DNA of 36,452 nt, from contig CALUFC010000016.1 of NCBI GenBank assembly GCA_944319885.1, positions 1 through 36,452 of the forward strand, read 5' to 3'. The translations under genes were made by a program, and so were the position numbers. Origin of the DNA: an uncultured Coriobacteriaceae bacterium. GTDB lineage: Bacteria; Actinomycetota; Coriobacteriia; Coriobacteriales; Coriobacteriaceae. This document shows positions 1 to 36,452 of this stretch, piece by piece. How positions within the stretch are numbered: position 1 is the stretch's first letter; every line of letters starts with the position of its first letter. The notes under the pieces are model-generated. The model was not told the DNA's origin, made no database searches, and saw nothing but the letters and a program-made list of their open reading frames with translations.

Positions 1-1181
1 AGAGCCTCCACTCCAGGAAGGGCCTTGCCCTCGACGAGCTCCATGGAGGCGCCGCCACCCGTGGAGATCCAGGACATCTTGTCGGCCAGGTTGAACTTGT
101 TGATTGCTGCAACGGAGTCGCCGCCGCCGATGATCGAGGTGCAGTCCTCGTTGGCAGCGATGGCCTCGGCAACAGCCTGGGTGCCGTGTGCGAAGTTATC
201 GAACTCGAACACGCCCATCGGGCCGTTCCAGAACACGGTCTTGGCACCGGCGATGGCATCGGCATAGAGTTTCTCGGTCTCGGGGCCGATATCCATGCCC
301 TCGCGATCGTCGGGGATGGCGTCGGAGGCAACAACCTCGGGAACGGCGTCCTCGCCGAAGTGGTCGGCAACGCGGTTATCGATGGGGAGCAGGATCTTGA
401 CGCCCTTCTCCTCGGCCTTCTTGAGCATCTCGCCCGCACGCTCGACCCAATCCTCTTCCTTGAGGGAGTTGCCCACGCTCATGCCCTGCGCGAGGAAGAA
501 GGTATAGGCCATGCCGCCGCCGATGATGAGGGTATCGGCGGAGTCGATGAGGTGATCGAGCACGCCGATCTTGGAGGACACCTTGGAGCCGCCGACGATG
601 GCCACGAACGGACGCTCGGGCTCAGCGAAGATGCCGGTCAGGGTGTCGACCTCCTTCTCAAGCAGGAAGCCGGCGACAGCAGGGAGGTATGCAGCGGGGC
701 CCACCACGGAGCCCTGGGCGCGATGCGCGGTGCCGAAGGCGTCGAGCACGAAGATGTCGCCGTAGGAAGCGAGCGTCTTGGCGATCTCGGGATCGTTCTT
801 CTTCTCGCGCTTGTCGAAACGGACGTTCTCGAGCACGAGGATGTCGCCCGGCTCGAGCGCGTCCACGGCGGCCTTGGCCTTCTCGCCGTAGGTGTCGTCG
901 ACGAACTTGACCTCATAGCCGGTGAGCTCGGCGAGCTTGTCAGCTGCCGGCTTGAGTGAGAGCGCGGGCTCGGGGCCGTCGCCCTTGGGGCGACCAAGGT
1001 GGCTCATGAGGATGATCTTGGCGTTGTGCTCCTTCAGGTAGGAGATCGTGGGGATCGCGGCCTTGACGCGGGTGTCGTCGGTCACGACGCCGTCCTTGAG
1101 CGGCACGTTGAAGTCGACGCGCATGAGCACGCGCTTGCCGTCGACATCGATGTCGCGAACGGTCTTCTTGGTGAAAGCCAT
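1..1181 (-). CDS. pgk: phosphoglycerate kinase (3' end cut by window edge)
   Basis: Transfers phosphate from 1,3-bisphosphoglycerate to ADP in lower glycolysis, in the cytoplasm. The 393 visible residues start MAFTKK and run to LPGVEAL at the window edge; the family is usually about 395-400 residues, so only a few C-terminal residues and the stop are missing. Visible family motifs are RVDFNVP (residues 21-27) in the N-terminal substrate domain, the DAFGTAHRA segment near residue 150, NGPMGVFE, GGGDS and STGGGAS in the C-terminal nucleotide-binding domain. The ATG at 1179-1181 is preceded by an AAAGG ribosome site. It lies 156 bases downstream of gap in the same direction, and a hairpin sits between them. 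Identification is secure. Confidence 0.97.
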   Translation of the reverse strand, partial: MAFTKKTVRDIDVDGKRVLMRVDFNVPLKDGVVTDDTRVKAAIPTISYLKEHNAKIILMSHLGRPKGDGPEPALSLKPAADKLAELTGYEVKFVDDTYGEKAKAAVDALEPGDILVLENVRFDKREKKNDPEIAKTLASYGDIFVLDAFGTAHRAQGSVVGPAAYLPAVAGFLLEKEVDTLTGIFAEPERPFVAIVGGSKVSSKIGVLDHLIDSADTLIIGGGMAYTFFLAQGMSVGNSLKEEDWVERAGEMLKKAEEKGVKILLPIDNRVADHFGEDAVPEVVASDAIPDDREGMDIGPETEKLYADAIAGAKTVFWNGPMGVFEFDNFAHGTQAVAEAIAANEDCTSIIGGGDSVAAINKFNLADKMSWISTGGGASMELVEGKALPGVEA

Positions 1182-1253
1182 GCTACTCAACCTTTCACTT
1201 GAACCTTGTCGGACGTTGAGGGGCGACGAGATGCCTCCCCTCCTTCATGACAA

Positions 1254-1294
1254 GGGCGCGGCCCGACGTGTGCGTACGCCACCGGACCGCGCCC
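1254..1294 (-). other. intercistronic hairpin between gap and pgk
   Basis: Arms 1254-1265 and 1283-1294 pair over 12 positions (one G-U in the minus-strand RNA) around a 17-base loop. No T run follows on the minus strand, so it looks more like an mRNA processing or stability element separating gap and pgk than an intrinsic terminator. The role is inference. Confidence 0.5.
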
Positions 1295-1337
1295 TCAATC
1301 AGACGCTTAGATGCGCATCTCGAAAACCTCGGGCAAC

Positions 1338-2363
1338 TTACGCCACGAACTTCTCGAAGTACTTGATGGTGCGGACCATCTGGGAGGTGTAGGAGTTCTC
1401 GTTGTCGTACCAGGAGACAACCTGAACGAGGGTCTGGCCGTTGCCCAGATCGGAGCACATGGTCTGCGTGGCGTCGAAGATCGAGCCGTGGGTCTCACCG
1501 ATGATATCGGTGGAAACGATGTCGTCCTCGTTGTACGCGAAGGTCTCGGGGATAGTCTCGGCGTAGGCCTTCATCGCAGCGTTGACCTCGTCGGCGGTGA
1601 CCTTCTTGTCAACGACGGCGTAGAGGTTCGTGAGCGAGCCGGTAGGCGTAGGAACGCGCTGGGCGGCACCGATGAGCTTGCCGTTGAGCTCGGGGAGCAC
1701 GAGGCCGATAGCCTTGGCAGCACCGGTGGAGTTGGGGACAATGTTCACGGCGCAGGCGCGGCTACGACGCTTGTTGCCCTTGCGCTGCGGGCCGTCGAGC
1801 GGCATCTGGTCGCCGGTCCAGGCGTGAATGGTGGTCATGATGCCCGAGACGATGGGGGCGAAGTCGTTCAGACCCTTGGCCATGGGGGCGAGGCAGTTGG
1901 TGGTGCAGGAAGCGGCGGAGATGATGTTGTCCTCAGCCGTGAGCTGCTCGTGGTTCACGTTGTAGACGATCGTGGGGAGGTCGTTGCCCGCGGGAGCGGA
2001 GATGACGACCTTCTTGGCGCCAGCGTTGATGTGGGCCTGAGCCTTCTCCTTGGAGGTGTAGAAGCCGGTGCACTCGAGCACGACGTCGACGCCGAGCTCG
2101 CCCCAAGGCAGGTTGTTCGCGTCCGCCTCCTTGTAGATGGTGATCTCCTTGCCATCAACGACGATAGAGTTGTCGGTCGAGGTAACCTCGTGATCACGGG
2201 AGTAGTTGCCCTGGGTGGAGTCGTACTTCAGAAGATAGGCGAGCATATCGGGAGAGGTGAGGTCGTTGATAGCGACGATCTCGGAACCCTCGTGACCGAA
2301 CATCTGACGGAACGCCAGACGGCCGATGCGACCGAAGCCGTTAATAGCAACCTTTACTGCCAT
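1338..2363 (-). CDS. gap: glyceraldehyde-3-phosphate dehydrogenase
   Basis: Oxidises and phosphorylates glyceraldehyde-3-phosphate with NAD, feeding the adjacent phosphoglycerate kinase. The 341-residue product opens with the Rossmann motif INGFGRIGR (residues 7-15) and carries the active-site SCTTNCLAP with the nucleophilic Cys, then the [13 protein letters not shown] and WYDNENSY signatures. The ATG at 2361-2363 is chosen because GGAGA lies just upstream; an in-frame GTG 54 bases further up (giving an 18-residue extension) has no family counterpart. It sits between whiA and pgk as in many actinobacteria and firmicutes. Secure. Confidence 0.98.
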
Positions 2364-2436
2364 TGTGTCTCCTTTCGTTGGACCCCCGCGTGCCGTCTGC
2401 ACACCGTCAAGGCCCACAAACTAACCACACTACCGG

Positions 2437-2442
2437 ATTTTA
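2437..2442 (-). promoter_or_regulatory. possible -10 element for gap
   Basis: The minus strand reads TAAAAT (5 of 6 to TATAAT) about 75 bases before the gap start. No good -35 hexamer lies at the right distance, so this is a weak call. It would give gap-pgk its own promoter apart from read-through from rapZ-whiA. Confidence 0.25.
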
Positions 2443-2506
2443 CCTTTTTTTCCGTTTCCCATTCGCGTCATTGGCTACTTTTTGCGCGATTTGGGATACC
2501 GGCAGG

Positions 2507-3442
2507 TCATGCCCCCGTCTCATGTTCCCCAAGCAACTTCTCGAGCCGCAGCACGCGATGGTAGAGGGCGGATTTCGAGAGCGGGGGTTCGGCAAGCAGC
2601 CCCAGATCGCGCAGCGAGAGGTCGGGGTGAGCCCGCCGCAGATCGCAGAAGCTTCGCAGCGCCACGGGAAGCGTGTCGATGAGCCCGCGCCGCTCCAGCT
2701 CCTCGATGAGCTCCATCTGGTGCTGCGCCGCGCCCGCCGTACGGTTCTGGTTCGCCACCTCGGCATTCACCTTGCGGTTGACGTCGTTTTTCACAAGCTT
2801 CATCGCGCGCGCATCCTCGATGTCGCCCACGCTGCCGGTCGCGCCGGCCGCCGCAAGCAGCCGGCAGATATCCTCGGCGCTCTTGATATAGACCGCATAG
2901 GTCGAGCGACGCTGGTTCACGCGGGCGCGCACGCTCTCCTTGCCAATGAGCGCAGCGAGCTCGTGAGCATACTCCTCCCCCTGCACCGCGATCTCGAGGT
3001 GAAAATCGCCTCGCGGGTCGGCTACAAAGCCGCCGGCGATGAGGGCGCCGCGAATATAGGCCTTCCTGCAGCAGGGGCGCGCTACCACATGCTTCGGGAT
3101 GCCGCGCACCAGATCGCCCTTGCGGTCGAGCACGCCCAGCAGCACGAGCGCCTTGTCGAGCCCCGGCTGCTCGGGAAGCGAAATGAGGTAGTTGCGCACC
3201 TTGTGGAGCACGGAGCGGCGCGGCGTGAGCTCGGTTTTGAGCTTCAGCACCTTATGCGTGAGCACGATCATCGTACGCGCCACCGCACCTGTCTCGGTGG
3301 TCACCGTGAGCCGACGTCCGCGGCCCGTGATGGAGAGCGTGCCGCACACGCGCACAAGCGCCGCAAGCGTTGCCAAGTCGCAGTATTCGCATGCGGGGGC
3401 ACAGCGCGCGAGCTCGTCGCGCACCTCGGCCGTGAACGACAT
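2507..3442 (-). CDS. whiA: WhiA-family DNA-binding regulator
   Basis: WhiA is a sporulation/cell-division regulator in Streptomyces and a conserved chromosome-binding protein in non-sporulating Gram-positives. The 311-residue protein starts MSFTAEVRDELAR, has the degenerate LAGLIDADG-like half (KAYIRGALIAGG near residues 128-139; NQRRSTYAVYIKSAED near 177-192), and ends with the helix-turn-helix half that includes ALRSFCDLR, HPDLSLRDLG and KSALYHRV. The start at 3442 is 9 bases after the rapZ stop, so the two are probably translated from one mRNA. The yvcK/glmR gene that normally separates rapZ from whiA is absent. Confidence 0.95.
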   Translation of the reverse strand: MSFTAEVRDELARCAPACEYCDLATLAALVRVCGTLSITGRGRRLTVTTETGAVARTMIVLTHKVLKLKTELTPRRSVLHKVRNYLISLPEQPGLDKALVLLGVLDRKGDLVRGIPKHVVARPCCRKAYIRGALIAGGFVADPRGDFHLEIAVQGEEYAHELAALIGKESVRARVNQRRSTYAVYIKSAEDICRLLAAAGATGSVGDIEDARAMKLVKNDVNRKVNAEVANQNRTAGAAQHQMELIEELERRGLIDTLPVALRSFCDLRRAHPDLSLRDLGLLAEPPLSKSALYHRVLRLEKLLGEHETGA

Positions 3443-3451
3443 CGCGCTCCC

Positions 3452-4372
3452 CTAGTTCCGAATGTTCGCCCGCGGCAGATCGCGATGCGAGATGGTGACG
3501 CGATAGCCGTTGCGCTCGAGGTAGCGCGCTGTCGCCTCGGCGATCGCAACGCTGCGGTGCTGTCCGCCCGTGCAGCCCACGGCAATGGAGAGCTGCGGCT
3601 TTCCCTCGGCGATATAGCCGGGCATCACCGCGTCGAGCAGCTGGTACCATGCCTTTAAGAAGGGGCTCGTCTTGGGGTGCTCGAGCACGAATTTCGAGAC
3701 CTTCTCATCGAGCCCGGTGAGCGTACGCATCTCGGGATCGTAGAAGGGGTTGGGCAGGAAGCGCACGTCGATCATGATATCGGCCTCGACCGGCATGCCG
3801 TGCTTGAAGCCGAAGGAAAATACCTGCACCTCCATGAGCTGCTGGTCGGTGAGCTCGGAGAACTCCTGGCGCAGACGCGTGCGCAGCGCCGCGGTGGGCA
3901 ACCTCGTGGTATCGATGATCATGTCCGCGCGGTCGCGCACCGCCTTGAGCGCACGACGCTCGCGCTTGATGGCCGCCGAGGTGCTCTCCCCCGCCATAGC
4001 GAGCGGGTGCCGACGGCGATTCTCCTTGTAGCGGCTGATGAGGACCTCGTCGGACGCCTCGAGAAAGACGAGTTTGACCGACATCTCATGCGCCTCGAGG
4101 CTCGCGATCACATCGACCAGCTCGTCAAACAGGCCCTGGCTGCGCAGGTCGCACGTCACGGCAAGATGCCTGCCCACGCCCGCATTGATGCCCACGAGCT
4201 CCGCGAGCTGCAGCACAAGGCGCGGCGGCAGGTTGTCGATGCAGAAATATCCCATGTCCTCGAATACGTGCATCGCCTGCGTGCGGCCGCTGCCCGACAT
4301 GCCGGTGATGATCACGATGTCGGGAACGCGATCCTGGATCTCGTTTTGGCGAATCTCCTCGTCTGCCGGCAT
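3452..4372 (-). CDS. rapZ: RNase adapter / nucleotide-binding protein RapZ (YvcJ family)
   Basis: Family members bind nucleotides; in E. coli RapZ steers RNase E to the small RNA GlmZ and so controls GlmS, while in Gram-positives the exact role is less clear. The 306-residue protein has a P-loop written GMSGSGRT (near residues 24-31), with Arg where the textbook motif has Lys; this change is common in actinobacterial members. The following GYFCIDNLPP and the C-terminal IAVGCTGGQHRSV and ISHRDL motifs are diagnostic. AGGAGG lies 6 bases before the ATG at 4370-4372. It is first of the rapZ-whiA-gap-pgk run and follows nanE after a hairpin. Confidence 0.94.
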   Translation of the reverse strand: MPADEEIRQNEIQDRVPDIVIITGMSGSGRTQAMHVFEDMGYFCIDNLPPRLVLQLAELVGINAGVGRHLAVTCDLRSQGLFDELVDVIASLEAHEMSVKLVFLEASDEVLISRYKENRRRHPLAMAGESTSAAIKRERRALKAVRDRADMIIDTTRLPTAALRTRLRQEFSELTDQQLMEVQVFSFGFKHGMPVEADIMIDVRFLPNPFYDPEMRTLTGLDEKVSKFVLEHPKTSPFLKAWYQLLDAVMPGYIAEGKPQLSIAVGCTGGQHRSVAIAEATARYLERNGYRVTISHRDLPRANIRN

Positions 4373-4390
4373 GGCACCTCCTCATGCAAA

Positions 4391-4419
4391 CGGGGCGCGG
4401 TGATCGTACCCGCGCCCCG
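4391..4419 (-). terminator. hairpin between nanE and rapZ
   Basis: A perfect 10-bp stem (4391-4400 with 4410-4419) closes a 9-base loop. On the minus strand only TTTG follows, then the rapZ ribosome site 10 bases on. It probably acts as a weak terminator or attenuator marking the end of the sialic-acid operon ahead of rapZ. Confidence 0.55.
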
Positions 4420-4458
4420 CAGGAAACCGTCTGGTTCCAGTATAGCCGTCTGGGGCCC

Positions 4459-5145
4459 TTACGCCTCGAGCGCGTCCTTAAACCAGCTCGTGAGGCTCGT
4501 GGGATGCGTGATGGCGGTACCCACCACAACGGACCACGCGCCGGCGTCGATCGCGGCGCGCGCCTCGGCAGGCGTGTGCACGCGGCCCTCGCAGATCACC
4601 GGGAACCCGGGGAACTCCTTGGCTGCCTGCTCGAGCAGCGGCAGATCGGGCCCGTCCTCGAGCGAGCAGTCGGTGGCGGCGGCGTTGTGCGACAGCGTGG
4701 TCGAGACGATGTCGAAGCCCATATCGACCGCACGGCGGATATCGTCGATCGTCATGCAGTCGGCCATGGTGAGCACACCCTCTTCCTTGAGGGGGCGAAG
4801 CGTGTCCTCAACGGTCTTGCCGTCCGGGCGCGGGCGATCGGTGGCGTCGAAGGCAACGATATCCGCACCGGCGGAAACGCAGGCGCGGGCATGGCGGAGC
4901 GTCGGGGTGATGTACACGCCTTCATGCCCGTCTTTCCACAGACCGATCACGGGAATCGAAACGCGCCCCTTGATGGCAGCGATATCGGCAAGGCCCTGGC
5001 AGCGAATGGCTGCGGCACCGCCGAGCTCGCATGCGCGCGACATAAGCGCCATGACCTCGGGCGTGCGGAGCGGCTCGCCCGGATACGCCTGAACGCTCAC
5101 GACGAGCTTGCCCTTCAAAGATTGAATCAACGGATCGACGGCCAT
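4459..5145 (-). CDS. nanE: N-acetylmannosamine-6-phosphate 2-epimerase
   Basis: Converts ManNAc-6-P to GlcNAc-6-P, the last dedicated step of sialic-acid catabolism. The 228-residue TIM-barrel protein shows VSVQAYPGEPL near the N-terminus, AIRCQG, IPVIGLWK, then GADIVAFDATDRPRP, TTLSHN, ICEGRVHTPA and GAWSVVVGTAI, which are the NanE signatures including the catalytic Lys in the GLWK strand. The ATG at 5143-5145 is preferred over a longer in-frame start at 5223 because GGAGG lies 5 bases upstream and the family begins here. It is the last gene of the island, 102 bases after the ROK kinase. Confidence 0.95.
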   Translation of the reverse strand: MAVDPLIQSLKGKLVVSVQAYPGEPLRTPEVMALMSRACELGGAAAIRCQGLADIAAIKGRVSIPVIGLWKDGHEGVYITPTLRHARACVSAGADIVAFDATDRPRPDGKTVEDTLRPLKEEGVLTMADCMTIDDIRRAVDMGFDIVSTTLSHNAAATDCSLEDGPDLPLLEQAAKEFPGFPVICEGRVHTPAEARAAIDAGAWSVVVGTAITHPTSLTSWFKDALEA

Positions 5146-5177
5146 AACGGCCTCCTTCCCAATAGCAAAGCCAGGGA

Positions 5178-5229
5178 CGGATCGAAGCCTGTCGCGAGCC
5201 GCACGCAGCGAGCTTCCCGACAAGATCCG
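5178..5229 (-). other. possible structured leader before nanE
   Basis: In the 102-base gap before nanE, arms 5178-5183/5224-5229 and 5190-5194/5218-5222 can pair as two stacked helices with an asymmetric internal loop. This may be an mRNA segment boundary or simply chance in GC-rich DNA. No known riboswitch class was recognised. Confidence 0.3.
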
Positions 5230-5247
5230 ACACGTCCCCTTTTGATA

Positions 5248-6201
5248 TCAGCACTCGACGTAGCCGGAGGTGATGAAGTTTTCCGCAGCGCCAATGAGCG
5301 GTGCGTCCCCGCCCAGCGCGCCATCTACGATGGGCGTAGTCGCCACCGGCGGCATCGCCTGGCCGAGATACGCCTCCTTCATGGCGTCCGACCAATTGGG
5401 GCCGCATTGTGCCACAGACCCCGACAGAATCACGACCGAGGGGTCGAGCATGTTGACCATGCTGCCGAGCACCTCGCCGAGCGCGCGGCCGGCACGCGCC
5501 TCGGCAGCGCAGGCCGCCTCATCGCCCGCCGCAGCGCGTCGATCGATCTCGGCGCCATCCATGGGCTTGCCATCATACGCATCGGCGCCACCAAGGCGCA
5601 CGTACTCCTCGATGATGCCCGGACCGGCCGCGATGGGCTCGAGATGGCCCGTCGCACCGCACGAACAGGGAACACCCGCGGCAGCCGGACAGCATACATG
5701 GCCGATGTGGCCCGCCTCGTCATGCGCACCGAGCATGATATGGCCGTGCTCGACGAACGCGCCGCCGATGCCGGTACCCACGGCGACCACCAGGCAGCTC
5801 GCGGCGTCGCGCCCGCCGCCCCAACGCGCCTCGCCCAGCGCGTGCGCGTGGACGTCGTTGAGCACGCGGCACGGGAGCCCGCAGGCAGCGGTCACCTCGG
5901 TCGCAAGGGCGGTACCGCCCCACCCGGGCATCAGATCGTTGGCGAAGGTGATGTCTCCGTTGCGGGGATTCACCACGCCGGCAGACGAGATGCCCACGCC
6001 CGAAGGCACCGTATGAGCGCGCTCGATCGCACCTTTGACCTGCTCGATCACGCGGGCAAGCACCTGCTCGCCGCCTTCCATGGCGCAGGTGGGAACCTTC
6101 TCGACACCATAGATGACGGGCTGCTCGCCGCCGAGCTCCACAAGCCCGCAGGCGATCTTGGTACCGCCGATGTCGACGGCGACGATGGTCGTGGTATCCA
6201 T
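5248..6201 (-). CDS. nanK: ROK-family kinase, probable N-acetylmannosamine kinase
   Basis: Predicted to phosphorylate ManNAc with ATP, between the lyase and the epimerase. The 317-residue protein has the ATP phosphate-binding DIGGTK (residues 10-15), the catalytic Asp in LNDVHAHALGE (Asp116), GTGIGG (142-147) and the ROK zinc region. That region reads AGHIGHV at 163-169, a form I associate with NanK, followed by CSCGATGHLE at 179-188. The last zinc ligand, normally Cys in CGxxGCxE, is His186 here, giving an apparent His168/Cys179/Cys181/His186 set. It starts 15 bases after the aldolase stop. The substrate is inferred from the neighbouring nanE and aldolase genes; a glucokinase-like activity cannot be excluded. 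Confidence 0.82.
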   Translation of the reverse strand: MDTTTIVAVDIGGTKIACGLVELGGEQPVIYGVEKVPTCAMEGGEQVLARVIEQVKGAIERAHTVPSGVGISSAGVVNPRNGDITFANDLMPGWGGTALATEVTAACGLPCRVLNDVHAHALGEARWGGGRDAASCLVVAVGTGIGGAFVEHGHIMLGAHDEAGHIGHVCCPAAAGVPCSCGATGHLEPIAAGPGIIEEYVRLGGADAYDGKPMDGAEIDRRAAAGDEAACAAEARAGRALGEVLGSMVNMLDPSVVILSGSVAQCGPNWSDAMKEAYLGQAMPPVATTPIVDGALGGDAPLIGAAENFITSGYVEC

Positions 6202-6216
6202 GTGAACCTCACTCCC

Positions 6217-7137
6217 CTACAGCAGGCCGTTATCCTCGAGCACGCGGCGAATGGCCTCGACGTTCTCACCCTTGAGCGAGTGAACCGGGCGCGGCATCTG
6301 GTTCGCCTCGAAGATGCCCATGAGCATGAGCGCGGTCTTGAACGCGCCAACACCTGCGCCGAAGCCCTGAACGCCCGAGGTGACCGACGTGATCTCCATG
6401 ATGCGCGCGAGGCGGTCCTGCTCCTTCTTCACGGTCTCCCAGTCGCCCGCGCAGGCAGCCTTCCACTGGCGCACATACCCGTAGGGCTCGACATTGGCGA
6501 GGCCGGGCACCGAGCCGTCGGCACCGGAGAGGTATGCGCCGTCCACCACGACCTCATGGCCGGTGAGAATCTGCATGGGATGCCCCGCATCCTCGTTCTT
6601 GAGTACGAGATAGCGGAAGGAGATGTCGTCGCCCGAGGAGTCCTTCACGCCGGCGAGCACGCCGTCCTTGCCCAGGCGGACGAGCATGTCGGTATCGAGC
6701 TTGTTATGCACGCAAACCGGGATGTCGTAGGCGAAGAGCGGCAGGTCGATCGCGTCATGGATGCAGCGGAAGCTCCACTCGATCTCATCGATTCCCTGCA
6801 GCGCGTAGAACGGGCAGGTGGCCACCAGCGCGTCGACACCCATATCCTGGGCGCGCTTGCCGTGCTCGATCATGCGCTCAGTCTCGGTGTCGATGATGCC
6901 GGCGAGCACCGGCACGCGGCCATCGACGATGCGCACGGTGTTCTCGATGATCTCGGACCGACGAGCATCGGTTGAGAACACGACCTCGCTCGAGGAGCCC
7001 AGGATGAACAACCCGTCGACACCCGCCTCGATCATGCGGTTGATGCTGCGGTCGAGCGAGGGAACATCGAGCCGGCGATCTTTGGTGAGCGGTACGACGA
7101 CCGGAGGGATAACGCCTGAGAATCTCTTATCTGCCAT
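6217..7137 (-). CDS. nanA: DHDPS/N-acetylneuraminate lyase family aldolase, probable sialic acid lyase
   Basis: Expected to split N-acetylneuraminate into ManNAc and pyruvate through a Schiff base. The 306-residue TIM barrel has the Schiff-base Lys165 in GVKDSSGD and the catalytic Tyr137 in YDIP. The substrate-carboxylate loop reads GSSSE (residues 47-51), whereas characterised lyases usually have GSTGE, so substrate preference is less certain than the fold. AAGGAG lies before the ATG at 7135-7137. The neighbours nanK-like and nanE make lyase the best call; another 2-keto-3-deoxy-sugar aldolase is the alternative. Confidence 0.75.
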   Translation of the reverse strand: MADKRFSGVIPPVVVPLTKDRRLDVPSLDRSINRMIEAGVDGLFILGSSSEVVFSTDARRSEIIENTVRIVDGRVPVLAGIIDTETERMIEHGKRAQDMGVDALVATCPFYALQGIDEIEWSFRCIHDAIDLPLFAYDIPVCVHNKLDTDMLVRLGKDGVLAGVKDSSGDDISFRYLVLKNEDAGHPMQILTGHEVVVDGAYLSGADGSVPGLANVEPYGYVRQWKAACAGDWETVKKEQDRLARIMEITSVTSGVQGFGAGVGAFKTALMLMGIFEANQMPRPVHSLKGENVEAIRRVLEDNGLL

Positions 7138-7200
7138 GATTGATACTCCTTATCGTTTTCGGTGGTTCTGCGTGGGCGCGACGAATGCCGACCCAGCTCT

Positions 7201-7995
7201 TCAGACGGCATGCGGCACGAACCGCCGCAGCCAAATGAGAAGCTCGTCTTCGAAATCGTTGACGCGCTCGTGGCCGTACTTAGGATACACAAGCCGCCTG
7301 TGCTCGCCGGCGACATTGTTGAGGACTGCCGCCTGCATGAACGGGGCGGCGAGCTCGTCCATCATGCAGGTGCCCAGAAGAACCGGCGCGGTGATGCGCG
7401 AGGCGCAGTGCACGAGGGCCTCGCCATATGGATTGAGCGCGGCGACGCCAGCGAGCGCGGGATCTTCCATGAGCGCGGCAACCGCCAAGGCGAGCGTGCC
7501 GCCCAGGCCCTCGCCCCAGGCGACGACCGGCCCGGCATCCACGCCATCCCAGCGGTCGCACGCAAGGCGCGCGCGCAGCGCATCGAGCACCAAGCCGGAA
7601 AGCGCCTCGCCGTCCGCATCGCACGCCGCAGCAAGGGCGGCCTCGCCCACCAGACGGTTCTCCAACGCAACCACAGAGAAGCCAAGCGCGGCGAAGCGCG
7701 TCATATGGTGGTAGCCACGCACGGGACGCTGCGCATCGTGAAAATACAGCAGCACCGGATGAGGGCCGGGAGACAGCGGCTGGACGGTGCGCGCGTAGAG
7801 CGGCGCGGCGGCGGGATCTCCAAACGAGAGCCGCCCGTAGGCGACGAAGGGGTTGCCGAGCTCGACCGGCTCCCAGCCAAGCACCGTGGTCGACGCCGCC
7901 TTGCCCGCCAGCTCGTCGCATCTCAAAAGCGCGGACTCGTCGCCCGTACCGCGAAACGTCTCAAGCTCGCGCATGGCATCGGACATGAGCATCAT
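7201..7995 (-). CDS. CE7-like alpha/beta hydrolase lacking the nucleophilic Ser (probable pseudoenzyme)
   Basis: A 264-residue paralogue of the CE7 acetylesterase encoded just upstream, but degenerate. Where the partner has the nucleophile elbow GASQGG, this one has GEGLGG (residues 161-166), so the nucleophile position (163) is Gly, encoded GGC, one base from the Ser codon AGC. The GQGG motif that supports the oxyanion hole in the partner is also lost (NRLVGE here), and the N-terminus is shorter. The Asp (213, in MMDELAAP) and His (242, in YGHE) positions are kept. Its ATG overlaps the partner's TGA by four bases (ATGA), so the two are translationally coupled. Possible roles are carbohydrate binding, or a regulatory subunit of the active esterase; no function can be asserted. 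Confidence 0.8.
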   Translation of the reverse strand: MMLMSDAMRELETFRGTGDESALLRCDELAGKAASTTVLGWEPVELGNPFVAYGRLSFGDPAAAPLYARTVQPLSPGPHPVLLYFHDAQRPVRGYHHMTRFAALGFSVVALENRLVGEAALAAACDADGEALSGLVLDALRARLACDRWDGVDAGPVVAWGEGLGGTLALAVAALMEDPALAGVAALNPYGEALVHCASRITAPVLLGTCMMDELAAPFMQAAVLNNVAGEHRRLVYPKYGHERVNDFEDELLIWLRRFVPHAV

Positions 7996-8963
7996 GCAAC
8001 CTCCTCCCCGCAGAAAAACCCGATGACCTCGTCATCGAAATCCTGAATCTCCTCGTGCGCGAATCCCGGATAGAACCGATGGTGCTTTGCGCACGAGAGC
8101 TCGTTGTAGACCGCCATCTGCGTGGGGGGCGGACACACATGATCGGCAAGCCCGGTACCGAAGAGCACCTCGGTGGCCTCTGGTATGCGATGCGCGAAGC
8201 TCACGGTGTCCACGTAGGCGAGCTTTCCAAACCACTCATCGAGGTGCTCTCCTCGGGGGTCGCGCCAATGCGAGAAATATCGAATCCCCTCATAGGCGAC
8301 TTCATCGGCCCCCAGCTCCCACACGAGCCGGTAGTCACTCAAAAACGGATAGAGCGCCGCCACGCGCGTTACCTGCGGGTTGAGCGCAGCAGTGGCAAGC
8401 GCCAAGCCGCCTCCCTGCGATGCGCCGTTCGCATACAGCCGCCCGGCATCGATGCCGGGCAGGTGGGAAACGATGCGCACCAGCATGCGAATGCTCTGGT
8501 GAAGACGGGTATAGTACAGGCCCTCTGCCGGCCCTTCCAGCCCCGCGATGATATGTCCCGAGACCGTGGGGCCGGCATAGCCGCCCGCATCGATGCTGGG
8601 GCCACCCTGTCCGGGGTTGTCGAGCGCGATGATGGCCATACCCATGCCGCAAAAGCTCAGATGCTCGAACCAGCTGCGGCTCGAACCGGGGTACCCGTGG
8701 AACTGCAGCACCGCCGGCACCGGCCCATCCATAACGGGCATATGCACCTTTGCGTGCAGCTCGGCTCCATCGATGCCCTTGAAATACAAGTCGTAGAACA
8801 CACAGCTGGGATATGCCGGCACGCGCGCCGGCTCCAGCCGGTACGAGAGCTCGGCAGCATCCGCCTCGGCCATCCGCGCATCCCAAAAGGCGTCGAAATC
8901 CGACGGCACGGGTGTTGAGCCATGGTAGTCGCCGTATGCGGCAATGAGCTCCTGTTCGGTCAT
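7992..8963 (-). CDS. CE7-family acetylesterase (acetyl xylan esterase / cephalosporin-C deacetylase fold)
   Basis: Likely removes O-acetyl groups from an imported sugar, here plausibly O-acetylated sialic acid, in the cytoplasm (no signal peptide). The 323-residue protein carries the CE7 signatures: the oxyanion region FHGYPGSS (88-95), NPGQGG (116-121), nucleophile Ser182 in GASQGG, Asp274 in GLADHVCPP and His303 in FAHEE. Spacing matches characterised CE7 enzymes of about 325 residues. As I recall, a CE7 gene also lies in the pneumococcal nan locus, which supports a sialate esterase role. It is followed with 4-bp overlap by its catalytically altered paralogue. Family is secure; substrate is inferred. 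Confidence 0.88.
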   Translation of the reverse strand: MTEQELIAAYGDYHGSTPVPSDFDAFWDARMAEADAAELSYRLEPARVPAYPSCVFYDLYFKGIDGAELHAKVHMPVMDGPVPAVLQFHGYPGSSRSWFEHLSFCGMGMAIIALDNPGQGGPSIDAGGYAGPTVSGHIIAGLEGPAEGLYYTRLHQSIRMLVRIVSHLPGIDAGRLYANGASQGGGLALATAALNPQVTRVAALYPFLSDYRLVWELGADEVAYEGIRYFSHWRDPRGEHLDEWFGKLAYVDTVSFAHRIPEATEVLFGTGLADHVCPPPTQMAVYNELSCAKHHRFYPGFAHEEIQDFDDEVIGFFCGEEVA

Positions 8964-8987
8964 GACCCTCCTTCCTACCAGAATGAA

Positions 8988-9021
8988 CGGCGCGCGTCCC
9001 GATGCTCAGGAGCGCGCGCCG
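8988..9021 (-). other. intercistronic hairpin between transporter and esterase genes
   Basis: A perfect 9-bp GC stem (8988-8996 with 9013-9021) closes a 16-base loop, extendable by three pairs past a one-base bulge. It begins 17 bases after the ATPase stop and has no T run on the minus strand. Probably a 3' stabiliser or processing site separating the transporter and enzyme halves of the operon. Confidence 0.45.
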
Positions 9022-9037
9022 CCGTAATGCTGTGTGG

Positions 9038-9862
9038 CTACCGCCCTAGCTTGGGATGGAGCAGCGAAGGCGCTGCCCCGAGCAGGAGCTTGGTGTATGC
9101 ATCCTGCGGGTTCTCAAAGATCTGCTTCGCCGGACCCTCCTCCATGATCTGACCGTGGTTCATGACCACGATGCGATCGGAGATATAGCGCTCTGTCTGG
9201 ATGTCATGGCTGATGAAGACCATGGCGAGACCGAGCTCCTTCTTGAGATCTGTCAGCAGGTTCAAGATCTGGGCGCGCACCGACACGTCGAGTGCCGAGG
9301 TAGGCTCGTCGGCGATGATAACATCGGGGTTGAGCGACAGGGCGCGCGCGATGGCGACGCGCTGGCGCTGGCCGCCGGAAAGCTGGCCAGGCAGGGCGTA
9401 CATGGCCGAGGTCGGCAGGCCCACGAGGCCGATGAGCTCGCTCACACGGGCCTCGCGCTCGTCTTCGGTGCCCACCTTGTGCACGATCAACGGGTCGAGC
9501 AGCTGATCATGGACCGTCATGCGCGGGTTGAGCGCCGTGGCAGGGTTCTGGAACACCACGGACACCACGCGGCCCATCTTCTTGCGAAGCTCGGCGGTGC
9601 GCTTGGTGACGTCCTCGCCCTTGAAGTAGACATGCCCGCTCGTAGGCGACTGAAGACCGCACATGACGTTGGCGGTTGTGGACTTGCCGCAGCCGGATTC
9701 GCCCACGATACCAATGGTCTCACCCGGCATGAGCTTGAGCGTGAGGCCGTTCACAGCGGTCACGATGTTGGGATGCAGCAGCGAGCCCGTACGGGTCTTG
9801 AACTTCACCGAGATGTTATCAAGGAAGATGATGGGCGTCTGCTCGGAGGTCTTCTCTGCCAT
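9038..9862 (-). CDS. Opp/Dpp-type ABC transporter ATP-binding protein
   Basis: One of two ATPase modules powering the importer of this cluster at the inner face of the membrane. The 274-residue protein has Walker A GESGCGKS (54-61), Q-loop VFQNP, signature LSGGQRQRV (161-169), Walker B VIIADEP and an H-loop His in FISHD, plus the C-terminal extension typical of OppF/DppF. Its ATG abuts the stop of the fused permease-ATPase (TAGATG), so expression is coupled. The family normally serves peptides, but Opp-type sialic-acid importers (SatABCD type) are known, and the neighbours favour that cargo. Confidence 0.93.
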
Positions 9863-11884
9863 CTACCTCACCTCCACACGGGAAACGAGACCGTTCTTGG
9901 CGAGCTCCTCGTCAGGAATCTCCGCAACGAAGTGATGGTCGGCGCCGGGAACGGGCTTCAGGATGGGATGGACATCGAGGCCAACCGTGGGATGGCTCGA
10001 ACGCGGGGCGAAGCGATCGCCCTTGGGGAAGTCTGCCGGGCTCGGCACGGAGCCGGGAACCTGATGGAGACGGCTGCCGTCGTGTGCCTCGATGGAGAGC
10101 ACAGAGCCGAGCAGGCCCTGCGTGTACTCGTGGATCGGGTTGGTGAGCAGCTCCTTGGTGGGAGCGGACTCCACAACCTGGCCGGCGTACATAACGGTGA
10201 TCTCGGAGGCAACCTCTGCCACGAGGGCAAGGTCATGCGACACGAAGATCATGGCGAAGCCGAGCTGCTTCTGGAGGTCGTTCAACAGCTTGATGACCTG
10301 CTTCTGAACGGTCACGTCGAGCGCCGTGGTGGGCTCGTCGCAGATGACGAGCGACGGGTTGCGCGTGAGCGCCATAGCGATGATGACGCGCTGGCACTGG
10401 CCGCCGGAGAGCTCATGCGGATAGCTCTCGAGCGTGCGCTTGGGATCGAGGCCCACGAGCTCGAGCAGGTCCTCGGCGCTGCGGGTACCACCGCGGCTGG
10501 TAAGCTGCTTCATCTGCGCGGAGATGAGCATCGAGGGGTTGAGCGCAGACAGCGAGTCCTGATACACCATCGCGATCTCGTGGCCGAGCAGCTTGCGATG
10601 CTCTTCCTTGGTGAGCTTGAGCAGGTCCTTGCCCTTGTAGAGCACCTCGCCGGAAATCCGGGCGGTGTCGGGCAGCAGGTTCATGATGGTCTTCGTGGTG
10701 ATGGACTTACCGCAGCCGGACTCGCCCACGAGCGCCATGCACTGGCCGGGACGCACGTCGAAGGAAACGTTGTCGACCACGTTGACATCACCATGGCGCG
10801 GGAAGCCAATGGAGAGGTTCTTAACCTGCAGGAGCGGTTCGACCGAGTAATCGGGGATGCGCCGGTCGGTGCGGGCAAGCTCCACCTTGCGCAGGGCACC
10901 GAGACGACGGGACAGGGACTCCGCCTGCTCTTTGTAGGCGCGCACCGGATCGGCGACCAGCAGGTCGGCCTCGCGGCGGCTCTCGGCGTTGTCGTTCTTC
11001 ACGGGCGCGGAGGGAGCAGCGGCCATGGCGTCGGTGAGACCCTCGGAGAGGATGTTGAGCGCCAGGCACGTGATCATGATGGCGAGACCCGGGAAGAGCG
11101 CCTGCCACCAACGACCGGCGAGCACGCCGGCGCGGGCGTCGGCGAGAATGTTACCCCACGTCGGCGTGGGCTCGGTGATGCCGGCGCCGATGAAGGTGAG
11201 GGACGCCTCGAAGATGATCGCGTCGGCGACGAGCGTCACGGTGAACACCATGATGGGCGCGATGCAGTTGCGAAGCACGTGCTTCATAAGAATCCACGGA
11301 GCGCGAGCACCGGACACGATCACGGCGCGAACATAGTCCTCACCGTACTCAGACACGATGTTGGCGCGCACGATACGGGCGATCTGCGGCGTGTACATGA
11401 AGCCGATCGAGAAGATGATGGCGGGCACGTTGTTGCCCAGCACCATGACGAGCACGGCAGCGAGCGCGATGCCCGGGATGGACATGACGATGTCCAGCAC
11501 GCGCATGATGACCTCGGAGATCGCCTTGCGCGACACCGCCGCGAGAGCGCCGATGATCGAGCCGAACACGAGCGCGAACAGCGTGGCACCGAAGCCGATC
11601 ACGAGCGAGTACTGGCCGCCGTAGAACATACGCGACAAGATGTCGCGGCCCTTGTCGTCGGTACCGAAGATGAACTCGGCGCTCGGCGCCTGGCGCGCCG
11701 TGAAGATCTCGAGGGGGTCATGCGGAGCGATCACGGGCGCCAAGATGGCGAGCAACGCGACGGCGATGAGCAGCACCAGCGAGATCTTGCCGGAAAGCTG
11801 CATGTTCTTGAGGCCGCTGAACCGTGCGCCCTTGGCTGCAGCCTGCTCGAGTTTGGCAGTCTGCTTCTCACGAACTTTAACCAT
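9863..11884 (-). CDS. fused Opp/Dpp-type permease and ATP-binding protein
   Basis: A 673-residue fusion of a DppC-like permease and a DppD-like ATPase. Residues 1-290 hold the N-terminal cytoplasmic segment, a first membrane helix near 34-53, the substrate-path motif FGTDDKGRD (73-81), further helices and the EAA coupling loop near 177-206. A charged linker spans roughly 290-350. Residues 350-600 form the ATPase, with Walker A GESGCGKS (387-394), signature LSGGQ (492-496, followed by Cys where Arg is usual) and Walker B VICDEP (513-518). A Pro-rich OppD-type tail follows. The reading frame is continuous with no sign of error, and such fusions are known among actinobacterial peptide-type transporters. 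It starts 3 bases after the upstream permease gene. Confidence 0.92.
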   Translation of the reverse strand: MVKVREKQTAKLEQAAAKGARFSGLKNMQLSGKISLVLLIAVALLAILAPVIAPHDPLEIFTARQAPSAEFIFGTDDKGRDILSRMFYGGQYSLVIGFGATLFALVFGSIIGALAAVSRKAISEVIMRVLDIVMSIPGIALAAVLVMVLGNNVPAIIFSIGFMYTPQIARIVRANIVSEYGEDYVRAVIVSGARAPWILMKHVLRNCIAPIMVFTVTLVADAIIFEASLTFIGAGITEPTPTWGNILADARAGVLAGRWWQALFPGLAIMITCLALNILSEGLTDAMAAAPSAPVKNDNAESRREADLLVADPVRAYKEQAESLSRRLGALRKVELARTDRRIPDYSVEPLLQVKNLSIGFPRHGDVNVVDNVSFDVRPGQCMALVGESGCGKSITTKTIMNLLPDTARISGEVLYKGKDLLKLTKEEHRKLLGHEIAMVYQDSLSALNPSMLISAQMKQLTSRGGTRSAEDLLELVGLDPKRTLESYPHELSGGQCQRVIIAMALTRNPSLVICDEPTTALDVTVQKQVIKLLNDLQKQLGFAMIFVSHDLALVAEVASEITVMYAGQVVESAPTKELLTNPIHEYTQGLLGSVLSIEAHDGSRLHQVPGSVPSPADFPKGDRFAPRSSHPTVGLDVHPILKPVPGADHHFVAEIPDEELAKNGLVSRVEVR

Positions 11885-11887
11885 GGC

Positions 11888-12847
11888 CTACACCGTCCTA
11901 ATGCGCGGATTGATGAGCAGATACAGCATATCGACCACGATATTGATGATCACGAACGCGAGCGCGACCACGATGACGACGCCCATGACGAGGAAGGTCT
12001 CGCCACCGGTGATGCCCTCTTGGATCGCGGTGCCCATACCGGGCAGGTTGAAGATGACCTCGATGACCACGGCGCCACCCATGAGGTAGCCGATCTTCAA
12101 GCCGAGCGTGGTGACCGGGGTGATGAGCGCGTTGCGAAGCACGTTCTTGGCGATGACGACGCGCTCGGGCAGGCCGCCGCCGCGGGCCGTGACCACGTAA
12201 TCCTTATCGAGCTCCTCGACCATGGCGGTACGCACGATACGCGTCATCTGGCCGGAAAGCGGGAACGCCATAGCGACCGCGGGCATGATCATGCGCGCGA
12301 TGTAGCCGGCGGGGTTCACAAAGAAGTTGGGCAGCGGACCGGAAGCCGGAAGCAGCCCGAGCATGGATGAGAACAGGAGGATGAGCAGGACCGCGAACCA
12401 AAACGATGGCGTCGCGATACCCGCAATGGAGTAGACACGTATGATTTGATCGGGAAGCCGATCACGATAGAGCGCCGATATCACGCCCAAGATGAACGAG
12501 ATAACTGCACCGATGATAAGTCCCATGAACGTAAGCTGCATGGTGACGGGCAGCGCCTTGCCGATGCGCTCGGCAACCGATGCGCGCGAAGCGCCATAGG
12601 TGCCCAGATCGCCCTGGAAGAGACCGGCGATGTAGTCGACATAGCGCGTTGGCAGCGGATCGTTGAGACCGTGCTCGTCCATGTACTGCTCCACGGCCTC
12701 CTGGCTCGCGCTCTCGCCGAGCGCGTTGCGTGCCGGGATGCTGGGATCCGTGAACGACATGAGGATGAACACGAGCAAGGTGACACCCAGCGCCATAATC
12801 GGAAGCGCGATGATGCGCCTGCCGATAAGCCTTAGCATGTTATTCAA
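11888..12847 (-). CDS. Opp/Dpp-type ABC transporter permease (DppB-like)
   Basis: Membrane subunit pairing with the permease half of the fusion to form the importer channel. The 319-residue protein has an N-terminal helix (about 12-31), the family PLPTRYVDYIAGLFQGDLG region, four to five later helices and the EAA loop ARGGGLPERVVIAKNVLRN. A TTG at 12845-12847 is chosen as the start because GGAG lies 6 bases upstream; the ATG three codons later (12838) would be 15 bases away. The ends are otherwise typical of the family. Confidence 0.92.
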   Translation of the reverse strand: MNNMLRLIGRRIIALPIMALGVTLLVFILMSFTDPSIPARNALGESASQEAVEQYMDEHGLNDPLPTRYVDYIAGLFQGDLGTYGASRASVAERIGKALPVTMQLTFMGLIIGAVISFILGVISALYRDRLPDQIIRVYSIAGIATPSFWFAVLLILLFSSMLGLLPASGPLPNFFVNPAGYIARMIMPAVAMAFPLSGQMTRIVRTAMVEELDKDYVVTARGGGLPERVVIAKNVLRNALITPVTTLGLKIGYLMGGAVVIEVIFNLPGMGTAIQEGITGGETFLVMGVVIVVALAFVIINIVVDMLYLLINPRIRTV

Positions 12848-12888
12848 AGCCCTCTCCTTTCCCTTGCCTTGTCTGCCTCGATGTACTC

Positions 12889-12922
12889 GGAGGCCCGAGC
12901 GACCACAGTCACCCGGGCCTCC
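12889..12922 (-). other. intercistronic hairpin between binding protein and permease genes
   Basis: A perfect 9-bp stem (12889-12897 with 12914-12922) with a 16-base loop lies in the 115-base gap after the binding-protein gene, without a T run. Such elements commonly keep the binding-protein message more abundant than that of the membrane subunits; here the role is inferred. Confidence 0.5.
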
Positions 12923-12962
12923 TTGCTATCGACGATGTGGATGGCTATCGAGCCGGCCCTGC

Positions 12963-14582
12963 TTACGCCTGGACCGTCGCGACGTCGATGAACGACATGC
13001 CGGTGGTGCCGATACCGGAGAAGCCGTCCAGCGAGACGCCCTCGCCGTTGGGGTTGTCGCTCCAGGAAGCGGTCGCGGTCTGAGCCTGGAGGACCGGGTA
13101 CAGCACGCACTGCTCGGCGAGCAGGTCGAAGCACTGGTTCCAGGTCTCCTGCTGCTCGTCGCCGGACTGGCCGAGCGCGGTCTGCATGAGCTGCTGCAGC
13201 TGCTGCCACTCTGCGGACCCCTTCCACGGGCAACGGGTCTGCATCCAGACGGAGTCACCGTACCACCAGTTCATGAGGAGGTCGGGGTCGGCGCCGAAGC
13301 AGGACGGATCGCCCGGGGCGAGGAGCAGGTCGTAGGTGTTCGCGCCCGCATCGATGTAGGCGTAGGTGGCCTGCGAGGTCTGCTCGTTGATCTTGACGGT
13401 GAAGCCAATGGCAGCGAGGTCCTGCTCGACCTGCGTCGCCATGGCGACAACCTGCTCGTTATCGGTTACGCACAGCTCAATCTCGCCCAGGGACGCCGGA
13501 TCGACGCCGGCCTCCTCGAGCAGGCTCTTCGCCTTGTCGGGATCGTAGGTGTACACCGTGGAAGCCTCGTGATAGTTCGCGAAACTCTCGGGCAGGTAGG
13601 ACGTCGGGGCAACGGCCATGCCGGCGAACGCGTTGGAGATCATCTGATCGTAGTTGAGCGCGTACATGACGGCCTGGCGAACCTTGACGTTGTCCCACGG
13701 CGCCTTGGCGATGTCGAACATCATGAAGCGCGTGGCGAAGCCATCGACGACGTCGACCTTGCAGCCGGCGGACTCGAGCTGATCGACGGCGTCGGCCGTG
13801 ACCATCTCCATGGCGAGCGTGGTGCCCTCCTGCTGGGCGGTCACGCGAGCGGTGGCGTCGACGAGGATGTCATAGTGGAGCTTGGAGTCCTTGGCGGGAT
13901 GCTCGCCGTTGTAGTTCTCGTTCGGGCTCATCTCGACGACGGACTCGCTGATCTCGTCGTACTTCCAGGGGCCGGAGCCGATGGGCATGGCGGTCATGGC
14001 GTCGGCATCGGAGGAAGCCGGAACCACGCGGACGATGGCCAGGCGCTCCTTGAGCAACGAGAAGTTGGGGATCGTGGTCTTGATGGTGAGGGTGGTGTCG
14101 TCCTTCTTCTCGATGGAGGCGATGGGCGCGAGCATCGGGATGTAGATGTTGCCCTCGGCGTTTGCGCGGTTGTAGGACTCGATGACGTCCTCGGGGGTCA
14201 CGGGGTTGCCGTCGGAGAAGGCGGCGCCCTCACGCAGGGTCACCTCGTAAGTGGTCTCGTCGATCTGGGTGGGATCGCCGGTGGCGAGCTCGGGGAAGGT
14301 GGTGTAGTCGTGATAATCGATGCCGTAGAGGCCCTCGACCACGTGCCAGTTGGTGCCCAGCGAGAGCGCGGAGCTCGTCGTGGCGGGGTTGAAGTTGGTG
14401 GCAGCGTAGGCAGAGCCGGCAGTGATGGTGCCGCCGCCCGTCTCGCCACCAGCGGCGCCGCTACCGGCCGGAGCGGAGTCTCCGCCGCAGCCCGCGAGAC
14501 CGAGACCTGCGACCGCAGCGGCACCACCTGCGACACCCAGGAAGGTCCTACGGGACAGATCTTTGTTCAATAGCTTACGCAT
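12963..14582 (-). CDS. extracellular solute-binding lipoprotein, family 5 (Opp/Dpp type)
   Basis: Captures the transported solute outside the membrane. The 539-residue precursor starts MRKLLNKDLS, followed by a Tat-like RRTFLG and a lipobox LAGC, so it is predicted to be exported folded and lipid-anchored at the Cys. A Gly/Ala/Ser-rich tether follows, then a family-5 binding fold (GLYGID, DGNPVTPEDVIES, GSGPWKY, VRQAVMYALNYDQM, PDKAKSLLEEAG). The ATG at 14580-14582 has GGAG 6 bases upstream; an earlier in-frame TTG overlaps that site. It is promoter-proximal in the operon. Family 5 proteins bind peptides, nickel, haem or sugars including sialic acid; the cargo is inferred from neighbours. Confidence 0.93.
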   Translation of the reverse strand: MRKLLNKDLSRRTFLGVAGGAAAVAGLGLAGCGGDSAPAGSGAAGGETGGGTITAGSAYAATNFNPATTSSALSLGTNWHVVEGLYGIDYHDYTTFPELATGDPTQIDETTYEVTLREGAAFSDGNPVTPEDVIESYNRANAEGNIYIPMLAPIASIEKKDDTTLTIKTTIPNFSLLKERLAIVRVVPASSDADAMTAMPIGSGPWKYDEISESVVEMSPNENYNGEHPAKDSKLHYDILVDATARVTAQQEGTTLAMEMVTADAVDQLESAGCKVDVVDGFATRFMMFDIAKAPWDNVKVRQAVMYALNYDQMISNAFAGMAVAPTSYLPESFANYHEASTVYTYDPDKAKSLLEEAGVDPASLGEIELCVTDNEQVVAMATQVEQDLAAIGFTVKINEQTSQATYAYIDAGANTYDLLLAPGDPSCFGADPDLLMNWWYGDSVWMQTRCPWKGSAEWQQLQQLMQTALGQSGDEQQETWNQCFDLLAEQCVLYPVLQAQTATASWSDNPNGEGVSLDGFSGIGTTGMSFIDVATVQA

Positions 14583-14673
14583 AGGTCTCTCCAATCACTG
14601 TAGTATGCACCCCACCATGCGTTTTGAGAGGCGCATATATGGACACGTTTATCATCGCGTATTTCGAGATTGT

Positions 14674-14693
14674 TTCGCCGAGTTCTCGGCGAA
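14674..14693. promoter_or_regulatory. 20-bp palindrome upstream of the sialic-acid operon
   Basis: Arms TTCGCCGAG (14674-14682) and CTCGGCGAA (14685-14693) are perfectly inverted around two bases. It lies about 90 bases before the binding-protein start, downstream of the proposed -10, so it could be a repressor site or a leader hairpin. No protein match can be named. Confidence 0.45.
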
Positions 14694-14712
14694 CGGGCCA
14701 CGCGCCGCGCGG

Positions 14713-14729
14713 GCGGTATTTACTACCGC
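14713..14729. promoter_or_regulatory. inverted repeat over the putative -10 of the sialic-acid operon
   Basis: GCGGTA and TACCGC (14713-14718 and 14724-14729) are inverted around five bases and cover the possible -10 TAGTAA. This is the expected position for a repressor operator. Assignment is by position and symmetry only. Confidence 0.4.
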
Positions 14730-14749
14730 TCGGGGGTTAGATTTGACAA
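14720..14749 (-). promoter_or_regulatory. possible promoter of the sialic-acid operon
   Basis: On the minus strand TTGTCA (14744-14749) and TAGTAA (14720-14725) are separated by 18 bases, matching -35 well and -10 poorly. A start about 14713 would leave a leader of about 130 bases. A weak -10 is what a regulated, activator-dependent promoter often shows. Confidence 0.35.
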
Positions 14750-14783
14750 CAACTCCCTTCGGTGGTACTGGTGATATCAACCA

Positions 14784-14839
14784 TACCAATTGGTACGTTC
14801 CTCACGGTACCATATGCACCATTCTTAGCCAATATGCAC
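14784..14839. promoter_or_regulatory. upstream operator-like repeats of the sialic-acid operon
   Basis: TACCAATTGGTA (14784-14795) is a perfect 12-bp palindrome. ATATGCAC occurs at 14812-14819 and again at 14832-14839, exactly 20 bp apart, with a third partial copy at 14604-14610. GGTAC recurs at 14764, 14792 and 14806. The density of symmetric and phased sites suggests binding by a regulator encoded elsewhere; a GntR-type NanR is one candidate but the match is not specific. Confidence 0.4.
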
Positions 14840-14861
14840 GTATTTCTGTATGGTTACGAAC

Positions 14862-16823
14862 TCATGAACGTTCGTCTAAATCCATACCAGTTTGCGCTTC
14901 CCGTTCCCTATTCCATGCGCGCAGCGTATCAAACACCGCCTGAGCGACCTGTCGCGGCACGCCCTTCACGGCGGCGATGTCGTCCACGCTCGCGGCGCGC
15001 AGGCGCTTCATCGATCCAAAATGTCGCATAATCGCCTTCTTGCGCGTAGGGCCAACCCCCTCCACCTCGTCGAGCACCGAGACCGTCATGGCCTTGTCAC
15101 GGAGTTCGCGATGGAAGGTGATAGCAAACCGGTGTGCCTCGTCGCGCACCTGTTTGATGAGATAGAGCGACGCCGAACCGGAGGGCAGCACCACCGGCGT
15201 CTCGCCCCATGGGACAAAGACCTCCTCGTCGGCTTTCGCGAGGCCGCATGCGGGGATATCGAGCCCCAACTCCCCGAGCTGCGTGAGCGCCGCCGTCAGC
15301 TGCGGCTTGCCGCCATCGACCACGAGCAGGTCGGGGCGCGAGCCAAACCGCTCGTCGGCCATGCGCTCGGGTGCGTAGCGCCTTCCCAGCACCTCTTGCA
15401 TTGAAAGAAAATCGTTCGCCTCGCCGGTGACCGAGCGAATCTTGAAGCGACGGTACTGGCTGCGATCCGGCTTGCCATTGGTAAACACCACCATCGAGGC
15501 CACCGTGAAGGCGCCGTGGATGGTCGAGATGTCGAAGCATTCGATGCGCAACGGCGGCGCGGGCAGCGCCAGCGCGCTCTCCAGCTGCAGCAGCGCCTGG
15601 TTGGTCCGGTCGTCGGCATAGCCCGTGCGCATCATGTATCGCATGAGCGCGTGGCGCGCGTTGCGCTCGCTCATCTCGAGCAGGCGATGCTTCTCGCCGC
15701 GCTGCGGCCGATGAAGATGGCACGCGCGTCCGCGCTTGGCCGCAAGCCACTCCCCTATCACGCATGCATCGGCGAGGTCGCATGCCACGTCGACCTCTGC
15801 AGGGATATCCGATGTCTCGTCGTAGTAGCGCTTGATGAAACCCGCGACGAGCTCGTCCTCCTCGACATCGAGTCCCTTGTCGAGGATGAACTCGCACGTG
15901 CGCTGGACCACGCCCTCGCGAACCACGAACACGCAGGCCCCCGCGATGGTCTCCTCACGGTAGAACCCCATCACATCGATATCGACGCTCGAGGGAAACA
16001 CCACCTGCTGGCGATCGTCGAGCCCCTGGATGACCTCCAGGCGCTTCTTCACACGGGCGGCGCGTTCGAAATCGAGCTCGGCGGCGGCCTGTGCCATCTC
16101 GTGCTTGAGCTCGCCAACCACCTCGGAGCGCTTGCCGGAAAGGAAGCGCTCGACGCGGCGCACGTTATGCGCATACTCCTCAGGCGAGACCGCGCCCACG
16201 CAGGCGCCCGGTCCGCGCCCCACATGATAATCGAAGCAGGGCCTGCCCTTCTCCGCCATGATGAGCCCGATGATGTCCTCGTCGCCTTTATGGGCCTCGA
16301 CGAGCCGGCGGCAGCGCTTCCATTCGGCGCACGTCCCGATGCATATGGGGATCACCTTGCGAATGGTATCGATCGTGGCGCGCGCAGCGCGGCTGTCGGT
16401 ATAGGGGCCGAAATAGCGCGTGCCGGCGCGATGCTTCTCCCGTGTGTACTTGATCGCCGGGAAGAGGTCCGATTTCGTGATCGCGATGAAGGGGTAGCTC
16501 TTGTCGTCTTTGAAATCGACGTTGAAATACGGATGATACTGGCCGATCAGGTTGCGTTCAAGCACGAGCGCCTCATGCTCGCTTTCGACCACGATATAGT
16601 CGAAGCTCTGCACGAGCTGCATCATGAGCGGAATCTTCTGGCGCTCGTCCTGCAGCGTTACGTACTGCCGCATGCGCGCCCGCAGGTTCTTCGCCTTGCC
16701 CACGTAGATGACCTCGCCGGCAGCATCCTTCCACAGGTAGCAGCCAGGGCTCTGCGGCACCTGCGCCACCTCGGCGGCGAGCGCCGCTAGATGCGCGGCG
16801 AAGGCGGGCTCGGCGGTGCTCAC
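14862..16823 (-). CDS. uvrC: excinuclease ABC subunit C
   Basis: Makes the two incisions flanking DNA damage after UvrA and UvrB have located it. The 653-residue product has the GIY-YIG nuclease at about 22-95 (GCYLWKD..VIYVGKAKNLRAR), a UVR UvrB-binding motif at about 235-268, the RNase H-like second nuclease beginning near ECFDISTIHG, and two C-terminal helix-hairpin-helix units (EGVGPTRKKAIMRHF, KGVPRQVAQAV). The start is the GTG at 16821-16823, overlapping the murJ stop as GTGA, with GGAGG 8 bases upstream inside murJ; the longer open frame beyond is antisense-type noise. The conserved cysteine region (160-210) is altered and carries an insertion. Confidence 0.95.
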   Translation of the reverse strand: MSTAEPAFAAHLAALAAEVAQVPQSPGCYLWKDAAGEVIYVGKAKNLRARMRQYVTLQDERQKIPLMMQLVQSFDYIVVESEHEALVLERNLIGQYHPYFNVDFKDDKSYPFIAITKSDLFPAIKYTREKHRAGTRYFGPYTDSRAARATIDTIRKVIPICIGTCAEWKRCRRLVEAHKGDEDIIGLIMAEKGRPCFDYHVGRGPGACVGAVSPEEYAHNVRRVERFLSGKRSEVVGELKHEMAQAAAELDFERAARVKKRLEVIQGLDDRQQVVFPSSVDIDVMGFYREETIAGACVFVVREGVVQRTCEFILDKGLDVEEDELVAGFIKRYYDETSDIPAEVDVACDLADACVIGEWLAAKRGRACHLHRPQRGEKHRLLEMSERNARHALMRYMMRTGYADDRTNQALLQLESALALPAPPLRIECFDISTIHGAFTVASMVVFTNGKPDRSQYRRFKIRSVTGEANDFLSMQEVLGRRYAPERMADERFGSRPDLLVVDGGKPQLTAALTQLGELGLDIPACGLAKADEEVFVPWGETPVVLPSGSASLYLIKQVRDEAHRFAITFHRELRDKAMTVSVLDEVEGVGPTRKKAIMRHFGSMKRLRAASVDDIAAVKGVPRQVAQAVFDTLRAWNREREAQTGMDLDERS

Positions 16824-18784
16824 CGCTTCACCCTCCGCGCGAGCGAGGTGAGCATGCCCGCCTCGGGCAGCTTGAGTGCCACCGCGGGCGCAAAGGTGAC
16901 GATCAGCGAGATGATCCCCGACACCGCGACATACGCAAACGTTTGGATCATGGGCGCGGTCTGAACGGTTCCGTCGGCGGCGACCGTCGCCAGGGGCGCG
17001 ATGAACGTCTCGAGCAGCCAGAGCACCGCGCCGCCCGCCGCAGCGCCCGCGACTCCCAGCGCGAGACCCGCCAGCGCGCCATGCGCGATCGTGCGCACGC
17101 GCAACCCGTGCAGGCGGCGTCGCATCCATACCATCGCGCCCGCATTGGCAACGATGTAGAACACGCACGACGAAAACGCAATGAAGGGCATGCCGCCACC
17201 AAGCCCCACGCCCAGCCCGAGCGACCACGCCACCTGGGCGATGGCGCCGAGCGTCATAAAGACCGCATAGGGCCGCATGTCGGCCAACGCCGAGCAGCCC
17301 TTCTGCATGAGCATGCACACGCCGTAGATGGGCAGCGCCGGCGCGAGGAAGCGCAGATACTCGCTCACAAGCTCCACGCCAGCCAGATCGAAGCGACCGG
17401 AGCAGTAGATCATGTTGAGCGGCGTGGCGAACACGATGAGGTAGAGCGCGAACGGGATGAGGAAGAACAGCTGCTGCGCGATGCCGCGCGACATGCCCTC
17501 GCGCACGGCGTCCATCTCGCCCGCCGACGCATCGCGCGCAAGCTCGGTGTAGAGCGCCGTGTTGAGGGAAACGGCGAGCAATGCGTAGGGCAGCGTGTAC
17601 CAGAGACGCGCGTATGCGATGACCGACGCGCCGGATCCCGGTTGCACCGCGAGCGCCGAGGAGTTCTGCACCGACGTGGTCACGAGCGTGCAGAGCGTTG
17701 CCAAGAGCGTGGGCACCCCGAGCGACACCGTCTTGCGCAGCAGCGGATCGGAAAGATCGATGTGGAGCCGCGGATGCACGCCGTGCTTGGCAAGCGCCGG
17801 AATCTGGCAGGCCATCTGCACGAAGACGCCGGCGGTGGTGCCGACGGCGAGCACGGTGATCGCCAGCTGCTGGCTGATGCCCTCGAGCCAGGGGAACGCC
17901 GCGAAGCTCGCGATGACCACGATGTTGTTAAGCACCGGGGCGAAGTTGCTCCAGAAGTAATCGCGGTGCGCGTTGAGCACGCCGGAGAACACGGAACCCA
18001 GGCCATAGAAGAGAATCTGGATGGCGAAGAAGCGGAAGAAGTAGATCGCGACATCCATTTCGCCGGCATCGCCGCTCATGAATGATTGCGTCCAGATGAG
18101 GCCCGGGGCGAAGACGATGGCGAGCACCGATACGACGCCCAGAAGCACGAGCAGCACCGAAAGCAGGTTGCCCACATAGCTGTCGGCGGCATCGCGCCCG
18201 CCTTCCTTGCGGGCCTCCAGATACACCGGCAAAAAGGCCGTGACGAGCATGCCCCCCATCACGAGCTCGTAGAGCATATTGGGAAGGTTGTTGGCGATGT
18301 TGTACGACGATGCGAGAACCGAGACGCCGAACGCGATGCCCATGACCCAGGTGCGCATGAAACCGGTCACGCGCGACACGATGATGAGCCCCGTCATGAG
18401 GCTCGCCGAGCGGCCCACGCTCTCGTAATCGCCGCCACCGGCGAAGTCGTCGTCATCTGGCGATGCCGCAGCCTCCTGCGCTACGGGCTCCGGCGCCCCC
18501 AAGCGGCCCGTGACCTCTGCCGGATGCGCGGCGGCAAACGACGCCGTGCGCTCCGGCGCCACCTCGGGCGCCGCGACGGGAGCCGAAGCGGACGCGACCC
18601 GCCGCCCTCCCGTACGCGCCGCGTTGATGAACACCATCGTGTCATCCGGCCGCGCCGTGCTTGCCGGCCGATGCTGGTATGAGTTGGCAGCCGCGATGAA
18701 CACAGCCGTCTCATCGGGCGCGGGCACGCGCCTCTCATGCGCCGGGGCGAAATGCGCCCCGCGCGGACGCTCCTCATCTGGCAT
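16820..18784 (-). CDS. murJ: lipid II flippase MurJ with long N-terminal tail
   Basis: Flips lipid-linked peptidoglycan precursor across the membrane. The 654-residue protein has a 125-residue disordered, Ala/Pro-rich cytoplasmic tail, then the MurJ/MviN core starting ASLMTGLIIVSRVTGFMRTW with about 14 helices and the NLPNMLYELVMGGMLVTAFLPV segment. The tail holds three copies of a motif P-[DE]-x-T-x-x-F at residues 23-29, 46-52 and 77-83, centred on Thr26, Thr49 and Thr80. GGGAGG lies 6 bases before the ATG at 18782-18784. It overlaps the ybaK stop by 11 bases and the uvrC start by 4, so it is mid-operon. MurJ is the best fit; other MOP flippases are unlikely. Confidence 0.92.
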   Translation of the reverse strand: MPDEERPRGAHFAPAHERRVPAPDETAVFIAAANSYQHRPASTARPDDTMVFINAARTGGRRVASASAPVAAPEVAPERTASFAAAHPAEVTGRLGAPEPVAQEAAASPDDDDFAGGGDYESVGRSASLMTGLIIVSRVTGFMRTWVMGIAFGVSVLASSYNIANNLPNMLYELVMGGMLVTAFLPVYLEARKEGGRDAADSYVGNLLSVLLVLLGVVSVLAIVFAPGLIWTQSFMSGDAGEMDVAIYFFRFFAIQILFYGLGSVFSGVLNAHRDYFWSNFAPVLNNIVVIASFAAFPWLEGISQQLAITVLAVGTTAGVFVQMACQIPALAKHGVHPRLHIDLSDPLLRKTVSLGVPTLLATLCTLVTTSVQNSSALAVQPGSGASVIAYARLWYTLPYALLAVSLNTALYTELARDASAGEMDAVREGMSRGIAQQLFFLIPFALYLIVFATPLNMIYCSGRFDLAGVELVSEYLRFLAPALPIYGVCMLMQKGCSALADMRPYAVFMTLGAIAQVAWSLGLGVGLGGGMPFIAFSSCVFYIVANAGAMVWMRRRLHGLRVRTIAHGALAGLALGVAGAAAGGAVLWLLETFIAPLATVAADGTVQTAPMIQTFAYVAVSGIISLIVTFAPAVALKLPEAGMLTSLARRVKR

Positions 18785-19277
18785 GGTAGCCCTCCCTTTT
18801 GCAGATATCGGCCATCTGCGCGCCGAGAAACCGGACGAGCTGCTCGGGATCGAGCTCGAGCTGCAAGCCGCGCCGACCGCCCGAGATCATGATGGTATCG
18901 AACAGCTGGCAGGTCTCATCGATGATCACGGGAAACCGCCGCTTCATCCCCACCGGGGAACAGCCGCCGCGCACATACCCCGTCACACCAAGCAGGTCCC
19001 GTACGTGCAGCATGCTGAGCGATTTCTCCCGCGCCGCACGCGCCGCAGCTTTGAGATCGAGCTCTTCGGCCACCGGAATGCAGCACACCACATGCGCTCC
19101 CGTTGGGGCAACGGTCACCAGCGTCTTGAACACCTGATCGGCGTCCTCGCCGAGCTGCCGCGCCACGTGCACACCCGAAAGATCGTTCTCGTCGACCTCG
19201 TAGGAAATCGCCCGGTACGCGACGCCCGCGACATCGAGCTCGCGCATCGCGTTGGTCTTTTTCACCGCGTCGCTCAT
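18774..19277 (-). CDS. ybaK: YbaK/EbsC-family Cys-tRNA(Pro)/aminoacyl-tRNA deacylase
   Basis: Family members hydrolyse misacylated tRNA, classically Cys-tRNA(Pro). The 167-residue single-domain protein has the conserved VFKTLV segment with its Lys near residue 50 and the GGCSPVGMKR loop near 103-112. GGGAGG precedes the ATG at 19275-19277. It lies 21 bases after the D-aspartate ligase stop and overlaps murJ by 11 bases. A freestanding editing enzyme next to an amino-acid ligase may be coincidental. The family is clear; the exact tRNA substrate is not. Confidence 0.9.
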   Translation of the reverse strand: MSDAVKKTNAMRELDVAGVAYRAISYEVDENDLSGVHVARQLGEDADQVFKTLVTVAPTGAHVVCCIPVAEELDLKAAARAAREKSLSMLHVRDLLGVTGYVRGGCSPVGMKRRFPVIIDETCQLFDTIMISGGRRGLQLELDPEQLVRFLGAQMADICKREGYHAR

Positions 19278-19298
19278 CGAGCCTCCCGCCGGCAGCGC

Positions 19299-20564
19299 TT
19301 AGGCGTAGTTCTTCGCGCTGTCCCCCCACACGTACTTTTGGAACTTCGAGATCTGGTGGTAGTAGTTCACCGCAGCCCAGAACTTCTGCTCGATCCCCTC
19401 TTCCTTCCAGAAGAGCGGGAACTGCGCACGACCATCCTTGAACGCCGCAAGCACATCGTCGCGAAGCGCAGGGTCGGACACGGTCTTTTTCACCACATAC
19501 GGCGGCACCGTGGTGTAAACAAACGGCTTAGTCGCAGGCAGCAGCTCCATCTGCTTGCCCAGCAAGACATCGTCCACTTGGACCTTGGCGAAATTGATAC
19601 CCGCCTGCCACACAAAAAAGGAACTGCGACCGGGGCGCGTGTTGATCTCGAAGAAGCGGTACGAGCCGTCGCGCTCGTCGAACTTCACGTCGAAGTTCGC
19701 CATGCCGGTATAGCCCACGTGCTGCATGAATTTGAGCGCATCGTCGAGCACGCGCTGGTTGCGCTCGGGAATAATGATCGCGGGGTTGCCGATGGCGCCG
19801 GGTGCATGGTCTTCCAGAATCACGCGGCCGCCCACCATGAACACCGGGTTGCTATGGGAATCTGTATATGCCGAGAGGATGCGGATCTGCGTATCGTCGC
19901 CGGGCACGTACTCCTGCACGATAAGCGAGCGATCATAGCTCGACGCCTGCAGGTTCTGATAGACCTCAACGAGCTCGGCGCGATCCCGAATGAGAAAGAC
20001 CTTCTTCTTATTCGGAATCTTGGCGTAGTGGTATGCCGCAGAGTTCGAGGGCTTCGCGATGAGCGGGTAGGCGAACCCGCCGTCATCCACCTCGGCCGCG
20101 GTATCGGCGCAATCGAGAAAGACCGTCGCGGGATACGGGATGCCGATCTCGTCGCAGATCTTGTAGAAGTTCTCCTTCTGGGTGATGCGGTCGAGCAGAT
20201 CGAAGTCGATGTAGGGAACGTAGAAGCGCTCCTCGAGCTCGGCTTTGTTGCGCGAGATGATGCGTGCGTAATGATCGCCGCAACCCACGAGGAACGGCAC
20301 CTTTCCGGCGGCGATGATCGCATCGCCCACCTCGGCCAAGGTACGCAGGAACACATCCTCGGTATCGAAGTTCTCCACCACGCGATAGTCGACGAACCGC
20401 GAACGGGCGACCGATTTGATATCGGCAGAACCGATCATGAGCGGGCGCACGCCATATGCCTCATGGAAACAGCGAATATATGCGTAGCCGCAGAAATCGG
20501 CGCCCACGATGACGGGCTGGAGCACGCGGGGCAGGTCGCGCTCGTCCGGCGGACAAGGTCTCAT
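19299..20564 (-). CDS. ATP-grasp D-aspartate ligase (AslFm type)
   Basis: Predicted to attach D-aspartate to the stem-peptide amine of the peptidoglycan precursor in the cytoplasm, as the Enterococcus faecium D-aspartate ligase does. The 421-residue protein shows the family's N-terminal IVGADFCGYAYIRCFHEAYG (19-38), GCGDHYA (94-100) and VPYIDFDLLDR, the ATP-grasp Lys171 in KPSNS, VQEYVPGDD (216-224), and the metal-binding FEINTRPGRSS (306-315). These segments closely resemble what I recall of AslFm. The ATG at 20562-20564 has AGAGGTG 7 bases upstream; the open frame extends further but runs antisense to the racemase. The divergent aspartate racemase and downstream murJ strongly support the call. 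Confidence 0.85.
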   Translation of the reverse strand: MRPCPPDERDLPRVLQPVIVGADFCGYAYIRCFHEAYGVRPLMIGSADIKSVARSRFVDYRVVENFDTEDVFLRTLAEVGDAIIAAGKVPFLVGCGDHYARIISRNKAELEERFYVPYIDFDLLDRITQKENFYKICDEIGIPYPATVFLDCADTAAEVDDGGFAYPLIAKPSNSAAYHYAKIPNKKKVFLIRDRAELVEVYQNLQASSYDRSLIVQEYVPGDDTQIRILSAYTDSHSNPVFMVGGRVILEDHAPGAIGNPAIIIPERNQRVLDDALKFMQHVGYTGMANFDVKFDERDGSYRFFEINTRPGRSSFFVWQAGINFAKVQVDDVLLGKQMELLPATKPFVYTTVPPYVVKKTVSDPALRDDVLAAFKDGRAQFPLFWKEEGIEQKFWAAVNYYHQISKFQKYVWGDSAKNYA

Positions 20565-20609
20565 GCAATCACACCTCTCGACGGCAGGATTGGTAATCGG
20601 GTGAATCGA

Positions 20610-20639
20610 GCAGCCGCATCGCATGCAGCTGCTAGTATA
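20610..20639 (-). promoter_or_regulatory. promoter with overlapping palindrome, racemase/ligase divergent region
   Basis: The minus strand carries TATACT (20634-20639), a 5-of-6 match to -10, without a clear -35. Directly downstream lies an inverted repeat (20610-20632): GCAGC and GCAT arms pair with ATGC and GCTGC around three central bases with one mismatched pair. It would overlap the start site, fitting an operator shared by the divergent ligase and racemase genes, or a leader hairpin. Confidence 0.4.
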
Positions 20640-20678
20640 TCGATGATACGCATCCGCCCTTCGAATGGAGCCATCCGC

Positions 20679-21383
20679 ATGGAAAAACAGATTCTCGGCG
20701 TCATTGGCGGCATGGGTCCCGAGGCCACCGAGTATTTCTATGAACAGGTGATCAAGCATACCCAGGCGTCCTGCGACCAGGAGCATCTGGATATGGTCAT
20801 CCTGTCCGCCGCCTCCATGCCCGATCGCACGCGCGCCATCGAGACGGGCGAGACGGCAGAGCTGCTCGACGTCATGCGAGCCTGCATCGCGCGACTCGAG
20901 GCATGCGGAGCGGCCCAGATCGCCATCCCCTGCAACACCTCGCACTACTTCTACGACGACATCCAGGCCATGACCGCGGTCCCCATCATCCACATGCCGC
21001 GTGAGACGGTACGCGCCTGCACGGCCGAGCCCGGTGTGCGACGCATCGGCATCATGGGCACCGACGGCACCGTGAACGCCGGCGTCTACGCGCGCGAATG
21101 CGAGCGCGCGGGCGTCGAGCCCGTCCATCCCTCCCCCGAGCGGCAGCGCGATGTGATGGCGCTCATCTACGATGACATCAAAGCGGGCAAGACGCCCCAT
21201 ATCGCCGCGTTCGAGCGCGTGCTCGAGCACTTCGACGCGCTTGGTTGCGACCGCATCATCCTCGCGTGCACCGAGCTCTCGGTGCTTCGGAAGTACCGCA
21301 CCATGCCCGCCACCGTCGTCGATGCCATGGACGTGCTCGTGCGCGAATCGATCGTCCGCTGCGGTGGGACGTACACCGCATAA
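20679..21383 (+). CDS. aspartate/glutamate racemase family protein, probable aspartate racemase
   Basis: Predicted to interconvert L- and D-aspartate without cofactor, supplying the divergent D-aspartate ligase. The 234-residue protein starts MEKQILGVIGGMGPEAT, a signature of the family, and carries both catalytic cysteines: Cys85 in IPCNTSHYF and Cys197 in LACTEL. GGAG lies 8 bases before the ATG at 20679-20681. The open frame extends far upstream, but the N-terminal GVIGGMGP motif and the ribosome site fix this start. An isolated plus-strand gene, it ends at a shared terminator. Glutamate racemase is less likely given the sequence type and neighbour. Confidence 0.9.
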   Translation: MEKQILGVIGGMGPEATEYFYEQVIKHTQASCDQEHLDMVILSAASMPDRTRAIETGETAELLDVMRACIARLEACGAAQIAIPCNTSHYFYDDIQAMTAVPIIHMPRETVRACTAEPGVRRIGIMGTDGTVNAGVYARECERAGVEPVHPSPERQRDVMALIYDDIKAGKTPHIAAFERVLEHFDALGCDRIILACTELSVLRKYRTMPATVVDAMDVLVRESIVRCGGTYTA

Positions 21384-21403
21384 CCTGTGTAGCACATAGG
21401 CGT

Positions 21404-21457
21404 ATAGAGCACAGCGGCCCCGGCAATACCGCCGGGGCCGCTGCATGTATGCTCTAT
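21404..21457. terminator. bidirectional terminator between racemase and NlpC/P60 genes
   Basis: A perfect 13-bp stem (21412-21424 with 21431-21443) closes a 6-base loop, and outer 8-bp arms (21404-21411 with 21450-21457) also pair. It separates two convergent genes. There is no strong T run on either strand, but the stability and position fit a shared stop. Confidence 0.75.
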
Positions 21458-21473
21458 GAGGGTTGCCGAACCG

Positions 21474-22697
21474 CTAGAGCTGGCCGGCACCCAGGAAGGT
21501 GAAGTACTGGAGCCCTGTGGAGCTCGCGCCCACACCGGGCTTGCGCGCGCCAAACACGCTGCCGCCGCCCTCGTAGAACGCAACGTGCCCCGGGAAGAAG
21601 CAGACGTCTCCCACGCGCAGCTCGCTTTTACTCGTGGTCCAGTGCGGCGCGTACTTCTGGAAGTACGACATCTGGCCCGACGTGGTGCGCGGGATCGAGT
21701 AGCCCAGCTGCTTGTAGCAGTACTGCACCAGGCCCGAACAGTCCATCGCGCCATAGGAGGGGTCGTTGTAATGCCCGTATGGAAGCCCTTTGAACTGGTA
21801 GGCGATGTTGAGCGCCGCGGTGCCCACCGTCGATGCGCCGTCGTGGGAACCGCCCGAGGACGAATCGCCCGACGAGGAGTCGCCGCCCTGGCTGGCGTTG
21901 CCGCCGGAACCGCCAGAGCTATTTGAACCGTTGGAGTTGGTAGAGTTCGAGGAGCTGTTCGAGCCGGCGTTCGGGCTATCGCTCGAGCCGGAATTGGCGT
22001 TCGCATCCTGGCCGGCATCATCTGCAGAACCGGAGCTGCTCGAGCTCTCCGCGCCGCCGTCCTCCGCCCCCTGGCCGCTCGCCGATTCGAGGCCCGCCTG
22101 CACCGCGGCATTCGCCGCCGCCTCGGCTTCGAGCTCGGCACGCACCTGGGCGCTCAGCGACGAGACGAGCTCACTCGCACGCTGCTGGTTCTCAGCTTGC
22201 TCGGCAAGGCGCTCCTCAGCATCGTCCATGGCGGACGTTTGCTCCGCCTGCTGGTTCTCGAGCTCGGTTTGCAGCGCCTTGACCTCGTCGATTGCCTGGA
22301 TCTGCGCATCCGACATCTTGTTGAGGTAGAACAGGCCGGAAATGAGGTCGTCGAAGCTCTCGGACCCCAGCAACACCTTGGTGATGCTCATCCCGCCGTC
22401 TTTATAGCCCGAGGCAACGAGTTGCGACAGCTCGCCCTGAGAGGCGCTGAGCTTGGCCTGGGTTTCCTGAATCTTCTGCACGGTCGCAGTGAGATCGGCG
22501 GTAAGTTGGCTGATCTCATCTTGGATGCCTTGGTACTCCGCGCCGATCTCCTCCAGCTGCGCGCGGGCTGCGGCAAGATCGTCTTCGGAGGGGGCGGCGT
22601 GGGCGTCGGTTGGCAACAGCGAACCAAGCACCGCGAGCGCAAGACCGCTCAGGGCAGCCTGGCGCGATACGGGCTGGTTGAAACGATCAAACTGCAT
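21474..22697 (-). CDS. secreted NlpC/P60 peptidoglycan endopeptidase with coiled-coil domain
   Basis: Probably cleaves peptidoglycan stem peptides outside the cell during growth or division, in the manner of PcsB/RipA-type proteins. The 407-residue precursor has a signal peptide ending near AHA-AP (residues 33-36), a coiled-coil region at about 37-200, a Ser/Gly/Asn-rich linker at about 205-290 and a C-terminal NlpC/P60 domain. The domain has the catalytic Cys320 in MDCSGLVQYC and His371 in FPGHVAFY. The ATG at 22695-22697 is chosen because GGAGG lies 8 bases upstream and the signal sequence begins there; earlier in-frame starts lie in or before that site. Confidence 0.9.
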   Translation of the reverse strand: MQFDRFNQPVSRQAALSGLALAVLGSLLPTDAHAAPSEDDLAAARAQLEEIGAEYQGIQDEISQLTADLTATVQKIQETQAKLSASQGELSQLVASGYKDGGMSITKVLLGSESFDDLISGLFYLNKMSDAQIQAIDEVKALQTELENQQAEQTSAMDDAEERLAEQAENQQRASELVSSLSAQVRAELEAEAAANAAVQAGLESASGQGAEDGGAESSSSSGSADDAGQDANANSGSSDSPNAGSNSSSNSTNSNGSNSSGGSGGNASQGGDSSSGDSSSGGSHDGASTVGTAALNIAYQFKGLPYGHYNDPSYGAMDCSGLVQYCYKQLGYSIPRTTSGQMSYFQKYAPHWTTSKSELRVGDVCFFPGHVAFYEGGGSVFGARKPGVGASSTGLQYFTFLGAGQL

Positions 22698-22740
22698 GAC
22701 ACATGCCTCCATGTGCATTGGAACGACAACGTATCGATTC

Positions 22741-22746
22741 ATTGTA
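22741..22746 (-). promoter_or_regulatory. possible -10 element for the NlpC/P60 gene
   Basis: TACAAT on the minus strand (5 of 6) lies 43 bases before the start codon in the 114-base gap after uvrA. No convincing -35 was found. Confidence 0.3.
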
Positions 22747-22811
22747 TCGGGGGCGGCACGCAGGCACAGAATCCCCACCAACCCTTAAGGTTCGCAACGG
22801 TGCCCGCGCGC

Positions 22812-25685
22812 TTACGCCTGCTCGACCATGCGCGCCCGGTCGCGCGCTAAGATGGGCGCCAGGAAACGACCCGTATAGCTCTCGGGACAGGCGGCAACCT
22901 GCTCGGGTGTGCCCGATACCACGATCGTACCGCCGCCGGATCCGCCCTCGGGGCCGAGATCAATGATGCGGTCCGCCACCTTGATGACGTCGAGGTTGTG
23001 CTCGATCACGAGCACGGTATTGCCTGCGTCGACCAAGCGCTGCAGCACATCGAGCAGCTGCCGCACGTCTTCGAAGTGCAGACCCGTCGTGGGCTCGTCC
23101 AAGATGTAGAACGTCTTTCCGGTCTGGCGGCGATGGAGCTCTTTCGCGAGCTTCACGCGCTGCGCCTCGCCGCCCGAGAGCGTCGTAGCAGGCTGGCCCA
23201 AGCGCACGTATCCCAAGCCCACGTCGAACAGCGTCTGCAGCTTGCGCTTGACCTGCGGGATGTTGCCAAAGAAGGCGAGTGCCTCGGTCACCGACATGTC
23301 CAGCACATCAGAAATGGACTTGCCGCGGTACTTGACCTCGAGCGTCTCGCGATTGTAGCGCTTGCCGCCGCACACCTCGCAGGGGACGTAGATGTCGGGC
23401 AGGAAGTGCATCTCGATCTTGATCTGGCCATCGCCCTTGCACGCCTCGCAGCGACCACCGGAGACGTTGAACGAGAAGCGCCCCGGCGAATAGCCACGCG
23501 CCTTGCTCTCGGGTACGCTGGCAAAGAGCGCCCGCAGGTCGTCCCACAAGCCGATATAGGTCGCCGGGTTCGAGCGCGGCGTGCGCCCGATGGGCGACTG
23601 ATCGATATCGATCACCTTATCGATCTCATCGAGCCCTTCGATCTTGCGATACGGCCCCACGGGACGGGCGGAATGATGGATGGCGTTCGTGAGCGCCGGG
23701 GCGAGCGTATCGGTTACCAACGAGCTCTTGCCCGAACCCGAAACACCCGTGACCACGGTGAGGGTGCCGAACTCGATCTTTGCGGTGATGTTCTTAAGGT
23801 TGTTGGCGCGCGCACCGGTGATCTTGAGGCAGCCGCGCTTGGGATTTCGGCGCTCGTCGGGCAGGCGCACCATGCGCGCTCCGGTGAGATACTGGCCCGT
23901 GAGCGACTGCGGGCAGGCCATGACCTGCTCGGGCGTGCCGGCACATACCACCTCGCCGCCCATCTCGCCCGCACCGGGCCCCATGTCGATCACGTAGTCT
24001 GCCGCGCGAATGGTATCCTCGTCGTGCTCGACCACGATCACCGTGTTGCCGATGTCGCGCAGCCGCTCGAGCGTGGCAATGAGACGCTCGTTATCACGCT
24101 GATGCAGGCCGATCGAGGGCTCGTCGAGGATATAGAGGACGCCCATGAGGCCGGCGCCGATCTGCGTTGCCAGGCGGATGCGCTGAGCCTCGCCGCCCGA
24201 GAGCGTCGCGGAGGCGCGGTCGAGCGTGAGGTAATCGAGCCCCACATCCACGAGGAAGCGCAGGCGCTCTACGATCTCCTTCACAATGCGCCCGCCGATG
24301 AACTGCTGGCGCTCGTTGAGCTCGAGCTGCTCGAAAAAGGCCAGGCTCTCACGACAGCTCATGCAGCACACGTCGTAGATGGACTTGTCTCCCACGGTGA
24401 CGGCGAGCATCTCGGGGCGCAGGCGCGCACCGTGGCACGCGCGGCACGGCTCCTCGCGGATATAGCGCTCGAGACGCGCCTTGGTATTCTCGTTCGTCGT
24501 CTCGATGTAGCGCTCGTAGAGGATGTTGCGCACACCGGAGTACTTGGTAAACCAATGGGTATCGCGCCCATCTTGCGTGTGATAGTCCACGCGCATCTTC
24601 TTATCGCCCAAGCCATCGAGGAAAACCTTCTTCACGCGCGGCGGCAGATCGCGCCATGGCGTCGCGGGATCTACCTTCAAATGCTTGGCGAGCGCGCGGA
24701 AGATCTGCGGATAGTAGTTTGATTTGCCGAAAAAGCTGCCGAAGACGCCGTCTTCGATGGAGAGCGATGGATCCTCGATGAGCGCCTCGGCGTCCACCAC
24801 CTTCTTGAAGCCCAGGCCGTCGCACTCCGGGCAGGCGCCATAGGGCGCGTTGAACGAGAAATCGCGCGGCTGCAGATCGTCGATGGAGTGGCCGTGCTCG
24901 GGGCAGGCGAGCGCAAGCGAATAGGTCACGAGCTCGCCCTCGGTACCCTCCGGCGCGTCGCGGTCGGGCAGGAGGTACACGCCCACGCGCCCGTGGGCGA
25001 GCGCCGTCGCCTGCTCGACGGCCTCGGCGATACGACCGAGCGAGCTGTCGCGAATAACGATGCGGTCCACCACCACCTCGATGGTATGACGGAGCTTCTT
25101 GTCGAGCTCGATGGGGTCATCGAGCGAGCGGACCTCGCCGTCGATGCGCACGCGCGAGAAGCCCTCGCGGCGCAAGTCGTCAATAAGCTTCGCGAACTCG
25201 CCCTTACGATCCGTGACCACGGGCGCGAGCACGAAGGCGCGCCGACCCTGGCCCGTCTCGAGAATCTTATCCGCCACCTGGTCGGTGGTCTGGCGCTCGA
25301 TGACGCGCCCGCACTCCGGACAGTGCGGAGTGCCAATGCGTGCGAAGAGCAGACGCAGGTAATCGTAGATTTCAGTGACCGTGCCCACCGTGGAGCGCGG
25401 GTTTTTGGAGGTCGTCTTCTGGTCGATGGACACCGCCGGCGAGAGGCCGTCGATGGAGTCGAGGTCGGGCTTGTCCATCTGGCCCAGGAACTGACGCGCG
25501 TAGCTGGAGAGCGACTCCACGTAGCGACGCTGACCCTCGGCGTAGATGGTGTCGAACGCGAGGCTCGACTTACCCGAGCCCGAAAGGCCCGTGACCACCA
25601 CGAACTGGTCGCGTGGGATCTCGACGTCGATATCTTTGAGGTTGTGCTCGCGTGCACCGCGGATGATGATGCTCGATTCGGACAT
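22812..25685 (-). CDS. uvrA: excinuclease ABC subunit A
   Basis: Damage-sensing ATPase that loads UvrB at lesions. The 957-residue protein has the first Walker A GLSGSGKS (33-40), the UvrB-binding region with a CPEC pair, a zinc module ([17 protein letters not shown]), two [11 protein letters not shown] signatures, the second Walker A GVSGSGKS and the C-terminal zinc module [17 protein letters not shown]. The ATG at 25683-25685, giving [16 protein letters not shown], matches the family N-terminus; the longer open frame has no support. No LexA-type inverted GAAC/GTTC box was seen upstream. Length is normal and the gene appears intact. Confidence 0.97.
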
Positions 25686-25766
25686 AGGCGCCCGCCTCTC
25701 TGCCTGAAAATGTCTCACCGGATGGCCCGGTGTCGGTATGCCAACCCATGAGTTTACCGCCAGACG

Positions 25767-25804
25767 CAAACGGTGCAGGCACGCGTACGCGCCTGCACCG
25801 TTTG
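25767..25804 (-). terminator. hairpin between the small membrane-protein gene and uvrA
   Basis: A perfect 14-bp inverted repeat (25767-25780 with 25791-25804) has a 10-base loop that is itself partly self-complementary. Only GTTTG follows on the minus strand. It likely terminates the upstream small gene before the uvrA promoter. Confidence 0.6.
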
Positions 25805-25875
25805 TTCAAGCCTTGTTCGATGGTGGGCGGCAGCCGCGATCGTACCACCCGGTCAAACCACTCGGATGTACCGCA

Positions 25876-26223
25876 TTATTCCGCGTCGGCAAGCTCCTGG
25901 AACTCGCCCGCGAGCTCCTCGGCAGTATCGAGCCCCACCCACAGCGTGCGCTCATCACGCGAGATGAACTGGCGCGTGCCGTCCTCAAGCACGAGCACCT
26001 CGATGTTCTCAGGCGAGAGCACATACAGCTCGTCATCGTAGGTAAGCACCTCAAGATCATCGCCGGAGATGGTTACGCTGCGAATCTCCCGTGCATCGGT
26101 GTCCACGCCTTCGGGGTAGTTGCTGCCCAGCGGATCGAAGAGCACGAAACCGATCGCGATGAAGATGACAACCAGGATGATCGCGACGATGCGACCCCTA
26201 CCCGGTGTTGCCGGCACTGCCAT
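25876..26223 (-). CDS. small membrane-anchored protein of unknown function
   Basis: A 115-residue protein that I do not recognise. Residues 1-10 are short and basic, 11-31 form one strong hydrophobic helix (IVAIILVVIFIAIGFVLF), and the rest is an acidic, beta-rich domain of about 80 residues predicted to lie outside the cell, with repeated short strands such as IEVLVLEDGTRQFIS. AAAGGGG precedes the ATG at 26221-26223. It sits between uvrA and the divergent hipBA cassette and is followed by a strong hairpin, so it is probably monocistronic. Confidence 0.75.
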   Translation of the reverse strand: MAVPATPGRGRIVAIILVVIFIAIGFVLFDPLGSNYPEGVDTDAREIRSVTISGDDLEVLTYDDELYVLSPENIEVLVLEDGTRQFISRDERTLWVGLDTAEELAGEFQELADAE

Positions 26224-26250
26224 GGTTACCCCTTTCCCTCAATACAAACG

Positions 26251-26286
26251 CTCCCTTTTTTTGGCTGCTTAGCAGCGAAAAGGGAG
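26251..26286. other. hairpin with seven-T arm between divergent genes
   Basis: Outer arms 26251-26259 and 26278-26286 (9 bp) and an inner stem 26264-26268/26272-26276 form a branched-free hairpin with a small internal loop. A run of seven T lies on the left arm. It lies in the leader of the minus-strand small gene; no T run follows on either strand. It may be a relic terminator or a leader structure. Confidence 0.4.
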
Positions 26287-26313
26287 TGCATCAATTATTG
26301 GTTGAGGAAAGTC

Positions 26314-26415
26314 ATGATGACAGACCGATGCAATCACTTCGCTGCGTCGAGACCCGCCTTGAAACCCTCGCCCCGATGCCGCGTCTCGCCGAAACAAATC
26401 TATGCGCTCGCATAA
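26314..26415 (+). CDS. possible 33-residue small ORF upstream of hipBA
   Basis: An ATG at 26314 has GAGG exactly 6 bases upstream and opens 33 codons ending at a TAA inside the first hip operator. The peptide (starting MMTDRCNHF) is basic and Cys-containing, with no family I recognise. The good ribosome site is the only positive evidence. It could be a leader peptide, a remnant of an older gene, or chance. Confidence 0.22.
   Translation: MMTDRCNHFAASRPALKPSPRCRVSPKQIYALA
26401..26414. promoter_or_regulatory. hip operator O1
   Basis: TATGCG and CGCATA are inverted around CT. Its centre (26407.5) lies exactly 39 bp upstream of O2, and it lies upstream of the -35 box. By analogy with HipB-bound operators it is a predicted HipB site. 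Confidence 0.7.
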
Positions 26416-26433
26416 ACTAAGCCATAGCTAACC

Positions 26434-26462
26434 TTGATTTATGCGTTCGCATAAGATATGCT
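26434..26462 (+). promoter_or_regulatory. hipBA promoter
   Basis: TTGATT (26434-26439) and TATGCT (26457-26462) are separated by 17 bases. Operator O2 fills the spacer, so HipB binding there would block RNA polymerase. The predicted start lies near 26469, giving a leader of about 37 bases. Confidence 0.6.
26439..26454. promoter_or_regulatory. hip operator O2
   Basis: TTATGCG and CGCATAA form a perfect 16-bp inverted repeat around TT, centred at 26446.5 in the promoter spacer. It is the best of the three copies. Confidence 0.75.
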
Positions 26463-26477
26463 CAAGCACATCGGTTT

Positions 26478-26493
26478 TCATGCGTTCGCATAA
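26478..26493. promoter_or_regulatory. hip operator O3
   Basis: The core ATGCG and CGCAT around TT is perfect, with one mismatched pair further out. Its centre (26485.5) is exactly 39 bp from O2, and it lies in the leader immediately before the hipB ribosome site AAGGAA. Confidence 0.7.
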
Positions 26494-26505
26494 AAAGGAA
26501 GCAGC

Positions 26506-26718
26506 ATGCTGGTAACGTCCATCGCAGACCTCGGCGCCTACATTCGCCAAGAACGCCGCGAGCAGCGGCTCACGCAAAGCGAGCTTGCTGGACTCTCGGG
26601 CGTCGGTTTGACCTTCATCTCGCAACTGGAAAACGGCAAGGTGACAGCAGAGGTTGGCAAGGTGCTTAACGTGCTGTCCGTACTCGGCAGTGACCTTATC
26701 GTCGAGAGGAGACGCTGA
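26506..26718 (+). CDS. hipB: HipB-like XRE-family antitoxin and repressor
   Basis: Predicted antitoxin that binds the HipA kinase and represses the operon. The 70-residue protein is a single helix-turn-helix domain: LGAYIRQERREQRLTQSELA, then the turn and recognition helix GVGLTFISQLENGK, and a short C-terminal strand (GSDLIVERR) of the type HipB uses to dimerise. AAGGAA lies 5 bases before the ATG at 26506. Its stop TGA overlaps the first codon of hipA. The three flanking palindromes are the expected binding sites. It is followed directly by a HipA kinase, which fixes the pair as a type II toxin-antitoxin. Confidence 0.9.
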   Translation: MLVTSIADLGAYIRQERREQRLTQSELAGLSGVGLTFISQLENGKVTAEVGKVLNVLSVLGSDLIVERRR

Positions 26719-27998
26719 TAGACGATATCCGTGTCGAGCGCCTCTCATACGACCGACCGATTCTCGTTGGATGCATCGCAGACAACGCTAGGACGTTTTC
26801 CTACGATGCATCATATCTGGATAATCCGACTGCCATTCCCCTCTCGCTGTCGCTCCCCCTGCAAGCCGAGCCCTTCTATCAGGAGTCGTTTCGCCCGTAT
26901 TTCGAGGGTCTGCTTGCCGAGGGCACCCCTCGCCAAGCCCTTGCCGCCGAGCTACAGATTAGGGAGGATGATTATCTTTCGCTGCTGGTTTGCTGCGGCA
27001 GAGAGTGCATAGGGGACGTCTTAATCAGCGACGACAACGATGCCGCCGCTCAAAAGGACTTTGGATACGAGCCCATAAGTCACGGAGACCTCATAGCCAT
27101 GTTCCGCGACCTGCCGGAATCCGCTGCCGAGAATGCTGCGTCGCGTCTCTCCCTTGCTGGCACGCAAAACAAAGTCGGCCTCGCCCGTATGCCCGCTCAT
27201 GGCCCAAGTGGATGGATGCGCCCCAAGGGCCTTGCGGCAACGACGCACATCCTCAAGACAAGCACGTTGCGCGACCTGCCGGAAGTTGAATATCTCTGCA
27301 TGCAAGCCGCGCGTGCCTGCGGCATCACAGTCCCAAACTGCGAGCTGCTTGAATTGGGCCGACCCGTGCTTGCCATGGAGCGGTTTGACCGATTCATCAC
27401 GACAGCATCCGGTGCCATGCGAGTCGAACGCATGCATCAAGAAGACCTCGCACAGGCTTTTGGCATTACACCGGGATCGAAATACGCAGAGCTGCCTGGA
27501 GGAAGCGTAGCCGCTATCGCGGAGCTGATTCGACGCAACAGCACACAGCCGGCGGCAGATCTTTCCCAGTTTGCAGCGACACTGCTCCTCTCCTATGTGA
27601 TCGGCAATTGCGATGGGCACTTGAAAAACCATTCGATTCGCCTGAACCCCTCCCGCGGACACCGCACGACCTTCTCGCTCGCACCCGCCTACGACCTTGT
27701 CTCGACTACTTATTTCCCTAAGTTCAGCAAGAGCATGGCGATGCGTCTCGGGGGAGCGCGAAACATCGACGAGGTAACGCCGCGCACCTTCGTCGATCTT
27801 GCCAAGGAGCTTGGTATTACCACGGCCGCACTCAGGCGCCTTGGAAAACGCATAGCCGAGCGTGTGAGGCCTGCCATCGTGCATTCCGGAGATGGCGACC
27901 TTGGCACGGTCCTCACCTCCACGCCGTATGTAGCAGAGGGCCTTATGGAGGATATAGCTCCGCGGTTACGCGTTCTAGACGAATTCGCCCAGAGCTGA
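26718..27998 (+). CDS. hipA: HipA-family Ser/Thr kinase toxin with apparent AUA start codon
   Basis: HipA kinases inactivate targets such as glutamyl-tRNA synthetase and induce dormancy. From 26718 the frame encodes 426 residues, close to the 440 of E. coli HipA: an N-terminal HipA_N domain (LVGCIADNARTFSYD, LSLSLPL, PYFEGLLAEG at about 10-100), the ATP-loop-like SLAGTQNKVGL, Lys in THILKTS, ERFDRF, the catalytic loop CDGHLKN (Asp299, Asn304) and the metal Asp326 in APAYDL. No ATG, GTG or TTG occurs in frame before residue 128 (27099). AGGAG lies 6 bases before ATA at 26718, which overlaps hipB's stop as TGATA, exactly where TGATG would be expected. Either AUA is used, the start has been lost, or this is a sequence error. 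Translation from 27099 would give 299 residues without the N-domain. Confidence 0.8.
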   Translation: MDDIRVERLSYDRPILVGCIADNARTFSYDASYLDNPTAIPLSLSLPLQAEPFYQESFRPYFEGLLAEGTPRQALAAELQIREDDYLSLLVCCGRECIGDVLISDDNDAAAQKDFGYEPISHGDLIAMFRDLPESAAENAASRLSLAGTQNKVGLARMPAHGPSGWMRPKGLAATTHILKTSTLRDLPEVEYLCMQAARACGITVPNCELLELGRPVLAMERFDRFITTASGAMRVERMHQEDLAQAFGITPGSKYAELPGGSVAAIAELIRRNSTQPAADLSQFAATLLLSYVIGNCDGHLKNHSIRLNPSRGHRTTFSLAPAYDLVSTTYFPKFSKSMAMRLGGARNIDEVTPRTFVDLAKELGITTAALRRLGKRIAERVRPAIVHSGDGDLGTVLTSTPYVAEGLMEDIAPRLRVLDEFAQS

Positions 27999-28040
27999 TC
28001 GCGCGGCCTGCGCCTCGATGAGGTGCACCGGCAAGATGGG

Positions 28041-28046
28041 TACAAT
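28041..28046 (+). promoter_or_regulatory. possible -10 element for the mrp operon
   Basis: TACAAT (5 of 6) lies 77 bases before the mrp start in the 124-base gap after hipA. The -35 region is poor. Confidence 0.28.
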
Positions 28047-28122
28047 GGAGCCGTGTTTACTCTTTAGCCCAGCATGCGTCGCCCCATCGCGATGCAGAGG
28101 GTCCACCTGAAAGGACGTATCC

Positions 28123-28968
28123 ATGGCAACCTGCGAACATGCCGCCGCTGCTGGCGGCCAGAGCGCGCCTTTGCAATTCGAGGAAAACAGCCTGTCTGAA
28201 GTGAAGCGCGTCATCGCCGTGCTCTCGGGCAAAGGCGGCGTGGGCAAGTCGTTCGTCACCGGCTCACTCGCCGTCGAGCTGGCGCGCCGCGGCAACAAGG
28301 TGGGCGTCCTCGACGCCGACATCACCGGTCCTTCCATCCCCAAGATGCTCGGCATGAGCGGCAAGCGCGCGAGCGGCCTGGGCAACCTGCTGCTACCAGA
28401 AATCTCCGAGACTGGCATCAAGGTCATGTCCTCCAACCTCCTGCTTGCCAACGAAACCGACCCCGTGCTCTGGCGCGGCCCGGTGATCGCCGGCGCGATT
28501 CGCCAGTTCTGGAGCGACACCTCGTGGGGTCCGCTCGACTATCTGCTGGTCGATATGCCCCCGGGCACGGGCGACGTAGCCCTCACCGTGTTCCAATCGC
28601 TGCCCGTCGACGGCATCGTGGTGGTCACAAGCCCGCAGGACCTCGTCTCGATGATCGTCGCCAAGGCCGTCAACATGGCCGACAAGATGAATGTCCCCAT
28701 CCTCGGCATCATCGAGAACATGAGCTACATCACCTGCCCGGACTGCGGCAAGAAGATCGAGGTGTTTGGCACCAGCAAGATCGATGAAGTCGCTTCGGGC
28801 TACGGCATCAAGGTGCTTGGCCGGCTGCCCATCAACCCCGCACTTGCCGCCGCCTGCGACGCCGGTGCAATCGAGGACGCGCTTCCCGAGAACCTGCTCC
28901 CCGATGCCATTGCCGCCTGCGAAGCCGTCGTGCCCCACGAGGGAGACGGCACGCCTGTAGCCGAGTAA
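28123..28968 (+). CDS. mrp: Mrp/ApbC-family Fe-S cluster carrier ATPase
   Basis: Binds and hands on iron-sulfur clusters in the cytoplasm. The 281-residue P-loop protein has the deviant Walker A GKGGVGKS (36-43), VLDADITGPSIP (62-73), DMPPGTGD (144-151) and the cluster-binding CPDC (Cys205, Cys208) after ENMSYIT. It lacks the N-terminal DUF59 domain found in some relatives and begins with a short tail containing Cys4 and His6. AAAGGA lies 7 bases before the ATG at 28123. It is followed 8 bases later by a flavoprotein gene, so a shared redox role is possible. Confidence 0.94.
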   Translation: MATCEHAAAAGGQSAPLQFEENSLSEVKRVIAVLSGKGGVGKSFVTGSLAVELARRGNKVGVLDADITGPSIPKMLGMSGKRASGLGNLLLPEISETGIKVMSSNLLLANETDPVLWRGPVIAGAIRQFWSDTSWGPLDYLLVDMPPGTGDVALTVFQSLPVDGIVVVTSPQDLVSMIVAKAVNMADKMNVPILGIIENMSYITCPDCGKKIEVFGTSKIDEVASGYGIKVLGRLPINPALAAACDAGAIEDALPENLLPDAIAACEAVVPHEGDGTPVAE

Positions 28969-28976
28969 CTGATTCC

Positions 28977-30326
28977 ATGACGACGCGGGATCCGAGTCCA
29001 ACGCTTTGCGACGGCGACGCATTCGATGTCGCCGTTATCGGCGGCGGGGCATCTGGCCTCGCCGCCGCCATCGCATGCGCCCGACTCGACGCCAGCGTCC
29101 TCATCATCGAGCGCGATGTCGAGCTTGGCTTACCCATCTTGGCAACGGGCAACGGCCGCTGCAACATCTCGAACACGCATCTCGACCCCGAACGCTATCG
29201 GCACCCCGAGATTGCCCGTGCGGTCTTGGGACCTCGCCCCGAAGCGGAGCTCGATGCATTTTTCTCCTCTTGTGGCATCTGGATCACCGAGGAGGACGGC
29301 CGGCTCTATCCGTATAGCAAGCGCGCGGAATCCGTACGCGATGCGCTCCTCAGGGCTGCCGACGATCGAGCCATCTCCGACGAGACAGGTGCATACGTCG
29401 AAACAGCCTTGTTTCACGAGACAGACAGCTGCTGGCACCTCGCCGTCAGCGTGCCGCAGACGCATCCCCGCAGACCCCGCAAGGGTTCTGCCCATGCACA
29501 GCTCCGCGCATGGCGACGCGCATACGATGCCGTACCGCGCACGCGCGTTCACATCCAGGCGCGCGCTATCATCGTTGCCTGCGGCGGTTCCTCTGCAGAT
29601 ACGGCGGCTGTCTTCGACCTGCCCCATCGTGAAGAACAACCCGTGCTCTGTCCCATCGCATGCGCGCTCGACGCCATGAACTCTGAGCGCAATGAACGGC
29701 TTCTCAACATGCTCGATGGGTTGCGCGTCGAGGGCAGGCTCACGCTGCAGCACCATGGCGTCGCGCGCTGGCATGAGGAGGGCGAGGTGCTCTTCCGCCC
29801 CTATGGGCTATCCGGCATCGCCGCATTCAATCTCTCACGCCGCGTACATCCCGGCGACACCATCGCACTCGATCTGTTCCCCCACCTCTCCGAACGCGAG
29901 CTCATCGACCGTCTCACTGTCCGCGAACAGTTGCTTGGCCCGTTCCATATGCACGACGATCGCTGGCTTGACGGCGTGCTAGACCGGAGACTGACGCGTG
30001 TGGTGTCTGAGCGTGCAGGCGATAGCTTCAGCCTCACCGCATGGGCGCGAGCTGCCAAAGCCCTCACCTTTACCTATATGGGCACCGCCGATGAGCGATC
30101 GGCCCAAGTGAAGCGCGGCGGCATTCCCTTCGATGTCGTCTCGACACCTTCGCTTCGCATCGATGCGGCATCTGCCCCCAACGCGTTCGCGTGTGGCGAA
30201 GCCCTCGATATGGACGCCGACTGCGGTGGCTTCAACCTCGCGTGGGCGTGGCTTTCGGGTGTGCGCGCGGGCGAGGCGGCTGCTCGACTGGTCCGGCAGA
30301 GACAGGAGGCACCATGCTCGAGATAA
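28977..30326 (+). CDS. FAD-dependent oxidoreductase, HI0933/BaiN-like family
   Basis: A flavoprotein of unknown substrate; the family includes the clostridial BaiN, proposed to act on bile-acid intermediates. The 449-residue protein has the FAD-binding GGGASG (22-27), the family hallmark GNGRCNISN (58-66), a second dinucleotide motif VACGGSS, GLSGIAAFNLSR and the C-terminal CGGFNLAWAWLSG. No strong ribosome site precedes the ATG at 28977, which suggests coupling to mrp 8 bases upstream. It overlaps the next flavoprotein by 13 bases. The family is clear; the reaction is not. Confidence 0.87.
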   Translation: MTTRDPSPTLCDGDAFDVAVIGGGASGLAAAIACARLDASVLIIERDVELGLPILATGNGRCNISNTHLDPERYRHPEIARAVLGPRPEAELDAFFSSCGIWITEEDGRLYPYSKRAESVRDALLRAADDRAISDETGAYVETALFHETDSCWHLAVSVPQTHPRRPRKGSAHAQLRAWRRAYDAVPRTRVHIQARAIIVACGGSSADTAAVFDLPHREEQPVLCPIACALDAMNSERNERLLNMLDGLRVEGRLTLQHHGVARWHEEGEVLFRPYGLSGIAAFNLSRRVHPGDTIALDLFPHLSERELIDRLTVREQLLGPFHMHDDRWLDGVLDRRLTRVVSERAGDSFSLTAWARAAKALTFTYMGTADERSAQVKRGGIPFDVVSTPSLRIDAASAPNAFACGEALDMDADCGGFNLAWAWLSGVRAGEAAARLVRQRQEAPCSR

Positions 30327-31972
30327 CCGGAATCACCGCAAGCCTCGCTCAGGGACGCGGTCCGCATAGCTCGCTCGCCGTCGGCCTGAGTGACGCCGTG
30401 CGCCTGCTGGGCTGCCTGCCTCATGAGATCGCCTCGATTGAGCTGCACCGCAAGTCCATCGATGCACGCCAGAAAAAGCACGTGCATTTCATCCTGAGCA
30501 TTCGCATCTCGTTTGTGGAGGGTGTCGACGAAGAGCAGATGCTGGCGCATGTCCCAGCCTCCGAGCGCAACCGCGTGCGCTGCATCAATGTCGAGGAGCC
30601 GCGATTTCCCGCGCCCGTTCCGCTCAAACCGAGCCGCGCCCCCATCGTCGTGGGGGCCGGGTGCGCCGGACTGTTCTGTGCACTCGCGCTCGCGGAGGCT
30701 GGTTTGGAGCCGCTCCTCATCGAGCGCGGCGACGATGCGCAGCGCAGGAGCGAGGCAATCGAGCAGTTCTATGCAACCGGGGAGCTCGACGAGGAAAGCA
30801 ATATCCAGTTCGGTGCCGGCGGTGCGGGCACGTTCTCCGACGGCAAGCTCACCACCGGTACCAAGAATTCGTACCACCGGCTCATCCTTGAGACGTTCCA
30901 CGCCGCCGGCGCGCCGCAAAACATCCTGTGGGATGCCAAACCCCACATTGGCTCCGATATTCTTCCTCGGGTTGTCGATAACATCGTTGCCCGCATCCGC
31001 GAGCTGGGCGGCGAGGTTCGCTTTCGAACACGACTCGAGGGCATTGAGCGCGCGGCAGACGGGTCGGTCAAAGCCATCACCGTCACAACGCGCCGCCAGC
31101 GCGAGCGCATCGCCTGCGATCGCCTCGTGCTTGCCTGCGGCCATTCCGCACGCGATGTATTCAAGATGCTCGAGGCGTCGAACTTCACGCTCGCGCGGAA
31201 GACATTCGCCATGGGCGTGCGCATCGAGCATCTGCAATCCTCGATCGACGTGGCACAATACGGGCCTGCGACAGGTCATCCCACACTGGGCGCCGCGCCC
31301 TACAAGCTCGTCGCCCATCTCCCCTCGGGACGCAGCGTCTTCTCATTCTGCATGTGCCCCGGCGGCATGGTGGTCGCCGCGACTTCCGAGGCGGGCGGCG
31401 TGGTCACCAACGGTGCGAGCGAGAACGCACGCGCCGAACGCAACGCCAATTCCGCCCTGCTCGTCAATGTCTATCCTGAGGATCTGCCGGGCACCAGCCC
31501 GCTGGCCGGCATCGAGCTGCAACGCGCTTGCGAACGCAGCGCGTTTGACATGGGCGGCGGGCGCTATCGTGCTCCCGCGCAGCTTGTAGGCGATTTCCTT
31601 GAAAAGCGCCCCAGCACGCGTGGCGGAGCCATCGAGCCCACCTATCCGCTCGGCGTCACCTGGACATCGCTCGATGACGCGATGCCCGGACACATCATTG
31701 CTTCGCTGCGCGAGGGCATTCCGCTCCTCGATCGCAAGCTGCATGGATTCAACGATCCCGACGCCGTGCTCACCGGTGTCGAAACACGTTCGAGCTCACC
31801 GGTCACCGTGCTGCGCGACCGCTCGTGCACAGCACTCGGTGCACCCGGAATCTTCCCATGCGGCGAGGGATCGGGCTATGCGGGCGGCATCATGAGCGCC
31901 GCGACGGACGGCATCCGCGTCGCCCAGGCGCTCATCGACAGCCTTGACGCACCCACACGCGGCGCACGCTGA
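30314..31972 (+). CDS. FAD-dependent dehydrogenase of the COG2509 type
   Basis: An uncharacterised flavoprotein. The 552-residue protein has an N-terminal alpha/beta domain of about 105 residues (including SIDARQKKHVHF), the FAD motif VVGAGCAGL (112-120), FGAGGAGTFSDGKL, FSFCMCPGG and the C-terminal PCGEGSGYAGGI with NAD/FAD contacts typical of this family. The ATG at 30314 is chosen because AGGAGG lies 4 bases upstream and the family starts MLxI; the longer open frame upstream overlaps the previous gene in another frame. It is the last gene of the mrp run. Confidence 0.86.
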   Translation: MLEITGITASLAQGRGPHSSLAVGLSDAVRLLGCLPHEIASIELHRKSIDARQKKHVHFILSIRISFVEGVDEEQMLAHVPASERNRVRCINVEEPRFPAPVPLKPSRAPIVVGAGCAGLFCALALAEAGLEPLLIERGDDAQRRSEAIEQFYATGELDEESNIQFGAGGAGTFSDGKLTTGTKNSYHRLILETFHAAGAPQNILWDAKPHIGSDILPRVVDNIVARIRELGGEVRFRTRLEGIERAADGSVKAITVTTRRQRERIACDRLVLACGHSARDVFKMLEASNFTLARKTFAMGVRIEHLQSSIDVAQYGPATGHPTLGAAPYKLVAHLPSGRSVFSFCMCPGGMVVAATSEAGGVVTNGASENARAERNANSALLVNVYPEDLPGTSPLAGIELQRACERSAFDMGGGRYRAPAQLVGDFLEKRPSTRGGAIEPTYPLGVTWTSLDDAMPGHIIASLREGIPLLDRKLHGFNDPDAVLTGVETRSSSPVTVLRDRSCTALGAPGIFPCGEGSGYAGGIMSAATDGIRVAQALIDSLDAPTRGAR

Positions 31973-32023
31973 TCATCAAGCAGGATGCCTTGGCGCAACA
32001 CGCATACCGTCGCATGACAACAT

Positions 32024-32061
32024 CCCTATCAGGCTGAACCGTACAGAACAGCTTGATAGGG
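32024..32061. terminator. terminator-like hairpin after the flavoprotein operon
   Basis: Arms 32024-32036 and 32049-32061 pair over 13 positions with one wobble around a 12-base loop, between convergent genes. There is no T run on the plus strand, so termination is inferred from position and stability. Confidence 0.5.
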
Positions 32062-32080
32062 GTGCAGCATCAACACATGA

Positions 32081-32113
32081 GCCCGGCATCATGCCGAATA
32101 TGTCGCTCCGGGC
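32081..32113 (-). terminator. hairpin after the six-helix membrane protein gene
   Basis: GCCCGG (32081-32086) and CCGGGC (32108-32113) can pair, or CGGCAT/ATGCCG (32084-32089 and 32091-32096) can fold as an alternative. It lies 24 bases past the stop of the minus-strand gene. A weak call. Confidence 0.35.
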
Positions 32114-32136
32114 GATGAGGAATACGAATGCGCGAC

Positions 32137-32787
32137 CTACGCCGTTACGGCGGCGGGAGCCTCGGTCTCCTCCTGCTTGGTGCCCGCAAGCAGCACGGCA
32201 CCGTAGACAAAGCCCCATGCCGCAATGAAGAGCGCGAGGCTCGCGGCCGGTACGAGCTCGTTCACCGGGGCATGGTTCAGTCCGCTGATGAGCGTGATGG
32301 CCCACACGGCAACGGCTACGATGAGCTCCATATACCAACGCTCGGCACCGCGACGGTTGAGCTCGAGTGCCACCAGTGCGATATACAGAGCAAGATAAAC
32401 GCCGAGCGCGGTATAGGCGACGCCAAACGACAGGGTCGACGCCCCGCCCCAAAGTCCCCAGAGACCTGCGGCGATAAGCACCACATTGGCAATGGGCTCA
32501 GTCCAGCCCAGCACCCAGGCAGTGCGCGAAAGCGCCGTACCCAAAAAGCTCAAGAGTCCGGTGGCGATCAGGCAAAGCGGCAGCGCGGCAACCAATCCAG
32601 CAGGACCATCTTCAGGAGTGATCATGAACACACCGGCTCCACCAAACGGAGCGGTGACGAACGTATACGCAGCCCATGCAAAGCAGAAGATCGCCATGAC
32701 GATCAGGCTCCACTTGGCACCCTTCAGCTTGCCGGCGAATACCTGCTTGTCGAACTCACGGTATTCCGGCATATACTCCTCGGTCAT
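32137..32787 (-). CDS. multi-pass membrane protein of unknown function
   Basis: A 216-residue protein that I do not recognise. After about 25 polar N-terminal residues it has six hydrophobic segments (roughly 26-46, 62-84, 97-113, 116-142, 150-168 and 178-202) and ends in a short acidic, Ala-rich tail. A charged loop with GAERW lies between helices four and five. Two acidic and Trp-rich sites (ITPEDGPAG; WGLWGG) are notable, and the layout resembles small integral proteins such as HdeD-type or AcuA-like families without a firm match. GAGGGG lies 7 bases before the ATG at 32785-32787, and it has its own promoter-like site. Confidence 0.75.
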   Translation of the reverse strand: MTEEYMPEYREFDKQVFAGKLKGAKWSLIVMAIFCFAWAAYTFVTAPFGGAGVFMITPEDGPAGLVAALPLCLIATGLLSFLGTALSRTAWVLGWTEPIANVVLIAAGLWGLWGGASTLSFGVAYTALGVYLALYIALVALELNRRGAERWYMELIVAVAVWAITLISGLNHAPVNELVPAASLALFIAAWGFVYGAVLLAGTKQEETEAPAAVTA

Positions 32788-32845
32788 GACATATCCCCTC
32801 GACTATCCCCTCAATTCCGGTGCCAGCACAGCACCTCGCCTACCA

Positions 32846-32854
32846 AGTATACCA
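32846..32854 (-). promoter_or_regulatory. extended -10 promoter for the membrane protein gene
   Basis: The minus strand reads TGGTATACT: a TATACT -10 (32846-32851) with an upstream TG extension, which can compensate for the poor -35. It lies about 60 bases before the start codon and right after the uvrB stop. Confidence 0.5.
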
Positions 32855-32860
32855 TCGCCA

Positions 32861-35104
<2,244 letters not shown>

Positions 35105-35130
35105 AGCAGGCTCCTTAGGACGCGCTATTG

Positions 35131-35727
35131 CTAGGAGGAGAAGTCCCTCCCATACAATTCTTGATACCGATCCCACGCGTTCTTGACGCGAATCAGATAC
35201 GCCTGAGTCTCGGGAAAGGTAATCGCATTATGCAGCACGGTGTCCTGCTCTGTCCAATCGTTCACGTTCGAAAGGCCTGCATTGTAAGCAGCGATGGCTG
35301 AATCGATCGACCCGTTGAAGTAATCGATCAGGTACGCAAGATACGCGCAACCGAACTCGATGTTGGTACCAGGATCGTCAAGCTCATCGGAATGGAATGT
35401 ATGCCCATCGACAAGCCCAAGATCGATCATGTCCTGAGCAGTCTCGGGCATGAGCTGCATGAGGCCCTGCGCGCCGCGGCGTGAGGCAGCTTGCGGATCC
35501 CATCCCGATTCTGTCTCGATCACCGCTGCAACGAGCATGGGATCGACGGTATGCCTCGCGCTGGAAGCAGCGATTTCCTCTTGATAATCCAAGGGGTACA
35601 GATAGCTTAACAGCGCACTCGGCGCATAGGAATAGAGGTAGGAAACGGTCCCCAGCAAGAGCACCAGTGCAAGCGGTACGACGCGATACCATGCAAAAAA
35701 GCGAGGACCATGATGAGCCCTAGCCAT
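35131..35727 (-). CDS. membrane-anchored lytic transglycosylase (SLT domain)
   Basis: Cleaves peptidoglycan glycan strands outside the cell. The 198-residue protein has an N-terminal membrane anchor (about 17-35) and one SLT domain from about 48. The domain has the catalytic Glu73 in [16 protein letters not shown] (85-94), the conserved [12 protein letters not shown] and AYNAG. It overlaps coaE by 8 bases and precedes uvrB by 26, so the three are one transcription unit. The GGGGGT before the ATG at 35725-35727 serves as ribosome site. Confidence 0.9.
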
Positions 35728-36364
35728 CGAGACCCCCCAGTTGCTGCTGCCCGGGCACGAGCCCCTTCATCGATAACCATGCATCAAGTGCATCGAAGAG
35801 CGAATCATCGGCCTGCGAATTATCTATGACACGCGTAGCCATACCGCACAGCTCTTCCTCCGAGGGCTGCAGAGCTGCACGGCGATCGAAGTCCTGGGGA
35901 TCCATACCGCGGTCGATCGCGCGAGCCCTACGGATATCCAACGGAGCGGTTATGGCGATGATCTCATCAGCCAAGACAAATGCCTCGCGAAATGCTGCAG
36001 CAACAGAGATCTCAACGACAACGAAGGGATAGGATGCAGGGATAACCGAGCAGCAATGTGCCGGCAACAGTATCGCGCCTAGCTGCTCGATCAGCGCGGG
36101 ATGCACCAAGCGATTCAAAGTTTGGACCGTCTCGGGCGTCGCGAACGCAGAGCGCGCGAGCGCCGCACAATCAATGCTACCGTCCAAAGCAACGACATCG
36201 GACCCAAACACGCTGGCAAGCCGCTCAACGATGGGCGACCCGGGAAGATACAGATCTTTAGCCATCTGATCTAAATCGATGCGATATCCACCTCGTTGGG
36301 CAAGATATCGAGAAGCACATGATTTACCAGATGCAATGTTTCCAATAATGAATACGGTAAACAT
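35720..36364 (-). CDS. coaE: dephospho-CoA kinase
   Basis: Last step of coenzyme A synthesis, phosphorylating the ribose 3'-OH of dephospho-CoA. The 214-residue protein has the P-loop GNIASGKS (8-15), where most members have a GLTGSGKS-type loop, IDLDQMAKDLY (29-39), the VHPAL motif and a C-terminal helix set of normal size. The core DADxxxH-type site is written IDLDQMAKDL, so the usual His is absent. The ATG at 36362-36364 follows an inverted repeat. It is first in the coaE-transglycosylase-uvrB unit. The family is fairly secure, though divergent at the P-loop. Confidence 0.83.
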   Translation of the reverse strand: MFTVFIIGNIASGKSCASRYLAQRGGYRIDLDQMAKDLYLPGSPIVERLASVFGSDVVALDGSIDCAALARSAFATPETVQTLNRLVHPALIEQLGAILLPAHCCSVIPASYPFVVVEISVAAAFREAFVLADEIIAITAPLDIRRARAIDRGMDPQDFDRRAALQPSEEELCGMATRVIDNSQADDSLFDALDAWLSMKGLVPGQQQLGGLDG

Positions 36365-36374
36365 GGCTCACACC

Positions 36375-36396
36375 TATCTATCACGCCGGATAGATA
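36375..36396 (-). promoter_or_regulatory. inverted repeat in the coaE leader
   Basis: TATCTATC (36375-36382) and GATAGATA (36389-36396) are perfectly inverted around six bases and end 10 bases before the coaE start, touching the AGGTG ribosome site. It is AT-rich unlike its surroundings. It could be a repressor site or a hairpin affecting translation. Confidence 0.4.
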
Positions 36397-36402
36397 CCAA
36401 AA

Positions 36403-36422
36403 GGGCCCCCTCTCGGGGGCCC
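36403..36422 (-). terminator. intrinsic terminator of the gene upstream of coaE
   Basis: An 8-bp GGGCCCCC/GGGGGCCC stem with a 4-base loop is followed on the minus strand by TTTT. This is the clearest intrinsic terminator in the window and ends a minus-strand gene that lies beyond the right edge. Further short CCGGC/GCCGG pairings lie at 36425-36439. Confidence 0.75.
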
Positions 36423-36452
36423 CTCCGGCTCTCGGCCGGTGCCGTCCACCGG

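Follow-up and report, generated by a model that had tools for sequence, protein, structure and literature searches.

It appears probable, from sequence and gene order taken together, that two adjacent genes in a sialic acid (nan) operon of the Coriobacteriales, here called A and B, encode the catalytic and the non-catalytic subunit of a single cytoplasmic heteromeric O-acetylesterase for imported sialic acid. B is a conserved, catalytically dead paralogue of A that co-occurs obligately with this active partner, the combination by which a pseudoenzyme subunit is recognized. A complex of A and B can be proposed with good confidence, and from the operon context we infer sialate as the putative substrate.

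Both genes lie within the window, as the whole 36,452-nucleotide stretch of DNA analysed is called here. The operon is transcribed from the minus strand in the order family-5 solute-binding protein, permease, fused permease-ATPase, ATPase, A, B, nanA, nanK and nanE (Table 1), and the reading frames of A and B are both intact. The stop codon of A and the start codon of B share an ATGA, implying that translation of the two genes would be coupled, and a Shine-Dalgarno-like GGAGGAGG (AGGAGG-type) is situated within the 3' end of A, just 5' of the start of B. In base composition, examined with a possible mobile origin in mind, both genes stay close to the adjacent ones in GC and GC3, B being slightly higher in GC and A lower in GC3.

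Table 1. Features of the sialate operon in the window, in order of transcription
Feature	Position	Strand	Basis
Family-5 solute-binding protein, presumed sialate importer	12963..14594	-	Homology and synteny
Permease, presumed sialate importer	11888..12847	-	Homology and synteny
Fused permease-ATPase, presumed sialate importer, 673 aa	9863..11884	-	Homology and synteny
ABC ATPase (Dpp/Opp type), presumed sialate importer	9038..9862	-	Homology and synteny
A, catalytically intact CE7/AXE1 acetylesterase, 323 aa	7992..8963	-	Pfam AXE1, triad residues
ATGA overlap, stop of A and start of B	7992..7995	-	Sequence
B, CE7 pseudoenzyme, 264 aa	7201..7995	-	Pfam AXE1, alignment to A
WGEGLG codons, nucleophile elbow of B (residues 160-165, Gly163 at the nucleophile position)	7501..7518	-	Sequence
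nanA-type lyase, DHDPS family, 306 aa	6217..7137	-	Homology
nanK-type ROK kinase, 317 aa	5248..6201	-	Homology
nanE, N-acetylmannosamine-6-phosphate 2-epimerase	4459..5223	-	NCBIfam PRK01130, above cut-off

The esterase and its homologue without a nucleophile

The CE7 enzymes are ring-shaped homo-hexamers in which six active sites face a central tunnel, and which assemble by means of their N-terminal extension, three-helix insertion and beta-interface loop (PMC6209228). Examples include Axe1 of Thermoanaerobacterium (3fcy), the cephalosporin C deacetylase of B. subtilis (1ods) and TM0077 of T. maritima (1vlq), and A resembles them in its triad, oxyanion loop and GQGG motif. It matches Pfam AXE1 with E=1.1e-82 and 277.8 bits (cut-off 21), and its best solved relative is xylan esterase 1 of Thermoanaerobacterium (3fcy, E=8e-72). 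Ser182, Asp274 and His303 are all present, together with Tyr91 in the oxyanion loop and Gln119 within the GQGG at 118-121; the corresponding motifs read FHGYPG at the oxyanion loop, NPGQGG, and GASQGG at the nucleophile. The Ser-Asp-His triad and the GxSxGG motif are invariant across the aligned A sequences, and all three of the CE7 assembly stretches can be found in the sequence of A.

B is clearly a homologue of A (27% identity, E=2e-17) and matches the same profile with E=8.9e-19 and 67.8 bits against the cut-off of 21; all 22 of the B proteins that were scanned match this profile. Where A has GASQGG, B has WGEGLGG, such that Gly163 aligns with Ser182. The oxyanion-loop Gly-Tyr is gone, FHGY having become FHD (HGYPG to HDAQR) with an Asp in the loop, the GQGG stretch is deleted and the beta-interface loop is shortened. 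The three-helix insertion that follows strand 6 is mostly deleted in the B protein of the window and partly retained in some others, while the window protein keeps Asp213 and His242. An earlier note on this DNA had described an upstream gene with Ser182, Asp274 and His303, overlapping by ATGA a downstream paralogue that has Gly for the nucleophilic Ser (GEGLGG), keeps the Asp and His and has lost GQGG, and each element of that description is borne out by the alignment of the two proteins. B therefore belongs to CE7 by homology and fold, and lacks the catalytic Ser, the oxyanion Gly-Tyr, GQGG and the full assembly stretches; in its want of nucleophile, Gly-Tyr and self-assembly loop it differs from the known CE7 enzymes, described as homo-hexamers (PMC6209228). 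Retention of the fold is suggested by a predicted model of moderate confidence (mean pLDDT 63), for which Foldseek returned 1ods with E=2.5e-11. The top CE7 matches of this model with VIA have a Z of about 14 and an rmsd of 3.8-4.1 Å over 205-216 residues, with other alpha/beta hydrolases scoring within 1 of them.

Conservation, pairing and descent

Relatives were gathered by protein and profile searches and their loci fetched, yielding an alignment of 39 B sequences from two Coriobacteriales families. Gly occupies the nucleophile column in 39 of 39, usually within GEGxG and rarely within GDGxG. Each of the four Gly codons is used at this position, which indicates that the residue has been kept while the codon drifted. 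Asp87, Arg100, Glu243, Arg244 and Asn246 are invariant in B and Glu162 is nearly so, Asp213 and His242 are kept in 87-92% of the proteins, and the oxyanion-loop Gly-Tyr is gone in all. Clean, class-defining switches from A to B occur at eleven positions (among them Gly90Asp, Ser97Gly, Glu100His, Ser103Arg, Pro117Arg, Ser182Gly, Tyr205Asn, Glu305Arg and Asp310Glu), and on this pattern the active site of B looks rebuilt rather than eroded. Variants exist within the group. In the B proteins of three loci (L095, L096 and L097) the triad Asp and His are lost as well (LGQ, YERIN) and the ERINDFED motif is kept, and those of Parafannyhessea-type genomes (L004, 3992-5032, and L134) have GEGLAG for GEGLGG and a Gly/Ala-rich C-terminal tail.

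The earlier note had proposed a survey of orthologues for the Gly and for the tandem, with Ser in relatives to be taken as a sign of recent decay and frameshifts as the mark of a pseudogene. No Ser appears among the 39 aligned B proteins, the frame of B is open in every genome where a contig end does not cut it, and the median dN/dS (a simple Nei-Gojobori estimate over 21 close species) comes to 0.19 in B against 0.05 in A. The invariant Gly, the drift of its codons and the purifying selection together identify B as an old, selected pseudoenzyme rather than a decaying gene, and recent decay is refuted. It is extremely improbable that B represents a CE7 gene decaying into a pseudogene; its faster evolution relative to A would suit such a gene, whereas open frames across two families, the unchanging Gly, a dN/dS of about 0.19, the conservation of newly acquired residues and the retention of B in fused proteins would not.

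The tandem is as constant as the Gly. Among 395 genomes of the order Coriobacteriales, 61 have either gene and all 61 have both, and in every case A either immediately precedes B or is joined to it in one frame; neither gene was found alone in these 395, six others having one weak match each. The pair stands between the transporter ATPase gene and nanA wherever a related locus extends far enough for its position to be judged, and is linked with nanA, nanK, nanE and a Sat-type ABC transporter, which provides the genomic connection to sialate. Within the window's family this nanA is present in 44 of 65 genomes and the pair in 23, and within the window's genus the pair is present in one genome of nine. 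In five loci without the pair that were read, including that of a relative with a 95% identical NanA, the ATPase gene is followed directly by nanA; both genes are absent together at this junction, from which it follows that A and B come and go together, and the existence of several nan operons without them indicates that the pair is accessory.

The two genes are joined into a single open reading frame in 13 genomes belonging to five genera, all in the second family (the one that includes Atopobiaceae); in the nine of these where no contig end cuts the frame, its product has 508 to 588 aa. At the junction there is hardly any linker between the last helix of A and the first strands of B, and B lacks its N-terminal extension. 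Fusion of genes that are otherwise separate and always adjacent is strong evidence that their products would touch, in a physical complex. The suggestion of a heteromeric esterase with a non-catalytic subunit, made when the window was first read, is supported by these natural fusions, by the 61 of 61 pairing and by the joint absence of the two genes. The fused proteins group together as a single clade in the A half and the B half of the tree alike, which points to one fusion event kept in many species rather than to several independent ones.

In the tree as a whole, B forms one clade (100/100) and A another (100/98), and the two are sisters (100/96), a placement that holds when other actinobacterial CE7 proteins and the closest CE7 enzymes of solved structure are added, so that a single duplication explains both. 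B has longer branches than A, making its placement less certain in detail. In searches of 396 genomes sampled from the class and 396 from the phylum, strong B-type matches came only from the two Coriobacteriales families, the best of the others being canonical CE7 proteins with GxSQGG, and a plasmid search gave no match.

Proposed mechanism, alternatives and precedents

In the mechanism that best accommodates these results, the neighbouring ABC transporter would import O-acetylated sialic acid and A would carry out the chemistry, removing O-acetyl groups so that NanA could cleave the sialic acid. No signal peptide was seen by eye in A or B, so that the proposed complex would be expected to work inside the cell, in the cytoplasm, on the imported O-acetylated sialate. 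Neither a BNR_2 sialidase nor a SASA/NanS-type esterase was detected in the window's genome, which fits a scavenger of free sialates. The tree shows that B stems from one old duplication within the CE7 family. The alignments show that B no longer has the nucleophile, the Gly-Tyr of the oxyanion loop or the beta-interface loop through which CE7 enzymes self-assemble, and that its pocket has been rebuilt with new residues that are now fixed. Made directly after A, B is expected to assemble with it, as judged from the coupling, the pairing and the fusions, and may replace part of the contacts that A would otherwise make with itself. Most probably B acts structurally or allosterically, by pairing with A, by shaping or gating the entrance to the active site, or by holding substrate.

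Several considerations weigh against a subunit role for B, namely that it evolves faster than A, which is compatible with weaker constraint, that the fusions trace to one event, that the predicted model of B is of moderate confidence, and that the pair is missing from several nan operons. Among the alternatives, and in line with the second reading offered in the earlier note, a binding or sensing protein for the acetylated sugar, B might be a stand-alone protein that shares a transcript with A but forms no complex with it, and whose ligand would be acetylated sialic acid or some other compound. The fold and pocket scaffold are kept, and the invariant polar residues Asp87, Arg100, Arg244 and Asn246, with the near-invariant Glu162, could hold a ligand; domain scans of B found no DNA-binding or signalling domain, however, and a subunit accounts better for the near-linkerless fusion and for the strictness with which B accompanies A, leaving such a protein improbable. 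Even less probable is that B is itself an enzyme of different, Ser-independent chemistry, acting perhaps on another sialate derivative through its Asp-His pair and conserved acidic and basic residues. The frequency with which Asp213 and His242 are kept and the many class-defining switches around the site favour such chemistry, yet the L095-L097 lineage lost both residues and keeps B, and the oxyanion-loop Gly-Tyr has been lost throughout. Also unlikely, if slightly less so, is an incidental nan context, with a different acetylated sugar in place of sialic acid as the substrate of the pair. CE7 enzymes are broad in their substrates, which include acetylated xylose and glucose as well as cephalosporins (PMC6209228), but the pair accompanies the transporter, nanA-nanK-nanE or both in each related locus whose length allows them to be seen. 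A more speculative extension, doubtful at present, is that the rebuilt pocket of B (Asp87, Arg100, Glu243, Arg244, Asn246 and Glu162) constitutes a functional site of its own beside that of A, be it a catalytic centre that works without Ser or a sialate site that switches A allosterically, in which case the pair would be a two-site machine for sialate processing.

The preferred assignment of A and B as catalytic and non-catalytic subunits has parallels of several kinds. Dead paralogues that complete an enzyme are known, and one within CE7 appears to be unreported, no published description having been found. In the trypanosomatid prozymes and the ClpP/ClpR protease a dead paralogue activates or completes the complex of the catalytic subunit, in other folds and organisms, whereas for A and B such an effect would be a prediction from sequence. 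Neuroligins, NDRG proteins and mycobacterial MPT51 share the alpha/beta-hydrolase fold and have been kept after loss of a catalytic residue, although none of them is known to be tied obligately to an active paralogue within a single operon or polypeptide.

Closer in function is Axe of S. pneumoniae (SPD_1506), a Ser-dependent acetyl xylan esterase that, in the available portion of its published description, frees acetate from O-acetylated, sialic-acid-rich mucin and helps sialidase, its deletion leaving growth on mucin without defect; unlike A with its partner B, Axe is not accompanied by any mention of a dead paralogue in that portion (PMC5352144). NanS of E. coli and EstA of Bacteroides do the job proposed here for A and B, the removal of O-acetyl groups for sialate use (PMC10017367). 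NanS differs in being SGNH-type and described as monomeric, and the window's genome has no SASA match. The open-access literature yielded no report of CE7 pseudoenzymes, or of esterases or an esterase pair in the nan clusters of Coriobacteriales, and a survey of sialic acid catabolism in Actinobacteria contains no word beginning with 'esterase' (PMC8754123). Should the proposed complex exist, a family described as homo-hexameric would gain a natural heteromeric version, with a pseudoenzyme that has become fixed in two families of bacteria and that, within a single clade, shares one chain with the active subunit. It would offer a likely route to O-acetylated sialic acids for Coriobacteriales in which neither sialidase nor NanS is detected, and raises the question of what a dead alpha/beta-hydrolase subunit contributes to a live one.

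Other features of the locus

The 673-aa transporter protein combines an OppC-type permease and an OppD-type ATPase in one chain; the same fusion is present in the related nan operons examined, and it fits a four-gene sialate importer of the SatABCD/ST3-like kind. Between the transporter ATPase gene and A there is a perfect 9-bp inverted repeat of G+C (8988-8996/9013-9021; CGGCGCGCG...CGCGCGCCG), possibly a partial terminator or a hairpin for mRNA processing, and a relative without the pair (L162) has another hairpin-like repeat 3' of the same ATPase gene. Directly 3' of nanE in the window are whiA and rapZ (2507-4372, minus strand), and rapZ adjoins nanE in many related loci, a linkage of sialate catabolism with RapZ/WhiA. 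At a distance from the operon, on the plus strand at 27099-27998, the window encodes a 299-aa protein with a HipA-like C-terminal domain (Pfam HipA_C).
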